From a candidate division BRC1 bacterium HGW-BRC1-1 (GTDB taxonomy: Bacteria; Sumerlaeota; Sumerlaeia; Sumerlaeales; Sumerlaeaceae): a stretch of DNA of 64,000 bases. Below are positions 1-64,000 of the stretch, piece after piece. A program made the position numbers and the translations under genes. The DNA lies in NCBI GenBank assembly GCA_002842095.1, contig PHCB01000001.1, forward strand, positions 310,001 through 374,000, given 5' to 3'. Each line of letters begins with the position of its first letter. The stretch's first letter is position 1. The notes below the pieces were generated by a model. It worked only from the letters and a program-made list of their open reading frames with translations. It was not told the origin of the DNA and searched no databases.

Positions 1-549
<549 letters not shown>

Positions 550-564
550 CCGACCACCCATTGC

Positions 565-607
565 CTTTCCGGCGCGGCACGCTGATCATTGCCGCCGCGC
601 CGGAAAG
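565..607 (+). terminator. Stem-loop after mdh, terminator-like but without a T-run
   Basis: Bases 565-578 and 594-607 are perfect 14-base inverted copies (arm CTTTCCGGCGCGGC) around a 15-base loop, directly after the mdh stop. No T-run follows on either strand, so this is either a factor-dependent terminator or an mRNA 3'-end stabilising hairpin. It also covers the TTG codon at 589, which argues against that codon as the start of the next gene. Confidence 0.5.
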
Positions 608-630
608 AACGGGGGCGGCAGACGCACGCA

Positions 631-2577
631 ATGGCCGGCAATCGACAGAAAAAATATGGGCCAGGCACTAGCCCCGCCAGCCCCCAAGGCTCGCACGCCG
701 GTTTCAACGCCCCCCGCGCGGCCATGCTTGTGGCGTCCGCGTTCATCGCTTTCGTTGTCGTTATCGTCCACCTGCCGAACCTCCAGCACGCGCTCACGAA
801 CTGGGATGACAACGTTAATATCTCGGCGAACCCGCTGCTCAATCCGGTCAGTTTTCGCAACGTCGCGCGCTTCTGGACCGAGCCCTACGCCAACCTCTAC
901 GTCCCGCTGACGTATACCACCTGGGCCGCGGAACGCGCCGCCTTCGGCGCGGCGGCCTGGCCGCAATTCCTCGGCAATCTGCTGCTCCATTGCGGCTCCG
1001 CGCTGATGCTCTTTCGGCTGATCCTGCGCCTCATTCCGCGCGACCTACAAGCCCATCGCGTCCCTGCCGCGCTCCTCGGCGCGCTTCTGTTTGCCTTGCA
1101 TCCCGTTCAGGTTGAATCGGTTGCATGGGCGACAGGACGCAAAGACACGCTCAGCGGATTCTTGGTCCTTGCGGCGCTGTTGTTATACGTCCGCGCCGCG
1201 CAAAGTTCATCCGGTGCCGACGCGCTTGCCCGCCTGCGACGCCCGGCGTGGTGGGCCGCGCAGGCCGCATTCGTCGCGGCCATTCTCGCGAAGCCGTCCG
1301 CCGTCACGTTTCCCGCGTTGGCCTTCGCCCTCGACTGGTTGGCCCTGGGAACCACCGCTCGCGTGGCACTGGCCTCGGCTGCTCCGCCCCTCGCAATCTC
1401 TGCTCTGGCCATCGCCCTCACCGCCACAGCCCAGCCAATCCCCGAGGCGCTCCAGCGCCACTTCACGCCGCTGTGGACGCGCCCCTTCATCGCCGCCGAT
1501 GCCCTGCTTTTTTATATGCGCAAGATTGTCTGGCCCACCGGCCTCGGTGCCAACTACGGGCGCACCCCTGCCGTCGTCATGGCCGGGTCGCGCGCCCTCC
1601 TTCCCCTCACGCTCCTCGCCACGGCCGCTGCGGCGGTGGTCATAACTTTCACGCGGCTCAAACGCCGCGTGGCCCTGCGCCCCTCCCTCGTCTTCGCGGG
1701 GCTTCTCCTCGCCTTCCTCGCCCTCACACCCGTGCTCGGCTTGGTTCCGTTTATCTATCAATCCAAGTCCACCGTGGGCGATCGCTACCTTTACATCCCC
1801 ATGGCCGGAGCGGCCATCGCCCTCGCGATGCTCTGGCGTCGCGCCGCTATCGCCGCAACCCCGCGCTCGCGCTGGGCGCCTTTATCGGGAGCAACAGCAC
1901 TCTTGATCCTCTACGCAGCCCTTTCGGTTTCTCAAGCCGGCACCTGGCGCAACTCCTTCACGCTCTGGACTCGCGCCGTTCAGGTCGCCCCCCAGGCCCC
2001 GGCCAACCGCACCAACCTTGCCAGCGCGCTCCTGGACCTGAACCGCCCCGCCGCAGCCTTGGCTGCAACCGATGAAGCCATCCGCCTTGACCCCGAAAAC
2101 TTTGCCGCCCAGAGCCAGCGCTCCATCGCGCTGTTGCAACTCGGTCGCAACGAGGAAGCCATCGCCGCCGCCGCCCAGGCCGTGGCCCTCGCCCCCAACG
2201 ACGCCGGGGTCTACCAGGCTCAGGGCGACATTCTGCTGAAATCGAAACAGTCTGAGGCCGCTGTCCTTGCATACCAAAAGGCTCTGGCCCTCGACCCGAC
2301 CATTGGCCCCGTCCACCGTAATCTCGCTATAGCGTTGTCGGCCCTGGGCCGCTATGCGGAGGCCGTCCCCCACTTCGAGTTTGTCCTCGCAGAGCGCCCC
2401 GATTTGAGTGAAGATCAGGCGCGGTTTGGTTTTGTTCTGGCCCGGCTCGGGCGCACAGACGAGGCGCTCGTTCATCTTCGGGAAGCGCTCCGCCTCGATC
2501 CCCGCAACGCCCTCGCCACGGAACAACTGAAGCGCCTCGAAAAATCCCCGCCCGCCGACACGTCTCAAGCTGAATAA
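631..2577 (+). CDS. Polytopic membrane protein with C-terminal TPRs, TMTC/GT-C-like
   Basis: This 648-residue protein has a many-pass membrane N-terminus (about residues 30-430) and roughly five tetratricopeptide repeats in the last 190 residues. The early motif NWDDNVNI, followed by a PLTY stretch and ALHPVQVESVAWATGRKD, is characteristic of the TMTC-like family, whose eukaryotic members are protein O-mannosyltransferases with the same membrane-plus-TPR plan. The Asp pair after the first membrane helix is the usual position of GT-C catalytic acids. A lipid-linked sugar transferase role is therefore plausible but unproven. The frame is open from a TTG at 589, but that codon sits inside the mdh stem-loop. 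I chose the ATG at 631, which has a G-rich stretch at 611-618 upstream. Confidence 0.7.
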   Translation: MAGNRQKKYGPGTSPASPQGSHAGFNAPRAAMLVASAFIAFVVVIVHLPNLQHALTNWDDNVNISANPLLNPVSFRNVARFWTEPYANLYVPLTYTTWAAERAAFGAAAWPQFLGNLLLHCGSALMLFRLILRLIPRDLQAHRVPAALLGALLFALHPVQVESVAWATGRKDTLSGFLVLAALLLYVRAAQSSSGADALARLRRPAWWAAQAAFVAAILAKPSAVTFPALAFALDWLALGTTARVALASAAPPLAISALAIALTATAQPIPEALQRHFTPLWTRPFIAADALLFYMRKIVWPTGLGANYGRTPAVVMAGSRALLPLTLLATAAAAVVITFTRLKRRVALRPSLVFAGLLLAFLALTPVLGLVPFIYQSKSTVGDRYLYIPMAGAAIALAMLWRRAAIAATPRSRWAPLSGATALLILYAALSVSQAGTWRNSFTLWTRAVQVAPQAPANRTNLASALLDLNRPAAALAATDEAIRLDPENFAAQSQRSIALLQLGRNEEAIAAAAQAVALAPNDAGVYQAQGDILLKSKQSEAAVLAYQKALALDPTIGPVHRNLAIALSALGRYAEAVPHFEFVLAERPDLSEDQARFGFVLARLGRTDEALVHLREALRLDPRNALATEQLKRLEKSPPADTSQAE

Positions 2578-2686
2578 TCCGCCCCGCATTTTATAAACAC
2601 CACTTGCGCCTGCCCGCCCCGGCTTCATCGTGCGGGAACCATCATTCATGGTGCGCGAACAGCATCCCCCGGGAGTTTCAACTATC

Positions 2687-2875
2687 ATGGCTAAGTGTTC
2701 GGTTTGTGGCAAAGGTCCAAGAACGGGCAACAACGTGAGCCACGCTAACAACAAAACGAAGCGTCGGTTCCTGCCCAACATCCAGAAGGTTCGCGTGCGC
2801 GATGGCGGCACCGTGCGTCGCCGCAACGTTTGCACCGTCTGCCTCAAGTCGGGCGCTGTAACCAAGGCGAACTAA
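2687..2875 (+). CDS. rpmB: 50S ribosomal protein L28
   Basis: This 62-residue protein is ribosomal protein L28 of the large subunit. It begins [11 protein letters not shown] and continues [20 protein letters not shown], the family signature. It retains two Cys pairs, CSVC near the N-terminus and CTVC near residue 50, so it is the zinc-binding (C+) form. The frame is open further upstream to 2630, but the ATG at 2687 gives the standard N-terminus. A good intrinsic terminator follows at 2927-2958, so it is probably transcribed alone or with the upstream TPR gene. Confidence 0.93.
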
Positions 2876-2926
2876 CCGCGCAGGCGCTTGAGGCGTCCGT
2901 GTGCGCTATTTTCCGATCCAATTTCG

Positions 2927-2958
2927 GCCGGAGTGAAGTCCATCTTCCTCCGGCTTTT
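2927..2958 (+). terminator. Intrinsic terminator of rpmB
   Basis: The arm GCCGGAG (2927-2933) pairs with CTCCGGC (2948-2954), and an inner GAAG/CTTC pair continues the stem past a one-base bulge around the loop TCCAT. TTTT follows at 2955-2958. It lies about 50 bases after the rpmB stop. Confidence 0.75.
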
Positions 2959-3023
2959 GGTCGTTTAAACCAGTTCCAAATGCTTGACCACCCCGCCCTG
3001 CCCCGTTAATCGTGAGAATCACC

Positions 3024-4052
3024 ATGACCCCCTCAACCGGCACTTCCGAGTCCAACGTAAATTTCCCACGGCGTCTGGATCTATCCCAAACGCCCACGCC
3101 CCTCCAAATCATGCCACGGCTCACCGCATTTGTTGGCGGACCCAAAATCTGGTTCAAGCGCGATGACCTCACAGGCAGCGCGCTTGCGGGCAACAAAATC
3201 CGCAAACTGGAATTTTCACTGGCCCAGGCTCTCGATCTTCAAGCGAAGGTCATCATCACCGCCGGCGGCATCCAGAGTAACCACTGTCGCGCCACAGCCT
3301 TTGCTTGCGCGCAACTGGGCTTGAAATGCCACCTGATACTCCGCGGCGGCCCCGGCGACACCGCAGCCGATGGCAACCTGCTGCTGGACCATCTGGCCGG
3401 TGCCGAAATCACCTTCGTCCCCCACGAACAATACAGCACCTCGCGCCCCGAAATCCTCGCGGGCATCCAAAATGACTACGAGTCCATGGGCCTCACCTCC
3501 TACTGGATCCCCGTCGGGGCCTCCAACGCCATCGGCTCCTTTGGCTACATTCGCGCCTTCGATGAAATGATGGCGCAGATCGTCCAAGACAACCTGAACA
3601 TCCGACACGTAGTAACCGCCGTGGGATCAGGGGGAACCCTCGCGGGCCTCATCGCGGGCCGTGCATGCACCAGCCACGCCACGCCCCCGAAACTCTGGGG
3701 CGTCAACGTCTGCAACGATGCACCATTTTTCGAAGAAGAAATCCGGGGCATTCTTCACGAGTTGAAGGAAAGCTACAAGGTTCCGGTGAATGCCCAAACG
3801 GAAGAGGTCAACATCATCGACGGCTACGTGGGCGAAGGCTACGCCATCCCCTATGCCGCCGAGATGGAAACCATCCGACAGGTTGGCCAGGTCGAAGGGC
3901 AGGTGCTTGATCCGGTCTACACCGGCAAGGCGTTCCATGCCCTCATCGAGGAATGCAAAGCCGGCCGATTCACCCCCGACGAAGACGTGGTCTTCATCCA
4001 TACGGGCGGGATTTACGGACTCTTCCCCGCGCGCGACCAACTGGGGTTTTAA
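3024..4052 (+). CDS. PLP-dependent D-cysteine desulfhydrase / ACC deaminase family protein
   Basis: This 342-residue cytoplasmic fold-type II PLP enzyme belongs to the D-cysteine desulfhydrase/ACC deaminase family. The likely Schiff-base lysine is K58 in AGNKIRKLEF. The Gln-Ser-Asn-His stretch near residue 84 is the conserved substrate/PLP segment, and VGSGGTLAG near residue 200 is the phosphate-binding loop. Family members release sulfide, pyruvate and ammonia from D-cysteine or deaminate ACC; sequence alone does not decide the substrate here. A GTG four codons upstream (3012) is an alternative start. It converges on carA with a 16-base gap and no clear terminator between them. Confidence 0.82.
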   Translation: MTPSTGTSESNVNFPRRLDLSQTPTPLQIMPRLTAFVGGPKIWFKRDDLTGSALAGNKIRKLEFSLAQALDLQAKVIITAGGIQSNHCRATAFACAQLGLKCHLILRGGPGDTAADGNLLLDHLAGAEITFVPHEQYSTSRPEILAGIQNDYESMGLTSYWIPVGASNAIGSFGYIRAFDEMMAQIVQDNLNIRHVVTAVGSGGTLAGLIAGRACTSHATPPKLWGVNVCNDAPFFEEEIRGILHELKESYKVPVNAQTEEVNIIDGYVGEGYAIPYAAEMETIRQVGQVEGQVLDPVYTGKAFHALIEECKAGRFTPDEDVVFIHTGGIYGLFPARDQLGF

Positions 4053-4068
4053 GCGAACAAGTCCGCCA

Positions 4069-5232
4069 TTACGCCTTTTCGATAAACTTCCGGAAGCGCC
4101 CAAACAGATAGCCCGAATCATGGGGACCGGCGCTGGCCTCGGGGTGGAATTGCACGGCGGTGAACTTGAGCGTCTCGTCTTCGAAACCCTCCAGCGTGCC
4201 GTCGTTCAAATTGACATGGGTCACGGCCGAGGTTGAAGGCAGCGTGGTCGGGTCAACACAGAACCCGTGGTTCTGCGAGGTGATCTCCACACGATTGGTG
4301 AGAAGATCCTTCACGGGGTGATTCGCCCCATGGTGCCCGAACTTCAGCTTGAACGTATCGCCACCACACGCCAGCCCGAGAATCTGGTGGCCCAAACAAA
4401 TGCCGAACAGCGGCACGCGCCCGACGAGGGACTTCACCTCGCCCAGCACATCGCTCAGGGCGGCGGGGTCGCCGGGTCCGTTACTCAGAAAAACTCCATC
4501 GGGCTTCAGCGCCAACACTTCCTGCGCCGTCGTGTGGGAGGGAACAATGGTCACCTTCATACCCGCGGCAACCATGAGATCAGGAATGGTGCGCTTCATA
4601 CCGAAATCGTATGCGACCACTTTCGGGCCATCGGCCAGGCCAGCCATCGCCGTGCGATACTCGCCGCCGGTCAAACCGCCCAAGTCACCACCGCGCTCGC
4701 CACGGGACGGTGCAATCGTGTGTTCGATGCTCTGCGCAATTGTTACGTCCTTCACCAGATTGCGCCCTTCCATGCGGGGAGAATCCAGCGCCACCTGGCG
4801 TAAAACTTCCGCATCATGGCGCTTGGTGGAAACCACCGCGCTCATGCTGCCGCACGAGCGCAGATGCAGCACCAGCGCGCGCGTGTCGATCCCCTCGATC
4901 CCCACGATCCCTTCGCGCTTCATGTAATCCTGAATGCGCTCCTCGCTGCGCCAGTTGGAGGCCACGCGCGATGCCTCGCGAACGATGAAACCAGCCACGT
5001 GGGCCCGCGGAGACTCTGCGTCGAGTTCTGAAATTCCATAATTGCCGATGAGCGGATAGGTCATCACGACCATTTGTCCGGAGTAGGAAGGATCTGTGAG
5101 AACTTCCTGATAACCCATCATACCGGTGTTAAAAATAATCTCGGCTGCCTGCTCGCCGTGTGCCCCGAAGGAGCGCCCCCGAAAGACGGTGCCGTCTTCC
5201 AAAACCAGTGTCGCTGTCGTCTCGTTTATCAT
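4069..5232 (-). CDS. carA: Carbamoyl-phosphate synthase small subunit (glutaminase)
   Basis: This 387-residue protein is the glutamine-hydrolysing subunit that channels ammonia to CarB for carbamoyl phosphate, feeding arginine and pyrimidine synthesis. The N-terminal CPSase small-chain domain begins MINETTATLVLEDGTVFRG. The C-terminal class I glutamine amidotransferase domain has the nucleophile elbow FGICLGHQILGLA and the catalytic His-Glu pair in VQFHPEAS. The frame extends 27 codons further upstream, but family comparison favours the ATG at 5232. carB is not adjacent. acyP is divergent, with a 188-base shared upstream region. Confidence 0.95.
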   Translation of the reverse strand: MINETTATLVLEDGTVFRGRSFGAHGEQAAEIIFNTGMMGYQEVLTDPSYSGQMVVMTYPLIGNYGISELDAESPRAHVAGFIVREASRVASNWRSEERIQDYMKREGIVGIEGIDTRALVLHLRSCGSMSAVVSTKRHDAEVLRQVALDSPRMEGRNLVKDVTIAQSIEHTIAPSRGERGGDLGGLTGGEYRTAMAGLADGPKVVAYDFGMKRTIPDLMVAAGMKVTIVPSHTTAQEVLALKPDGVFLSNGPGDPAALSDVLGEVKSLVGRVPLFGICLGHQILGLACGGDTFKLKFGHHGANHPVKDLLTNRVEITSQNHGFCVDPTTLPSTSAVTHVNLNDGTLEGFEDETLKFTAVQFHPEASAGPHDSGYLFGRFRKFIEKA

Positions 5233-5420
5233 CTGTCCGTGGTTACCAAACCTTTCGGAGTTTGTTTCTATTCGGCGCAGGGGGGGCAAGCGCAAAGGAA
5301 AAGTCGCACCCATTGCTATGTACCGGTCAAATTCTTGCGCTTTCGCTTGCAGCGAACCACCCGTTGTGGCGTTTCAAACGTCATGCTGATAGCGACCACC
5401 TCAACCCAAGTCCCATCATC

Positions 5421-5687
5421 ATGATACTCTCGGCCGTAATCCGGGGGCGCGTGCAGGGCGTCGGGTTCCGTTATTGGGTGCTGCAACAGGCCCGCGAACA
5501 GGGCCTGAAGGGATGGGTGCGCAACGCTCCCGACGGTTCCGTGGAGGTCGAAGCGCAGGGAACGGAAGATCAACTTTTCGAGTTCGAGCAAACTCTCTGG
5601 CGGGGGCCGGTGCTGTCGCGGGTGGACAAGGTGCACGTCAGCCGCCACCACAGTCCCCGAGATTTCAACGTTTTCGATATCCGCTAA
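5421..5687 (+). CDS. acyP: Acylphosphatase
   Basis: This 88-residue protein hydrolyses the carboxyl-phosphate bond of acylphosphates. The N-terminus has the family signature RGRVQGVGFRYW, with the phosphate-binding Arg at position 17, and the catalytic Asn at position 35 in GWVRNAPDGSVEVEAQG. The length is typical. The reading frame is open well upstream, but the ATG at 5421 gives a standard-length protein. It is divergent from carA and ends 31 bases before the opposing radical SAM gene. Confidence 0.93.
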   Translation: MILSAVIRGRVQGVGFRYWVLQQAREQGLKGWVRNAPDGSVEVEAQGTEDQLFEFEQTLWRGPVLSRVDKVHVSRHHSPRDFNVFDIR

Positions 5688-5718
5688 ACGCAACGTCGAA
5701 AGCGGTTAGCCGTCGGCC

Positions 5719-6873
5719 TCAGCGGCTCAAAAATCCTGCGCCGGACAACTCCGCCGGCCAGTCATCGCCGTGGGAATAATCCGCGCGATTGGGCATGCGC
5801 GTCACCTGATGGCAGCGGCGACAGATATGCGGGATACGCATGTTGCGCCAGTTGCCCCAGAAGCTCTGCGCCCTCGGGCCCAGCAACAATTCCATGATTT
5901 CCGTTTCATCCACATTGCCGAAAGAATGGTGGGGGAATTCGCCAAATTCGCTCCGCACCGGCAGATGGCAGCACGGGCTGATGTTGCCCATCCAGTCCAT
6001 GAAAAAGGAACTCAGCGGATCCACCAGGCAGTTGCCCCGCTCCCCCATGTGGAAGGGGTGCAGGCGGAACTCCATGCCACTTTCCCCGGCAATCTTTTCG
6101 CACTCTGCGATGATGTCCGCATACTCCGCCGCGTCGATCAGCAGATTGCCGTCGTTGTCGTGGATGTTCTGCTCGGTTTCAAATTCAAGGGCGTTGCGTT
6201 CGATAAACTTCGCCACGAACAGCGGGAAGCCGCAGCGCGCCGCCTCACGCACGGCCAGCGGCAGTTCACGGAAATTATCGCGCATCACCACAAACACCCA
6301 ACCGGTGCCAACGTGCTCCAGGCCGCGCTCGCGCAGCAGCGCGTGAAAGTTCTCCGCATTGCGCAAAACGCGGTCCCATTTGCCACCGACACGAATGTAC
6401 TCGAACGTCTCCGCTGTCCCGGCATCGATGGAAATCTGCAGATTATCCAGCCCCGCATCCAGCAACCGATCTGACTTCTCACGGTTTAGAATCGTGCCAT
6501 TGGTGGACAGGCGCGGCGACGCCCCGCAACTATGCACCAGCGCCACAAACTCGTGCAGGTCATGGTGCAGCAACGGCTCGCCGTACCCGGTCAGCACCAC
6601 CGCCTCCAGATGGCGCATGAGAGGCACCAGACGCATGAACCGGTCCATGGGCATCAGGCCCTCTTTATGCCCTTCCAGCAATCTCGGACACATCCGGCAG
6701 GCGAGATTACACAGGAAGCTCGCTTCCACATAAATATGGGTCAGGTCTGCCAGGCGGGGATGCAGGCGGCTGCGCGACAATTGCTCTCGCGCCGCGACGC
6801 CCACGCGAGCCTTGAAGGCGCGCCCGCCCTCAAACTTTTCGAGGGCCGTGGAAACTTTGGTTCGGATGGACAT
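5719..6873 (-). CDS. Radical SAM/SPASM-type protein, unknown substrate
   Basis: This protein of about 384 residues is a radical SAM enzyme. The SAM-coordinating [4Fe-4S] Cys motif is CNLACRMC at residues 55-62, followed by GYGEPLLH and a STNGTILN strand of the TIM barrel. Further cysteines near the C-terminus (CLVDP, SPCCH, CRRCHQ) look like a SPASM domain binding auxiliary clusters. Such proteins modify peptides or small molecules; no precursor peptide is visible nearby, so the substrate is unknown. I favour the ATG at 6873, giving MSIRTKV; a GTG at 6930 is possible. It is divergent from rex. Confidence 0.75.
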   Translation of the reverse strand: MSIRTKVSTALEKFEGGRAFKARVGVAAREQLSRSRLHPRLADLTHIYVEASFLCNLACRMCPRLLEGHKEGLMPMDRFMRLVPLMRHLEAVVLTGYGEPLLHHDLHEFVALVHSCGASPRLSTNGTILNREKSDRLLDAGLDNLQISIDAGTAETFEYIRVGGKWDRVLRNAENFHALLRERGLEHVGTGWVFVVMRDNFRELPLAVREAARCGFPLFVAKFIERNALEFETEQNIHDNDGNLLIDAAEYADIIAECEKIAGESGMEFRLHPFHMGERGNCLVDPLSSFFMDWMGNISPCCHLPVRSEFGEFPHHSFGNVDETEIMELLLGPRAQSFWGNWRNMRIPHICRRCHQVTRMPNRADYSHGDDWPAELSGAGFLSR

Positions 6874-7001
6874 ATCGCTCAAATGGACGCCCGCGACGGT
6901 TGAAAATTCAGGATTTGGCCACCACCGCACTTATCGTGCATTATTTCTTTATTTTGTTCTTGCATACCCCCGTTGGGGCCATCATTCAATCGCATCAAAT
7001 A

Positions 7002-7027
7002 TACCGGTAAATATTTCTTTACTGGTA
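7002..7027. promoter_or_regulatory. Palindrome upstream of rex, candidate Rex operator
   Basis: TACCGGTAAA (7002-7011) and TTTACTGGTA (7018-7027) are inverted repeats matching at 9 of 10 positions across a 6-base AT-rich centre (TATTTC). The two-fold, AT-centred layout is that of known Rex sites (consensus TTGTGAA-N4-6-TTCACAA), but the half-site differs. It lies 55 bases upstream of the rex start and between rex and the divergent radical SAM gene. Binding by Rex is inferred. Confidence 0.55.
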
Positions 7028-7081
7028 AGCCGGATGGTCACCAGGCCACACGGCAAGGAACACGGGAGAATCTCAGAGACC

Positions 7082-7747
7082 ATGTCGACGATGATGACAG
7101 ATTCAGAAACCACCGAAGCGCGGGGCGCTCCGCTGCCCAGCGTGAGACGATTACCGCTGTACCTCAACGTGGTGCGCGCCCTGCGCGACTCCGGACGCGA
7201 AATGGTAAGTTGCACCCACATCGCCGAGGAGTTGCAGGCAGACCCCACACAGGTTCGCAAGGATCTCGCCATCACCGGCATCACGGGCAAACCCAAGGTG
7301 GGTTACGACGCCGTTGAGTTGATTGAAGCGATCGAGGTTTTTCTCGGATGGAATAACATCTCCGACGCCTTCCTGGCCGGCGTGGGCAACCTCGGAACCG
7401 CGCTGCTCGGCTACCGCCGGTTCGAGAATCTCGGCATGAACATCGTGGCCGCCTTCGACAGCAACCAGACCAAGGTCGGGCGCACGGTGGAGGGTCGCAA
7501 GATTCTGCCCCTGTCACGCATGACCAACCTCGCCTCGCGCATGCACATCCACATCGGAGTGCTGGCCGTGCCGGCGTCGGCCGCCCAGACCGTGGCCGAC
7601 CAAATGGTGGAGGGCGGCATCCTCGCCATCTGGAATTTCACCACCGCCCGTCTCAACGTTCCCTCCAACGTCATCGTGGAACGCGCAGATTTTTCACAAA
7701 GCCTCGCGGCCCTCACGAGCCGCCTCAAAAGGACGCTGAAATCATGA
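7082..7747 (+). CDS. rex: Redox-sensing transcriptional repressor Rex, variant DNA-reading region
   Basis: This 221-residue protein is a Rex repressor, which senses the NADH/NAD+ ratio and derepresses fermentative genes when NADH is high. It has an N-terminal winged helix (about residues 23-75) and a Rossmann domain with GVGNLG at 100-105. After the conserved QVRKDL the usual SYFGEFGKRG-type sequence is replaced by AITGITGKPKVGY, so the DNA-reading and wing residues are non-canonical. The ATG at 7082 is preceded by GGGAGA at 7064-7069. It overlaps the next gene by 4 bases (ATGA), coupling it to the hydrogenase genes, and is probably autoregulated through the palindrome at 7002-7027. Confidence 0.88.
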   Translation: MSTMMTDSETTEARGAPLPSVRRLPLYLNVVRALRDSGREMVSCTHIAEELQADPTQVRKDLAITGITGKPKVGYDAVELIEAIEVFLGWNNISDAFLAGVGNLGTALLGYRRFENLGMNIVAAFDSNQTKVGRTVEGRKILPLSRMTNLASRMHIHIGVLAVPASAAQTVADQMVEGGILAIWNFTTARLNVPSNVIVERADFSQSLAALTSRLKRTLKS

Positions 7748-8301
7748 ACACGGCCCCAGCCGCCCCTGAAGCGATCACCGCAACCGCTGCACCATCCGCA
7801 CCCGCCGAGGCGGGCGCCGAGCGCACCCGCAAGTTCGAAAAATGTGTCGAGGTTCTGAACCGCTACCACCGCAACCCCGCCAAGCTCATCCCCATCCTTC
7901 AGGAGATTCAGGAGAGTTACCGTTACCTGCCCGAGGAAGTGCTGGTATTCGTGGCCACCTCGGTGGGCCTGCCTCCCGCCCGCGTGTTCGGCGTGGCGAC
8001 GTTCTATGCACACTTCACCCTGAAGCCCAAGGGCAAGTACGTCATCCGTCTGTGCGACGGCACCGCCTGCCACGTGCGCGCCAGCCAGCCGATTCTCGAC
8101 GCACTGCGCGGTCGGTTGAGTCTCACCGCCACCGAGCAAACCACCCCCGACATGCTGTTCACCGTGGAAACGGTGAGCTGCCTGGGAGCCTGCGGTCTGG
8201 CCCCCGTCGTGGTGATCAACGAAGACGTTCACGGCCAGATGACCCCCGAAACCGCCGTGGCACTGGTGGATGAAATCTGCACGAAGGAGCAAGGCGCATG
8301 A
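7744..8301 (+). CDS. hydC: NAD-linked [FeFe] hydrogenase small subunit (HydC/NuoE-like)
   Basis: This 185-residue thioredoxin-like [2Fe-2S] subunit is homologous to NuoE. The cluster ligands are visible as C104-x4-C109 (CDGTAC) and C146-x3-C150 (CLGAC). An N-terminal helical bundle precedes the ferredoxin fold, after an Ala/Pro-rich leader of about 25 residues. In trimeric hydrogenases this subunit partners HydB for electron transfer with NAD(H). It overlaps rex by 4 bases and hydB by 4 bases, so the three are translationally coupled. Confidence 0.9.
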   Translation: MNTAPAAPEAITATAAPSAPAEAGAERTRKFEKCVEVLNRYHRNPAKLIPILQEIQESYRYLPEEVLVFVATSVGLPPARVFGVATFYAHFTLKPKGKYVIRLCDGTACHVRASQPILDALRGRLSLTATEQTTPDMLFTVETVSCLGACGLAPVVVINEDVHGQMTPETAVALVDEICTKEQGA

Positions 8302-10205
8302 GTATCGCCCAGGATCGCATGACCCTCGAACAAATCGCCGAGGAATACGCTCGTCTGAGTGAGCCGGTAACGCGCCGCATCATCATCTGCGCGGGCACCG
8401 GTTGCGTGGCCAACGGTTCGCTGAAGGTGCACGCCGCCCTGCGCGACGCCGTTGAGCAGGCCGGACTGCCCGTAACCATCGAATTGAAAACCGAAGCGCC
8501 CCCCGAAGGCAGCGTTCACATAAGCCGCAGCGGATGCCAGGGTTTCTGCCAGCAGGGACCACTGCTCACAATCCTCCCCGAGGGAATTCTATACACCCAC
8601 GTCCACGCACCCGATGTGCAGGAAATCGTCGAGCGCACCCTCATGCACGGCGAGGTGATTGATCGCCTGCTCTTCAATGACCCCGCCACGGGCTGCCACT
8701 GCCACGGTATCGACGACATCCCGTTCTATCAGCGCCAGCAACGCACCGTGCTCAAGGAATGCGGCGTCATCTGCCCCGAGGATCTGGCCGAATACGTTTC
8801 CCATGGCGGCTACTTCGCCGCACGCCGGGCGTATTGCGATATGAGCCCCGAGCAAATTTGCGCGACGATCCTTGAGAGTGGCCTGCGCGGACGCGGCGGC
8901 GGTGGATTCCCCACCGGACGCAAGTGGGAGCTGACCCGCATCCAGACCGAGCCCAAGAAGTACATCGTGTGCAACGGCGACGAAGGCGACCCAGGGGCCT
9001 TCATGGATCGCAGCGTGATGGAGGGCAACCCCCACGGATTGCTGGAAGGAATGATGATCGCCGCCCGCGCCATCGGTGCCGACGCCGGTCTCATCTACGT
9101 TCGCGCCGAATACCCCCTTGCGGTGAAACGCCTGAAGCGCGCCGTGGCGGATGCCGAGGCCATGGGTCTGCTGGGCGATGACATTTTTGACACCGGCCTG
9201 ACGCTGCGCATCGAGGTGATGGAAGGTGCCGGCGCGTTTGTCTGCGGCGAAGAAACCGCCCTCCTCGCCAGCGTGGAAGGCAAGCGCGGCATGCCGATGC
9301 CCAAGCCACCCTTCCCGGCCCAGAAGGGGCTGGACGGGAAGCCCACCGTCATCAACAACGTCGAAACCCTCGCCAGCGTGCCTGTCATCATGCGTCATGG
9401 CGCGGCGGCATACAAGGCCGTGGGTACGGAAAAATCCCCCGGCACGAAAACCTTCGCCCTCACCGGTCACGTTGCCAACACCGGCCTCATCGAGGTGCCC
9501 TTCGGAACCACGCTGGGCGAAATCGTGATGAACATCGGCGGCGGCGTCATAGATGCCAAGGGCAACCCCGATCCCGCCGGTTTCAAAGCAGTGCAGATCG
9601 GTGGCCCCAGCGGCGGCTGCCTGACCCAAGCGCACCTCGACCTCCCGCTCGATTTCGACAGCCTGCGCGAAGTGGGTGCCATGGTTGGCTCGGGCGGTCT
9701 CGTCGTCATGAACAAGAAAACCTGCATGGTCAAAGTTGCCCGCTTCTTCATGCAGTTCACACAAAACGAAAGCTGTGGCAAATGCGTCCTCTGCCGCGAA
9801 GGCACCAAGCAGATGCTCGCCCTTCTCGACGACATCATCGAAGGCAACGGCACGCGCGAGACCCTGGTACTGCTGGAAACCGTTGCCCGGGTGGTGGCCA
9901 AGGGCAGCCTTTGCGGCCTCGGCAAAACAGCCCCCAGCCCGGTCCTCAGCACCCTGCGCTACTTCCGCGACGAGTACCTCGCCCATGTGGACCACAAGCA
10001 CTGCCCCACCGGAAACTGCAAGGCTCTGGCCCGCCCCGTTATCATCGAGGAGAAGTGCAAAGGCTGCACCGTTTGCGGACGCAAGTGCCCCGTGGGAGCC
10101 ATTGAGGGCGAGCGCAAACAGCCCCACCACATCAACCCCGAAGTCTGCATCAATTGCGGCGCATGCCTCGAAACGTGCAAGTTCGGCGCCATCGTTTACA
10201 ACTGA
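8298..10205 (+). CDS. hydB: NAD-linked [FeFe] hydrogenase NADH-binding subunit (HydB/NuoF-like)
   Basis: This 635-residue NuoF-like flavoprotein has, in order: a thioredoxin-like [2Fe-2S] domain (C31, C36, C80, C84); the FMN/NADH core with GRGGGGFPTG near 197 and CNGDEGDPGAFMDR near 225; an SLBB segment; the ESCGKCVLCREG cluster-binding motif; and two C-terminal ferredoxin motifs (CKGCTVCGRKC and CINCGACLETC). This extended layout is that of HydB/HndC from electron-bifurcating hydrogenases rather than plain complex I NuoF. It oxidises NADH or reduces NAD+ and passes electrons to HydA. The start overlaps hydC by 4 bases. Confidence 0.93.
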   Translation: MSIAQDRMTLEQIAEEYARLSEPVTRRIIICAGTGCVANGSLKVHAALRDAVEQAGLPVTIELKTEAPPEGSVHISRSGCQGFCQQGPLLTILPEGILYTHVHAPDVQEIVERTLMHGEVIDRLLFNDPATGCHCHGIDDIPFYQRQQRTVLKECGVICPEDLAEYVSHGGYFAARRAYCDMSPEQICATILESGLRGRGGGGFPTGRKWELTRIQTEPKKYIVCNGDEGDPGAFMDRSVMEGNPHGLLEGMMIAARAIGADAGLIYVRAEYPLAVKRLKRAVADAEAMGLLGDDIFDTGLTLRIEVMEGAGAFVCGEETALLASVEGKRGMPMPKPPFPAQKGLDGKPTVINNVETLASVPVIMRHGAAAYKAVGTEKSPGTKTFALTGHVANTGLIEVPFGTTLGEIVMNIGGGVIDAKGNPDPAGFKAVQIGGPSGGCLTQAHLDLPLDFDSLREVGAMVGSGGLVVMNKKTCMVKVARFFMQFTQNESCGKCVLCREGTKQMLALLDDIIEGNGTRETLVLLETVARVVAKGSLCGLGKTAPSPVLSTLRYFRDEYLAHVDHKHCPTGNCKALARPVIIEEKCKGCTVCGRKCPVGAIEGERKQPHHINPEVCINCGACLETCKFGAIVYN

Positions 10206-10241
10206 CCCCCACCCGTTCAAAATAAAGCGAGACGGAATATC

Positions 10242-12272
10242 ATGGAACAGAAAACCGATCAAAAGCCCACTGTCCTCGTCGACGGACGCGAAGTTACCAT
10301 CGACGGCGAGCGCAATCTGCTGGAGCTGTGCCGCAAGGCCAACATCGACATCCCCACGTTTTGCTATCACTCAAACCTGAGCGTGTACGGCGCATGCCGC
10401 CTATGCCTGGTGGACGTGAAAGGCCGCGGCGTGGTGACGAGCTGCACCACCATACCCGAGGCGGGCATGGAATTCAAAACCACCACCGGCGAGATCCGCG
10501 AGATGCGCAAAATCGCCGTGGAGCTTCTGCTGGCCAACCACGACATGGACTGCCCCACCTGCCCCAAGAGCACCACCTGCAAGCTGCAGGATCTCGCCCG
10601 CAAGCTGGGCGTGCGCGAAGTGCGCTTCCGCAAAACCAACCGCGTTGAACCGATCGACCGTTCCAGCCCTTCCATCGAACGCAACCCCAACCGCTGCGTG
10701 TTGTGCGGCGATTGTGTGCGTATGTGCGACGAGGTGCAGAGCATCGGCGCCATCGACTTCGCCTACCGCGGCAGCGAATGCAGCGTAGTCCCCGCCTTTG
10801 GCAAGGACCTCAACACCGTGGAATGCGTCCACTGCGGCCAGTGCGTCGCAGTCTGCCCCACGGGCGCGCTCACGCCGCGCAGCGAAATCGACGCCGTGTG
10901 GGCCGACATCGACAACCCCAAAAAGGTTGTCGTCGCGCAGGTTGCTCCCGCTGTCCGCGTGGCCTTCGGTGAGCAGTTCGGACTGGCTCCCGGAGCCGCC
11001 GCAACGGGTCGCATGGTAGCCGCCCTGCGCCGCATGGGATTCGACCAGGTATACGACACCTCCTTCGCCGCCGATCTAACGGTGATCGAGGAAGGCCACG
11101 AACTGCTCGGCCGCATGGCCAGCGGCGAGAAGCTGCCCATCTTCACGTCCTGCTGCCCGGCGTGGGTGAAGTTCAGCGAGCAGTACTTCCCCGAGTTGCT
11201 CCCGAACCTCAGTTCCTGCAAATCCCCCCAGGAGATGTTTGGCAGTCTTGCCAGATACATCCTGCCCAAGCAACTGGGGGTGGCACCCGAGGACCTCGTG
11301 ATCGTGAGCATCATGCCCTGCACCGCGAAAAAGTTCGAAGCGAAGCGACCGGAATTCCAGCACGACAACATCCCCGGCGTCGACCACGTGCTCACGACGC
11401 AGGAACTCATCACCATGACCGACGCCGCGGGTCTGAACTTCCCGAGCCTTGAACCCGAATCGTTCGACATGCCCCTCGGCTTCAAAACCGGTGCCGGTGT
11501 CATCTTCGGTTCCAGCGGTGGCGTCACCGAGGCGGTGCTTCGTTTCGCCGCAGAGAAGGTAACAGGCAAGCCGCTTACCCAGGTGGAATTCCACGAGGTT
11601 CGTGGAAACGAGGGGATCCGCGAAGCCACGGTCGCCCTGGGTGAAGCATCGGTCCGTGTGGCCATAGTTCATGGTCTCGCCAATGCGCGCGCACTGGCCG
11701 AGCGGGTGCGTGATGGCCACGCCCACTACGACGTGGTGGAAGTGATGGCCTGCCCCGGTGGCTGCGTGGGCGGAGCCGGTCAACCGGTCTCCAACGACCC
11801 CGGCGCCCGCGCACAACGCGCCAAGGGTCTGTACGAAGCCGACCGCACCACCGATCTGCACAAGAGCCAGGACAACCCCATGATCCGCGAGATGTATGAA
11901 ACGTGGCTGGGCGAACCCGGTGGACCCCTCGCCCACGAACTGCTGCACACCCACTACGCCAGCCGCAAGCGCATCACCGACTCCGACTTCACCGTGCTAC
12001 CATCGGCGGAGAAACGTCCGGTCTGCGTGTCCGTGTGCGTCGGCACGAACTGCTACCTGAAGGGGTCGCAGGAGATCCTTAGTAAGGTTCTCAATCACGT
12101 GGAAACGAACCATCTCCACGGCGCGGTCGAGGTTAAGGGAACGTTCTGTTTCGAGAACTGCGGCCAGGCACCCAACGTCGCCGTGAACAATCAATTAATA
12201 GAATCGGCGACCTTTGAGAAAGTCATGGAAGCCGTAAACGAAGCCAGTTGCCCAGCTAAGTCACCGGCCTGA
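10242..12272 (+). CDS. hydA: [FeFe] hydrogenase catalytic subunit (HydA/HndD type)
   Basis: This 676-residue protein is the catalytic subunit that evolves or oxidises H2. It has an N-terminal NuoG-like [2Fe-2S] domain (ligands from FCYHSN and CRLC), a His-type [4Fe-4S] segment (HDMDCPTCPKSTTC), two ferredoxin clusters (CVLCGDCVRMC and CVHCGQCVAVC), then the H-cluster domain. The three signatures are intact: L1 TSCCPAW, L2 MPCTAKKFE and L3 MACPGGCVGGAGQP. A C-terminal thioredoxin-like [2Fe-2S] domain (CVGTNC and CFENC) is the extension found in trimeric bifurcating enzymes. It starts 36 bases after hydB. The maturases HydE, HydF and HydG are not in the window. Confidence 0.95.
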   Translation: MEQKTDQKPTVLVDGREVTIDGERNLLELCRKANIDIPTFCYHSNLSVYGACRLCLVDVKGRGVVTSCTTIPEAGMEFKTTTGEIREMRKIAVELLLANHDMDCPTCPKSTTCKLQDLARKLGVREVRFRKTNRVEPIDRSSPSIERNPNRCVLCGDCVRMCDEVQSIGAIDFAYRGSECSVVPAFGKDLNTVECVHCGQCVAVCPTGALTPRSEIDAVWADIDNPKKVVVAQVAPAVRVAFGEQFGLAPGAAATGRMVAALRRMGFDQVYDTSFAADLTVIEEGHELLGRMASGEKLPIFTSCCPAWVKFSEQYFPELLPNLSSCKSPQEMFGSLARYILPKQLGVAPEDLVIVSIMPCTAKKFEAKRPEFQHDNIPGVDHVLTTQELITMTDAAGLNFPSLEPESFDMPLGFKTGAGVIFGSSGGVTEAVLRFAAEKVTGKPLTQVEFHEVRGNEGIREATVALGEASVRVAIVHGLANARALAERVRDGHAHYDVVEVMACPGGCVGGAGQPVSNDPGARAQRAKGLYEADRTTDLHKSQDNPMIREMYETWLGEPGGPLAHELLHTHYASRKRITDSDFTVLPSAEKRPVCVSVCVGTNCYLKGSQEILSKVLNHVETNHLHGAVEVKGTFCFENCGQAPNVAVNNQLIESATFEKVMEAVNEASCPAKSPA

Positions 12273-12296
12273 AGTTAGCCGTGGCTTAGCACCCTT

Positions 12297-12340
12297 AACG
12301 ACGCTGGCGGAAGCATGGACCCGCCGGCGTCGTTTTTTTT
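12297..12340 (+). terminator. Strong intrinsic terminator of the rex-hydCBA operon
   Basis: Arms 12297-12310 (AACGACGCTGGCGG) and 12321-12334 pair over 14 positions with one G-U wobble around a 10-base loop, followed by a run of T to 12340. It begins 24 bases past the hydA stop and closes the operon. Confidence 0.92.
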
Positions 12341-12381
12341 CTTCCCGAGAAAAGCACCCTGAAGCGGTTTTTACGCAAGTA

Positions 12382-12409
12382 TTGACAGATCCTGCAATCT
12401 CGAAATAGT
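12382..12409 (+). promoter_or_regulatory. Candidate sigma70-type promoter
   Basis: A perfect -35 TTGACA (12382-12387) is followed, after 16 bases, by AATAGT (12404-12409), which matches four of six -10 positions. No start codon follows closely. It would drive a long leader for the gene at 12889 or an unannotated RNA through the repeat region. Confidence 0.3.
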
Positions 12410-12503
12410 TGGAGCTTTGGGTTCGGGACGACTGTGCATGCACGGCAAGCTGAAGGCCGCGTGGAGGCCGGATGCAGACCGCTGAATAGATAATGGCATG
12501 CCG

Positions 12504-12577
12504 ATTGCGTGCCAGTTGCACTGCTTGCACACCGGTTGCACGCCGGTTGCACGCCGGTTGCACGCCGGTGGTGCCGG
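12504..12577. repeat. 11-base tandem repeat, about six units
   Basis: The unit TTGCACGCCGG occurs in exact or near-exact form three to four times in tandem around 12525-12568. It is flanked on the left by degenerate copies (TTGCGTGCCAG, TTGCACTGC) and on the right by a partial copy. Eleven bases is close to one helical turn, as in iterons or protein-binding arrays, but a replication slippage product is equally possible. Confidence 0.75.
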
Positions 12578-12750
12578 GGTTGCCATCCGCCAGCAAATGG
12601 GCAAATGGGAGGCGGTAGCATCGGACACCCGGGCGAGGCCGTGGTGGCCACCGACGCCAGGGATGGACGGCCACAATTCGACATCCCAGCCCACCACGAG
12701 TCTGTAATCAGTTGAATCAAAAACGCTCTAATGAGCCGGTCCGGGGGGGA

Positions 12751-12827
12751 TATTAATCCAACATTTTCGCAAACTACTTGACGGTCGGCTATGCGGTGTC
12801 CAACTGTTAAGTTGAGGTATTATGTTA
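12751..12827 (+). promoter_or_regulatory. Conserved upstream block of giant amidase gene 1
   Basis: This block aligns without gaps to 16561-16637 upstream of the paralogue. Shared islands are ATTAATCCA, CTTGACGGTCG-CTAT (TTGACG at 12778) and GTATTATGTTA (12817-12827), in identical spacing. The distance from TTGACG to TATTAT is too long for one sigma70 promoter, so the two islands probably have separate roles. Confidence 0.5.
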
Positions 12828-12888
12828 CCATCTCACCAGCCTCTAAAAAAGCACGACGCCCTTTTACCAGAAAGGTAAATCCCTCCCC

Positions 12889-15800
12889 ATGTCGCCATTT
12901 TATGGAGCCAAGCATTCCGTGCGTCCAATAACCGGTCTCTTCGCAGCCATACTGACCGTTTCTCTTTTTGCGTTGAGCACGAGCCCCGCTCTCGCCGATT
13001 CGGGTGATGAGGCATATATCACCACTCACGTCCTGACACTGGCGCAATCGAGTCCGGCCAGGGGCGCCGCCTCCAGCGAGGTTGAATCGTTCGCCACGGC
13101 GCTGGCCAACAAAGCCATACAACCCTTCGAAGGCCTGAAGCCTCTTCTTCCCGAGGGCTCTGCTTGCGAGAGCGCCATGGTCGACGGCAAAGTCCTCACG
13201 CTGCGCTTCGTGGTGCCTGCGGGCACGGTCATTGGAGACGGCGACCTCGAAACCCTGAACATGATTCTAATGCGCTACATCGTAATGTCTCAGGACCTCA
13301 GTGAACTCCGCATGGAAGCGCGGGAATCTACTCCCGCCGGCGTTGCCGTTCGCACAGTCCCAAACGCCACTCCCCGCCCCCTTCACACCTTCGTACCCGC
13401 CCCGCCTCCCATCCCCACACCGATCGCATCTCCGGATGAGCCTGCTGCGACGCAGGCACCTGACTATCAAAAGCTGTACAAAGAACTCCAAAAGCAAACC
13501 GACCCCGGCGCCGCAAATCGTTCCGCCGGTCAAAACTCCATCGCCACCGGCAGCCAGCCTGCGGGCGTTTTGTCGGGCCGCACCATGTTCTTTTCCCCCG
13601 GCCACGGCTACGTATCCAACGACTCCGGGTCCTGGAGTACTCAACGTGGATTTTCGAAAGGCATGAACGAGGACTTTGGAAATCTTGATCAGGCCAATTA
13701 CTTCGCATCCCTCGTCTTCAACGCCGGAGGAACCGTGGTGTGCATGCGCCCCCTTGGTAATCAGGTAAAGGAAGTTGTCCTCGACAACACCAGCAACGAC
13801 GTGACGTTCACGCCCTCCGCCGCCTCATGGACTCTGTCAGGGTCCGGCACCGATAACTATGGCAACAGCACCGGCAATAACATGCGCTACATCAACAGCC
13901 AGCCCCTGGAAACCGCCACCGCCACTTACGCCCCCATAATTCCAGAAGCCGGTTGGTACCCCGTTTACTGCTTTGCCAATGCCAGCAACAACCGCTGCTC
14001 GGGCCAGCTTTACCGGATCAAGCACTCCGCCGGAGAAACCCAGGTCCGCGTGAATCACCGCCGCGTTGGTCGCGGATGGGTCTGGCTGGGCAATTATTAT
14101 TTCTACGCGGGAAAAAACGCCGTCACCGGTGCAGTCGTCATCTCCAACGAAACCCCTTCACCAGGTACCGCAGGGTTAATCATCGCCGACGCCATCCGCT
14201 TTGGCAACGGCATGGGTGACATCAATTCTCACGGCAGCATCTCCGGTCTTGAACGCGAGGCGGAAGCCAACCGCTACTGGCTGCAAGCCTCCGAAGCCCC
14301 GGCCAGCGTATATGATGCAAGCGACACCGATGCGAACGACAACGTGGGTGCTCCCGCCCGCATGTCTGCATACATGCAGCAAGACGACGGACAGGGCTTT
14401 AACGGCGATATTTACCTCGGCTTCCACAGCAATGCCTTCAACGGCGTTGCACGCGGGAGCGTTGGTCTTATCACAACCCAAGCTACGGTGACAAACCAAC
14501 CCGCTTGGGCTGCCCTGTGCAGCGACACCCTCGACACAATGGCGAACATCGAAGACGCCAACTGGGAATTCACCTGGGGCAACTATAGCCAAAGTGTGTT
14601 ATCCGGTTCCTACGGTGAATTCGGTGGAGCCCTTAACGGCCAGATGTGCGGCACCATCATCGAAGTCGCGTTCCACGATAACGATAGCGACGCAAAATTG
14701 ATGCGCGACCCGAAGGTGCGTTACGTCATCGCCCGCAGCCAGGTCCACGCGGCCATCAAGTATTTCAATCAATTCAACAGCAACCCGCTGGCCTACTTCC
14801 CCGAGCCACCTCAGAGCGTCCGTGCCACAAACGTCGCCGGTGGCATCCGGGTGGCATGGGCAGCCGTGGCCGCCACCAGTGGCGGTGCCCAGGCAGCTAC
14901 TGGATATAAGGTGTACACCTCCCCCGACGGACGCAACTTCATGCTCGCCCAGTCTGTGTCAGGTAATACGACCACGCAGTCAGACCTGACGGGCATTCCT
15001 CTGGGTGAAGTACGGTACATTCGCGTCAGCGCGACGAACCCCGGTGGCGAATCCAGCCCGAGCAATGTCGTAGCCGCCCGGTCCACCGGAGGACAGATCA
15101 ACCCGCCGGTGCTGATCGTGGATGGTTATGACCGCCTCGATCGCTTTAACAACGTCCCACGCTTTCCCGGCAACCCCGAGGATACCTGGTGCGAACGCCT
15201 TTTCTGGCGTCGAAATAACCGATTCGACTATGCCCACGAAGCTGCCGGCTCTGTTGCCGCAGCGGATCGTTATTTCGATATGGTTTCTAACGAATCCATC
15301 ATCTCCGGCGCCGCATCGCTCTTGAATTACGAAACTGTGGTGTGGATGACCGGTGAAGAGGACGCAGCGAACCAAACCCTCGACGCCACCGAGCGTGGAA
15401 AGATTCAGGCGTTCCTCGCCGCCGGGAACACAACCCACAACACCACGGGCCGCAAGCTTTTCATCAGCGGTGCCAATGTGGGCGATCACCTGGACACTCA
15501 AAACGCGGCGCGTTCGTTCTACAACTCCGACCTCCACGCAGATGCTGCGGGACGCACGTCTAAAATCTACTCCGCCACGGGCAATGGTGGTGGTTCTCTC
15601 GCAGGAGTGAGTGTCAACTTCGCCCCCGGTCCGGAAACTTACGATGTGGAAAACGCGGACATCCTGGCAGCCAGCAACGGATCAACCGTCCTCATGAGCT
15701 ACGACGGTACGCCCGGTGGAGACTTTTCTTTCGAGCCGTTCGACGTTATTGGGGGCTGGAAAGATCCGAATTACTCGGGCAGCACCAACGCCGACGCAGC

Positions 15801-16407
15801 AAGCACATTTGACATAGACACAGCCGTCAAACGCCAGGGCAGCGGCTCAGGCAAACTTTACTACGTCTGGGGCACGGGTAGCCTCATTCGCGAGTACAAC
15901 AGCAGTCGCCCCCCGCTGCCCAGTAACGCGGTGGTTTCAATCTGGGTCTATGGTGACAACAGTGGCAACAACATCACGTTCTGCATGCGCGACCCCGAAG
16001 ACTCCGAATTATTTGAGAACCTGCCCATGACCATCAACTTTACCGGTTGGCAGAAAATGACATGGGATATGGCGAATGATCCGCGTACACGCTTCTTTGG
16101 TGCGGGAGACAACACTTTCACGGGCGCCACCGCACAGCTTGACTCTGTAATTCTGCGCAAGGTGGGTGCCGCCGCCAGCGGAACGATCTATGTCGACGAC
16201 ATGACCTACCCCGTTACTCCGGGCGCCTCGCCGGGACCCGCTGCGGTGATCTACACAAGCGCAGCAAATCGCGTGGTCACGTTCGGCTTCCCCTTCCAGG
16301 CGATCTCGAACGAAGTCGAACGCAACCTCCTCATGAACAATACTCTGGATGCGCTCGGTACATCCAGGGATGCATCTTCATCGGTGGCAGATTGGTCAAT
16401 CTATTAA
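12889..16407 (+). CDS. Giant secreted N-acetylmuramoyl-L-alanine amidase-like protein with golvesin insert, copy 1
   Basis: This 1172-residue exported protein has a signal peptide at about 1-36 (ending SPALA). A conserved region of unknown type (45-145) and a Pro-rich linker follow. The Amidase_3-like catalytic domain appears split: H239 (SPGHG), E261 (NEDFGNL), H513 (FHSNA) and E592 (IEVAFHDN) match the zinc ligands and catalytic Glu. A golvesin/Xly-type domain (about 293-440) sits between the second and third of these. Then come an Fn3 domain (640-732), a Rossmann-like region (738-940, VLIVDGYDRLDRF) and a beta-rich carbohydrate-binding-like domain (950-1107). Databases may label such proteins 'xanthan lyase', but I see no PL8 lyase domain. 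An AAAGG lies 13 bases before the ATG. Likely acts on peptidoglycan in the periplasm or outside. Confidence 0.8.
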   Translation: MSPFYGAKHSVRPITGLFAAILTVSLFALSTSPALADSGDEAYITTHVLTLAQSSPARGAASSEVESFATALANKAIQPFEGLKPLLPEGSACESAMVDGKVLTLRFVVPAGTVIGDGDLETLNMILMRYIVMSQDLSELRMEARESTPAGVAVRTVPNATPRPLHTFVPAPPPIPTPIASPDEPAATQAPDYQKLYKELQKQTDPGAANRSAGQNSIATGSQPAGVLSGRTMFFSPGHGYVSNDSGSWSTQRGFSKGMNEDFGNLDQANYFASLVFNAGGTVVCMRPLGNQVKEVVLDNTSNDVTFTPSAASWTLSGSGTDNYGNSTGNNMRYINSQPLETATATYAPIIPEAGWYPVYCFANASNNRCSGQLYRIKHSAGETQVRVNHRRVGRGWVWLGNYYFYAGKNAVTGAVVISNETPSPGTAGLIIADAIRFGNGMGDINSHGSISGLEREAEANRYWLQASEAPASVYDASDTDANDNVGAPARMSAYMQQDDGQGFNGDIYLGFHSNAFNGVARGSVGLITTQATVTNQPAWAALCSDTLDTMANIEDANWEFTWGNYSQSVLSGSYGEFGGALNGQMCGTIIEVAFHDNDSDAKLMRDPKVRYVIARSQVHAAIKYFNQFNSNPLAYFPEPPQSVRATNVAGGIRVAWAAVAATSGGAQAATGYKVYTSPDGRNFMLAQSVSGNTTTQSDLTGIPLGEVRYIRVSATNPGGESSPSNVVAARSTGGQINPPVLIVDGYDRLDRFNNVPRFPGNPEDTWCERLFWRRNNRFDYAHEAAGSVAAADRYFDMVSNESIISGAASLLNYETVVWMTGEEDAANQTLDATERGKIQAFLAAGNTTHNTTGRKLFISGANVGDHLDTQNAARSFYNSDLHADAAGRTSKIYSATGNGGGSLAGVSVNFAPGPETYDVENADILAASNGSTVLMSYDGTPGGDFSFEPFDVIGGWKDPNYSGSTNADAASTFDIDTAVKRQGSGSGKLYYVWGTGSLIREYNSSRPPLPSNAVVSIWVYGDNSGNNITFCMRDPEDSELFENLPMTINFTGWQKMTWDMANDPRTRFFGAGDNTFTGATAQLDSVILRKVGAAASGTIYVDDMTYPVTPGASPGPAAVIYTSAANRVVTFGFPFQAISNEVERNLLMNNTLDALGTSRDASSSVADWSIY

Positions 16408-16466
16408 CCGGTCCATCTCCCGGCTTTTACCTCCGGCAGGTTGAAATTTGAAATGGCAACATCGCC

Positions 16467-16508
16467 CCCCGGCACCGATCCGAAAGGATCAGTGCCGGGG
16501 TTTTTTTT
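16467..16508 (+). terminator. Intrinsic terminator of giant amidase gene 1
   Basis: CCCCGGCACCGATCC (16467-16481) pairs with 16486-16500 around a GAAA tetraloop with a single mismatch, followed by eight T (16501-16508). Nearly the same hairpin follows the paralogue at 20237. Confidence 0.93.
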
Positions 16509-16560
16509 GATACTCGCTGGCACTCTTGGAAGCCCTTAATTTAAGCCCGCCCCGCCGGGA

Positions 16561-16637
16561 GATTAATCCATCAGTCCCATATACGACTTGACGGTCGACT
16601 ATCCCCCCTCCCATAAAGTATACTACGTATTATGTTA
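16561..16637 (+). promoter_or_regulatory. Conserved upstream block of giant amidase gene 2
   Basis: This is the ungapped counterpart of 12751-12827, with ATTAATCCA, CTTGACGGTCGACTAT (TTGACG at 16588) and GTATTATGTTA (16627-16637). CAGAAAGGT before the start codon is also shared. Sequence between the islands has diverged, which points to selection on the islands. Confidence 0.5.
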
Positions 16638-16699
16638 TTCTTCCAACAGCCCGAAAAACGGGCAAGACCCCTCCTACTCAGAAAGGTCAAGCAACCCCC

Positions 16700-19600
16700 A
16701 TGTCTTTTTTTTCTCTGACGAACCACTATCTGCGCTCACACGGCTCACTCTTTGCGGCAATGTTAACTGCCTCTCTCCTTGTGCTCACTCCCGCCCCATC
16801 GCTTGCCGACTCCGGCAATGACGATTACCTTACAACGCCGGTCCTTACCCTCGCCGAATCGACTCCCGCCAGGGGCGCTGCTCCCGGCGAGGTTGAGTCG
16901 TTCACCATGGCACTGGCCAACCAGGCCATTCAGCCCTCCGAAAATCTGAAACCGCTTCTTCCCGCCGGCTCTGTTTGCGAGAGCGCCACGGTCGATGGAA
17001 AAGTCCTCATGGTGCGCTTCGTGGTTCCGGCAGGCACCGTGATGGGCGACGGCGAACTCGAAACTCTTAATATGATTCTGGTGCGCTACGTCGTAATGTC
17101 TCAGGATTTGGCAGAACTTCGCATGGAAGCGCGCGAAGCCTCCCCCGCCGGCGTTGCCGTTCGCACCACGCCAACCGCCGCCACCGCCCGGCCGCTGCAT
17201 AGTTTCGTGCCTGCTCCTCCCCCGATTCCCACGCCCATCCCTTCATCGGATGAGCCCGCAGCCACCCAGGCACCCGACTATTCAAAACTTTACAAAGAGC
17301 TCCAAAAACAAACCGACCCCGGAGCGGCTAACCGTGCTGCGGGACAAAACTCCATCGCAACCGGCAGCCAGCCCGCGGGCGTTTTGTCGGGCCGCACCAT
17401 CTTCTTCTCCGGAGGCCATGGTTACACCTCCGACGATGCGGGGTCTTGGGCCACCCAACGCGGCTTTTCCATGGGAATGAACGAGGATTTTGGAAACCTC
17501 GATCAGATCAATTACTTCGCCTCACTCGTCTTTAACGCCGGAGGCACCGTGGTGGCGATGCGACCCCTCGGTCATCAGGACAACGAGGTCGTTCTCGATA
17601 ATACCAGCAGCGACGTGACCTTCACACCGTCGGCCGCCGCCTGGACCCTCGCTTCCTCAAGCACGGACAACTACGGCAACTCCACCGGCAACGACATGCG
17701 TTACATCTCCAGCCAGCCGACCGAAACCGCCACGGCCACCTACGCCCCCAACATCCCCGAAGCCGGTTGGTATCCCGTGTACTGCTTCGCCAACGCCAGC
17801 AACAACCGTTGCTCGGGGCAACTTTATCGCATCAAGCACTCCGCCGGAGAATCGCAGGTCCGCGTCAATCACCGCCGCGTCGGCCGCGGATGGGTCTGGC
17901 TGGGCAATTACTATTTCGCCGCAGGCAAAAACTCTGCCACTGGCTCCGTGGTCATCTCCAATGTCACCCCCTCACCCGGCACGGCGGGCTTCGTCATCGC
18001 CGACGCCATCCGGTTTGGTAATGGCATCGGCAGCATCGCCGAACACAGTACCCTGTCGGGATACGAGCGCGAGGCCGAATGCGCCCGGTACTGGCTGCAA
18101 GCCTCTGAGGCGCCGTCCAGCGTTTATGACCCCAGCACCACCGATATTAACGACAACGTGAGCGCGCCCCCCCGCATGGCCGCTTACATGCAACAGGACG
18201 ACGGCCAGGGCTACAACGGCGACATCTACCTCGGATACCACAGTAATGCCTATCTCGGCACCAGCCGCGGCAGTGTGGGGCTCATAACCAGCGCTGCTAC
18301 CGTCACAAACCAGGCAACATGGGCGGCGCTGTGCAGCGACACACTCGACACAATGGCCAACATCGAGGACGCCAATTGGGAATTCACCTGGGGTGCCTAC
18401 GGCAACTCCACACTCACCGCATCGTATGGCGAAATTGGCAGCGGCCTCAACGGCCAGATGTGCGGCACCATCATCGAGGTCGCCTTCCACGACAATCTTA
18501 CCGACGCCAAGCTTATGCGCGATCCGAAGGTGCGTTACGTCATCGCGCGCAGCCAGCTCCACGCTGCAATCAAGTACTTCAATCAATTCGACGGTGGCGC
18601 CATCGCCTATCCTTCAGAGCCACCCCAACGTGTGCGCGTTACCAATCTGGCCGGAGGCATGAGGGTTGCATGGGCACCTGTGGCCGCCACCTCAGCCGGT
18701 CCTCAGGCCGCAACCGGATACCGCGTGTACACGTCCACCGATGGACGAAACTTCATCCTCGCCCAAAGCGTGGCTGGTTACTCAAACACCCAAGCAGTCC
18801 TTACGGGTATTCCGCAGGGCGAAGTTAAGTACGTTCGGGTTACCGCCACCAACGCCGGCGGCGAATCCAGCCCGAGCAATGTCGTGGCGGCGCGCGCAAC
18901 AGATGGAAAAACCAACCCGCCGGTGTTGATCGTCGATGGTTACGACCGCCTCGACCGCTTCAATAACGTTCCCCGCTTCCCCGCCAATTCCGAGGATACC
19001 TGGTGCGAGCGTCTTTTCCCGCGGCGCAACAACAGCTACGATTACGCCCGCGAAGCGGCAAGTTCCATCGCGGCTGCCGGCCGTTATTTCGACATGTCCT
19101 CCAACGAATCCATCATCGCGGGCGATGTCTCGCTCACCAATTATGAGACCGTAGTCTGGATGACCGGTGAAGAAGACGCCGCGAACCAAACCCTCGACGC
19201 CACCGAACGCTCCCGCATTGAGAGCTTCCTCGCGGCGGGCAACAGCAGCCACAACAGTCAGGGCCGCAAGCTCTTTATCAGTGGGTCCAACCTTGCGGCG
19301 CACCTCGATACGGGCGGTGCTGCTGCGACATTCTACAACGGTCAGCTCAGAGCCGACGCGGCGGGACGCACTACCAGCAACTACTCGGCCACCGGCAGCG
19401 CAGGCGGAGCCCTTGCGGGTGTGAACGTCACCTTCGCCCCGGGGCCCGAAACATACGATGTGGAAGCCGCCGACATTCTGGCCACGTCCGGTGGTTCAAC
19501 CGTACTTATGAGCTATAGCGGCACACCCGGAGGCACCTTCTCCTTCGAGCCCTTCGACGCCATTGGAAGCTGGGTAGATCCCAACTTCTCCGGAAGCACC

Positions 19601-20221
19601 AACGCCGACTTGGCTTCGACGTTCAACATCAATACCTCGGTGAAACGACAGGGCAGCGGCTCCGGGGAGCTCTACTACGTGTGGGGCACGGGCAACCTTA
19701 TCCGCGAGTACAGTGGCAACCGCCCATCGCTACCCTCCGACGCCGTCCTCTCCGTATGGGTCTATGGCGACAACAGCGGCAACAACATCTCCTTCGGCGT
19801 GCGCGACCCCGACGACGGCGAAATCTTCGAGAATCTGCCCATGACGATCAACTTCACCGGTTGGCGACAAATGACGTGGAACCTCGCCAGTGATCCGCGA
19901 ACACGCTTTGCAGGCGCAGGCGATAACACATTCACGGGAGCCACCGCGCAGCTCGATGCCATCATGCTGCGCAAGGTGGGCGCCGCCGCCAGCGGAACCA
20001 TTTACGTAGACGACATGACCTATCCGACAGCTCCTGGCGTTTCCCCGGGTCCCGCTGCCGTGTCCTACACAAGCGGTGCCAATCGAGTGGTCACGTTCGG
20101 ATTCCCCTTCGAGGCGATCACAAGCGACAGCCAACGCAATCTGCTCGTGAACGGCGCGTTTAACTCACTTGGAACATCCTATAACGTCCCTGTCAGCTTG
20201 TCGGCTTTTGAAGTCGAATAA
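16700..20221 (+). CDS. Giant secreted N-acetylmuramoyl-L-alanine amidase-like protein with golvesin insert, copy 2
   Basis: This 1173-residue protein is a full-length paralogue of the preceding gene with the same order of domains: signal peptide (ending PSLA), N-terminal conserved region, Pro-rich linker, split amidase with golvesin insert, Fn3, Rossmann-like and carbohydrate-binding-like domains. In residues 201-300 of copy 1, I count 87 identical positions. The putative catalytic residues are kept as H240, E262, H514 and E593, although the metal-binding motif reads SGGHG instead of SPGHG. Divergence is greatest in the signal peptide and linker. It has its own upstream block and terminator, so it is likely a separate transcript. 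Confidence 0.8.
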   Translation: MSFFSLTNHYLRSHGSLFAAMLTASLLVLTPAPSLADSGNDDYLTTPVLTLAESTPARGAAPGEVESFTMALANQAIQPSENLKPLLPAGSVCESATVDGKVLMVRFVVPAGTVMGDGELETLNMILVRYVVMSQDLAELRMEAREASPAGVAVRTTPTAATARPLHSFVPAPPPIPTPIPSSDEPAATQAPDYSKLYKELQKQTDPGAANRAAGQNSIATGSQPAGVLSGRTIFFSGGHGYTSDDAGSWATQRGFSMGMNEDFGNLDQINYFASLVFNAGGTVVAMRPLGHQDNEVVLDNTSSDVTFTPSAAAWTLASSSTDNYGNSTGNDMRYISSQPTETATATYAPNIPEAGWYPVYCFANASNNRCSGQLYRIKHSAGESQVRVNHRRVGRGWVWLGNYYFAAGKNSATGSVVISNVTPSPGTAGFVIADAIRFGNGIGSIAEHSTLSGYEREAECARYWLQASEAPSSVYDPSTTDINDNVSAPPRMAAYMQQDDGQGYNGDIYLGYHSNAYLGTSRGSVGLITSAATVTNQATWAALCSDTLDTMANIEDANWEFTWGAYGNSTLTASYGEIGSGLNGQMCGTIIEVAFHDNLTDAKLMRDPKVRYVIARSQLHAAIKYFNQFDGGAIAYPSEPPQRVRVTNLAGGMRVAWAPVAATSAGPQAATGYRVYTSTDGRNFILAQSVAGYSNTQAVLTGIPQGEVKYVRVTATNAGGESSPSNVVAARATDGKTNPPVLIVDGYDRLDRFNNVPRFPANSEDTWCERLFPRRNNSYDYAREAASSIAAAGRYFDMSSNESIIAGDVSLTNYETVVWMTGEEDAANQTLDATERSRIESFLAAGNSSHNSQGRKLFISGSNLAAHLDTGGAAATFYNGQLRADAAGRTTSNYSATGSAGGALAGVNVTFAPGPETYDVEAADILATSGGSTVLMSYSGTPGGTFSFEPFDAIGSWVDPNFSGSTNADLASTFNINTSVKRQGSGSGELYYVWGTGNLIREYSGNRPSLPSDAVLSVWVYGDNSGNNISFGVRDPDDGEIFENLPMTINFTGWRQMTWNLASDPRTRFAGAGDNTFTGATAQLDAIMLRKVGAAASGTIYVDDMTYPTAPGVSPGPAAVSYTSGANRVVTFGFPFEAITSDSQRNLLVNGAFNSLGTSYNVPVSLSAFEVE

Positions 20222-20236
20222 CCAGAAATAACAAAA

Positions 20237-20280
20237 CCCCGGCACCGATCCCCAAAGGGTCAGTGCCGGGGTATTTTTTT
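20237..20280 (+). terminator. Intrinsic terminator of giant amidase gene 2
   Basis: CCCCGGCAC (20237-20245) pairs with GTGCCGGGG (20263-20271), with a partly paired inner segment and an A-rich loop, followed by TATTTTTTT. It is a slightly decayed copy of the hairpin at 16467-16508. Confidence 0.9.
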
Positions 20281-20303
20281 GCGCCTGCCCGTAGGCCGCG
20301 GGG

Positions 20304-20870
20304 CTACTTCTTATCGAAGTTCAACGACACGCTGTTGATGCAATAACGCAACCCGGTGGGGCCGGGGCCGTCATTGAAAACGTGGCCCAAATGGCCGCCG
20401 CATTTCGCGCACATCACCTCGATGCGTTCCATGCCTAAGCTGCGATCCACCACCGTGGTCACGTTGTCCTCGGCCGTGGGCGCGGTGAAGCTTGGCCAGC
20501 CGCATCCCGAGTCGAACTTCGTGCCAGTGGCAAACAGCTCATTCCCACATCCGGCGCAGGTAAAGGTTCCATCATCCTTAACGTTTAACAGCGATCCGGA
20601 GAAGGCGCCCTCGGTGCCTTTTTCCCGCAAGATGCGATATTGCTCGGGGTCCAGAAGTTCTTTCCATTCTGCATCGGTTTTGTTGAAAGAGTTCATTTTA
20701 CCTGCCTTTTCATTTCCCATGTCCTTGCGCGCCAGAATTGGCGTGGTTGCGGAGGGGGCCGCTTCCTGAGCGTTGATCTGCGCCGCTAAAGTCAACGCGC
20801 CCAGTACTCCCGTAATAACGGCAACGGACAGAAGGGCACGCTTTGGAAAAGCCTTTGTGTTTTTGTTCAT
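20304..20870 (-). CDS. msrB: Peptide-methionine (R)-S-oxide reductase MsrB, exported
   Basis: This 188-residue MsrB reduces methionine-R-sulfoxide in proteins. Residues 1-35 form a signal peptide or membrane anchor (lysines, a hydrophobic run, then INAQEA), so it probably works in the periplasm. The zinc site is C105/C108 and C154/C157, the catalytic Cys is C177 in RYCINS, and C123 in SGCGWPSF is the usual resolving position. The ATG at 20870 has AAGGTG upstream; the frame runs 33 codons further but would spoil the signal peptide. It converges on the second giant amidase and is divergent from the methyltransferase gene. Confidence 0.93.
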
Positions 20871-21006
20871 GATATCCAGACACCTTGCCACTCCCCTCGG
20901 TTGCATTACTCGCACCGAATTCGCCGACACCGGTTTCTTTCCGTTGCGAACCCCGGCCCCCTCCCCCATTTATGTTCTCACAAAATCACTTGTGGAGACC
21001 ACCCCC

Positions 21007-22011
21007 ATGGCTGAATCAACCGACCTTACCCGGGAACGTATTTCTGAAATCGCCCGAGGCTTCATGGCTTCGCGGGCGCTTCTGTCCGCTTATGAACTGG
21101 GCATATTCGAGGCCCTTGCGGCCGGCGAGAAAAACTCCCTCGAAGTTTCCTGGGCCATCGGCGCCGATCCCCGCGCAACCGACCGCCTCCTGCGCGCCTT
21201 GGTTACCATGCAACTGGTCGAACTGCGCCCCGATCGCAAATTCGCCCTCTCGCACGCCGCCGCGGAATTCCTCGTTCCGGGCCAACCCGGATTCATGGGC
21301 GATCTGGGCCACATAAACAATCTCTGGAAGAGTTGGTCCACCCTTACCGAAGCGGTGCGCCAGGGAGAAAAGATTGCCGGCCCTCAAGCACCTCCCCGCG
21401 ACCCCGCATGGATTGAAAATTTCATTACCGCCATGCATGTGCTGTCGATCCCATTCGCGCCGGACACCATCGCGCAGATGGATCTACCCGACGCGCGCCG
21501 CATGCTCGACGTGGGCGGCGGACCCGGCACCTATGCATTGGCATTTGTGCGCGCCGGTGAGGGTCGCACCGCCACCGTTTTCGATCTGCCGGATGTCGTT
21601 CCGCTGACGCGCCGCTTCGTTGAGGAAAACGATTTGTCCGATAAGATCGACTACGTGTCCGGCGATATGAACAAAGACGAGTTGCCGTCCAGCAACTACG
21701 ACGTGGTTTTCATCTCTGCCATCATCCACATGCTCTCCCCCGAGCAAAACCTCGCCCTCATGCAAAAGGCTGTTCGCGCCACCGCCGTCGGCGGCAGCGT
21801 GGTGGTGCAGGATTTCGTGATGGACAACGATCGTATCCGCCCGCCCCACGGGGCCATGTTTGCCCTTAACATGCTCGTCGGCACTTCCGGCGGCGACACC
21901 TACACCGCGGCCGAAATTACCGAATGGATGAACGCATCGGGTTTGCCGGAGGTGCGCACGTGCAACACCACGCGAGGCACCTCGTTAGTCATCGGAACCA
22001 AACCGGCCTGA
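21007..22011 (+). CDS. SAM-dependent O-methyltransferase, COMT/hydroxyneurosporene type
   Basis: This 334-residue protein has the two-domain plan of plant-COMT-like O-methyltransferases. An N-terminal winged-helix dimerisation domain (about 1-100) precedes the Rossmann SAM domain with LDVGGGPGTYALAF near residue 160 and an acidic FDLPDVV strand. GGSVVVQDFVMD and the C-terminal YTAAEITEWMNASGL are typical. The substrate is unknown and no biosynthetic cluster surrounds it. A hairpin (CCGGCC-TGA-GGCCGG, 22003-22017) has the stop codon as its loop, possibly limiting read-through into the opposing gene 10 bases away. Confidence 0.8.
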   Translation: MAESTDLTRERISEIARGFMASRALLSAYELGIFEALAAGEKNSLEVSWAIGADPRATDRLLRALVTMQLVELRPDRKFALSHAAAEFLVPGQPGFMGDLGHINNLWKSWSTLTEAVRQGEKIAGPQAPPRDPAWIENFITAMHVLSIPFAPDTIAQMDLPDARRMLDVGGGPGTYALAFVRAGEGRTATVFDLPDVVPLTRRFVEENDLSDKIDYVSGDMNKDELPSSNYDVVFISAIIHMLSPEQNLALMQKAVRATAVGGSVVVQDFVMDNDRIRPPHGAMFALNMLVGTSGGDTYTAAEITEWMNASGLPEVRTCNTTRGTSLVIGTKPA

Positions 22012-22021
22012 GGCCGGCCGT

Positions 22022-22780
22022 TCAGTTTGGGGCGCAGTCGCTCTCTGAAGTCTTCTCATCACACGAGGCTGTGACGGCATCGCAGGCTACTTCTGCGGTG
22101 GCGCTTGTCTGGGCCGCCATGGCACCGGCACCATTGCCACGTCCCATCCCTTTGCCCATACCTCTACCCTGACCCATTCCCATGCCACCGCCCGCGCCTG
22201 CTCCGCGACCCATGCCTTTGCCGGGTCCACCCCGGCCTTTACCTGCACCGGCCCCCTGACCCATCTTGCCTCCCGCAGCCACGAACCGCTTGAAAGCCGG
22301 CAGGTGATGTTCGCGCGAGGCGAACTGCAGATGCTCCAGAGTTTGAACAACAGCCGGGTCGGCCGCAGCCTGCTTGATCAGGCGATCATACATTGCAACA
22401 TTGGCGGTCTCGCCATCGATGCTGAGCTGCGCCGCCTCCAGCAAGGTGGCGGGTGCTGTGGTTTGTCCCAAATAGTCATTGGTTGGCACGGGTGCACCGT
22501 AGCGATTCAGGTGCGAAATTAACGCATCGGCGTGGTGCTGCTCGGCCCGCACGATGTTGCGGAAGGGAAGCACATCGCCATGTTTTGCGAGCACGGCCTG
22601 ATATAACGCCAGCGACTCGTATTCCCCCACGGGACTGACCAGCGCCTCTGTGAGTGCTGCCACCACGACCGAGGATGTTGTGGGTGCCTTGTCAGCCCCA
22701 CGAGCCGCAAAGGGCATTGCCGAAATTATAGCCGCACAGGCAACTGCCGCAACCGTTGTCATGGATTTCATTTTTATCAC
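22022..22780 (-). CDS. Exported DUF2202-like ferritin-type protein with Met/Gly-rich tail
   Basis: This 252-residue protein starts with a signal peptide (about 1-29). Residues 40-165 form a four-helix ferritin-like region resembling DUF2202, with acidic/His positions suited to a di-metal site: E53/E55, E80 with H82/H83, E124, and E157 with H158/H159. The tail (171-221) is a repetitive Gly, Met, Lys and Arg sequence (GKGMGRG, GMGMGQGRGMGKGMGRG). It is followed by three cysteines (C233, C240, C249). Metal binding or protection from oxidative stress is inferred; no catalytic role is known for the family. It is probably alone, with 77 bases to the PAP2 gene. Confidence 0.72.
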   Translation of the reverse strand: MIKMKSMTTVAAVACAAIISAMPFAARGADKAPTTSSVVVAALTEALVSPVGEYESLALYQAVLAKHGDVLPFRNIVRAEQHHADALISHLNRYGAPVPTNDYLGQTTAPATLLEAAQLSIDGETANVAMYDRLIKQAAADPAVVQTLEHLQFASREHHLPAFKRFVAAGGKMGQGAGAGKGRGGPGKGMGRGAGAGGGMGMGQGRGMGKGMGRGNGAGAMAAQTSATAEVACDAVTASCDEKTSESDCAPN

Positions 22781-22857
22781 TCCACCGTGGGATTAAGCCC
22801 TGACTCAGGCCCATCAGACAGCGCAAACCGCGCAATGAAAAGATGCAATGCCGAAGT

Positions 22858-23730
22858 TTACAATCTCCTGTCAGCGTCTTCGTCCGGAACCCCGGGTCGC
22901 TCTGTTGCCACCGGCTCGGCACCGGCTTCTTTAGAGGCTGATGCCGGGGCCACAAACTCAGCCCAGGCACTGCGCAAGCGCGGGATGAACCCCCGCCGTT
23001 TTAATCCCGTGAGAAGATAAAAGACCTCACTGACCCGACGCTCCATCCAGGGGTAAATTCCGGCCAATCGCGTGTCCATGATGAACGAAGATGCAAACCC
23101 GGTGAGGAGCACCGAGGCCAAAATATCTGTGGGCCAATGAGCACCCGTGATGACACGAGTCGTGGGGAGAATGACAGCGACGACGACAAGAAACCATCCC
23201 ACGAAACGGTAACGACGAAGGAGCATGAACGCAAAAAAGAAATGGGCGGATGCGTGCCCCGAGGGGAAGCTGTTTCCCTTGGAAACCTTAACTCCGATAT
23301 CGGACATCCTACGCAGGTCCAACCACCCCTTCAATTCGCGCCCGGGACTGTCGCGCCCAACCGCTTTTTCAATGGGTTCGGTCATCTCATAAAGAATGCC
23401 AAACATCAAGGCTGTGAAGCCCCAGTAAGCAAGCCGGGAGAGTCGCTCGCGGTTATCGTCGGGTTTCAAAATGTGCCATATAGCCAAAGCCAAAATGGTC
23501 GAACCGATGACGACATCTGCAAAATTAGTATTCACCAGCGAGATGAGCATGTTGATCATGCCATTTTTTTCGCCCACAACCGAGTTCGCCCAGCGAGCCA
23601 CGGATTCATCCAACGTGGTAAACCATTTGAAAAACGGAGGATAAATGCAGGCACCGGTGAGGACAACAATAAGGACCAGAATCCAGATATAAGCGGGCAA
23701 CGACCGCTTTTGCAGGGACGAATTCCCCAT
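22858..23730 (-). CDS. PAP2-family membrane phosphatase
   Basis: This 290-residue polytopic membrane protein carries the PAP2 phosphatase motifs in order: a KAVGRDSPGR segment, FPSGHASAHF with the catalytic His, and TRVITGAHWPTD with the second His and Asp. Family members dephosphorylate lipid phosphates such as undecaprenyl pyrophosphate, phosphatidylglycerol phosphate or lipid A. The C-terminal 50 residues are a charged Ala/Glu-rich extension. The ATG at 23730 (MGNSS) is chosen over an in-frame start at 23799. It is transcribed in the same direction as the GT-C-like gene upstream, 109 bases away. Confidence 0.85.
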   Translation of the reverse strand: MGNSSLQKRSLPAYIWILVLIVVLTGACIYPPFFKWFTTLDESVARWANSVVGEKNGMINMLISLVNTNFADVVIGSTILALAIWHILKPDDNRERLSRLAYWGFTALMFGILYEMTEPIEKAVGRDSPGRELKGWLDLRRMSDIGVKVSKGNSFPSGHASAHFFFAFMLLRRYRFVGWFLVVVAVILPTTRVITGAHWPTDILASVLLTGFASSFIMDTRLAGIYPWMERRVSEVFYLLTGLKRRGFIPRLRSAWAEFVAPASASKEAGAEPVATERPGVPDEDADRRL

Positions 23731-23839
23731 GGTAATCCACGACTCCGAACCGTAATTTATATGCCCCACCCTGAGAAGAGTGGAGAGCATAAACGACATT
23801 GATGGACTTTGCTATGGATGCTTGTCAAGCCCGAGAGGG

Positions 23840-25621
23840 TCAATGATCGAAAGGGCCGATAAACCGGACACTGTAAACCGCCACGCCCAAAGGCCGAGGG
23901 TCACCGATGGCTCCAAAAACGGTAGCTTTTTTTACTGGGTTAACCTCAAGCACCAGCGTGTTTTCACGCCCCATCAGGCCCGACGGCAACGCGGCCTCCA
24001 GGGTGCGTGAGGTTGTGTCGTCCAAAGCCCATCCGGCCAGGGCCTTCCCGTTACATTTCAGACTCAGATTTTGCACTACGGGAGCATCGGACTCCGAGTA
24101 GGGTCGGAGCGTCACGGCCACCGTGGTTGCTTGCTCCGCGCCGCTGGTGAACATGATCGCCGCGCGAGGGCCGAGGGTCCAGCGCATCGACTCTGATTCA
24201 GGACCACCCCAGCCATACCACAGCCACTTGGCGGAAAACTCCATGCCCGGCCAGATGACCGCGCCTTGGGGCAGCGGCAGGGCTGCCGCTCGCGGGGGGG
24301 TTGGAAGCAACCCCGTGAGGAACTGCGGCTCGGACCAATCCCAGGCCCGGCCCGGCTGGGCATCCACGGTGGTGGGCAGTTCGTTCCATGTGTGCACGGA
24401 GGGCACGGCGGCAGCTCTTGCCTGCACCCAAACGGCAAAGAGGGCTGTGATCGCCAGAGGCGCCATCACCAGCGCCCGGCCCGTCCACCGCCGGGGTAAT
24501 CCAGCACCGACCCGCGCCTCCAACGCCAACCCCATCAGCAACAGCAACCCGGGCATGGCCCCCGTCATCAGGCGGGGGCCGTAGCAGAATCCTCCCCACC
24601 AGATTCGGTTGCAGGCATTGAAGGCCCAATGAGCCACCACCCATGCACAGGCCAGCAGAAGCAAATCTCTGCGCGGCACCCACCGCCAAAAACGCCAGGC
24701 CCACCACACCCCCACTAACACGAAGGGCGTAAAAACAAACAGCCCGCGCGATGCGCTGAACAACAGTCCTGTGGCACCTTGCGGGAAGTTCCGCAGGGCC
24801 ATGGTGGGACCGGTGAAGTACGTCGGCCAAACCTGACCGAGAATCTGAAGGTGAAAAAGCGCCAGAGCGATGCCCCATACGGCTCCCACGCCGATAAAAA
24901 CAATCCCATCGCGCCGCGAGCGCCACAGCAACCAGACCGCCACCGCGGCCACAGGCACAGCGTTGACGGGGCGCACCAGAACTCCCAGAGCGATCAGGCT
25001 CGCCGCTGCAACCACTCGGGCGAAGCCGCTCCTCTTGTGTTGTCCTTCGCCTCCCCACGTCCCGACCAGCATCACCAGCCCACCCAGGATAAACGGCATG
25101 GCGATGCTGTCGCTCCACATCGCCTGGGCGCAGTTGCTCCACAGCGTCGTGCCCACGGCAAACAGCGCGGCGGTAGCCATGGCGACGGTGTTTCTCGCCT
25201 CTGACCGCAAGATCAGCAACCATGCAAGGACCACAAAAAACGCTGTCAGCAACGACGCAATCCAATGCTGTAACCGCGCAGCAGCATGGGGATCGTAATG
25301 CCCATCGGGCGAGATGACCGACCACCCCCCTGCGCGATACGCCACCGCCACCGGCACAGACAGCAACGCCCCGGCCATGGGATAACGATAGCGCAGGTGG
25401 TCTCCCACCCGCTCCAATTGATATTGGTCAGACGAACCAGTCCCCGGTGGGAAATAGCGCTCCAGGGCCAGATCGCCATGCACCAGCACATTCTCCGCAA
25501 GCAGCAGTGTGAAGGCGGAATCCGTGAGCGGGCGCACGGGCGTGGCCAGATAAATCATCGCCGCCATCAGAAAAAGCGCCGCTCCCCCAAGCCAGTGTCG
25601 GCGCGTCAAAACCGGCATCAT
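23840..25621 (-). CDS. Polytopic membrane protein, GT-C/GT39-like glycosyltransferase candidate
   Basis: This 593-residue protein has about ten to twelve predicted membrane helices through residue 420 and a soluble C-terminal beta-rich domain (430-593). A first luminal loop with an acidic residue (LTDSAFTLLLAENVLVHGD) after helix 1, and conserved Trp/Arg-rich loops, resemble lipid-linked sugar transferases of the GT-C fold. I cannot name the sugar or acceptor. Its start overlaps the stop of the small coiled-coil gene by four bases (ATGA), so the two are translationally coupled. Confidence 0.6.
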   Translation of the reverse strand: MMPVLTRRHWLGGAALFLMAAMIYLATPVRPLTDSAFTLLLAENVLVHGDLALERYFPPGTGSSDQYQLERVGDHLRYRYPMAGALLSVPVAVAYRAGGWSVISPDGHYDPHAAARLQHWIASLLTAFFVVLAWLLILRSEARNTVAMATAALFAVGTTLWSNCAQAMWSDSIAMPFILGGLVMLVGTWGGEGQHKRSGFARVVAAASLIALGVLVRPVNAVPVAAVAVWLLWRSRRDGIVFIGVGAVWGIALALFHLQILGQVWPTYFTGPTMALRNFPQGATGLLFSASRGLFVFTPFVLVGVWWAWRFWRWVPRRDLLLLACAWVVAHWAFNACNRIWWGGFCYGPRLMTGAMPGLLLLMGLALEARVGAGLPRRWTGRALVMAPLAITALFAVWVQARAAAVPSVHTWNELPTTVDAQPGRAWDWSEPQFLTGLLPTPPRAAALPLPQGAVIWPGMEFSAKWLWYGWGGPESESMRWTLGPRAAIMFTSGAEQATTVAVTLRPYSESDAPVVQNLSLKCNGKALAGWALDDTTSRTLEAALPSGLMGRENTLVLEVNPVKKATVFGAIGDPRPLGVAVYSVRFIGPFDH

Positions 25622-26085
25622 TTTTCGGAGGGGGGCGCTGCGTCTGCACGCAGTTCATCCACATCGCGGCGCAGCGTTTCCACCTCGCGGCGCAAATTTT
25701 TCAGGGTCGCGACGGCCTCGTCGTTAAACTGGGCCTGACGCAGAAACATGCCGTCCGTATATTTGCGCACGACCATGCGCACCAATTTCTTGGCTGCCAC
25801 AATCCACGGTCCCACCCACGGACGGTGCGATGAAATGGGATCGCCGGCCAGCGGCGGCCGCGCTGTGGCGGTCAGCAGCGTCATGTGATCGTCCAGCGAA
25901 AAGGGGACATCGCCCGGGCGCAGGAAGCCGGGCCAGTCGGGCAGGGTGTTGTCCACATACACACCGGCGTCGCGCTTGGCGGCCACGTTTCGCCGGATTT
26001 CATCCATCAGTTGTTCGATGTCGATGTCGTCCGGCGCGGCAACAATCTCCAATTTGGAACCGGCTGATTTTTCTGTATCCATCAT
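25618..26085 (-). CDS. Small protein with C-terminal coiled coil, partner of the GT-C-like protein
   Basis: This 155-residue soluble protein begins MMDTEKSAGSKLEI and contains the acidic/helical segment DIDIEQLMDEIRRNVAAKRD. The last 35 residues form a heptad-rich helix (VATLKNLRREVETLRRDVDELRAD) likely to be a coiled coil. Segments like the LMDEIRRN one are common in proteins or domains adjoining methyltransferases and glycosyltransferases in polysaccharide loci, but have no defined function. GGAG lies five bases before the ATG at 26085. Four-base overlap with the membrane protein suggests the two products interact. Confidence 0.6.
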   Translation of the reverse strand: MMDTEKSAGSKLEIVAAPDDIDIEQLMDEIRRNVAAKRDAGVYVDNTLPDWPGFLRPGDVPFSLDDHMTLLTATARPPLAGDPISSHRPWVGPWIVAAKKLVRMVVRKYTDGMFLRQAQFNDEAVATLKNLRREVETLRRDVDELRADAAPPSEK

Positions 26086-26278
26086 GTTTCTCCAAAACCG
26101 ATGAAAACGATTCAGAATGCACCAGAGAAATAGTGCTATAGAATGAGCGGCGCAAATTGAAACAGCTAACCGCACCCCCGGCAGTGTCAAGAATGACGCT
26201 TTTCCCCGCCGCAGGTTGCCAAAACCATAATTACAGCGATGTAAATCGCTTAGTGGCAAGGCAAAACAGGGAAAAAGA

Positions 26279-26308
26279 TTGACAGGCATCTTTCCGCCGC
26301 CGTAGGTT
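26279..26308 (+). promoter_or_regulatory. Candidate promoter for the GH57-like gene
   Basis: A consensus -35 TTGACA (26279-26284) is followed after 18 bases by TAGGTT (26303-26308), a weak -10. It lies about 60 bases before the start at 26370. The same intergenic region contains TTACA-GCGA-TGTAA (26231-26244), a small palindrome. Confidence 0.35.
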
Positions 26309-26369
26309 TGCTTTCGCATTTGTTGTAAATCCAGCATCTTTTGAAGCGAGGTTCTTTCAAAACCCACGC

Positions 26370-28424
26370 ATGGCGATGAACCAATTGCATCCGGTGTATC
26401 ATGGGTACTCCAACAACGTCGGTTCACGCATCGACATCGACAGGGTTCTTCCCCCCGATCTCGACGATGCAGACCTTGATGAATGGCTCGATAAACTTTC
26501 CGAACCCCCCAAGTACCTCGAACGCATCGCTCCCGTAAGCACCGTCATCGGAAGCGATATCGTCCGCGGCAAAAACTGGTCGGAAATGACCGTGAAAAGC
26601 TATCGCGTTTTCCTGCGTATTTTCACGTCCATCGCCTACTATATCCGTCAGGCCCTCGCCGAGAAATTCAACGAGCGCGGCATGATCCCTTTCACGAGCT
26701 GCTGTGTTGATCCCGACACGATGCACCGCGTGGTGGAGTTGGATTACGAACAAGGCGAAAACACCTACGGCACCTTTATGGACCTTTACCGGACCGGTGT
26801 CATGGCGCCTTGCATCACCGTGCCCTTCCATGTGATACTGCCTCTGCTGCACAGCGATTTCGACCGCCGTCTGGTGGTGCGCATCGGGCTGCTGCTTTAC
26901 TGGAAGATCGTGCGCGATTACCACGCGTTCATCAAGTCTGCCCATGGCGACTCGCAATTTATCGTCGCGTTCTGGCTGCCCGAATGCGGCTATTCCGACA
27001 ACACTCTCAAGATCCTCCACGAGGAATTCAAAGCCTTCACAAAGAAGGAAGGCGTGCCCAACGCGCATCTGGTGCTGCTGCTGGACAACGTGCAGGCCAA
27101 GGACCGCGACACCGACGTAATGATGAAGGCTTGGAACCAGGTGAAGGTGGGCAAGGATCGCGTCTCCGTCGTCTTCCGCGACCGCTCCTTCAGCGACTGG
27201 GTGACCTATTCCAACCCCTCCGTGAAGAAGCTCATCGACCGTACCATCGCCAAGGTCGACAGCGAACTGAACGAGGCCGAGGTGAATTACTGCTGGAGCC
27301 ACTACGAGGAAATTGAAGCGCTGACATTCTCCAGCAAGTCGGCCGCCAGCTTTGAGCAGAAGGTTGTGAAACTGGCCCAGCTTTCCTATCTCGCCGTTTC
27401 GCCCGATATGTTCATCCGCCGCAAGATGAACGGGAAATTCGGCAAAGCCGACAACGAACCGATGGACGTGGAACTGCGCGACAACAGCGGCTGGAACGAT
27501 CGTCACCTGAACGTCTCCATCGGACGCTGGGAAGGCGTGCTCGACAGCAACGCCGTCTTCAAGCTGGTGGACGAGAACAACCCCTACACGCGCCGCACGC
27601 GCACCGGCAAGGTTGCCGAAACCGGGCCCCAGTGCTGGAAGCTCGCCTTCAACGAAGCTCTCAAGCGCTGCGCCATGGTAACCAAGGGCGACCCGGAAAC
27701 CATGAAGGGCGGTTTCCTGGAAGTGCTCGCGGGCATCTGCGGACACAAAGACCCGAAGATTGTGCAACGCAACGTGGAGAACTTCCTCACGCATTACACC
27801 TACGTCCACTGGCGCGAGCATTTCATCCAGGGCGATATGAGCGAGGCGGAAATCCAGATTTCCGAACTGGCCCAGGATTACCTGATGAAGGACGTGCGCA
27901 AGAAGCTGTCGGACGAGAACATCATCCGCGCGGGCGTGGCGGCCCAGGGCTACTTCTTCACGCTGGACTCGCAACGCAGTCAGGCCACGTACCACGAGAA
28001 CCTCGACCAACGCGCCGTGTATCAGAACGTCTCCATGCTGGTGCTGGGAATGTGCAACTACATCACCCTGATGCACTGGGACGGTAAGAAGTCCGAGGCC
28101 AACAAAGCCCTCGACGTGCTGAAGGCCGAGTTGCTCGATTTCGAAACCGCATTCCACCGCTACCGGCTGGCCGACTACGGCGTGACCGAGCAGGAGTGGC
28201 GCGAATCGATCAAGTCGATGGTGGACGAGTCGGAACTGAACATCGTTGCGCGCGCGACCCGGCGTCTCGCCGCGCGCCACCTGCGTCCGTTGGGTTTCCG
28301 CAAAGACTTCACCCGCGAAGACGAGCACATCTCCTCCAACTGCGGCCACCTGTGGACCGTGGAAGTGGAAAACTCGAACTATAAGTGGGAGAACAAACTC
28401 TTCTGCGGCATGCGGGAAGAGTAG
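26370..28424 (+). CDS. GH57-like protein of unknown substrate
   Basis: This 684-residue cytoplasmic protein (no signal peptide) has two segments recalling glycoside hydrolase family 57. PFHVILPLLHSDFDRR around residue 150 resembles the conserved HPILPL region, and FWLPECGYSDNTLKIL near 205 matches the GH57 motif with the nucleophile Glu. The N-terminal His-Gln-Pro motif of classic GH57 enzymes is not evident. GH57 enzymes act on alpha-glucans by retaining hydrolysis or branching. The C-terminal half is unfamiliar; its CGHLW stretch is notable. An in-frame ATG two codons later is an alternative start, and no strong ribosome binding site is visible. Confidence 0.6.
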   Translation: MAMNQLHPVYHGYSNNVGSRIDIDRVLPPDLDDADLDEWLDKLSEPPKYLERIAPVSTVIGSDIVRGKNWSEMTVKSYRVFLRIFTSIAYYIRQALAEKFNERGMIPFTSCCVDPDTMHRVVELDYEQGENTYGTFMDLYRTGVMAPCITVPFHVILPLLHSDFDRRLVVRIGLLLYWKIVRDYHAFIKSAHGDSQFIVAFWLPECGYSDNTLKILHEEFKAFTKKEGVPNAHLVLLLDNVQAKDRDTDVMMKAWNQVKVGKDRVSVVFRDRSFSDWVTYSNPSVKKLIDRTIAKVDSELNEAEVNYCWSHYEEIEALTFSSKSAASFEQKVVKLAQLSYLAVSPDMFIRRKMNGKFGKADNEPMDVELRDNSGWNDRHLNVSIGRWEGVLDSNAVFKLVDENNPYTRRTRTGKVAETGPQCWKLAFNEALKRCAMVTKGDPETMKGGFLEVLAGICGHKDPKIVQRNVENFLTHYTYVHWREHFIQGDMSEAEIQISELAQDYLMKDVRKKLSDENIIRAGVAAQGYFFTLDSQRSQATYHENLDQRAVYQNVSMLVLGMCNYITLMHWDGKKSEANKALDVLKAELLDFETAFHRYRLADYGVTEQEWRESIKSMVDESELNIVARATRRLAARHLRPLGFRKDFTREDEHISSNCGHLWTVEVENSNYKWENKLFCGMREE

Positions 28425-28448
28425 TCAAACCAATGGCCTCCGGCTGAA

Positions 28449-29795
28449 TTAGCTGACAGCGTCCTGCTCACCGGGTAGCGGATTCGCCTGCACGCAGTTG
28501 CGCCCACGACGCTTGGCGCGGTAGAGGTTTTTGTCGGCGGTGGAGATCAGCTTGTCCACTCCGGCGGCCTCGCCGGGGAAGGCGGTTGCCACGCCCACGC
28601 TTACCGTGAGGGACAGCGTGCCTTTTTCGTGCGAGAAGGGCGTTTCCTGCACCAGGCTGCGGATGCGCTCGGCCAGACGCATGGCCGGCGCCAGAGGGGC
28701 ACCGGGCATCACCATGAGAAACTCCTCGCCACCGTAGCGCGCCGCCAGGTCGGACTCCCCCGCCGCATCCGCTATGATGCGCGCAAACCGCCGCAGCACC
28801 TCATCGCCCGCTGCGTGGCCGTGGAGGTCGTTCACCATTTTGAAATGGTCGATGTCGAGCATCAGCACCGACAGCGGCCGCCCCGACGCGAGACAATCGG
28901 CGAACATCATACGAGATGTCAGTTCCAACGCGCGCCGGTTTGCGAGTCCCGTCAGCGGGTCAAGCATCACCTCGTCGGTCCCTCCACGCTCGTAAATGCC
29001 CATGCGACGAATGGCGTAAATGCCGTCGACCGCAAAGCCGAATGGGACCGCACCGAGCGCGAGGATTTCCAGCACTGCGGTTCCGGCGGCGGTCGCATCG
29101 GATTGAAGAAATACTGACAGGAAACTGCCGATAACCAGCAACACCACCATCAAAACCAAACCGGTCGACAGGCCGTCGCGACGGGCCTCAAGCAGCTTCA
29201 GTGCCTGCACGGTAAAGCCCATTGAGCCCATGGCGAGAAGCATAAATAATGCGATGAAAAAAACCAGAGAGATTTCGGGTAAAACAGGGGGGTGAATGAG
29301 TTTGAGCGCTAATGCCAATATGAAAAGCAGAAAGACGCCACCTGCGGTAAAGCCCGGAAAAACCCATATGGGCACTGGTGGAGAAGTGGCCCTCTTTCGC
29401 ATCAAGCCGATGCCCAGCATCGCCCAGCCGACAATAAAGGCAGAGAGAATCATCCAGATGTGCGCGCTCCCTTCGGTGCTTCCAGTCTTCTGCACCTCAA
29501 GGACGCGGAAGAGTTGCAACATGAACAACGTCCCATAAACTACTGTCGCGGCAAAGGACGCTTGGGATTTAGACTGGAACCAGAGGGATGCACCCAACAA
29601 CGCACCAACGGCGGTTACCGTGATGCAAAGAGTCAGACTGGTGAGATACAAAAAGATACTCAGCCAGCTTGATGTCAGCGACCCTTCCAACCGGTAGGTT
29701 TTGCCCAGACCGGCGGCAGCCCAGAACAGCAGTGCACTGACCAGAAGGTAACCGATAAAGGGACGTCGAAGATGGCTGGCGGGGAGGGAGATCAT
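28449..29795 (-). CDS. Membrane-bound diguanylate cyclase (GGDEF) with degenerate I-site
   Basis: This 448-residue protein has about eight membrane helices in residues 1-275 and a C-terminal GGDEF domain making cyclic di-GMP. The active-site motif is GGEEF at 355-359, and DIDHFKMVNDLHGHAAGDEVL is the upstream metal/substrate region. The usual inhibitory RxxD five residues before the motif reads GESD (346-349), lacking the Arg, so product inhibition is probably lost. The membrane part is presumably the sensor, ligand unknown. It converges on the GH57-like gene with a 24-base gap. Confidence 0.9.
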   Translation of the reverse strand: MISLPASHLRRPFIGYLLVSALLFWAAAGLGKTYRLEGSLTSSWLSIFLYLTSLTLCITVTAVGALLGASLWFQSKSQASFAATVVYGTLFMLQLFRVLEVQKTGSTEGSAHIWMILSAFIVGWAMLGIGLMRKRATSPPVPIWVFPGFTAGGVFLLFILALALKLIHPPVLPEISLVFFIALFMLLAMGSMGFTVQALKLLEARRDGLSTGLVLMVVLLVIGSFLSVFLQSDATAAGTAVLEILALGAVPFGFAVDGIYAIRRMGIYERGGTDEVMLDPLTGLANRRALELTSRMMFADCLASGRPLSVLMLDIDHFKMVNDLHGHAAGDEVLRRFARIIADAAGESDLAARYGGEEFLMVMPGAPLAPAMRLAERIRSLVQETPFSHEKGTLSLTVSVGVATAFPGEAAGVDKLISTADKNLYRAKRRGRNCVQANPLPGEQDAVS

Positions 29796-29835
29796 GATTG
29801 ATAAATGACCCTCCTACCGTAGCTAAAAGCCACAA

Positions 29836-30201
29836 TCAAGCCCTGCGCATGCCTTCGCAATAATCCATGATGTCGGGCGTGCGCCACTGGGTGGGGAAGC
29901 CGACGCACTGGTCGGGCTTTACCGGGTTCACGAGACAGCGGTTGTTTTCGAGGAAGATGCAATCGCGCTCGGGGCCGGGGCGTTCGGTCAGCCAGCGGTC
30001 CCCTGCGGCGGCTTGGGCAAGGTCCTCCGGCACGCGGGTGTAGGTGGCGCGAAACTCGTCGTCGGTGAGACTGAGGAACTGGGCCAGGCGGGAAATTTCG
30101 GTTGAGTTGACGCGCACAAATCCATCACCCCGGCAGCAGTTGCCGCAACCCAGACAAACGAATGGGGCGATGGCGTAGTCGTCGGGGGGAGGGGTGGACA
30201 T
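29836..30201 (-). CDS. YkgJ-type Cys-cluster protein (CxxCxxCC)
   Basis: This 121-residue protein has the cysteine cluster FVCLGCGNCCRG near the N-terminus followed by CIFLENNRCLVNPVKPDQCVGFP, the pattern of the YkgJ/UPF0153 family. The cysteines are thought to bind zinc or an iron-sulfur cluster; function is unknown. It is shorter than many relatives but has all the usual Cys positions. It ends 40 bases from the diguanylate cyclase start in the same direction, so they may be co-transcribed. Confidence 0.8.
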   Translation of the reverse strand: MSTPPPDDYAIAPFVCLGCGNCCRGDGFVRVNSTEISRLAQFLSLTDDEFRATYTRVPEDLAQAAAGDRWLTERPGPERDCIFLENNRCLVNPVKPDQCVGFPTQWRTPDIMDYCEGMRRA

Positions 30202-30243
30202 GAAAAAGCGAACCGTGGAGGGGGGTGGTTATTCGGGGCGGGG

Positions 30244-30288
30244 GATGGACGGTATGGACGATATGGACACTATGGACGATATGGACAG
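30244..30288. repeat. 9-base tandem repeat (about five units of TATGGACGA)
   Basis: Between the YkgJ-type gene and endonuclease IV, five units related to TATGGACGA run in tandem. Since the period is a multiple of three, the region is open in one frame and gives a short Met-Asp repeat, but the flanking peptide has no coding features. It looks like a simple-sequence tract in the leader of the next gene. Confidence 0.75.
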
Positions 30289-30410
30289 GAGGAGCGCGAG
30301 AAACGGGAGAGCGCCCTTGAATCCGCGCCCCCGTGAACCCGCGCTCCTCTTGCCCCGAGTAACATCACGCTTGCCAGCGCGGGGGTTGGTCTTTCAGGGT
30401 TGGAGGCACT

Positions 30411-31322
30411 ATGTGCGCTTCCCAAATGAAAACTAATGATTCATCGGCTTTAGCTCCGTTGTTGCTTGGCACCCACGTTAGTGTGGCGGGGGGAATGGTT
30501 AAGGGGCTCGACCGGGCGGAGAGCATCGGTTGCACCGCTATGCAGGTCTTTGTGAAGGGGAACACGCGGTGGAAGTTTCCGCCGCTGAAGGATGCCGACG
30601 TGGCGGAATACCGGCGGCGCATGGTGGATTCGCCGGTGAGGGCGGTGGTGGCGCACGCCATCTATCTGGTGAATCTGGCGTCGGCCAAGGACGAGTTGTT
30701 CGAGAAGAGCATCGAGGATTTGGTGGACGAACTTTCGCGCTGCGAGGCGCTGGGAATTTCGGGTCTGGTGATGCACCCGGGAGCGCATTGCGGCACGGGC
30801 CGCGACGCCGGGGTGGAGCGGATCGCAGCGGGGATTGACCGCGTGCACGAGGCGCTGCCGGAACTCAACGCGCGTATCTTTCTGGAGACGACGGCCGGGC
30901 AGGGAACGTGTCTGGGTGCGCCGTTGCAGGATCTGGCGGATATCATCGCGGCGACGCGCCAGCCGGAGCGTCTGGGGGTGTGCGTGGATACGTGCCATAT
31001 TTTCTGTGCGGGATACGACATCCGCACGCAGGACGGCTACGAGGATTTCTGGTCGGAGTTCGACACGCTGCTGGGCCGCGAGCGGCTGGCGGCGATCCAC
31101 ATGAACGATTCGCAGAAGCCGTTCAACTCGCGCAAAGATCGTCACGAGCACATCGGTCGTGGTGAGATTGGCGCGGAGGCGTTCCGCATGGTGGTGAACG
31201 ATGCGAAGCTGTGCGGCGTGCCGCTTTTGCTGGAGACGGACAAGGGCGATGACATGGCCGAGGACGTTGAAAACATGGCCACGCTTCGCTCGTATCTCAC
31301 GCCGGAAAATGCCGGTCGGTGA
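30411..31322 (+). CDS. nfo: Deoxyribonuclease IV (AP endonuclease)
   Basis: This 303-residue TIM-barrel zinc enzyme cleaves DNA 5' of abasic sites in base excision repair. Typical segments are GTHVSVAGG at the start, LVMHPGAHCG with a metal His, FLETTAGQG with a metal Glu, VCVDTCHIF, and HMNDSQKPFNSRKDRHEHIGRGEIG, the family signature. GGAGG four bases before the ATG at 30411 supports the start; the next in-frame ATG is five codons on. It overlaps the following heparinase-like gene by four bases (GTGA). Confidence 0.95.
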   Translation: MCASQMKTNDSSALAPLLLGTHVSVAGGMVKGLDRAESIGCTAMQVFVKGNTRWKFPPLKDADVAEYRRRMVDSPVRAVVAHAIYLVNLASAKDELFEKSIEDLVDELSRCEALGISGLVMHPGAHCGTGRDAGVERIAAGIDRVHEALPELNARIFLETTAGQGTCLGAPLQDLADIIAATRQPERLGVCVDTCHIFCAGYDIRTQDGYEDFWSEFDTLLGRERLAAIHMNDSQKPFNSRKDRHEHIGRGEIGAEAFRMVVNDAKLCGVPLLLETDKGDDMAEDVENMATLRSYLTPENAGR

Positions 31323-33322
31323 GAAGCCCGGCCTGGTATCTGGCGCGGCTGAAGGCCATGACGCCGGGCGAAATGTTCTGGCGCGTGGGGCAAATGTTGC
31401 AGCGGCGACGGCGCCGGGCCGAGGTGCAGAAATGCATTCTGGCGTGTGCGCTGGAGTCGGTTTCAGAACGCGACAACGCTGCCCCCCTGCCGCCGGACGG
31501 CGCGTTCACCATTCGATTTTTCGATCTGGAGTTGCCGTATCCGGGGCCGGTGGATTGGTCGCGGGATTACCGCAGCGGGGTTTCCGCACCGGCGAAATTT
31601 TACGGCGACGTCGACTATCGCGACGCCCGCGAGGTGGGCGATGTGAAGATGACGTGGGAGTTGAACCGGCATCAGTTTCTGCCGCAATGGGCGCGCGCAG
31701 GTGGGCCGGATGACGTTGCGGGACGAGCCATCGCGGCGCTGATCGCCGATTGGATTCGCGCCAATCCGCGCTATGTGGGCATTAACTGGGGCAGTTCGCT
31801 GGAGGCAGCGTTGCGGATTTTGTCGTGGGGAATAGCGCTGGAAATTGCCAAAGATTCTCCGGCGCTCCGCGATACGAGGCCCGCCATTGCGGCATCGGTG
31901 CGCGAGCAGGCGCAGTTCATCCGCACGACGTTGTCGCTGCATTCGTCGGCCAACAACCACCTGATGGGCGAACTGACAGGGTTGCTGGCAGCGGCGACTT
32001 TTTTTCCCGAGCTACCCGAGGCGAAGGCTTGGGGCGGGTTTGCGTTGCGCAGTATTTTACGCGAGACCGACCGCCAGGTTTTCGCCGATGGCGTGGCGCG
32101 GGAACAGGCCATTTATTACCACCATTACGTGGCGGAGTATATCGCCACGGCGATCGCGCTGATGCACCGGGCGGGGGGGACCGCCGAGGTGCCTACACAA
32201 CTTCTGGAGCGACTGTTTCGGATGATCGTGGTGGTTCACGCCGCGACGGATGACGAGGGGCGACCGTTTGAGATCGGCGACACTGACGATGGCGCGGTGA
32301 CAGGCCTGAATAGCGGCGACCACGCTGCGGGCGTGTATGAATCACTGCTCTGGACGGGGCATCGCCTTTTCGGCGCGGAAGAGTTTGCGCACCACGCTGC
32401 GGCCATCGCGCAAGCGGCCGGGCGCGAGCCAGCGCACGATGCAAAAACCGACTATTGGTGGGGGCAGCTTGAAGCGCCCCTGCTGGCGCGAGAGGTGCCC
32501 GCCGGGCCGGACTTCTTTTTCCCCGAAGGGGGCTGGTTTATCACGCGCCGCAACGACGGCTGGCAGAGCCTGTTCAAGGGCGGGCCGTTTGGTTATCCGT
32601 CCATCGCGGCCCATGCCCACGCAGACCAACTTTCGTTTCAGTTGCGCTATGGCAAGGCGGACGTTCTGACCGACAGCGGCACGTATTGCTACCACACGAT
32701 GGATGCGTGGCGGCGGGCCTTCCGCGGCACCCCGGCCCACAACACGGTGACGGTGGACGACCGCGATCAGGCGGAAGTTGGCGGCGCGTTTTTGTGGTCA
32801 ACCCACGCCGACGCCACGCTGACGCCAGAGATGCTGGGCGACGATTTCTGCGTGACCGGAACCCATAACGGCTACCAACGGCTGAGCGATCCGGTGAGCC
32901 ACAAACGCACCTTGCGAGCGGCGCCGGAAGGCGAGGCACCAGGCTGGACCATCACCGATGATCTGCGCGGCAAGCGCAAATCGGTCAGTCACGATTTCGA
33001 ACTGAACTGGAACGTCGGTCCGGCGGTGGCCGTGCAGCTGGTCGGTTCAGATGCTGAAACCACGTCGTCCGGCGGGGCCGAATTTCTGCTCACTGCTCGG
33101 GACATGCCGGATCTTCTGCTGACAATCACAGCCGAGCCGCCAGCGACTTTCTGCATTCACCACGGCGATGATGGCCCGCCACCACGCGCATGGTGGTCGC
33201 GGCGTTATCTGCACAAACAGGCCATCTTGCAAATCTCTGCGCGCACAAGCGGTGCAGCTTGTCGCCTCACGACTGTTATCCGGCTTGCAAAACCGCCTGC
33301 GACAGCCCCAGACAAGCGCTAA
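31319..33322 (+). CDS. Heparinase II/III-family protein
   Basis: This 667-residue protein has an alpha/alpha-toroid N-terminal half (about 90-350, with YYHHYVAEYIATAIAL) and a C-terminal beta-sandwich with FPEGGWFITR and AAHAHADQLSFQLRYG, the marks of heparinase II/III-like polysaccharide lyases. Such proteins near asnB and glycosyltransferases are frequent in exopolysaccharide loci, where they degrade or modify uronic-acid polymers. No signal peptide is obvious. It begins with GTG overlapping the nfo stop, and the next gene starts three bases after its stop. Confidence 0.85.
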   Translation: MRSPAWYLARLKAMTPGEMFWRVGQMLQRRRRRAEVQKCILACALESVSERDNAAPLPPDGAFTIRFFDLELPYPGPVDWSRDYRSGVSAPAKFYGDVDYRDAREVGDVKMTWELNRHQFLPQWARAGGPDDVAGRAIAALIADWIRANPRYVGINWGSSLEAALRILSWGIALEIAKDSPALRDTRPAIAASVREQAQFIRTTLSLHSSANNHLMGELTGLLAAATFFPELPEAKAWGGFALRSILRETDRQVFADGVAREQAIYYHHYVAEYIATAIALMHRAGGTAEVPTQLLERLFRMIVVVHAATDDEGRPFEIGDTDDGAVTGLNSGDHAAGVYESLLWTGHRLFGAEEFAHHAAAIAQAAGREPAHDAKTDYWWGQLEAPLLAREVPAGPDFFFPEGGWFITRRNDGWQSLFKGGPFGYPSIAAHAHADQLSFQLRYGKADVLTDSGTYCYHTMDAWRRAFRGTPAHNTVTVDDRDQAEVGGAFLWSTHADATLTPEMLGDDFCVTGTHNGYQRLSDPVSHKRTLRAAPEGEAPGWTITDDLRGKRKSVSHDFELNWNVGPAVAVQLVGSDAETTSSGGAEFLLTARDMPDLLLTITAEPPATFCIHHGDDGPPPRAWWSRRYLHKQAILQISARTSGAACRLTTVIRLAKPPATAPDKR

Positions 33323-33325
33323 ATT

Positions 33326-35260
33326 ATGTGCGGAATTACAGGCATCCAGCAAACCAACGGCGCGCCCGCCGACACCGATCTGCTCGCGCGCATGATGAAG
33401 TGCATGGTGCATCGCGGGCCTGATGACTCCGGTTCTTTCCACGACGGCAACTATGCCGTGGGCTTCCAGCGGCTGGCGATTCTCGACCTGACACCAACCG
33501 GCCATCAGCCGATGCACAGTCCGGACGGGCGCTACACCATCGCATTCAATGGCGAGGTGTTTAACCACGCCGATCTGCGCGCGGAGTTGGAACGCGACCA
33601 CGGGCTGAAGTTCATCACGCGCACCGACACCGAAGTAGTGCTGCATTGTCTGGCGCTGTGGGGGCCGGCGGCGCTGGAGCGCTTCAACGGATTTTTCGCT
33701 CTGGCACTGTGGGATTCGCAGGCGCGCACGCTACTGTTGGCGCGGGATCGCGTGGGGAAAAAGCCGCTGTACCTGGCGCAGGTTTCGGGCGCGTGGCTTT
33801 TCGCTTCCGAGATAAAAAGTCTGCTGCAACACCCGGGACTCAGCCGGCGCATGGACGCGGCGCGGCTGCCGGCATTTCTGGCCAACCGTTTCGTGCCGCA
33901 GGACGAAACGCTTTTCGAGGGGGTGACGTGCGTCCTGCCGGGGCACCATCTGACCCTCACGGCGGATGGGCCGGGCGAACAGCGTTGCTGGTGGGATATG
34001 AAATTCGCCGTGCCGGAGAATCCGCCCGGCGAAGAGGTGCTCCGCGAACGGCTGGAAGAATTGCTGACCGATGCCACGCGCCTGCGCATGGTGGCGGATG
34101 TTCCCTTCGGCGCGTTTCTTTCCGGCGGGATCGATTCGTCGGTGATTGTGGCGCTCATGGCGGGGCTGCATCCGATGCCCGTGGAGACGTTTTCGGTGGG
34201 GTTTGACACGGGTTTCAGCGAGGCGGACCACGCCCGCAAGGTGGCGCAGCTTTTCAAAACCAACCACCACGAGTTGACCATCGGCGCGAGCGACATGATT
34301 CGCGCCGTGCCCGCCGCAATGTTCATGCGCGAAACACCGGTCAGCGAGCCGTCCGACATTCCGATTTATTTGCTGGCGCAGGAGGCACGCCGCCATGTGA
34401 CGGTGGTTCTGTCGGGCGAGGGAAGCGACGAGATTCTGGCGGGGTATCCGAAGTATGGTTTTGAGACGAGCATCGGGCGATGGTTGAAGTTCCTTCCGCC
34501 GCCCCTGCTGCGGTCGGCGGCGGCGGCGCTTCCCTTCAAGCTGCGTCGGGCACAACTGGCGTTGGAGGCTTCCGCCGAGCGCGACGCTGCCGAACGCCAC
34601 GCCATGTGGTTTGGCGGATTCCCGAGGCGACCGCGCCAGCGGTTACTGGCCGGCGGCCCGCTGGCCGGGTCCGACGCCCACGCTGCGGCGCGCGCGATGC
34701 TGGCGGGGCGCGAGTGGAACTCGGCCATGGAGCAAATGCTTTATCTGGACATGAAAGCCTGGCTGCCCGCGAACCTGCTACTGCGCGGCGACCGCATGTC
34801 CATGGCCCATTCGCTGGAACTGCGCTGCCCGTTTCTGGATTACCGGCTCATCGAATTCTGTGCGCGGGAATTGCCTGCGGCCATGAAAGTGCAGCAGGGC
34901 AAAGGCAAATGGCTGCTGCGTCAACTGGCTGCCCGCCACCTGCCCGACGACATTATCAATCGCCCCAAGTGGGGGTTCAAGGTGCCGATCGGAGAATGGT
35001 TCCGGGGTCCCCTCGCGCAGTTGCTGAGCGCCATGTTGCTGTCGACTGATTCGGCGGTGGGGCAACATTTGAATGGGGCCGAGATCGCCCGGTTAGTTAA
35101 GGAACATCACAGCGGCCGCTGTAACCATGAGAAGCAATTGTGGATTTTGCTTCAGTTGGAGCTCTGGCATCGGATGTTCATCGATCAAACTCTCTCGCCC
35201 GATGACTCCCTTGAAGCCTGGGGTGTGAACGGTTCGGCACTGCAAAACAGCCGAGGATAA
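33326..35260 (+). CDS. asnB: Asparagine synthetase (glutamine-hydrolysing)
   Basis: This 644-residue two-domain amidotransferase has the N-terminal nucleophile hydrolase domain starting MCGITGIQ, with Cys2 as nucleophile. The C-terminal synthetase domain carries the ATP-binding loop SGGIDSS near residue 270 and a SGEGSDEILAGYPKYG motif. It makes asparagine, or in polysaccharide loci transfers amide nitrogen to a sugar acid. Being directly behind a heparinase-like gene makes the second role plausible. The extra length over E. coli AsnB lies at the C-terminus. No clear terminator follows. Confidence 0.93.
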   Translation: MCGITGIQQTNGAPADTDLLARMMKCMVHRGPDDSGSFHDGNYAVGFQRLAILDLTPTGHQPMHSPDGRYTIAFNGEVFNHADLRAELERDHGLKFITRTDTEVVLHCLALWGPAALERFNGFFALALWDSQARTLLLARDRVGKKPLYLAQVSGAWLFASEIKSLLQHPGLSRRMDAARLPAFLANRFVPQDETLFEGVTCVLPGHHLTLTADGPGEQRCWWDMKFAVPENPPGEEVLRERLEELLTDATRLRMVADVPFGAFLSGGIDSSVIVALMAGLHPMPVETFSVGFDTGFSEADHARKVAQLFKTNHHELTIGASDMIRAVPAAMFMRETPVSEPSDIPIYLLAQEARRHVTVVLSGEGSDEILAGYPKYGFETSIGRWLKFLPPPLLRSAAAALPFKLRRAQLALEASAERDAAERHAMWFGGFPRRPRQRLLAGGPLAGSDAHAAARAMLAGREWNSAMEQMLYLDMKAWLPANLLLRGDRMSMAHSLELRCPFLDYRLIEFCARELPAAMKVQQGKGKWLLRQLAARHLPDDIINRPKWGFKVPIGEWFRGPLAQLLSAMLLSTDSAVGQHLNGAEIARLVKEHHSGRCNHEKQLWILLQLELWHRMFIDQTLSPDDSLEAWGVNGSALQNSRG

Positions 35261-35331
35261 CGCTCCAATTGCGGGGTGGGAGCGCAGAAATCAGAATTTT
35301 TCGCGCAGGCATGGATAAACTATGTGGCTTG

Positions 35332-35347
35332 CGGAGACCCGTCTCCG
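35332..35347. promoter_or_regulatory. 16-base palindrome upstream of rpmG
   Basis: CGGAGAC and GTCTCCG (7 bases each) flank a 2-base centre. The tight spacing suits a dimeric DNA-binding protein more than an RNA hairpin. It lies about 60 bases upstream of the rpmG start, in the likely promoter region of the translation gene cluster. No regulator is identified. Confidence 0.4.
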
Positions 35348-35406
35348 GGGGTTGGTGTGCTCTATTTTAATCAAAATTTGCCTGGTGCAGTGGAGTCTGA
35401 TTGGAT

Positions 35407-35556
35407 ATGCGAGACAAAGTTACGCTTGCGTGCACGGAATGCGATCGTCGGAATTACATGACGACGCGCAACAAGAAGATCCAGCAGAACAAGCTGGAAA
35501 TGAAGAAGTTTTGCAGCCACTGCCGCAAGCATGTGGTTCACAAAGAAACAAAATAA
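35407..35556 (+). CDS. rpmG: 50S ribosomal protein L33
   Basis: This 49-residue protein is L33, of the normal length. It reads [22 protein letters not shown] and ends [14 protein letters not shown], with two Cys pairs, so it is the zinc-binding (C+) form. It stands at the head of the standard rpmG, tRNA-Trp, secE, nusG, rplK order. I translated it by eye. Confidence 0.95.
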
Positions 35557-35628
35557 GGTCCCGGTCGCGGGAAGTTGACGGGTCTGTTCGGTCCGTCTCT
35601 CGTGGGATGTAACATAAAATTTTCATGC

Positions 35629-35704
35629 AGGCCAGTAGCTCAACTGGTGGAGCGTCGGTCTCCAAAACCGAAGGCTGGGGGTTCGAGCCCCTCCTGGCCT
35701 GCCA
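35629..35704 (+). tRNA. trnW: tRNA-Trp (anticodon CCA), CCA end encoded
   Basis: A complete cloverleaf can be folded. The acceptor stem is AGGCCAG (35629-35635) with CTGGCCT (35694-35700); the D stem is GCTC/GAGC; the anticodon stem is TCGGT/ACCGA around CTCCAAA with anticodon CCA. The T stem surrounds TTCGAGC. The discriminator is G and the 3' CCA is encoded (35702-35704). Its place between rpmG and secE is the standard bacterial location. Confidence 0.97.
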
Positions 35705-35788
35705 GTTTTTTTTCGTATTAGTCCGGGATGGATTTCCGCCCTTGAAAGCGGTGGTTGCCCGGTAAAAATCGGTGGATGGCGCATAACA

Positions 35789-36001
35789 ATGGACGACAAG
35801 CAAAAACCAAAGAATGGAACATCGCGCTACATTTCGGAAGTGAAGTCCGAGATGAAGAAGGTAACGTGGCCTTCCAAGCCCGAATTGTACGGTGCAACCA
35901 TCGTTGTGATTGTAGTCACCTTTGTCACCAGCCTCGCCACGGGAATGTTAGACATGGCGCTGGGCAGGGTTATGGAATTAGTCATCATGTTTTCGCGATA
36001 A
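35789..36001 (+). CDS. secE: Preprotein translocase subunit SecE
   Basis: This 70-residue short-form SecE is the small essential subunit that clamps SecY in the inner-membrane translocon. It has the amphipathic helix motif SEVKSEMKKVTWPSKPEL followed by one transmembrane helix (about 36-60). The single-helix size is usual outside gammaproteobacteria. It sits 84 bases after tRNA-Trp and 33 bases before nusG. Confidence 0.95.
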   Translation: MDDKQKPKNGTSRYISEVKSEMKKVTWPSKPELYGATIVVIVVTFVTSLATGMLDMALGRVMELVIMFSR

Positions 36002-36034
36002 CAGAGCGTCAAAAGGAACTCAGGTCACCATCCC

Positions 36035-36565
36035 ATGGAAAAGCAGTGGTTCGCCATCCACACCTACTCGGGCTACGAGAACCGTGTAAAAACAGCTATC
36101 GAGCACAAGGTGCAATTGGAAGGCTATCGCCAACAGGTCGGCCGTGTGGTCATCCCCCAGAAGAAGTATCAGGAGATGCGCAACGGCAAGAAGCACGACG
36201 TGATGCGAAACATCATGCCGGGCTACGTGTTGATTGAGACCGAATCGAACGACGATATCTTCGATCTCGTCACCAAGGTTCCGGGCGTGTCGTCGTTCCT
36301 CGGCGATGCCGGGAAACCGACGCCGCTGTCGCAGAACGAAGTGGATCAGGTGCTCGATACCGTGGAAGAGCGCCCCGATCGTCCGAAGGCTTTGATCAAC
36401 TACAGAATTTCGGATCAGGTGAAGGTTACCGAGGGTCCATTCGCCAACTTCTCCGGCGTGGTCGAGCATGTGGACCAGGAGAAGGGCAAATTGAAAGTTA
36501 TGGTGTCGATTTTTGGACGCCCGACGTCCGTAGAGTTGGACGTGCTTCAAGTAGAAAGCGTTTAA
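36035..36565 (+). CDS. nusG: Transcription termination/antitermination factor NusG
   Basis: This 176-residue protein has the NGN domain (WFAIHTYSGYENRVK at the N-terminus, then MPGYVLIE) that binds RNA polymerase. The C-terminal KOW domain (VKVTEGPFANFSGVVEHVD) contacts ribosomal protein S10 or Rho. Length and order are standard. It is 36 bases before rplK in the same operon. Confidence 0.96.
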   Translation: MEKQWFAIHTYSGYENRVKTAIEHKVQLEGYRQQVGRVVIPQKKYQEMRNGKKHDVMRNIMPGYVLIETESNDDIFDLVTKVPGVSSFLGDAGKPTPLSQNEVDQVLDTVEERPDRPKALINYRISDQVKVTEGPFANFSGVVEHVDQEKGKLKVMVSIFGRPTSVELDVLQVESV

Positions 36566-36601
36566 ACGAAACAACTAGAAACGTAGGTTAAGAGACGAGT
36601 C

Positions 36602-37024
36602 ATGGCAAAGAAAGTAGTAGCACAGGTTAAGCTGCAGGTTCCGGGCGCTCAGGCCAACCCCGCTCCCCCCGTGGGTCCGGCTCTGGGTCAGCACGGCGTG
36701 AACATCATGGAATTCTGCAAGCAGTTCAACGCCCGCACGAAGGACAATCCCGGCCTCATCATTCCGTGTATCATCACGGTTTATGCCGACCGTTCCTTCA
36801 CCTTCATCACCAAGACGCCCCCCGCGGCAGTGCTGCTGAAGAGGGCTGCAAACGTGCCCAAGGGCAGCGGCGTGCCCAACAAGACCAAGTGCGGCAAGGT
36901 CTCGAAGAAGGACGTCGAGGAAATTGCCAAGCTGAAGATGAAGGACCTCAACGCCCACACCATCGAGAGCGCCATGTCCATGGTTGCAGGCACCGCCCGC
37001 TCGATGGGTATGGATATCGAGTAG
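36602..37024 (+). CDS. rplK: 50S ribosomal protein L11
   Basis: This 140-residue protein is L11, which binds the GTPase-associated rRNA region. The N-terminal domain contains [32 protein letters not shown] and the rRNA-binding C-terminal domain ends [20 protein letters not shown]. In nearly all bacteria rplA follows immediately; here a strong terminator and an opposing gene follow, so the usual rplKAJL-rpoBC run is broken. Confidence 0.96.
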
Positions 37025-37087
37025 TTCCTTCTCCGCACGTTTGCCCTTGCGGGCTGACGAACAGCGGCTGAAATAATAAACGGTTCT

Positions 37088-37155
37088 TGCCGGATACCGT
37101 TTCCCTCCCCCTGCCTCGGCAGGTGTGGGGCGGGAAATGGTATCCGGCATTTTTT
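37088..37155 (+). terminator. Long intrinsic terminator after rplK
   Basis: TGCCGGATACC starting at 37088 pairs with GGTATCCGGCA ending at 37149, and pairing continues inward with two mismatches to a second small hairpin (CTGCC/GGCAG). Six T follow. It is an unusually long stem of more than 20 pairs and ends the ribosomal cluster. Confidence 0.92.
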
Positions 37156-37169
37156 ATGAGGCGAAGCTG

Positions 37170-37715
37170 CTAGAACTCGATGCCGGGGCGGGCCTGCACG
37201 CCTTCGTAAAAATAATGCTTCACGAGTTGGATCTCGCTGACGAGATCGGCCGCCTCGACCAGCGCGGGAAAGCAGCCACGGCCCGTGAGCACCAGTTCGC
37301 AATCGCCACCATCGCGGGCTGCTTTTACGAGGCCGAGAATATCCTCCTCCGCGAGGAGTTTGGTGCCGACGCACGTGAGGGCCTCGTCGCACACGACCAT
37401 GAAATATTTGCCGGAACTGATAAGTTCCTGGGCTTTGGCGAGCCCCGCGCGGGCCTGATCGAAATCATCGGGGATGTTGGCGAAGCGAAACTTGCCGTCG
37501 GGCATCATGCGCTCCATGCCAAAGAAAAACATGTCGAGGCCGGCGAGGGTGCGAAGAATGAAGCGCTCGTGATAGTGCTCGTTCTTGCCCTCGAACCCCT
37601 TGTCGAATTGCAGAAATGCCACCTGCCCGCCATTGCCCAGGGCCCGGATGGTAAGCCCGATGGCGCTGGTTGTCTTGCCCTTGCCGTTGCCGGTGTAAAC
37701 GTGCACGTAGCCCAT
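37170..37715 (-). CDS. cobO: Cob(I)alamin adenosyltransferase, CobO/BtuR type
   Basis: This 181-residue P-loop enzyme transfers adenosyl from ATP to cob(I)alamin. The ATP-binding loop is GNGKGKTT at residues 9-16 of the start MGYVHVYTGNG. FLQFDKG, VVCDEAL and ELVLTGRG are further BtuR/CobO marks. The ATG at 37715 is chosen; the frame runs 14 codons upstream. No other cobalamin genes and no cobalamin riboswitch are visible, which suggests salvage. It converges on rplK, separated by the terminator. Confidence 0.92.
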   Translation of the reverse strand: MGYVHVYTGNGKGKTTSAIGLTIRALGNGGQVAFLQFDKGFEGKNEHYHERFILRTLAGLDMFFFGMERMMPDGKFRFANIPDDFDQARAGLAKAQELISSGKYFMVVCDEALTCVGTKLLAEEDILGLVKAARDGGDCELVLTGRGCFPALVEAADLVSEIQLVKHYFYEGVQARPGIEF

Positions 37716-37911
37716 ATGAAAAAACCTGCCGGGGAGAGATGGTACCGCTGGCGACATTCACGACGCCCGCGGTCAAGAAACACAAGCGCTCCGGCGATGT
37801 GATTATTCACGACGCCTGCACAGACTGTGACGCGCGGCATTCCACTCTTGCACCTTTGCGTGATGCGCCGCGACGCTGGGAAGCAACGATGGAGATAGAC
37901 GAGGGAGCAAT

Positions 37912-38847
37912 GTGCAGACTGAAGGAAAGAGTGAACGGTCCAAATCCGCAGCAGTTCGCTTGGGCAAATCTGTGATGCGCATATTCCTTGTGACCATCGT
38001 GTTCGTGGCGATCCTTCTCCCGGCGGCTCTGTTCGTTTTTCAGCGCAAACTGATCTTCATGCCGCGCGGATACGAGTCCAGTTTCCGCCGCGGGTTACCG
38101 CCGGGTGCCGTGCAGTTGGATTTTTCCACCGTCGATGGCAAACAGGTGGCGTTTTATGTGCCACCCCGCGGGGTCGGTTCCTCTGCAAACAACGATTCCT
38201 CAACCTCCACACTCTCCGCTCGCTTGTGGGTCATGTTCGCCGGTAACGCCAGCACGGGGCTGGACTGGTTGGATCTGGTGGAGACCTATCCGGACGGCAA
38301 CACCGGTTTCCTGATGGTGGATTATCCGGGTTATGGTTTGTGCGAAGGCGCGCCCACGCGCGACGGGATGATCCGCAACTCCAGCAGCGCATTTGCCGCA
38401 CTGGTCAAGATTCTCGGGACCACACCAACCGCTCTGGAGAGCCGCATGGGAGTGATTGGGCACTCCATAGGCGCTGCTGCTGCGCTGGACTTTTCGATGT
38501 CCCACACGCCGCGTCAGGTGGTGCTGGTGTCGCCGTTCACCACGCTGCTGGCAATGGCACGCCGGGCGGTGGGAAGTCCGCTTTGCTATCTGGTTCGCGA
38601 CCGATTTGACAACCCGACCGCTCTGGCCCGACTGGCCGCCTTGCCCCATCCGCCGCGGGTAGATTTGGTGCATGGAAACGCCGACGACATCGTGCCGTTT
38701 GCCATGGGTCGCGAACTTGCCGATGCACATCCGGAGATGATCCGGTTCCATGAGGTGAAGGGCGCCGACCATAACATGATTTTGATGAGCGCGGAAGCAT
38801 TGTTGCTGAAAGCCATGACGGAACCCTGGGCGGAATCCCATGACTGA
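37912..38847 (+). CDS. Membrane-anchored alpha/beta hydrolase
   Basis: This 311-residue protein has an N-terminal membrane anchor (about 22-46) and an alpha/beta hydrolase fold resembling the BEM46/ABHD13 group. The nucleophile elbow is GHSIGAAAALDF, the acid is probably in NADDIVPFAMG and the His in GADHNMI. Likely an esterase or lipase-like enzyme at the inner membrane facing the periplasm or cytoplasm; substrate unknown. It starts at GTG with GGGAG nearby; an ATG at 37975 is an alternative. The end overlaps tadA by eight bases. Confidence 0.75.
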   Translation: MQTEGKSERSKSAAVRLGKSVMRIFLVTIVFVAILLPAALFVFQRKLIFMPRGYESSFRRGLPPGAVQLDFSTVDGKQVAFYVPPRGVGSSANNDSSTSTLSARLWVMFAGNASTGLDWLDLVETYPDGNTGFLMVDYPGYGLCEGAPTRDGMIRNSSSAFAALVKILGTTPTALESRMGVIGHSIGAAAALDFSMSHTPRQVVLVSPFTTLLAMARRAVGSPLCYLVRDRFDNPTALARLAALPHPPRVDLVHGNADDIVPFAMGRELADAHPEMIRFHEVKGADHNMILMSAEALLLKAMTEPWAESHD

Positions 38848-39364
38848 CGCTCCGATTCTCGGGCCGGACTCGCCGTACCGCAACGCTCCCCTGCCCCCCA
38901 GCGAGTGCTTCGACGAATGGATGGGGGAGGCGCTGCGCGAGGCGACCGACGCGCAGACCGCCGACGAAGTACCGGTGGGCGCCGTGGTGGTGCACGACGG
39001 CAAGGTCATCGGGCGCGGACGCGATCGCCGGGTGGAACTGCGCGACCCCACCGCCCATGCGGAAGTTCTGGCCATGCGCGAAGCAGCGCTGGCACTGGGA
39101 GATTGGCGACTGGAAGGCTGCGCGCTCTTCGTGACGCTGGAACCCTGCCCCATGTGCGCCGGGGCCGCCCTCATGGCGCGGCTGCCCCTGCTGGTGTACG
39201 GCGCGAACAATGACAAGTTCGGGGCGCTGATCACGCGCACACACCTCGCCGACACGCCGGCATGGAACCATCGCATGGCTCACGTGGGCGGCGTGCGGGC
39301 GGAAGAATGTGCGGCGCTGCTGAAGGATTATTTCAGCCGCAAACGTCGGGGGCTCTCTGCCTGA
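38840..39364 (+). CDS. tadA: tRNA-specific adenosine deaminase (A34 to I34)
   Basis: This 174-residue zinc deaminase converts the wobble adenosine of tRNA-Arg(ACG) to inosine. The catalytic motif is THAE-like, with H73 and E75, and the zinc cysteines are C103 and C106 in EPCPMC. The first 22 residues are a Pro-rich extension absent from E. coli TadA. FGALITRTHL and the C-terminal FSRKRR tail fit the family. It begins within the last codons of the hydrolase gene, so the two are probably co-expressed. Confidence 0.92.
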   Translation: MTDAPILGPDSPYRNAPLPPSECFDEWMGEALREATDAQTADEVPVGAVVVHDGKVIGRGRDRRVELRDPTAHAEVLAMREAALALGDWRLEGCALFVTLEPCPMCAGAALMARLPLLVYGANNDKFGALITRTHLADTPAWNHRMAHVGGVRAEECAALLKDYFSRKRRGLSA

Positions 39365-39373
39365 TCGCCGGCT

Positions 39374-40282
39374 TTATTTGAGACGCGTCATCTCGAAAAG
39401 ACCGGCAGCCTGGGGGCCGAGGAAACCCTGGAAGAGCACGCGCTTGCCGTTTTCCTCCACTTCGCCACGCTCGGCGTATTCCATGTAGGCGTAGGTCCAT
39501 TCGATTTGCTTGGTCTTGCCATCGTCGCCGATGACCTGCACCGGCACACGAACCGCCTCGGTGGATGTTTGACGAAGTTTCGAACCGCGCGCTCCCTCGA
39601 TGTCGCTCTTCATCGGCACGCCGCGTTTCTTCAATTCAGCGATGAGCGACTCGATATCGCCAACCAGATCCACACCGTGGCGATTCACATATCCGGTGAA
39701 GTGGTTCACGTTGTAGCCGTGCAGCAAAACCCAGGCACCGTATTGGCTGGCACCATTCACCCGCTTGATGACGGACTCTGCGACCGGTCCCCAGGGAACT
39801 TGCGTAAACAGGCGCACGGTTTTTTCGAGGAGCCCGGCCGGGATCTCGCCGGTTTCATCAAGGCGACGCAGAGCTTCAACGTCCGCGTCGGAGAACAACT
39901 GCTGGTAACCCGACACAGACTGGCGAATGGCCTCCGCGACTTCCGGGGCAAGCTCGTCGATTTTCAACTCGCTGATAAAGATGCGGGGAAAGTCCGGCTC
40001 GGCGTGCTGAACGTAACGCGCAAACAGATGCGTGTCGGAAAATTCGATGGCTCCCTTTTCCTCAAAATCCAGCGCATCGAAAACGCGTTTGAGATTATCC
40101 ACGCCCAGATAATGGCCGTTCGCCGTAAGAGCGAGGGTGCGGAAAGCAATGTGATCGTTCACAAAGTTGCCGCCCAGGTCGGTCAGCATCTCTTCATAAA
40201 CGCGGGCATAAGTTACACGTGCGGCATAGTCGTCCCACAAGCGGCGGAGGAACTCACTGATGAAACGGATTTTCGTAGTCAT
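39374..40282 (-). CDS. DUF1338 protein (2-oxoadipate dioxygenase/decarboxylase-like)
   Basis: This 302-residue protein belongs to DUF1338, some members of which (HglS/YdcJ) are Fe(II) enzymes turning 2-oxoadipate into 2-hydroxyglutarate. The likely metal ligands are the His in NDHIAFRTL, the His in NVNHFTGYVN and the Glu in AYMEYAERGE. These proteins have a VOC-like fold. The lysine or tyrosine catabolic context usual for HglS is absent here, so the substrate is open. The ATG at 40282 is chosen and preceded by GGGAG. It converges on tadA with nine bases between. Confidence 0.78.
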   Translation of the reverse strand: MTTKIRFISEFLRRLWDDYAARVTYARVYEEMLTDLGGNFVNDHIAFRTLALTANGHYLGVDNLKRVFDALDFEEKGAIEFSDTHLFARYVQHAEPDFPRIFISELKIDELAPEVAEAIRQSVSGYQQLFSDADVEALRRLDETGEIPAGLLEKTVRLFTQVPWGPVAESVIKRVNGASQYGAWVLLHGYNVNHFTGYVNRHGVDLVGDIESLIAELKKRGVPMKSDIEGARGSKLRQTSTEAVRVPVQVIGDDGKTKQIEWTYAYMEYAERGEVEENGKRVLFQGFLGPQAAGLFEMTRLK

Positions 40283-40442
40283 GGCTTTCTGGCTCCCTGT
40301 TTGGAAAAAAGAGAAGCCGCCCCTCGAGCAATAAACCGGCTCCGTGAGGAGAGAGTTCGGTGCTCTGGTCAATAGCGAGCGGCTCCATATTTACTGGAAA
40401 TATATAACCATTAAAAAACGTGAAAGCCACCACAAAAGAGGG

Positions 40443-42440
40443 TCAGGGTGGAGTCGACCCGGCGGTTTCCGAGGTGCTTTGATCAGCGGGCAAGGCGGTC
40501 ACGGTGGCGGTAGTGCTTTCACCCAGTATCGGTGAGCCGCATTCCGCAATCCAGTTTTCCACGGTGGTTCGGTCGCGCCCCCCCAGGTCCAGATATTCCT
40601 GATAGGCAATAATGGCACGTCCCGTATCTTTGATATTCTTGTGATAAAGGACACCGATCTTAAGCCTGAACTCGGGGTTTCGTGGATTCGCTTCGACCGC
40701 CTGTTGATAGCTCTGCAGAGCTTCGTTGTAGTATTTCATCTGCGTGGCCGGGTCAACCTGGTCGGCTCCGAGAATGCGACGCACATCGCCGATGGATGAC
40801 AGGGCCGGCGCATAAGCCGGTACGATTTGAAGGGCCATGCGCAGTCGCGTTTCGGCCGATCGGGGGTTGCCCTGTAAAAGATCAATCTGGCCGAGAGCGG
40901 TTTGCACTTCCGCAGCCTGAAGGCGTTGCGTGAAATTGCCCGCGTTTTCACCACCAAGCGCTTTCACCACTTCATTGAACCAAGCCCTGGCCTCATCATA
41001 TTTTTTTTCAGCCAGAGCAATGCGGCCGGTCTGGATATAAGCCTCCACCGAATCACGTTTTAACGTTCGTAATTGGTCGAGATTTTTACGTGCCTCGTCA
41101 TACCTTTCCCGCGTTGTCTCCACCTGAGCTTTCAGAAGATAACCACGCCAACGTTCAGGTTCCCGAGCAATGGCTGCATCCACGTCGACAGCGGCCCGGT
41201 CGAGACTTCCCTGACCCAAAAGGGTTTGGGCGCGGTCGAGCAGAGCATCGTAATTGCGCGGGTCTTTTTCCAATTCGAGGTCGAGCTGGGTCAGGGCCTT
41301 CTGATAATCGTTCTGATCCAGATAAGCCTGGGCGAGAGCATGGTGCACGTGTTGAAAATCCGGATCGATCTTGATGACCTTCTGAAACTCCTCAACAGCG
41401 TTGCCCGTTTGTCCCGTGTCACGATAGATGCGACCGAGCAAGAAGAGTGCGCTTTTGTTTTGGGGGTTCAGGTCCAGAGCCTTGCGAAGATTCTGAATGG
41501 TCTTATAGGTATCGGTGATCATGCTCTGCTCGCCCATGCGGACGTAAGATTCCACCGCACGATCCAACGCATCGCTACATTCCGCAGGCAGAACCTTCAC
41601 CTGCATAACGCCTGCGTAATGGCTGGCCGCTTTCTGATACTCACCACGGTCGAAATGAGACCGGGCAAGTTTGTAATGATAGCAGGCGCGGTCGTAATCG
41701 GTGAGTTCGGTCGAGGATGAAGCGAGGGCCTGTTCAATATGGTCCATGCCCTGGCCCATGGTAGAGTTGTATTCCATGAGCAAATCGCCCAACGCGAGGC
41801 GGGCCCGCACGTGATCGGGGTAGAGCGCCACGGCCGACGACAGTTCATCGTGTCGGGCCAGCATGTTCTGCCGATCGCGGGCAACTTCTGCATTGCGGAA
41901 ATGCACCTCGGCCAACAGGCGCAGCACCTCGGAGGTACCGGCCTCATCCGTCATGGAGGACACGAGGGAGGTGAGAAGCTGCTGAGCCTCGGGCAAACGG
42001 TTGTTTTGCAGATAAAGAGACGCCTGCTGAAGTTGTGCTTGTCGGGCCTTTTCCTGCGCCTGACCAATAGCTTCCTGCGCCTGCCGGACACGCCCGCGAA
42101 GACGTGTTTCTGCCGGTGACCCTGCGGTCACTTGTTGCAGAGCCGCTTGGTAATACTCAAGGGCCGGCTGTAACTTACCGGCGGCCAGGGCTGCGTCGCC
42201 ATCCACTTCCTGTGGTGCCCGATCGCTGCGCCGCAGCTCTCGTATGTCCGAACGCGATATGGAAATCATACCCACCGCGGTCTTAAGGGTTATCTCGCTG
42301 GGTGATTCAGAGGTGACGGCACCCTCCAGGGTCCGTCCAGATTTTAAAATGATTGTATCTGCGGTCGCTTTCCTTGCCGTACCAGCGAGAAGTAAGGCAA
42401 CCAAGGCGAACGCAAACACCTTCATAAAAGATATATGCAT
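40443..42440 (-). CDS. Exported TPR protein
   Basis: This 665-residue protein has a signal peptide (about 1-27, ending RKATA), a small beta domain (about 28-72, with LKSGRTLEGAVTSESPSEI) and a long array of tetratricopeptide repeats from about 80 to 630. The TPR units show the usual alternation, for example QNKSALFLLGRIYRDTG and PDFQHVHHALAQAYLDQ. It ends in a Thr/Ser-rich tail. TPR arrays mediate protein binding, perhaps in periplasmic complex assembly. An in-frame ATG five codons in is an alternative start. It is divergent from the M55 peptidase gene. Confidence 0.8.
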   Translation of the reverse strand: MHISFMKVFAFALVALLLAGTARKATADTIILKSGRTLEGAVTSESPSEITLKTAVGMISISRSDIRELRRSDRAPQEVDGDAALAAGKLQPALEYYQAALQQVTAGSPAETRLRGRVRQAQEAIGQAQEKARQAQLQQASLYLQNNRLPEAQQLLTSLVSSMTDEAGTSEVLRLLAEVHFRNAEVARDRQNMLARHDELSSAVALYPDHVRARLALGDLLMEYNSTMGQGMDHIEQALASSSTELTDYDRACYHYKLARSHFDRGEYQKAASHYAGVMQVKVLPAECSDALDRAVESYVRMGEQSMITDTYKTIQNLRKALDLNPQNKSALFLLGRIYRDTGQTGNAVEEFQKVIKIDPDFQHVHHALAQAYLDQNDYQKALTQLDLELEKDPRNYDALLDRAQTLLGQGSLDRAAVDVDAAIAREPERWRGYLLKAQVETTRERYDEARKNLDQLRTLKRDSVEAYIQTGRIALAEKKYDEARAWFNEVVKALGGENAGNFTQRLQAAEVQTALGQIDLLQGNPRSAETRLRMALQIVPAYAPALSSIGDVRRILGADQVDPATQMKYYNEALQSYQQAVEANPRNPEFRLKIGVLYHKNIKDTGRAIIAYQEYLDLGGRDRTTVENWIAECGSPILGESTTATVTALPADQSTSETAGSTPP

Positions 42441-42603
42441 GATGCCCGTTACCGTGAGGGGGGCAATTTACGAAGTCAAACTCTTGCGGTGTTGATCTCC
42501 GAGGGGGATTTCGGGTTGCACAGAACCCATCAACCAGATTATCTGGAGATCGGATATAGCATAATTAATTAACCCCTAACCCCCTGAAAGTGAGCAAATC
42601 GCG

Positions 42604-43422
42604 ATGCGCGTTATGATCTGGTGTGACATGGAAGGAATTTCGGCCATCACCCGTTGGGACCAATGCACGGCCGGTGCAGCGCAGTATGAGGAAGGGCGGC
42701 GGCTTTACACTGCAGATGTGAACGCTGCCGTGCGGGGGGCGCGCAAGGGCGGTGCCAATCACATCGTGGTGGTGGACGGACACGGTGCCGGCGCAGACCA
42801 TTCATTCAATAGTTGGATCAAGGAAGACTTGGAACCGGGGGCCGAGTATGTTTTCGGGCATCGTTGGAGCAGTTACGTGGACCCTCTGCGCGACGAATCG
42901 CTGGATGCGATGCTGTTTGTGGGCGCGCATTCCATGGCGGGAACACCCGACGGTGTGTTGAGTCACACGGTTTCCAGCTTGTCGTGGCATGCGGTGCAGA
43001 TAAACGGAAAACCGGCCGGTGAGATTGCAATGATGTCAGCCGTGGCGGGCAGCTTCGGGGTGCCGGTGGTTTATGTGTCGGGCGATCGCGCAGCCGTGCG
43101 CGAGGCTCGTGCTTTGCTGGGTGATAGTCTCATGGCCACGGAAACCAAAATTGGTCTGGGGCGTTTCTCTGCGCGCTGCCTGCCGCCGTGCGACTCTCGC
43201 AAACGCATCGAAATGGACGTGGCCGAGGCCCTGCGCAAACGCGACCGCTGGCCTGCGGCTTACGTGCCCGGCACCTCGGTGGAACTGGGCGTGGAACTGA
43301 CCTCGCCGGACAAGGTGGCCGATTATCGCAACAAAACCGGCGTGGAAATTACGGGCCCGCGGAATGTGGTCTCCCGCGCCTCGCACTATTGGCAGGCTTG
43401 GGATCAGTTCTGGCGAGGCTGA
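42604..43422 (+). CDS. M55-family D-aminopeptidase (DppA-like)
   Basis: This 272-residue zinc peptidase resembles Bacillus DppA, which releases D-amino acids from peptides such as D-Ala-D-Ala. The metal ligands are visible as D8 and E10 in CDMEG, H60 in DGHG, H109 in GAHSMAGT and E140 in PAGEIAMM, matching the DppA pattern. It has no signal peptide, so it probably acts in the cytoplasm on imported or recycled wall peptides, fitting the neighbouring amidases. It converges on the amidase gene with 113 bases between. Confidence 0.88.
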   Translation: MRVMIWCDMEGISAITRWDQCTAGAAQYEEGRRLYTADVNAAVRGARKGGANHIVVVDGHGAGADHSFNSWIKEDLEPGAEYVFGHRWSSYVDPLRDESLDAMLFVGAHSMAGTPDGVLSHTVSSLSWHAVQINGKPAGEIAMMSAVAGSFGVPVVYVSGDRAAVREARALLGDSLMATETKIGLGRFSARCLPPCDSRKRIEMDVAEALRKRDRWPAAYVPGTSVELGVELTSPDKVADYRNKTGVEITGPRNVVSRASHYWQAWDQFWRG

Positions 43423-43443
43423 GGTCCAAGCCCGTTCTAAATT

Positions 43444-43489
43444 AAAAATCCGGGAAGACACCTTCTGCGAAGAAGGCACTTCCCGGATT
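43444..43489 (-). terminator. Intrinsic terminator of the golvesin amidase gene
   Basis: On the minus strand AATCCGGGAAG pairs with CTTCCCGGATT, and an inner GCCTTCT/AGAAGG pairing extends the stem around a short loop. A TTTTT run follows (A run 43444-43448 on the plus strand). It lies about 45 bases past the stop and could also slow transcription from the converging M55 gene. Confidence 0.85.
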
Positions 43490-43535
43490 CGTTATTTCAG
43501 AGTCTCCCCGTTTTGAGGAGACCTGAAGGATTGGA

Positions 43536-44576
43536 TCAGTTGGGTCCGACGAATTTAACAGCGTCGGCGATGACGTAGTAACCGGCAGTGGTCCAGCAGG
43601 AGAGCTTGATGGAATTCGCTCCTGAAGACAGGCTTTTGGATGCGAGCGTGTTCCAAACGCCACCACTGGTCTGCTGATTCTTCGCGACGGTCGTTCCGTC
43701 GGGCAGGATGTAGGGAGCTGCCGCAGCGCGGTTGGCGTTGGAAGTCCACCAGGCCGACATGGTGTAGTTGCCACCGGTCGCGATGGTGGCGGTCCACTGG
43801 GCGGCATCGCTCACCGAGCCTGTGGCGCGGGCGCGATAATTAGTGCCGTAGTAGCCCGGCTCTGACGTGCTGAGCGTCCAATTGGTGGATGCGCTGAAGC
43901 CCGAGCTGGTGTTATCCACCACATAAGTCTGGGCCACAACGGGAGTGTAGGCCGTGAGCCCGAAGTGGTTTTGGATGGCGTAGAGATGATACTTCGCGGC
44001 CGTATCCTGATGCGTGGCGCTGCCAGTGTATACTGAGTCGCCAGCGTTGTCGACGAAGGCAAGCTCGGCCAGTTCGGCGTTCATGGCCGTGTGCTCGAGC
44101 ACATAGTAGGCAGCCGTTTTCACACCACGATTAGCGCGTCCCCAGGCCTGGATCATGCGATCCTGCACCTTGTTGCGGAGGTCCTGTGTGGTGGTGCCGG
44201 CGGTCGGTGAACAGAAAGTCTCCGTTCCGTTGGCGGTAGTATTAAAAGCATTGTTATGGATGCACATAAAGCGATTGGCGCCGGCGTTATTGGCCACGTC
44301 GCAACGCCCCTGCAAAGAGACGTACACGTCGGTTGAGCGCGTCATCACGACCGACCAGGACCCACCGCCACCGGCGTCGTTGGTGTCTTTGTCCAACCAT
44401 GTTTTGAACTTAAGGGAAGTATTTAATACGTTAGTTGCTTCGGATTGTCCGAAGCCGCCCGCGCCGGGGTCGGAGCCACCGTGACCGGGATCGATGCAGA
44501 TTTTGGCTGTAACGGCGAAGCAAGAAGTGGTCAGAGCGAAAGCTGCCACGGTTAGTGCAAGAGTTGTGCGTTTCAT
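43536..44576 (-). CDS. Secreted N-acetylmuramoyl-L-alanine amidase with C-terminal golvesin domain
   Basis: This 346-residue exported protein has a signal peptide (1-21), an uninterrupted Amidase_3 domain and a C-terminal golvesin/Xly domain (218-346). Zinc ligands are H32 (IDPGHGGSDPG), E46 and H107 (IHNNA); the catalytic Glu is E171 (ELAFVDN). Amidase_3 enzymes cut the bond between muramic acid and L-Ala in peptidoglycan. The golvesin domain presumably binds wall or glycan. The same two domains occur in the giant paralogues, but there one is nested inside the other. A TATAAT promoter lies just upstream. Confidence 0.9.
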   Translation of the reverse strand: MKRTTLALTVAAFALTTSCFAVTAKICIDPGHGGSDPGAGGFGQSEATNVLNTSLKFKTWLDKDTNDAGGGGSWSVVMTRSTDVYVSLQGRCDVANNAGANRFMCIHNNAFNTTANGTETFCSPTAGTTTQDLRNKVQDRMIQAWGRANRGVKTAAYYVLEHTAMNAELAELAFVDNAGDSVYTGSATHQDTAAKYHLYAIQNHFGLTAYTPVVAQTYVVDNTSSGFSASTNWTLSTSEPGYYGTNYRARATGSVSDAAQWTATIATGGNYTMSAWWTSNANRAAAAPYILPDGTTVAKNQQTSGGVWNTLASKSLSSGANSIKLSCWTTAGYYVIADAVKFVGPN

Positions 44577-44599
44577 CGAGGAATTTTTCCACGTGATAG

Positions 44600-44626
44600 A
44601 TTATACTGCGGGTTTTAGATCCGCAG
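44600..44626 (-). promoter_or_regulatory. Promoter with TATAAT -10 and overlapping inverted repeat
   Basis: On the minus strand a perfect TATAAT (44605 to 44600) lies 24 bases before the amidase start codon. Directly upstream is an inverted repeat, CTGCGG-N9-CCGCAG (44606-44626), covering most of the -10/-35 spacer. No good -35 is present, suggesting an activator-dependent or repressed promoter. Confidence 0.45.
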
Positions 44627-44850
44627 TCCCGTCACCTCTCTTCTGCCCCGCCGGGCGAAGAAAAGGCCCTCATGCTTTCCTCCCTTCCAGAGATACGATA
44701 TATTTAGCCCCAACGGTTACGAGGGGCTGAAAAATCAAGAGCCACCCAACGCCTGCATCACATCTTTTGTTGCCATTAAGGTCCGCAGAGACACTGTTTA
44801 GCTGGCTGCGGTACGACCTTCGTAACAACCCCACTTTTCACCCGAGGTGT

Positions 44851-47829
44851 ATGATGCTTCCTTTAGTGTTTTGCCGTTGGATGGTAAAGTTGATGAATCG
44901 TCAAGCGGCATTTTCATCTTTTTTAACTTGTTTATTGGTCATCCCAAATCTGGATGCCGGAGCCGCCACGGTACACGGGGTTGTAACCGACTCCAAACGG
45001 GAGCCTCTGCCCAACGCCGTGGTGCGTTTGGAGCCCAATGTGCCGTCTCCACTTTTCGCCGATGAAGTGCTTCCCGTTGCAGAAACACGGACCGATCGGG
45101 AGGGACGCTTCTCTCTTGAGCTGGATACCACCGCTTCAATGGCCCTCACCGCGTCTGCTAAAGACAAGCGAACCGCGCGCTTTGAATTGACCCCGGAAGC
45201 AATGAAACGACCATTGATCGGCCTGGCCCTCGAACGAGGAGGGAACATCGCCGGACGCGTGACAGACCCCGAAGGCAAGCCGGTGGTGGGTGCCGCGATC
45301 GGTCCGCTCATGCCGTCCATCGATATGTCACCGGCGGATGCACAGAAGCTTATCCGTATGTGGACGAGCAGCGATGCCGAGGGGAAGTTCCGTTTTGAGG
45401 GTCTCGACAACGCAGCGGATTTTCATTTTACGGTACAGGCACCAGGTCTCCAAATAACCAATGTGACCGCCAAACCCGGTGCCGAGGATCTCAAGGTGAA
45501 GCTCGTCAAAGGGGGTTCGACCGTTCGGGGTGAGCTGGATTCCCGCGCGCGAAAGCCCGCTGATTTCGCGGGCACACCGGTGCGTATCAACGGCAATGGT
45601 TTCGATGTGTTGGTCCGTGCCGACACGCAGGGACGCTTCCGTGTGGAAGGATTGCCGAAGGGCGAATACTCGGTGGAGTCCCTTCCCGGACCGGATAGAA
45701 TGGGTGAAGTGAAGACCATCGTCATGCCACGCGACCACGACAAAACACTGGTGTTGGAGATGTCTGAAGGATACGTGATCGAAGGCACGACGGTCGATTT
45801 TGAAACTTCCGAACCGGTGGGTGGAGTGGGTTTGCGCGTCAACGGACGCGATGCGACCTCGGATCCCAATGGGCGATTCGTGATTGGCAGCCTGATGATG
45901 CGCGGATCGATGGATGTGGAGGTGCTGTCGGCGAGTGGTTTCACCGCCATGGACCCGACGATGACGGTGGAGAGCGATGGCCTGCATGACGTGAAAGATG
46001 TCGTGGTGCGGGTGCAGCGCCTGAGCGAACTATCTGTGATGCTCACGGGTTTCGAAGCGTCCACCACTACCCCGGCGCGCCTGACGATGTTGACCCGCAA
46101 TGACGCGGCGAGAAGTATATCGGTGACGACAACACCCGTAACGGTGCGCGTGGTCGGTTCGAAAATCATGCACCTGTTCGCCACCGCAACCGATTACGCA
46201 TCGGAAGTTGAAACCGCCACGTTAACCACTTCAACGAACCTCTCGCTGGACCTGTCCATGGCCCCGCCGGCACGCCTGAAGGGGCGGGTGTTTATGGCGC
46301 CAAACGCGGGTAATTCCCAATCCAGCGCGAGCCTTGCGGGCACTCGCGTGGAACTGAGCGCCTCACCCGAAGGCATGCCGTTGGCCCAAACCGTAACCGG
46401 TGACGACGGATCTTTCGATATGCCCAACCAGCCAACCGGCGCCCTGCTGGTAACGGCCATCAATGCGGAAGGGACACAGCGGGTGTCGGCGGAAGTTTTG
46501 TTAACGGCGGGCGAAACAACACTGGTGGAATTACGCCTCTCGGCGGGCCTGGAACTTTCGGGCATGGTGACTTCGCAAGGCGATCAACCCGTGCGAGGTG
46601 CGACGGTGCGTTGGTATGGCAAAGGCGCAACGGGCGTCACGGAGAGCGACGCCTTCGGGCAATTCGTTTTGCGCAATCTTGCATCTGAAAAAATCGACTT
46701 GGTGAAGGGCGAGATGGACGGTTTTCTTCCCGGCGAGGCTGGTCCTCTCACGCTTCCGGCCACGGGAGTAAAACTGATTTTGAAAAAGGCCCCGGCATTA
46801 AGGGCGCAGGTGGAAGGCGCAACTGAAAGCATCTGGTCTGTGCACCTCGTTCTCATGCAGCCGTGGGGCACGGGTGCTTATCCCGAGCAGCTCATGGGCC
46901 ACACATCCGAAATGCGCACCATCTCGGGGGGCGGCGTGGCTGAATTTTCGCCCCGCGAGGATGGCCGCTACTTTGTGGTGGCAAAAGGCGATGGCAACCA
47001 AACGCTGGTGGGGGGACCGGTCGCATGGAAGACCGCCGAGGCGACCGATGTTGAACTGAAATTAAAGGCTGACCAGAAATCACAGATGGTCGTGAAGGGC
47101 GACTCTGGATCGCTCAATGGCGCCGTTATAACCGCCACCAACATGACTCTGCCTGATAATGGAAGCGAGGGGCTGGAATTCTCCGACACCATGAAAGAGG
47201 GTCGGGCCCAGCTGGAAGGGCTTCCGGCGGGCGATTATCTGGTGGTGGCAGAAAGCGCTGCGGGCGGTGCAAGCGCTGTGAACGTGGAGGTGGTGCCTCC
47301 CTCCGCAGCCGAAGCGACCCTGGCGGAAACCACGCTGAGCAACCTGAAGGGGTGGGTGAAATCTGCCGGACGCGGGGTTGCCGAAGCCGATGTAACCCTG
47401 CTGCCGCAGCAGGAAGGAGGCCCGACACCTCGTTCGGTAAAAAGCGCTAGTGATGGATCCTTCGAGTTCGATGCCCTCTCGCCCAACAGCTATCTGGTGC
47501 AGGCGTCATGGAAGGATGGCGATAAAGTGCTGGCAGGTCAGTTGCCCGTGGATGTGAAACGGAACGAAGAAACCCCGGACTCTATCATCGATGTTACACC
47601 GGCTGAAAGCCTGAAGGTTGCCTTCCCGCCGGAGATGAAAATCGCCGTGGGCGAAAAGGTGAGCTTCACCAATCTCATCAGCCGTGTGGTGACAGAGGTG
47701 AAATGGAGCGAGACCGGAGCCACGGCAGAACTGACCGGCGGAAATTATGAAATATGGCGGGGTGATTCTGTGGCAGGAACGTCCGTGGTGGACAACGGGA
47801 AAGTGAGCTTCGAGGCATCGGGAGAATAG
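44851..47829 (+). CDS. Large exported protein of carboxypeptidase-regulatory-like (Ig-type) repeats
   Basis: This protein of about 992 residues has a signal peptide (ending LDAGA) followed by roughly nine to ten beta-sandwich repeats of the carboxypeptidase-D regulatory-like type. Each has the pattern GxVxDxxGxPVxGAxV, then a DxxGxFxxxxLPxGxY turn (for example TDREGRFSLE, DTQGRFRVEGLPKGEYSV, SASDGSFEFDALSPNSYL). No catalytic domain is recognised, so it may be an adhesin, scaffold or wall-spanning protein. The frame is open from a TTG at 44767, but the ATG at 44851 is preceded by GAGG and yields a standard signal peptide. pdxH follows 57 bases later. Confidence 0.75.
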   Translation: MMLPLVFCRWMVKLMNRQAAFSSFLTCLLVIPNLDAGAATVHGVVTDSKREPLPNAVVRLEPNVPSPLFADEVLPVAETRTDREGRFSLELDTTASMALTASAKDKRTARFELTPEAMKRPLIGLALERGGNIAGRVTDPEGKPVVGAAIGPLMPSIDMSPADAQKLIRMWTSSDAEGKFRFEGLDNAADFHFTVQAPGLQITNVTAKPGAEDLKVKLVKGGSTVRGELDSRARKPADFAGTPVRINGNGFDVLVRADTQGRFRVEGLPKGEYSVESLPGPDRMGEVKTIVMPRDHDKTLVLEMSEGYVIEGTTVDFETSEPVGGVGLRVNGRDATSDPNGRFVIGSLMMRGSMDVEVLSASGFTAMDPTMTVESDGLHDVKDVVVRVQRLSELSVMLTGFEASTTTPARLTMLTRNDAARSISVTTTPVTVRVVGSKIMHLFATATDYASEVETATLTTSTNLSLDLSMAPPARLKGRVFMAPNAGNSQSSASLAGTRVELSASPEGMPLAQTVTGDDGSFDMPNQPTGALLVTAINAEGTQRVSAEVLLTAGETTLVELRLSAGLELSGMVTSQGDQPVRGATVRWYGKGATGVTESDAFGQFVLRNLASEKIDLVKGEMDGFLPGEAGPLTLPATGVKLILKKAPALRAQVEGATESIWSVHLVLMQPWGTGAYPEQLMGHTSEMRTISGGGVAEFSPREDGRYFVVAKGDGNQTLVGGPVAWKTAEATDVELKLKADQKSQMVVKGDSGSLNGAVITATNMTLPDNGSEGLEFSDTMKEGRAQLEGLPAGDYLVVAESAAGGASAVNVEVVPPSAAEATLAETTLSNLKGWVKSAGRGVAEADVTLLPQQEGGPTPRSVKSASDGSFEFDALSPNSYLVQASWKDGDKVLAGQLPVDVKRNEETPDSIIDVTPAESLKVAFPPEMKIAVGEKVSFTNLISRVVTEVKWSETGATAELTGGNYEIWRGDSVAGTSVVDNGKVSFEASGE

Positions 47830-47886
47830 GGGTGCCCCATCGCCGCGTACCAAAACGGTTCTTGCGCGATGTAAACATGAAACCCG

Positions 47887-48489
47887 ATGGTGCGGACCAT
47901 GAGCAACGGTAACGATCCCATCGCGGAGTTCACCCGCCTTTTCACTCTGGCAAAGCAGCGAGAAACATCCGACGCCACCGCCATGACAGTGGCCACTGCA
48001 GACGCCGACGGCACGCCCCACGCGCGCATGCTTCTGTTAAAACAAGTGGATGAGCGCGGCTTCGTGTTTTACTCCAACCGCAACAGCCCCAAGGGCGTGC
48101 AGTTGGCAGAAAATCCACGGGCGGCTCTCTGCTTTCATTGGCCTGTCATCAAATACCAGGTGCGCGTGGAAGGGCCGGTTTGTCACGCCGACGAGGATGA
48201 ATCCGACGCCTATTACTGGTCGCGGGCGCGCGGAAGCCAGTTGGGAGCGTGGGCTTCGTACCAGAGCCAGCCACTGTCCAACCGGGCCGAACTGGTGGCG
48301 CGCTATTTACAATTAAAGTTGAAACACGCAGGGCGGCGCGTGCCCCGCCCTCCGCATTGGGGCGGCTATCTGCTGACGCCCCTGCGCATTGAGATTTGGA
48401 AAGACGGGCATTTCCGCCTGCATGACCGATTCAATTACACGCGACCGGATGAGCAAAGCCCGTGGAAGTGCGAGCGGCTTTCGCCGTAA
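47887..48489 (+). CDS. pdxH: Pyridoxamine 5'-phosphate oxidase
   Basis: This 200-residue FMN enzyme makes pyridoxal 5'-phosphate from PNP or PMP with oxygen. It has the FMN-binding segment HARMLLLKQVDERGFVFYSN, then ENPRAALCFHWP and QVRVEGPV, and the C-terminal signature with W-x-GY and RLHDRFNY. Length is slightly shorter than E. coli PdxH. An ATG four codons in is an alternative start. Use of oxygen indicates at least some exposure to air, alongside the anaerobic-type hydrogenase. Confidence 0.93.
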   Translation: MVRTMSNGNDPIAEFTRLFTLAKQRETSDATAMTVATADADGTPHARMLLLKQVDERGFVFYSNRNSPKGVQLAENPRAALCFHWPVIKYQVRVEGPVCHADEDESDAYYWSRARGSQLGAWASYQSQPLSNRAELVARYLQLKLKHAGRRVPRPPHWGGYLLTPLRIEIWKDGHFRLHDRFNYTRPDEQSPWKCERLSP

Positions 48490-48522
48490 CTTTTCTTAAC
48501 TCGCCTTGATTGAGGCGGCAAA

Positions 48523-50337
48523 CTATTGCCGGAGGAATTCCTCGATACCCAGGCGCACGCCGCGAGCGGTTTTCTTGCGGAATTCCGGATCGAGCATCTT
48601 CGCTTCATCCTCGGGGTTGGACATGAAAGCGTGTTCCACAAGCATGGAAGGCATCCAGGTGTTCGCCCGGATGGGTCCGTAATTGAACGACCCGACATTA
48701 CCGAAATCACCCAGGCCGGTCTCCTGCAACAGGTGGCGGTGGATGGCCGCCGAGAGATCGCGCGAGGCGGAATGCTTGTAATAAGTGCTGGTGCCCGACA
48801 CCCGCAAATAGCCGCGTGCGCTACCCGCTGAGTTGGCATGAACGGAGATGAACAGATCGGCATCAGACGCGATGGCGCGACTGGTGCGTTCGCCCAGATT
48901 GGGGTCATCATCCCCCTCACGGACAATCACGGTGCGTGCACCGGCGGCTTCAAGTTCGGCCTTCAACGCCTCCACCGTCATGCGGTTGATTTCCTTTTCA
49001 GGGATGCGGGTTGCTCCCACAGCTCCAAGATTGCGGGGTCCGCCGTGGCCCGGCTCAAGGGCTATCAGAAGCCCCGAAAGCGGCGACGAGACATTCGCAA
49101 TTACCGGAGCCTTGCGCACGCGTATGCGAACCATGCTGGGTGTAACCTCGACCTTGTAGCCCCACAAGCGATCCTGGGCCAATTCGATTTTCACGCAAAC
49201 CCTGTCGCGCAGGTGTTGCTCGACGGTAACCTCACGAACCAGAGAAGCCGTGGCGGAATGGCTGAGCCACGTTGCCGCATGGTGTCCGCCGAAAAACTCG
49301 ACCGTGATGGTGGGCGGGGCGGAAGTGGGCTGATCGCTGCTGACGATAAAAGGCACGGGCGAGCCATAAGGAATCGACACGACATCGCCTTCGGTGCCGC
49401 CTCCAACGGAAATGCTGGTGAATGTCAGATAAGGAATCGCGGTTGCCGCTGACGCAACTTCCAGGTCCCCCTCGGAAATCCATCCGTCGAGTGTATTTGC
49501 CAGGCGAACCCGCACAGACGAACCTTTCTTTCCGGTGGCAAGCACGATGGTGCCGCTCGATAACTCGCCCATGAAGGGGCCGCCGAGGCGCACTTCATGA
49601 ATGCCGTAGGCAACCGAAGCCCAGTCGCTGGTTACGCGCATGAGGCGCACTTGATTGGTGGACCAGAATCCAACCTTGGCCGGAGATGTTTCCACTAACT
49701 CGGAAGGTCCCTCAACCCCGCTCGCGGCCGTCAAAGTGAATTGAACCGAGGTTGTGTCGACGTCCTCGGTAATGGTTGGCACCATGAAATTCGCCCGATA
49801 CTCCCCGGTCAGTTTTTTCGATTCCAGGTCGCGCTGTTCCTCAAGGGCAACCCACTGTCCCGCCACCTGAGCGATGACCGTGTGGCCTGAAGTGGCCCGC
49901 ACCGCCAACGGCAGAACTTCGCCGGACTGAAGAACGAGGTCGCTCGATGGCTCGAAACTACCTTTAACAAACAGCAGCTTTTTCGACTTCGTCAGATCGA
50001 TCGAAGGAGCAGGTTGCTCGCGCGTGACCGTCAGAGTTACAGTTGAAGCAGCAGTCCCGGCTTTGGTTTCCACGACTTCGAAAGAGTTCGATCCCTCTTT
50101 GAGAGGAACCTGATCCATGACGAAAATCCCGGTCGAAAAAACCTTCGCGGCCTCGCCGTTTACGGTAACGGATGCATCCTTGTCGGCCTTGCCCAGCAAG
50201 TTCACGGCGGAAGCTGTTACGGTACTCGAAGTCTCGCTGGGTTGCAGCAACTCCAAAGCGACAGCGGGCTGCGTGGTTGCGATCATCAGAAATGCCGACG
50301 CCGCGAGGGGAAGAATATTGCGAAGTCCAAGGGACAT
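48523..50337 (-). CDS. Exported N-acetylmuramoyl-L-alanine amidase with long N-terminal region
   Basis: This 604-residue protein has a signal peptide (MSLGLRNILPL, cleaved near AVALE), a long N-terminal region of beta-type and uncharacterised domains (30-420), and a C-terminal Amidase_3 domain. Its zinc/catalytic residues are in LEPGHGGPRN, EKEINRMT, SVHANSAG and VEHAFMSNPED. Domain order resembles AmiC-type enzymes, but the N-terminal part is longer than an AMIN domain. AGGAG seven bases before the ATG at 50337 decides this start over one 40 codons upstream. Acts on peptidoglycan in the periplasm. Confidence 0.88.
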   Translation of the reverse strand: MSLGLRNILPLAASAFLMIATTQPAVALELLQPSETSSTVTASAVNLLGKADKDASVTVNGEAAKVFSTGIFVMDQVPLKEGSNSFEVVETKAGTAASTVTLTVTREQPAPSIDLTKSKKLLFVKGSFEPSSDLVLQSGEVLPLAVRATSGHTVIAQVAGQWVALEEQRDLESKKLTGEYRANFMVPTITEDVDTTSVQFTLTAASGVEGPSELVETSPAKVGFWSTNQVRLMRVTSDWASVAYGIHEVRLGGPFMGELSSGTIVLATGKKGSSVRVRLANTLDGWISEGDLEVASAATAIPYLTFTSISVGGGTEGDVVSIPYGSPVPFIVSSDQPTSAPPTITVEFFGGHHAATWLSHSATASLVREVTVEQHLRDRVCVKIELAQDRLWGYKVEVTPSMVRIRVRKAPVIANVSSPLSGLLIALEPGHGGPRNLGAVGATRIPEKEINRMTVEALKAELEAAGARTVIVREGDDDPNLGERTSRAIASDADLFISVHANSAGSARGYLRVSGTSTYYKHSASRDLSAAIHRHLLQETGLGDFGNVGSFNYGPIRANTWMPSMLVEHAFMSNPEDEAKMLDPEFRKKTARGVRLGIEEFLRQ

Positions 50338-50469
50338 GGAAAGGCTCCTGCCTGAAGGTGTTGAAGCCGATCGCATGGCTCCAAACAACTCAGAGAGAGC
50401 GGCCAACGATCGCTTGTGAGGTTTCATTGATAGTGAGCCCGCCTTTGGAAGTTTCAAGGCGGAAACAGA

Positions 50470-51864
50470 TTATCGGCGTGGTGCGTTCACGATTTCCGGA
50501 TGATGCAGCGTGATCTCTTCGCCGCCTTGCAGAACGCTGTTTACCCATTCAACCCCCTGCATGAGCGAGTGGTCCTGGTTGCTCACCTCATAACGATGGG
50601 CTCCAAAGCGTCCGCGGGAGGAGATGCCAAGGGCGTCGAAGGCGGGCAGGAGTTGCGACAGGGCTTCGTCCCGCCGCAGGGCGGGCGTGGGATAGCCATG
50701 CTCCAGGCGGGTTTGCCAGGTGCTCACAATCTGCTCGCGGCTTTCGATGAGGCGGGTGTTGAGCATCCCTTGTATCACTTCTTCAAGCCTCGCGGCCTCG
50801 TCGCCGGGAACGATTTTCTCGGGCGACTCGCTGACCTCTGCCATGAGGCTCCAGTTCTGCGTGATGTCGGGCACGTTGTTGGGCGAGTAATTGGAGAAAA
50901 CGGTCACGCGATAAAACGGACAGTTCATCTCGGGGAAATACATCCAGCATTTCTTTGCGAGATCCTCGCGCGGTGCACCCTTTAGACCCACACCAAAAAT
51001 ATGCGTGGCCGAGTGACGCAACATCGCCGCCCAGGGGGCGAGTTCTGTCTGGCCGGTTGCCTCCACCAGACGTTCAAGCGGGATGGTGGAGAGCAGGCGG
51101 TCGTAGGCCACCGTGCTGCCATCGGCGAGTCGTACCTCCCGCGCCTTTGCGTCCACCGAAACCACACGGGCGTTGAAACGCAGCCGCTCCGATGGCAACC
51201 GGTCGGCGCAAGCCCGCCACACCGCACCCGTGCCGCCATGTTTGGGAAACCGGAACGTGTTGTTGGGCCCCCAGGAGATGTCGTCGCGCTCCTCAAAAAT
51301 ATTGCGCAAGACCCGTTCGAGATCGACCACCGCCACGCGCTCCCCGATCCACGAGAAATCCAGCGCCTCGGGCGGATAAGCCCACACCTTGTAATTGTAA
51401 GGCCGCATGAAAAGTTCGGCCAGACCGGTGCCGAAGGTGGCGTCGATCCACTCGCCAAAGTTCGCGGGTTTTTCATGGGCGGGGCCTTCCTTATATAAAC
51501 GCACCAACCCCATCACGCAGGCCATCATCTCCTCGCGAGGCAGACGGCGGATGTTCATCTGGAAGGGATACGGAATGAAGCGGTCACGCATCCACACCCA
51601 ACTCTCGCGCTCATGCGTCAGCCACCCGTCGGCACCGAGCAGATCGTCCATCAGCCGGTCAAAGTAATCGTAGTGGGAAAACTGAACGTGACCGCCGAGG
51701 TCCCAAGTGAAGCCCTGTTCATCCACAATGGACGCCGACAAACCGCCCGCATAGGGCGACTGCTCAAGGAGCGTCCAGTTGGCGTGACCCAGTTCATTCA
51801 GCCGCCACGCAGCCCCCAGCCCCGTGGGTCCCGCGCCAATAATCACAATCCGTTCGTTCGACAT
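50470..51864 (-). CDS. FAD-dependent amine-oxidase/UDP-galactopyranose mutase-like protein
   Basis: This 464-residue flavoprotein has the dinucleotide-binding motif IIGAGPTGLGAAW near residue 8, a following YAGGLSAS turn, and an RPYNYKVWAYPP stretch of the mutase/protoporphyrinogen-oxidase superfamily. Similar proteins in sugar loci interconvert ring forms or oxidise sugar nucleotides. It follows a GT4 glycosyltransferase and methyltransferase on the same strand, which favours a polysaccharide or glycolipid role. The start at 51864 (MSNERIV) is preferred over three codons upstream. Confidence 0.78.
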   Translation of the reverse strand: MSNERIVIIGAGPTGLGAAWRLNELGHANWTLLEQSPYAGGLSASIVDEQGFTWDLGGHVQFSHYDYFDRLMDDLLGADGWLTHERESWVWMRDRFIPYPFQMNIRRLPREEMMACVMGLVRLYKEGPAHEKPANFGEWIDATFGTGLAELFMRPYNYKVWAYPPEALDFSWIGERVAVVDLERVLRNIFEERDDISWGPNNTFRFPKHGGTGAVWRACADRLPSERLRFNARVVSVDAKAREVRLADGSTVAYDRLLSTIPLERLVEATGQTELAPWAAMLRHSATHIFGVGLKGAPREDLAKKCWMYFPEMNCPFYRVTVFSNYSPNNVPDITQNWSLMAEVSESPEKIVPGDEAARLEEVIQGMLNTRLIESREQIVSTWQTRLEHGYPTPALRRDEALSQLLPAFDALGISSRGRFGAHRYEVSNQDHSLMQGVEWVNSVLQGGEEITLHHPEIVNAPRR

Positions 51865-51897
51865 GGCCCACAATAAAGCGGGATGTGCGTCAGGCTG

Positions 51898-53103
51898 TCA
51901 CGAACGAATTCCCGCAGCCTTCAATACTTCATTAAATTTTTCGCGATACGCCTTTGAGGAAGAAAAACGGAGCGCCCGTTCACGGCCGGCTTCGCCCATG
52001 ACCTTTGCGCACGCCGGATCGTGCAGCAGTTGTCGAATGGCTCCAGCCACGGCGGTGGGGGCTGTGGGGTCCACCAGCAAACCGGTCACACCATCTTCAA
52101 TGGCATCCACGGCTCCACCGCTGAGGCCACCAATTACGGGTTTCCCCGCGAAGCCCGCCTCGGCGAAGACAATGCCGTAACCCTCACGCTCCCCATCGGG
52201 CATCTGGCGATTGGGCATCACGAACAGATCACACGCATGGTACCATACTGCGAGATTCTCAACCCTCCCCAGAAACAGCACCCGGTCTTCCACCCCCAGT
52301 TGCTGCGCCAATGTTTCCAATTCCGCCCGCATTGGTCCTTCACCGGCGACAACGTAAACAAGGTCCGGATACTCCGCAGCGATAAGCGCCAGCGTTCGCA
52401 GGGTCACATCGATGCCCTTCCTGGGAACCAACCTCGCAACTGTGAGCATGACCCGTTTGCTTTCGATGCCATGTTGACGGCGGAGGTTCTCGCCCTCGGT
52501 GGGAGACGTCACCAGTATCGTCTCGTCGGCAGGGGGAGGGCAAACCATCGGCGGGATTTTCACGGAAGGCTCCAGCGCCACGATCTCCGCAGCGCTCTCA
52601 GCCGTGAGGCAGGTTATGACGTCCGCCCCGCGAAGCACTGAGCGCAACCAGCCGAGCAGTCGCGCTCCCCGGGCATAAACCGTTACTTCCTCACCGTAGG
52701 TCATCACGATCACTGCGCTTCGGAACATGCGTCGCAACCAGAGCGCAACGTTCCCCGCGGGAACAGCGTGTCCGGCGATAACAACATCGGCACCAAATCC
52801 GCCGCGCAACATCGCCAGAAACCAAACCCACGGACCAATGCAGGCGCGCGCAACGCGATTGACTAACTTGTGCCGACTGGAGCCCGCCTGAAAAAGAGCC
52901 GCCCAGACCAAGCTTCGCCTGATGGCATATGGTTCATCTCGATCGAAGGCCTGCTGTGCCCCGTGGCCGCTCGTCCCTTGCGGCACCATCACCACAACCC
53001 GATGTCCTGCTTCACACGCGCCGCGTGCGCACTCCAGCAAAACCGCCTCGGACCCCCCGATGTTCGGCGCGAACGTATCAGACAAAAAGAGGATTCGAGC
53101 CAT
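51898..53103 (-). CDS. Glycosyltransferase family 4 (GT-B fold)
   Basis: This 401-residue protein begins MARILFLSDTFAPNIGGSE, the GT4 N-terminal signature. The C-terminal Rossmann domain has LTVARLVPRKGID, a DRVLFLGRVEN loop and the conserved PNRQMPDGEREGYGIVFAEAGFAGKPVIGG with the sugar-nucleotide-binding Glu. It transfers a sugar from a nucleotide donor with retention, at the inner face of the membrane. It lies between a methyltransferase (8-base gap) and the flavoprotein gene (33-base gap), all co-directional. Confidence 0.9.
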   Translation of the reverse strand: MARILFLSDTFAPNIGGSEAVLLECARGACEAGHRVVVMVPQGTSGHGAQQAFDRDEPYAIRRSLVWAALFQAGSSRHKLVNRVARACIGPWVWFLAMLRGGFGADVVIAGHAVPAGNVALWLRRMFRSAVIVMTYGEEVTVYARGARLLGWLRSVLRGADVITCLTAESAAEIVALEPSVKIPPMVCPPPADETILVTSPTEGENLRRQHGIESKRVMLTVARLVPRKGIDVTLRTLALIAAEYPDLVYVVAGEGPMRAELETLAQQLGVEDRVLFLGRVENLAVWYHACDLFVMPNRQMPDGEREGYGIVFAEAGFAGKPVIGGLSGGAVDAIEDGVTGLLVDPTAPTAVAGAIRQLLHDPACAKVMGEAGRERALRFSSSKAYREKFNEVLKAAGIRS

Positions 53104-53111
53104 GCGCCGGT

Positions 53112-53771
53112 TTACTCGCGGTCGATGACCAGCAGAGTGAAATAACAGCGGCGCAGCGCGAGGTTCATCAGACTGTTCACGGGATGACGAAGATCGAATC
53201 GGCGTCGATAATCGAATGCGGTGACCCTGCCCTTTGCACCCGAACGCCGCAACGCACCTACGCCCCGCTCACGCCAGAATTCCAACGGCATGAGTCGCTC
53301 GTTGCCGAAATCATGCTCGGGGTAATTAGCGTTGGGCATGCTGGCCACCGTGCGCTTGGCGATCCGGATGCTCTCCGCCAGAAACGCCTCAATCTGGTCA
53401 TCGCTGAAATGCTCAAGCACTCCCTGCGACGCTGCCACATCGAACGCGTCGGTCTCCTCGCCGGTTGCAAATCCATCGGCCACCCGCAGATCGACTTTGG
53501 CGTTGAGGGCATCGGCATGACGGCGCGCTTCGACGATCACACCCTCTTCGATATCAAGTCCGGCCGATTCCAAGCCAAGCAATCCCATGAAAATTGCCAC
53601 GTTTGCACCGCCGCAACCCACCTCCACAAATCGGCGGGGAGAGGTGGCGAGGCTTTCACGAACCAAAGGCCCATGGATGGAGAGGAAATCCAGAAATCCT
53701 TCCAACGACTGACCCACGAGATACTCGGTCCAGGCGCCGGATCCGGAGGTGTCAGAAGAGGAAGTGGTCAT
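53112..53771 (-). CDS. Class I SAM-dependent methyltransferase
   Basis: This 219-residue protein has the SAM-binding motif FVEVGCGGANVAIFM near residue 50, an acidic GLDIEEG strand and DVAASQGVLEHFSDDQI, typical of class I methyltransferases. The substrate is likely a sugar or lipid intermediate given its neighbours. Its ATG overlaps the glyQS stop by one base (TGATG), so it is translated directly behind the synthetase. Confidence 0.85.
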   Translation of the reverse strand: MTTSSSDTSGSGAWTEYLVGQSLEGFLDFLSIHGPLVRESLATSPRRFVEVGCGGANVAIFMGLLGLESAGLDIEEGVIVEARRHADALNAKVDLRVADGFATGEETDAFDVAASQGVLEHFSDDQIEAFLAESIRIAKRTVASMPNANYPEHDFGNERLMPLEFWRERGVGALRRSGAKGRVTAFDYRRRFDLRHPVNSLMNLALRRCYFTLLVIDRE

Positions 53772-55282
53772 CAGAATTTCAGCGCATCCTTCAGGGCACC
53801 ACCCACCACGTCGCCAACCTTTTCGATGGGGATACGTTCCTGGGTCATGGTGTCGCGGTTGCGCAGGGTGACTTGTCCGTCGGTCATCGTGTCGACGTCG
53901 ACGGTCACGCAGAAGGGCGTGCCAATCTCATCCTGCCGGCGGTACAGTTTGCCGATGGCGGCCGTGTCGTCGTACACGGTATAGAAATGAGGCTTCAGAT
54001 CGCGCGCCAGTTTGCGGGCTTTCTCCACCAACTCGGGGCGGTTTTTCAGCAGCGGAAAGACGGCGCATTTGATGGGCGCCAGCGCGTAGTGCAGGCTCAG
54101 CAATTTGCGCGGCTCCTTGCCCTCGACGGCCTCCTCGCGGAAGGCGTCGCACAGGAACGCCAGCGTGCCGCGATCGGCACCGGCGCTGGGCTCGATGACG
54201 TACGGAATGTAGTGTTCGTTGAGTTCCTGATCGAAGTAACGCAGGTCCTTTTTGCTGTGGGTCATGTGCTGGGTCAGGTCGTAGTTGGTGCGATTGGCGA
54301 TACCCTCCAACTCGCTCCAGCCGATGGGGAATTCGTATTCCACGTCCACGCAACCCTTGGCGTAGTGGGCCAACTCATCGCTGGCGTGGTCGCGCATGCG
54401 GAGTTTCTCGGCGCGGATGCCGTAGCGCAGATACCAGGCGTGACGCTGCTCCTTCCAGTGCTCCCACCAGTCCATGTCGGTGCGCTCGCCCTCGCGGCAT
54501 TTGTCGCCGGGCTTGCAGAAGAACTCGAGCTCCATCTGCTCGAACTCGCGGGTGCGGAAGATGAAGTTTCCGGGAGTGATTTCGTTGCGGAAGCTCTTGC
54601 CGATCTGCGCGATGCCGAAGGGCAACTTGCGCCGCATGGTGGTGGAGACATTGTCAAAATTGACGAAGATACCCTGGGCCGTTTCGGGGCGCAGATAAAC
54701 GACCGCTGCGGAATCCTGCACCGGGCCCACGTGGGTTTGGAACATCAGATTGAACGCCCGCGGAGGGGTCAGCTCACCACCGCATTCGGGGCAGACGGCC
54801 TTCACCATTTCGGGCGGAAGCTGTTCGGCGGTCCAGAAACCTTTCGGCTGGCTGCTCCACTCCTTGGTTTGCTTCACCTTCTTCATGGCATCGTCGAAAT
54901 TCTCTGCCGGCAAAATCAGCGTGATCGCAGCAACAGCCTCGTCGGCGGGTTTCAGCAGGACACCCGTGAATGCGGGCAGGTGATCCTCGCGAAAGCGGCG
55001 GCGACAGCCTTTGCAATCCACGAGGGGGTCACTGAACGAGGCCACGTGACCGCTGGCGATCCAGGCGTCGGGGTGCATGAGAATGGCCGCATCGAGACCC
55101 TCGATGTCGTCGCGCTCGTAAACCATCGCGCGCCACCAGGCTTCCTTCACGTTGCGCTTCAACTCCACGCCGAGGGGGCCGTAATCCCACGTGCTGGCCA
55201 GTCCGCCGTAAATCTCGCTGGATTGAAAAATGAGTCCGCGGCGCTTGGCCAGCGATACAATGGCGTCCATGGTTACCGACAT
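53771..55282 (-). CDS. glyQS: Glycyl-tRNA synthetase, single-chain (alpha2) type
   Basis: This 503-residue class II synthetase is the dimeric GlyQS form shared with eukaryotes and many bacteria, rather than the two-chain alpha2beta2 form of E. coli. Motif 2 is visible as [13 protein letters not shown], the N-terminus has [16 protein letters not shown], and the C-terminal anticodon-binding domain contains [11 protein letters not shown]. Two Cys pairs (CKGC and CPEC) may bind zinc. ATG at 55282; an in-frame ATG lies four codons later. It heads the run with the methyltransferase, GT4 and flavoprotein genes. Confidence 0.95.
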
Positions 55283-55415
55283 GTCAGAGATTCCTATTCG
55301 TGCTTGTTAGTTTCAGAGATGAATGGTTTTCAGCCGGGAGGGGCCTGTTGCAATCACAATCAAGGAATCCATAAAATCATTCCCGCGTAATGAAGACTCG
55401 CGCGGCGCGTTGAGT

Positions 55416-56294
55416 TTACTTCAAGGCATCGCCACGCAGCACAGCGCCGTCGGCGGTGCGCATGAAGCCGCGCAAACCGTCTGGCAGCACCACCCGCGTC
55501 CATGCAGGATCAGCCTCGAATTGCAGACGTGGCAAACGAGACCCTTCCACCGCATAACCCACCTGTGGGAATTCATCGCCCGGCCCGCTGAACACGGAAG
55601 CGCGTTTCTCCAGCACGACCACATGCGAAATTGAGTGAGCCTGATAACGCCGCACCCCGGCGGGGATGGCAACAATCAGCGCCATGGCCACTGTTATCCA
55701 TGCGGCGCGGCGCCAGATGGCAATCCCGCGGGCACCTCCCCGACGAACCCACAACCAGGCCGCCACACACACCCCGGCGGCCGCATAGCAGATCGCGAAA
55801 AGCGTCCACCATTCGCCGAGTGTAAAGAAGCGAACCCAACGCCCGGGAGCGCCGAAAAAATCGGGAGGAGCCTCGTGTTCACCGGGGGGCAGCACCCGCG
55901 CGAAGTTGGCTCGCAAGTCTGCATCGCGGGGAATCCAGTTGAACGCCCGCGAGTAGTTCAACACCGCCTCACCTGTGGACCCCAATTGCGCCGCAGTGTT
56001 GCCACGGTTGTAAAAAAGATGGGGCGATACAAGTCCTTCCTCGATGAGGGCCTGATACCATCCGGCAGCGGCGGGAAAATCCTGCTGGCGGTAGGCTGCG
56101 TTCCCGGCGTCAAAAGCGGCCTGATCGGTCGCCCCCTCTGCGGAGGGAGCGGTTGCAACGGTTGGGGCGGTCGTCGTTGTTTCCACGGCGATGGCGGACC
56201 CCGTTGTCTGCACGCCCAGCACTGGAGCGGGGGCAAATAGTACCATGCAAATGGCGGCGAGGATTGCTTTGAGAATCAATGGCTGCACTCTCAT
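55416..56294 (-). CDS. batE: BatE-like TPR/SH3 membrane protein
   Basis: This 292-residue protein is the last gene of the Bat operon. It has a signal peptide/anchor (1-28), a TPR region (about 60-125, with FDAGNAAYRQQDF), two membrane helices (145-200) and a C-terminal SH3-like domain (215-290). Bat proteins assemble in the inner membrane and are linked to oxygen or stress tolerance in some bacteria. The start overlaps batD by four bases. Confidence 0.8.
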   Translation of the reverse strand: MRVQPLILKAILAAICMVLFAPAPVLGVQTTGSAIAVETTTTAPTVATAPSAEGATDQAAFDAGNAAYRQQDFPAAAGWYQALIEEGLVSPHLFYNRGNTAAQLGSTGEAVLNYSRAFNWIPRDADLRANFARVLPPGEHEAPPDFFGAPGRWVRFFTLGEWWTLFAICYAAAGVCVAAWLWVRRGGARGIAIWRRAAWITVAMALIVAIPAGVRRYQAHSISHVVVLEKRASVFSGPGDEFPQVGYAVEGSRLPRLQFEADPAWTRVVLPDGLRGFMRTADGAVLRGDALK

Positions 56295-58276
56295 CTCAAT
56301 GCCTCCATGCCTTGCAGCATTTGTGTCGCCTGATCCAGGTCGTTGTTCATGGTGGCGAGGTTAGTGCCACCGGGCGCGTATCGGCGCTGGTCGCAACGCT
56401 CGAGCAGAACGCGAACCTGAGTAACTAAATCTTTCGATGCGCCGTGATGCTCCAACTCATGAGAGACCTCTTCGAGGGTCGGGCTGACTCCCGACATGAA
56501 ACGATCGCCGATGTAACCACGAAGCGTTGTCGCCAGAGTTTCATAAAACTCGCCCGTGGTACTCTCGTTCAACAGACGACGTGCTTGTTTCAACCTCTGG
56601 CGAGACGCGGCACTGGCGGCAGCAGGCCGCCGACTTTTGCGCGATTGAACCAGCGACAGTCCAAACACCCCTGCCACCAGCAACGCAGGCAGCGCCAACA
56701 CAAGCCAGAACCATCCGCCCTGCGCCGAGCCGAAACCGGGGCGAACCGTTTCAAGCCGACCCTCGCGGATGTAACGCATCGCATCGCCGTTGGTGATGGT
56801 TGTCATGTCGTCGTTTGGCTGGGGGGCGGTTTCCACCGGACCAGTCGCCGTGAGGGCGCTCTGCGGATTCTTGCTCGGCCCCACATCCAGCGCCAGCGGT
56901 GCCGAGTGGATTTGCTCATATTGCGAGGTGGACGGATTGAAAACCGTGTAGCTCACCGCAGGAATTTCCACGTGGCCCGGCTTGTTGGCCCTCAGCAGGA
57001 AGTCGAAGGTTTTTGAACTAACCAACATGTTGTTTTCCACACGGCGGGCGGTGGTGGAGCGCGGTGGTTCAAGGAGTTTCAGGCCGTCGGGGACGTTGAG
57101 GTCCGGGTCTGGCAGCGAGGCAGCATCGCCCTGACCTTCAATTTTCACCGAGAGCTTAACGATGTCATCGGCGGCCACGTCGTTCTGTTTGTCCAGCTGT
57201 GCGGAAATCTTGAAGTTGCCCACGGCCCCGCCGAAGTTCGCCGGCTTGCCCTGGTCGGGCAACGGTTTCACATCCAGCGGGGTTGTGGGTGATGAAGCGA
57301 CAAGTGTCACCCATCCCCCACCCATCATCGCGCCGCCAAAAAACGGATCGTCCCCAAACATACCAAAGGGATCCGCCGACCCGCGCGCGTTGGGTCGTGC
57401 GTCGCGAATCATCAGTTCGAGACGGAATGGCTCGATGGTCAGTTCTCCGGACTTGGTGGGAATTGCAGCAACCTGATGCAGCGCGGCAACGGCAAAGCGA
57501 CGCCCCCCAAGGGTTTGTTCCTTGAGGGTTAACTGACGCGGAATATCAAAGATCGTTTCCTTAACGAACTGCGCCATGTCTGGAATCTCGGCATTGCGCA
57601 AGCCCAGTGCATTGGAAAGTCCCGCTTTGCGGAGGGCGTCCAGATCAATGTAAAGATGATGGCTCACCAGCACCTGTTGGCCGGCATACACAGATTCGGG
57701 CTGGACAGTGGGCACGATAAAGACCGCACCCCGCAGCGCCCGTTGGAGAGCCGGTTCGCCGGAAACCAGAGGATCGACCACGCGTCCCTGCAAGGCCGGA
57801 GGAAGCGCGGGCGCGGGAGGCGCTTTCGCCACATTGAGCGAGACAGAATTGCTGCGATATTGCTCGCCCCCGACATCGATAACCGAGGCGGGCAGAATAA
57901 GCGTCCCTTCCTTGCGGGGAACGAAGGTGTAACGAAGTTCAACAGCCTTCACCATCGTCATGGTGCCGTTGACGATCTGCGTCGTCTGTCGGCGCTGGGA
58001 CCCGGCCGAATCCCACTGTTCCAGACCAAGCCTTTCGGCATCGGCCGTGGGAAGTGTGGGCTGGGGAGGATCGGCTCCGGTAAACACTATCGAGAGAATG
58101 TAGAGGACGGTGTCGCCCACCATGGCCTGTTCGGGTTCCAGGCGGGCCTCAAGCGTGTATTGCCCCGACGACTGGGCGCGAGCCGACGTGGCGAGCGAGA
58201 GGAGCATGACCGCCAACGCCGCCACAAGGTAGGATGCAAAACGACAACGGTGGATTCGTGGGAAGCGAGTCATCAC
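56291..58276 (-). CDS. batD: BatD-like protein
   Basis: This 661-residue protein has a signal peptide (about 1-35), several Ig-like repeats beginning YTLEARLEPEQAMVGDTV and a membrane helix near residue 515. A cytoplasmic helical segment (LKQARRLLNESTTGEFYETLATTLRGYIGDRF) follows. BatD belongs to the Bacteroides aerotolerance family and is thought to act as a periplasmic scaffold. It overlaps batC and batE by four bases each. Confidence 0.88.
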   Translation of the reverse strand: MMTRFPRIHRCRFASYLVAALAVMLLSLATSARAQSSGQYTLEARLEPEQAMVGDTVLYILSIVFTGADPPQPTLPTADAERLGLEQWDSAGSQRRQTTQIVNGTMTMVKAVELRYTFVPRKEGTLILPASVIDVGGEQYRSNSVSLNVAKAPPAPALPPALQGRVVDPLVSGEPALQRALRGAVFIVPTVQPESVYAGQQVLVSHHLYIDLDALRKAGLSNALGLRNAEIPDMAQFVKETIFDIPRQLTLKEQTLGGRRFAVAALHQVAAIPTKSGELTIEPFRLELMIRDARPNARGSADPFGMFGDDPFFGGAMMGGGWVTLVASSPTTPLDVKPLPDQGKPANFGGAVGNFKISAQLDKQNDVAADDIVKLSVKIEGQGDAASLPDPDLNVPDGLKLLEPPRSTTARRVENNMLVSSKTFDFLLRANKPGHVEIPAVSYTVFNPSTSQYEQIHSAPLALDVGPSKNPQSALTATGPVETAPQPNDDMTTITNGDAMRYIREGRLETVRPGFGSAQGGWFWLVLALPALLVAGVFGLSLVQSRKSRRPAAASAASRQRLKQARRLLNESTTGEFYETLATTLRGYIGDRFMSGVSPTLEEVSHELEHHGASKDLVTQVRVLLERCDQRRYAPGGTNLATMNNDLDQATQMLQGMEALR

Positions 58277-59349
58277 CAGTCTTTTTCCATCCTTTCATTG
58301 GTTGGTTTCTGATTGCCATAGAACCGCTGCAACGCCTCACGGTCGTTGTCGGGCAGACCGTTGAGTAACCGCTCCACGTCTTCTTTCGACATCTCGGGCG
58401 GCTGCTCGGGCGATTGGGTGTCGGGGTTTCCGGCAGTCGCATCGTCACCCTTGTCGGGCGGAGGTGTGGCATTAGGCGGCGGGGTCGCTTGGGGCGTTGG
58501 CCCGGGTGTCGGCGTGGGCTGACCCTCGGGTTGCTCGTCCTTCTGGTCCTTCTGGTCCTGCTGCTCGTCCTTCTGTTGATCGCCGTCCTTGCCCTTTTGC
58601 TCGTCCTTTTTCTGTTGGTTTTGCTGGTCCTGCTGCTGCTGATCCTTTTGCTCTTGGTCTTGGTTTTGTTGGTCTTCTTTGTTCTGCTGCTGATCTTTCT
58701 GATCTTGCTGTTGCTGTTGGTCGTCCTTCTGTTGGTCGTCCTTCTGGTCCTGCTGCTGCTGCTTTTTTTCTTCTTCCTGTTTCTTCAGTAAATCTTCGAG
58801 TTGCCGGCGCGCGACTTCGTAATTGTAGCTCGTGTCATTCAAATTTTGTTCGCTCAATACCGTCTGCCCCATCGTGAGCGCTTCGCGATATTTCTCCAGC
58901 GAACTCTTCAAAAGTGAGATGGTCTTCTCTGTGGCATCTTTTGCATTCTCAGCGCCCTGGGTCTGACTATTTTGCAGACCTTCGAGCGCTTCTCTGGCCT
59001 GGTGTTGCTCCACAAGACCTGCTCCGGCACGCGAGCGAGTAACGAGTCCTAAATTGTTCTCGTCATACACGCCAGTCAGTTGCTCCAACGCCTTGTCGGG
59101 TTTGCCCTCTTTGAAGTTCGAGAGGCCGAGATTAAATTTCAGCCTCGGATCGTTTGGATCGATCTTGATGGCCTCTTCATAAAGCCGGGCAGCTTCTTCG
59201 AAATTGCCCGCTTCATAGGCCTCTTTTGCCTTGTTGGCCTTCAGCGAAACTTCGCCGGGAAAGGCCGCGCCCGCGACGGCTGCCAGCGCCGTTATCAATG
59301 CCGACAGCATGAGACGCACGGTAAACGCTTTGGCTTGAAAACCCATCAT
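58273..59349 (-). CDS. batC: BatC-like TPR protein with Gln/Asp/Lys-rich low-complexity region
   Basis: This 358-residue protein has a signal peptide (about 1-29), TPR repeats (38-105), a helical segment and then about 100 residues made almost only of Gln, Asp, Lys and Glu (187-290). A Pro/Thr-rich stretch and a short conserved C-terminus follow. The low-complexity DNA is CTG/TTG-rich on the plus strand and prone to slippage. BatC members usually have TPRs and a poly-charged tract; this one is extreme. It overlaps both neighbours by four bases. Confidence 0.82.
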   Translation of the reverse strand: MMGFQAKAFTVRLMLSALITALAAVAGAAFPGEVSLKANKAKEAYEAGNFEEAARLYEEAIKIDPNDPRLKFNLGLSNFKEGKPDKALEQLTGVYDENNLGLVTRSRAGAGLVEQHQAREALEGLQNSQTQGAENAKDATEKTISLLKSSLEKYREALTMGQTVLSEQNLNDTSYNYEVARRQLEDLLKKQEEEKKQQQQDQKDDQQKDDQQQQQDQKDQQQNKEDQQNQDQEQKDQQQQDQQNQQKKDEQKGKDGDQQKDEQQDQKDQKDEQPEGQPTPTPGPTPQATPPPNATPPPDKGDDATAGNPDTQSPEQPPEMSKEDVERLLNGLPDNDREALQRFYGNQKPTNERMEKDW

Positions 59350-60368
59350 GCCACCACCTGACCCGGTCCACTGCGGCGGCGGCGCATGGCTCCTGTCATC
59401 AGCATTTCAAATGCTAACAGCCCGATGGCCGGACCGAGGAACCATTGAAACCGTTCCGTGTAAACGCGCATGGTCATCTCGGTCTGATCTTTCGCCTTCC
59501 TGCTTCTCAGTTGTGCGAGAATGGGTTCGATCTCCGCGTTACCGGTCGCGTTGGCTCGCACAGCTTTTCCACCGGTCCCGTCGGCAAGGCGGGTGAGGGT
59601 GAGGAAATCGAGTTTGGAGTTCACCGTGCCGCCCTGCGCATCCTGCTTATAGCTGCCGTCACTCAGCGGAATGGGCATTCCCTCGCTGGTTCCAATGCCG
59701 ATCGTATAAACACTAATAGAAGCCGCCTTGGCAGCCGTCAGTGCCGCGTCGAGCTGACCGTCCTGATTCTCGCCGTCAGTCAGCAAAACCATCACCCGCT
59801 CGCCCTTGCCTGCGGTTTCGAAGGCGCGCACCGCCGCCTGCACCGCCGCGAGAATCGACGTCCCCTGCACCGGCACCGTGCCGGGGTTGATGGATTCCAG
59901 CGCCATGGAAGCCATGCGAATATCCATCGTGAGGGGACTCATCACAAACGCATCACCCGCGAAGGCGACCACACCCACACGTTCGCCTTGCGCGGCCCAC
60001 AATATATTCTGCAACAGTTCCTTGGCGCGAGCGAGACGGTTGGGTTTGAAGTCCTGCGCCAGCATGCTGAGGCTCGTGTCCACCGCGACAATCAGATCCA
60101 CGCCCCGGCTGCGGATGCGGCGATCTTCGTAACCCCACTGCGGCCGCGCCGCCGCCAGCACCGCCAGCGCCACGGTGATGAACAATACCGTCACGCGCAC
60201 CCGCGCCCAGCCCTGGCTATAGTTGGGCATCAGCGCATTCAACACCGCCGACGAAGCATAACGCGACAACATCGCCTTGCGCCGGGCAAGCATCAACCAG
60301 AGCAGCAGGACCGCCGCCGGCAACAGCATCAAGGGGAAGAAGGCATCTGGATTTCCGAAGCGGATCAT
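59346..60368 (-). CDS. batB: BatB-like von Willebrand factor A membrane protein
   Basis: This 340-residue protein has two N-terminal membrane helices, a VWA domain and one C-terminal helix near the end. The MIDAS metal motif is DxSxS at D97, S99 and S101 (VDTSLSM), and VLLTDGENQDG contains the fourth ligand region. The start ATG overlaps the batA stop by one base (TGATG), which favours it over a start six codons upstream. Confidence 0.9.
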   Translation of the reverse strand: MIRFGNPDAFFPLMLLPAAVLLLWLMLARRKAMLSRYASSAVLNALMPNYSQGWARVRVTVLFITVALAVLAAARPQWGYEDRRIRSRGVDLIVAVDTSLSMLAQDFKPNRLARAKELLQNILWAAQGERVGVVAFAGDAFVMSPLTMDIRMASMALESINPGTVPVQGTSILAAVQAAVRAFETAGKGERVMVLLTDGENQDGQLDAALTAAKAASISVYTIGIGTSEGMPIPLSDGSYKQDAQGGTVNSKLDFLTLTRLADGTGGKAVRANATGNAEIEPILAQLRSRKAKDQTEMTMRVYTERFQWFLGPAIGLLAFEMLMTGAMRRRRSGPGQVVA

Positions 60369-61384
60369 CACGGCACCTCCACCCATCGCGTTGATTTCAA
60401 AATCGCCACGCTGCCAAGGGCCGCCAGAGCAAGCATCACCAGCCAGGGCGCAAGCTCGCGGAAGTTTTCAAACTGCGTACTCTCAACCCGGGTCTTTTCC
60501 AGATTGTCGATCTGATCATAAATGCCCGCGAGTTTCTTTTCGTCGGTGGCGCGGAAATATAGCCCGCCCGTCATCTGCGCAATTTGGGTCAACCCCTCTT
60601 CGTCGATCCCCGGTTCGCTTGGTCCAAAGATGGATGGGGGCGCATCGCTGCCCACGCCAATGGTGTAGACGCGAATCCCCAGAGTTTTTGCCGCCTCGGC
60701 CGCCACCAGTGGCGCCACTCGTCCGGCGTTGTTTTCGCCGTCGGTCAGCAAGATCACAACCTTGCTCTTCGCCTTGCTGTCTTCCAGTTTGGAAAGGGCC
60801 GTCATCAGTCCCATGCCGATGGCGGTTTGCTCGCCATTCACCAGAGAGAAGTTAATGCGTTCAATGAACTGGGCCAGCACGGGATAGTCGAAGGTCAGCG
60901 GAACCAACGCCGCGGCGTCCTTGCCAAAAATGACCAACCCGATGCGATCCCCTTTGCGCTGGCCGACAAATTCCGCAAGCACCTGCTTTGCGGCCTCCAA
61001 CCGGGAAGGGAAAAAATCGTTGGCCCGCATGGAGAGCGACACATCGAGCGACAGCATGATGTCGATGCCGTCGCTGAAAGCCTGTCGTTCCACCCGGCCG
61101 AATTGCGGACGCGCCATGGCAACGATAAGCGCAACCAGCGCAACCCCGCGCAGCGTCCACATCAGCGTGCGCCAGATGGTGCTGCTCGCCGTGTGGGCCA
61201 TGGCTTTCTTCAACAGCGCCGCCGAACTGAATCGCAGTACCGCCGGCCGTCGCTTGTGCAGATACAAGGCACCCGCCAACACAAACGGCACGGCCAGTAA
61301 CAGCAGCAGCCAAAGCGGCGATGCGAAGCGAAATTCCCCCGCTGACGTTGAGAACAATGGCTGATAGGCCCAGGCAAATTTCAT
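60368..61384 (-). CDS. batA: BatA-like von Willebrand factor A membrane protein
   Basis: This 338-residue protein has the same plan as BatB: two membrane helices at the N-terminus, a VWA domain with MIDAS residues D114, S116 and S118 (LDVSLSM), and ILLTDGENNAG. A C-terminal helix ends the protein. The ATG at 61384 overlaps the previous stop by four bases; upstream in-frame sequence belongs to the preceding gene's coding region. BatA and BatB probably form a complex. Confidence 0.9.
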   Translation of the reverse strand: MKFAWAYQPLFSTSAGEFRFASPLWLLLLLAVPFVLAGALYLHKRRPAVLRFSSAALLKKAMAHTASSTIWRTLMWTLRGVALVALIVAMARPQFGRVERQAFSDGIDIMLSLDVSLSMRANDFFPSRLEAAKQVLAEFVGQRKGDRIGLVIFGKDAAALVPLTFDYPVLAQFIERINFSLVNGEQTAIGMGLMTALSKLEDSKAKSKVVILLTDGENNAGRVAPLVAAEAAKTLGIRVYTIGVGSDAPPSIFGPSEPGIDEEGLTQIAQMTGGLYFRATDEKKLAGIYDQIDNLEKTRVESTQFENFRELAPWLVMLALAALGSVAILKSTRWVEVP

Positions 61385-62448
61385 CGGCGCACCTGCCCTG
61401 TGGCCTGCCGGGCGCGACCATCCGGCGGTGGGGTTGCTGCCGGACCCGACACCTCGGGAGGCGGCTGCAACAGGAAACGGCTTTCGAGCACGATGCGCCG
61501 TCCGGTTTCCAATGCGCGCTTGCAACGCCCCGACTCGGGCACCAGTTGCGCAAACTTCACGAGATCAGCTTCAGCAATCAGACCCTCGATTTCTGCGTAA
61601 ACAACGGAAGCTTCGGGTGTCTCGGCCAGCGTCCCCAGTAATTCCGTGGAGGTCTGTTCCATGGCATCAATCCCGAAGACGGCCCCGAGGTAGGCGCGCA
61701 CTGCATCCGACACACGCGAGTAATGCTCTTTGATGAGATGCTTCTCCACGAGGTGGTCGCCTTCCACGCGGGCGAGTTCTTCCAGCGCGATCTGATCGGG
61801 CTTGGCCGGGGGACGCACATAGGCTATCACGCGGCGTTTGAAATGATAAACCAACCAGGCGACAAGCGCGACCAGCACGAGCAGACCCGCGAACAGCAGG
61901 CCGGCCCACAAGGCTTTGGGCAGAGGAATCGCCTCGGGGTCAGCAACCTCTTTTATGGGCAATTGTGCCGGGTCACTGTTGCTCGGCAGCAGACTTTCAA
62001 CCATCACCGCCAGGGGGGCACTCAGCAATGGCTGCGTGGTTGCGCCGACCCCGCCAAGACTCAGGCGAGCTTGGGGAACGGTGGTCTCCCCTGCCGCGAA
62101 AGCTATCAGTTCATAACGAAAGGTTTTGGTATCAAAGACCTCATCGTCCTTCTTCGAGGGACGTTCGGTAATCTTTCGAACGCTCCAGGTGGTCGGAAGA
62201 TCCTTTAGCGTCGGCTCATCTGGAACGGGATCGACCACCGTCAGACTCGACAGATCATCGCCCCGCGCCGTGATCGACAGAGTGAGTGCCTCGCCCAAAC
62301 GTACCTGAGTTGCGCTCACCGTGGTCTCCACCTGCAACGGTGCAGCCGCTGGCGTCGCGGGCGATGTCGCCAACAGCAGCGCAATCGCTGCCAGCGCAAG
62401 CATCGATCTCCCACCATTGATCAGGTATGTGAGGTTCTGTCTCTTCAT
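61381..62448 (-). CDS. Membrane protein of the Bat operon, DUF4381-like
   Basis: This 355-residue protein has a signal peptide (about 13-36), a periplasmic beta-rich domain (40-165, with VSATQVRLGEALTLSI) resembling the first repeat of BatD, and a membrane helix near 180-203. A cytoplasmic helical domain (YSRVSDAVRAYLGAVFGIDAM) follows. Its position just before batA matches the DUF4381/BatD-like genes seen in other Bat loci. The function is unknown. It is 46 bases downstream of the PPIase gene. Confidence 0.7.
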   Translation of the reverse strand: MKRQNLTYLINGGRSMLALAAIALLLATSPATPAAAPLQVETTVSATQVRLGEALTLSITARGDDLSSLTVVDPVPDEPTLKDLPTTWSVRKITERPSKKDDEVFDTKTFRYELIAFAAGETTVPQARLSLGGVGATTQPLLSAPLAVMVESLLPSNSDPAQLPIKEVADPEAIPLPKALWAGLLFAGLLVLVALVAWLVYHFKRRVIAYVRPPAKPDQIALEELARVEGDHLVEKHLIKEHYSRVSDAVRAYLGAVFGIDAMEQTSTELLGTLAETPEASVVYAEIEGLIAEADLVKFAQLVPESGRCKRALETGRRIVLESRFLLQPPPEVSGPAATPPPDGRARQATGQVRR

Positions 62449-62494
62449 CGTTTATTTTTCTGATTCAGCGGGCATGCGCCCTGTTTAAAACGCC

Positions 62495-63955
62495 CTATTG
62501 GTTTTGCCTTGATACCGTGGTTGAGGACACGATGGATTGCGCCGAAGGGGACGGAGTTCGGGTTGTCGATGCGTCGGCAGACGTAGTCGTAGCTTCGTCA
62601 GTGGCGGCCTGTCCGGCTGGAGACAGCCTCGCCAATTCTTCTTCAAAGGTCTTGCGGATATTCTCACGATTCAGGCGCACGGTATAGCTTGCCGTCAAAT
62701 CATCAACGGCGGTCTTGGGTGAGTTCGCCATCGCCTCGCGTCTCAGCACAATTTCGATCTTGGGACGCATTTCGTCGAGCGAACGAGTGTGCGCTTCGCT
62801 CTTCGAGACAACACCGATAATATAGGTGGAGCCGGCGATCAGGGTGGGCGATGTAAACTCACCCTCCTTCAGGCCTTTCAGTGTGCTGATTACCTCGGGC
62901 TGAGGGCCAAGGCCCGGCAGAAAATTGTCGGTGTCATTCACCGACCCACGCACCTGGGATGCGTCAAGCGTTGAGGTGTCCGTATAACTGGAAATGACAT
63001 CCTCAAAACTGACACCATCCATGAGAGATTTGTAGGCCCGTTCGCCTTCCAATGGGCCTGCAGTTTTCAGTAGTTGAAGCTCCATGCGCCCCGGCACGCC
63101 GAAACGCTCCTTGTTCGCCTCATAGAACTTTTCCACCGCTTCGGTGGAAATGATGGCAGACTGGGATTTTTGCTTTTCGAGGAATCGTTCCGAGACCAAA
63201 GTCCGCTGATAATCGTACACCCGGGAGGCTACGTCCGGGTCATCGGCGATTCCGGCATCCACCGCCGCCTTGTATAACAAGGCTCTCTCCAGTTGCTGGT
63301 TCACCAATTCTTCGTAGTTTTTCACTTCGCCACTCAGAACCATGTCCTTGTAAACCTTCAGCCCCCCCAGCATCCGCTTCACCTCGCCGGCGTGCAGTTG
63401 CGTGTCGCCGAAGGTGGCCACCACGGGCCCTTGCATATCTTGAACCGGAGGCTGCGCCAGCACTTGTTTGCTGTCGTTGACTGAAGAAAGCGCAGACTTT
63501 GTCGCTGGTTTTTCTTCCGATGATTTCTGTTCCGGTTGTGCGGTGTGGTTATGCCCGTTGCGGCCGTTTGCTTTCGTTTCGGTCGTGCTCTCGGGCCGAT
63601 GATTGCTCACACCCAGACGTTTGAGCTTTTCCTGCAGAACCGGGTCCTGCACGCTGCGCGGATAAATATCCCGTGCCCGCGTGAGAAGGCGCGCGGCCTC
63701 CCCGGGTTGTCCGAGATGGTCCTCCGCCAGACGCGCCATGCTCAGGGCCACGCCGGCCCGAGTGCGTTTGTTCAGGCGACCATTCTCCAGTGCCTGTTCG
63801 TACTCACCGAAAGCCCCTTTGAAATCCTGTTTCTCTTCCAACACTTCAGCAGTGGCCACATGATCCGACGCGGTGCGTTGGGCGGAACGATCATAGCTCC
63901 AGACCAGCAACACTACGCCCAATGCCAGCACGGTCCACAAGACCCCGGGCGGCAT
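62495..63955 (-). CDS. SurA/PrsA-like peptidyl-prolyl isomerase with membrane anchor, possibly 5'-partial
   Basis: At least 486 residues. An N-terminal membrane helix (VLWTVLALGVVLLVW) is followed by a TPR-like helical region (35-100), a charged linker (115-165), a SurA-N-like helical domain (VVATFGDTQLHAGEVKRML, about 178-270) and a PpiC/parvulin-like domain (275-390). The tail is Thr/Ser-rich. It would act as a periplasmic folding helper or chaperone. The frame remains open 15 codons upstream of the ATG at 63955 to the window edge, and that ATG lacks a close ribosome binding site. The true start may therefore lie outside. It heads the Bat operon here. Confidence 0.75.
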   Translation of the reverse strand: MPPGVLWTVLALGVVLLVWSYDRSAQRTASDHVATAEVLEEKQDFKGAFGEYEQALENGRLNKRTRAGVALSMARLAEDHLGQPGEAARLLTRARDIYPRSVQDPVLQEKLKRLGVSNHRPESTTETKANGRNGHNHTAQPEQKSSEEKPATKSALSSVNDSKQVLAQPPVQDMQGPVVATFGDTQLHAGEVKRMLGGLKVYKDMVLSGEVKNYEELVNQQLERALLYKAAVDAGIADDPDVASRVYDYQRTLVSERFLEKQKSQSAIISTEAVEKFYEANKERFGVPGRMELQLLKTAGPLEGERAYKSLMDGVSFEDVISSYTDTSTLDASQVRGSVNDTDNFLPGLGPQPEVISTLKGLKEGEFTSPTLIAGSTYIIGVVSKSEAHTRSLDEMRPKIEIVLRREAMANSPKTAVDDLTASYTVRLNRENIRKTFEEELARLSPAGQAATDEATTTSADASTTRTPSPSAQSIVSSTTVSRQNQ

Positions 63956-64000
63956 CCAACCAAAGAGAAGCGACGCTCCTCCCGCTTGCGAATCTTCCGA

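Follow-up and report, generated by a model that had tools for sequence, protein, structure and literature searches.

A predicted amidase fold interrupted by a golvesin-type domain in two tandem proteins of a Sumerlaeota bacterium

Two tandem genes in the genome of candidate division BRC1 bacterium HGW-BRC1-1 encode large proteins, A and B, each of which has, according to structural modelling, a single, complete Amidase_3 fold with a golvesin-type domain inserted into it. The genes were found in a window of 64,000 nucleotides (contig PHCB01000001.1, positions 310,001 to 374,000), to which all coordinates refer (Table 1). A and B are almost certainly relatives of Amidase_3 enzymes and, as judged from their sequences and from the model, are probably active peptidoglycan amidases. 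We consider it likely that they are exported, zinc-dependent N-acetylmuramoyl-L-alanine amidases with an Amidase_3 fold, in which the golvesin domain sits beside the groove and grips the glycan. For both proteins, we infer zinc dependence, catalysis, peptidoglycan as the substrate, glycan binding and export. The nested architecture itself is real, ancient and conserved, the insertion being fixed in position and not a local oddity.

Table 1. Features of proteins A and B and of an un-nested comparison protein, with their positions in the window
Feature	Position	Strand	Basis
Protein A, 1172 aa, predicted secreted split amidase	12889..16407	+	ORF, RBS-like element, dN/dS against B
A: Sec signal peptide, hydrophobic stretch ending ALA-DS	12889..12999	+	sequence read by eye
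A: N-terminal domain and Pro-rich linker, possibly GerMN (Germane)-like	13000..13554	+	weak profile match
A: amidase N-terminal half, residues 225-292; H239 (13603-13605), E261 (13669-13671)	13561..13764	+	hhalign, model
A: nested golvesin/xanthan-lyase-type CBM domain, residues 296-439	13774..14205	+	PF25275, E 2.7e-22; 6f2p
A: amidase C-terminal half, residues 445-632; H513 (14425-14427), E592 (14662-14664)	14221..14784	+	hhalign, model
A: Fn3 domain, residues 640-729	14806..15075	+	Pfam (weak); model against Fn3 domains, Z ~14-15
A: GATase1/ThuA/GH42-trimerisation-like Rossmann domain, first part, residues 738-944	15100..15720	+	model, Z 13-16
A: second nested domain, CBM11/FlaA-like jelly roll, residues 945-1112	15721..16224	+	model
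A: Rossmann-like domain, last strand and helix, residues 1113-1160	16225..16368	+	model, homologue comparison
Hairpin followed by T run, terminator-like, after A	16467..16500	+	sequence
Protein B, 1173 aa, tandem paralogue of A	16700..20221	+	ORF, alignment with A
B: amidase N-terminal half; H240 (17417-17419), E262 (17483-17485)	17375..17578	+	alignment with A, five-copy comparison
B: nested golvesin domain, residues 297-440	17588..18019	+	PF25275, E 6.7e-25
B: amidase C-terminal half; H514 (18239-18241), E593 (18476-18478)	18035..18598	+	alignment with A, five-copy comparison
B: Fn3, Rossmann-like domain, nested jelly roll	18620..20182	+	alignment with A; fn3 E 3.2e-4, FlaA E 1.7e-4
Hairpin after B, similar to the hairpin after A	20230-20278	+	sequence
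346-aa amidase, un-nested, outside the split family; Amidase_3 26-203, Golvesin_C 219-343	43536..44576	-	Pfam

The open reading frames bear out the preliminary description as to the lengths of the two proteins and the positions of the four putative amidase residues, H239, E261, H513 and E592 (numbering of A). A and B were 78% identical end to end in a pairwise alignment, they have in common an AGAAAGG RBS-like element before the ATG, and their 5' flanks could be aligned over ~190 nt. The similarity of the 5' flanks and of the hairpins after A and B indicates that the duplication carried the flanks along, and suggests that the two genes are probably transcribed separately. The dN/dS ratio between A and B was ~0.13 overall and ~0.1-0.13 within the amidase and the golvesin domains (with dS near 1.2, a rough value). 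Such a low ratio indicates that both copies have been maintained under selection. A GerMN assignment of the N-terminal domain is weak: of 26 homologous N-terminal regions, 5 matched Germane, at best with E 7.6e-4.

In a full-length Pfam scan, Amidase_3 was found in A only as a sub-threshold match to the second half of the domain (504-619, E 0.0013) and was not found in B. The cut-off for Amidase_3 (PF01520) is 27 bits, and A scored below it (19-25 bits). When the golvesin domain was cut out of A, Amidase_3 aligned across the junction (profile 5-169, E 2.5e-5). The golvesin-excised forms of three homologues scored above the cut-off (36.5 bits for L007, 30.2 for the B. fragilis homologue L087 and 52.6 for L060), and L007 did so even when intact (34.9 bits). 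Among 76 homologous cores, Pfam detected Golvesin_C in all 76, fn3 in 72 and Amidase_3 in 67 (with E up to 1). No NCBIfam match was obtained for A or B, and a phmmer search of the PDB with A returned only Fn3-type and other chance-level matches.

The match to Amidase_3 that the earlier proposal implied was found with hhalign. The golvesin-excised core (97 sequences) aligned with canonical Amidase_3 domains from the host genome at E 5e-18. The controls, which paired the golvesin part with the amidases or the excised core with golvesin, or used five versions with shuffled columns, all gave E 0.04 or worse. Each half also matched Amidase_3 alone, the C-terminal half with Prob 98.6 and E 1.2e-15, the N-terminal half with Prob 90 and E 1.6e-6; taken alone, the N-terminal half carries a weak sequence signal. 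All four residues fell on canonical motif columns: H239 corresponded to the His of DPGHGG, E261 to the Glu of the EKD-type motif, H513 to the His of S(L/V)H and E592 to the catalytic Glu of LLE. They were present together in 96 of 97 aligned homologous cores, which is far beyond chance, the exception (L031) having lost two of the four. Their equivalents were invariant in all five copies of the split core that the host genome contains.

An AlphaFold2 model of residues 215-736 of A, built with 75 homologues, had a pLDDT of 93.4 and a pTM of 0.94. In agreement with the proposal that a golvesin domain splits the catalytic domain, the two halves form a single Amidase_3 fold in this model. This is in essence the structural check that the preliminary description had set for the proposal, which withstood it at the level of the fold. 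Model residues 8-420, thus both halves, matched the amidase structures 4rn7, 5emi, 7rag, 8c2o and 4bin at Z 20-22, and the matches to the first four took in nearly all residues of the target. For 4rn7, from C. difficile, VIA-align gave a Z of 21.8 over 181 of 186 residues (rmsd 2.1). Nostoc AmiC2, CwlD, Rv3717, and E. coli AmiA and AmiC each gave a Z of ~20-21 over model residues ~11 to 416. The chain leaves the amidase after strand 2 (GTVVCMRP, 281-288) and re-enters it before the SGxxREAEANRYW helix (452-464). The stretch of about 250 residues noted earlier between the two halves of the quartet measures 252 residues from E261 to H513; the golvesin domain, which lies inside it, accounts for ~145 of these, and the others form an enlarged helical stretch that belongs to the amidase.

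Compared with Amidase_3 amidases (PF01520; AmiA/AmiC, CwlD, CwlV, Rv3717), A and B have the same fold (Z 20-22) and the same four metal/catalytic positions, but the 145-residue golvesin domain interrupts the fold after its second strand, another enlarged stretch lies ahead of the third ligand, and the first motif reads SxGHG rather than DPGHGG. Since A and B have both their fold and their metal/catalytic residues in common with known N-acetylmuramoyl-L-alanine amidases, the suggestion of a new enzyme class was not upheld, and what we describe is a new architecture, not new chemistry. E. coli AmiA/B/C also have an insertion within the Amidase_3 domain, but this regulatory insert is a short autoinhibitory helix and not a folded sugar-binding domain. 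The homologue of the golvesin part of A (model 76-228) in Paenibacillus xanthan lyase is the C-terminal domain (6f2p 901-1040; Z 20.4, 139 residues, 30% identity), and the scores for Golvesin_C (PF25275; cut-off 31.6 bits) were 79.7 bits for A and 88.1 bits for B. In Paenibacillus, however, this domain is appended to the end of a polysaccharide lyase, whereas in A and B it is nested within an amidase. The 346-residue amidase of the same window has the same two domain types, but side by side, as previously described, and with an ordinary, uninterrupted Amidase_3. In the open-access literature on golvesin/xanthan-lyase amidases and on Bacteroides amidases with inserted domains, we found no description of the nested architecture.

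The Fn3, Rossmann-like and carbohydrate-binding-like regions that had been described at the C-terminus were recovered by Pfam and by fold matches of a model. The model of the C-terminal 443 residues of A (pLDDT 83.5, pTM 0.71) contains a Rossmann/flavodoxin-like domain (model residues 5-437), with a Z of ~13-16 to GATase1, ThuA-like and GH42 trimerisation domains. Inside this domain lies a jelly roll (model residues ~212-384), with a Z of ~12-14 to FlaA1, CBM11 and xanthanase modules. The model thus places a second nesting, unnoticed in the preliminary description, at the C-terminus of A and B. The jelly roll is present in B and in the homologues L097, L062, L099, L064 and L106, and is absent from most homologues, in which the two flanks are joined directly. 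With a jelly roll nested in the Rossmann-like domain and missing from most homologues, A and B appear to be doubly nested, the second insertion being the patchier one. Where the C-terminal jelly roll matched other jelly-roll proteins, we take this to reflect a common fold and no more. A possible NlpC/P60-like protein (L014), for which there was no Pfam match, has the same tail of Fn3 and Rossmann-like domain.

One genome scan yielded at least 555 stretches encoding relatives, in many phyla. The best 79 of these came from Sumerlaeota, Verrucomicrobiota, Kiritimatiellae, Planctomycetota, Chloroflexota, Bacteroidota (including B. fragilis, Phocaeicola and Prevotella), Ignavibacteria, Calditrichia, Marinimicrobia and others. 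Because the patterns used sit in the golvesin domain, the scan was blind to insert-free forms. The golvesin-excised profile, which is able to pick up such forms, was compared with 61 relatives; among the matches listed, the strong ones were broken in two by the insert, and none came from a close relative with an unbroken domain. Of 40 genomes from Sumerlaeota, the phylum of the host, 27 contained the split core (1-9 copies each), and so did most of the Bacteroides genomes sampled. In 60 genomes of the genus Bacteroides, ~65 of 75 golvesin loci encode a split amidase, mostly in ORFs of 966-1083 aa; the remaining loci are of ~1105 aa or ~667 aa, or are weak. In a tree of golvesin domains, the nested copies fell on one side of a branch with a support of 85 (below the 95 mark, with a quick method), which, as far as sequences tell, is consistent with a single insertion event.

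The neighbours of A and B in their own window ([FeFe] hydrogenase, msrB) are not wall genes and are uninformative on function. In a minority of the relatives, the neighbouring genes point modestly to peptidoglycan. Peptidase_S13 (PBP4-type D-Ala-D-Ala carboxypeptidase) accounted for 3 of the 51 neighbours scanned in relatives, and lies directly downstream, after a 9-nt gap, in L058 (Sumerlaeaceae) and L078 (Melioribacteraceae). Glucosamine_iso/PIG-L proteins, also in 3 of the 51, are encoded upstream in Bacteroidota relatives. A GH3 enzyme is encoded upstream of the split-amidase gene in L068 (Marinimicrobia), and a B. finegoldii record has a gene annotated as glucosamine-6-phosphate deaminase directly upstream of a "xanthan lyase" gene, which is a split amidase.

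In the mechanism that we propose, the chain would begin the amidase fold with H239 as the first metal ligand and E261 as the second, exit after the second strand to build the golvesin/xanthan-lyase-type carbohydrate-binding domain, and then complete the amidase fold, with H513 as the third ligand and E592 as the catalytic residue. As the strand after which the golvesin domain is inserted should point its C-terminal end at the active site, the modelled fold probably puts this domain beside the active site. From this position along the substrate groove it would hold the glycan strand while the amidase cleaves the MurNAc-L-Ala bond. Fn3 would act as a spacer, and the C-terminal Rossmann-like domain, with its nested jelly roll, would probably serve in assembly or in further sugar binding.

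Other readings have to be weighed against this one. Cbeg4 and Cbeg5 of commensal Bacteroides have been described as lectins with no enzymatic domain, and binding of N-glycan motifs has been reported for constructs of their CBMs (Cohen et al. 2022, PMC9166713). By analogy, A and B could be lectins built on a dead amidase-like scaffold. We regard this as very improbable, since such a scaffold would lose the catalytic quartet, which is complete in all but one of the 97 homologues, across phyla. It is also possible, although we doubt it, that the amidase is active and that the insert is regulatory, shielding or opening the active site until a partner or a glycan binds, and does not serve substrate targeting. 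Amidase_3 enzymes with gating insertions are known (AmiA/B/C) and provide a precedent; the fixed position of the insertion would suit mechanical coupling, and the un-nested amidase-golvesin fusion of the same genome suggests that nesting is unnecessary for mere targeting. Arguing for targeting, golvesin-type domains are also found as modules attached to other secreted proteins, and the isolated CBMs of Cbeg4 and Cbeg5 bind glycans (PMC9166713).

The substrate could also be another N-acyl amino sugar or a glycopeptide, for instance from host or algal glycans, instead of peptidoglycan. The several sugar-binding-like domains, the large secreted form, the presence of up to 9 copies per genome and the unusual first motif (SxGHG instead of DPGHGG) would fit with this, but the fold and the quartet are those of peptidoglycan amidases and PBP4-type carboxypeptidases are found among the neighbours in two phyla, so that we consider it unlikely. 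Two annotated Bacteroidota homologues carry the name "xanthan lyase" in public records, as anticipated in the preliminary description. The name was presumably given because the golvesin domain is homologous to an accessory domain of a true xanthan lyase. That A and B are themselves xanthan lyases, as this name and the homology to the C-terminal domain of the Paenibacillus enzyme would have it, we find hardly credible: of that enzyme only the accessory domain (901-1040 of 6f2p) was matched, and no polysaccharide-lyase catalytic family was found in Pfam, PDB sequence or fold searches. The sole lyase-named Pfam match was a weak Lyase_N jelly-roll match at 1016-1108.

The amidase reading of A and B may extend to Cbeg4 and Cbeg5. 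These are described as having a signal, Fn3 and a CBM6-CBM35-CBM36_like_2 domain; the latter was stated to occur in two characterised proteins, xanthan lyase and golvesin, and the expressed Cbeg5 comprised residues 21 to 957 (PMC9166713). Likened by this published description, not by sequence, they are secreted Bacteroides proteins with a golvesin-type CBM and Fn3, Cbeg5 being of 957 aa, compared with the ~966-1083 aa class to which most Bacteroides golvesin proteins belong. For a B. finegoldii member of the split family, Pfam gave Golvesin_C, fn3 and Amidase_3 only sub-threshold, and for a P. distasonis member Golvesin_C alone, which is the picture published for Cbeg4/5 (PMC9166713). Since they match the split-amidase family in size and visible domains, Cbeg4 and Cbeg5 may be hidden amidases, and by their description they probably belong to this family. 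We lean slightly towards the wider view that peptidoglycan amidases with a sugar-binding domain nested in the catalytic fold form a large and ancient family that has stayed hidden behind the label "xanthan lyase", that Cbeg4 and Cbeg5 are among its members, and that their effect on monocytes could come in part from a peptidoglycan enzyme.

Profile searches miss or under-score the split domain, so that in Bacteroidota, Planctomycetota, Verrucomicrobiota and Sumerlaeota many probable wall-active enzymes are likely named after their accessory domain. In gut Bacteroides, the turnover of peptidoglycan matters for the release of immune-active fragments, and Cbeg4 and Cbeg5, published as lectins and effectors, would need another look at catalysis. 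The nested geometry would offer a direct way to learn how a carbohydrate-binding domain steers or gates an amidase.

Golvesin domains also adjoin GHL10 and NAGPA catalytic domains, which marks the golvesin domain as an accessory module of general use. The C-terminal jelly roll nested in the Rossmann-like domain of the tandem split amidases A and B is found in only a few close relatives. The Fn3 and Rossmann-like tail of A and B is shared (28% identity over 298 aa) with a 535-aa protein of the host's own genome, for which Pfam gave no match. By eye, the part of this protein preceding the tail resembles NlpC/P60.

Among the aligned homologues, H513 and E592 were missing only in L031, a locus of Phycisphaerales bin621, where they are replaced by Q and L. 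L031 is likely a degenerate or repurposed copy, or else the alignment has slipped.

Features in the window and in other loci (L014, L015, L070)
Feature	Position	Remark
535-aa protein	L014 1327-2931	contig 24
Golvesin domains with GHL10, NAGPA	L015 1387-3414; L070 6537-8192	
CBM11/FlaA-like jelly roll	15721-16224 (A); 19535-20038 (B)	
[FeFe] hydrogenase gene set	7744-12272	NuoE-, NuoF-, HydA-like ORFs; immediately upstream of A/B
Peptidase_M55 and 346-aa amidase-golvesin genes	42604-44576	opposite strands
ORF, 1020 aa	44767-47829	six CarboxypepD_reg-like repeats
Additional amidase, 644 aa	48523-50457	N-terminal Glucodextran_B-type domain, C-terminal Amidase_3

The Peptidase_M55 D-aminopeptidase gene adjoins that of the 346-aa amidase-golvesin protein, which suggests a pair for scavenging wall peptides or D-amino acids.
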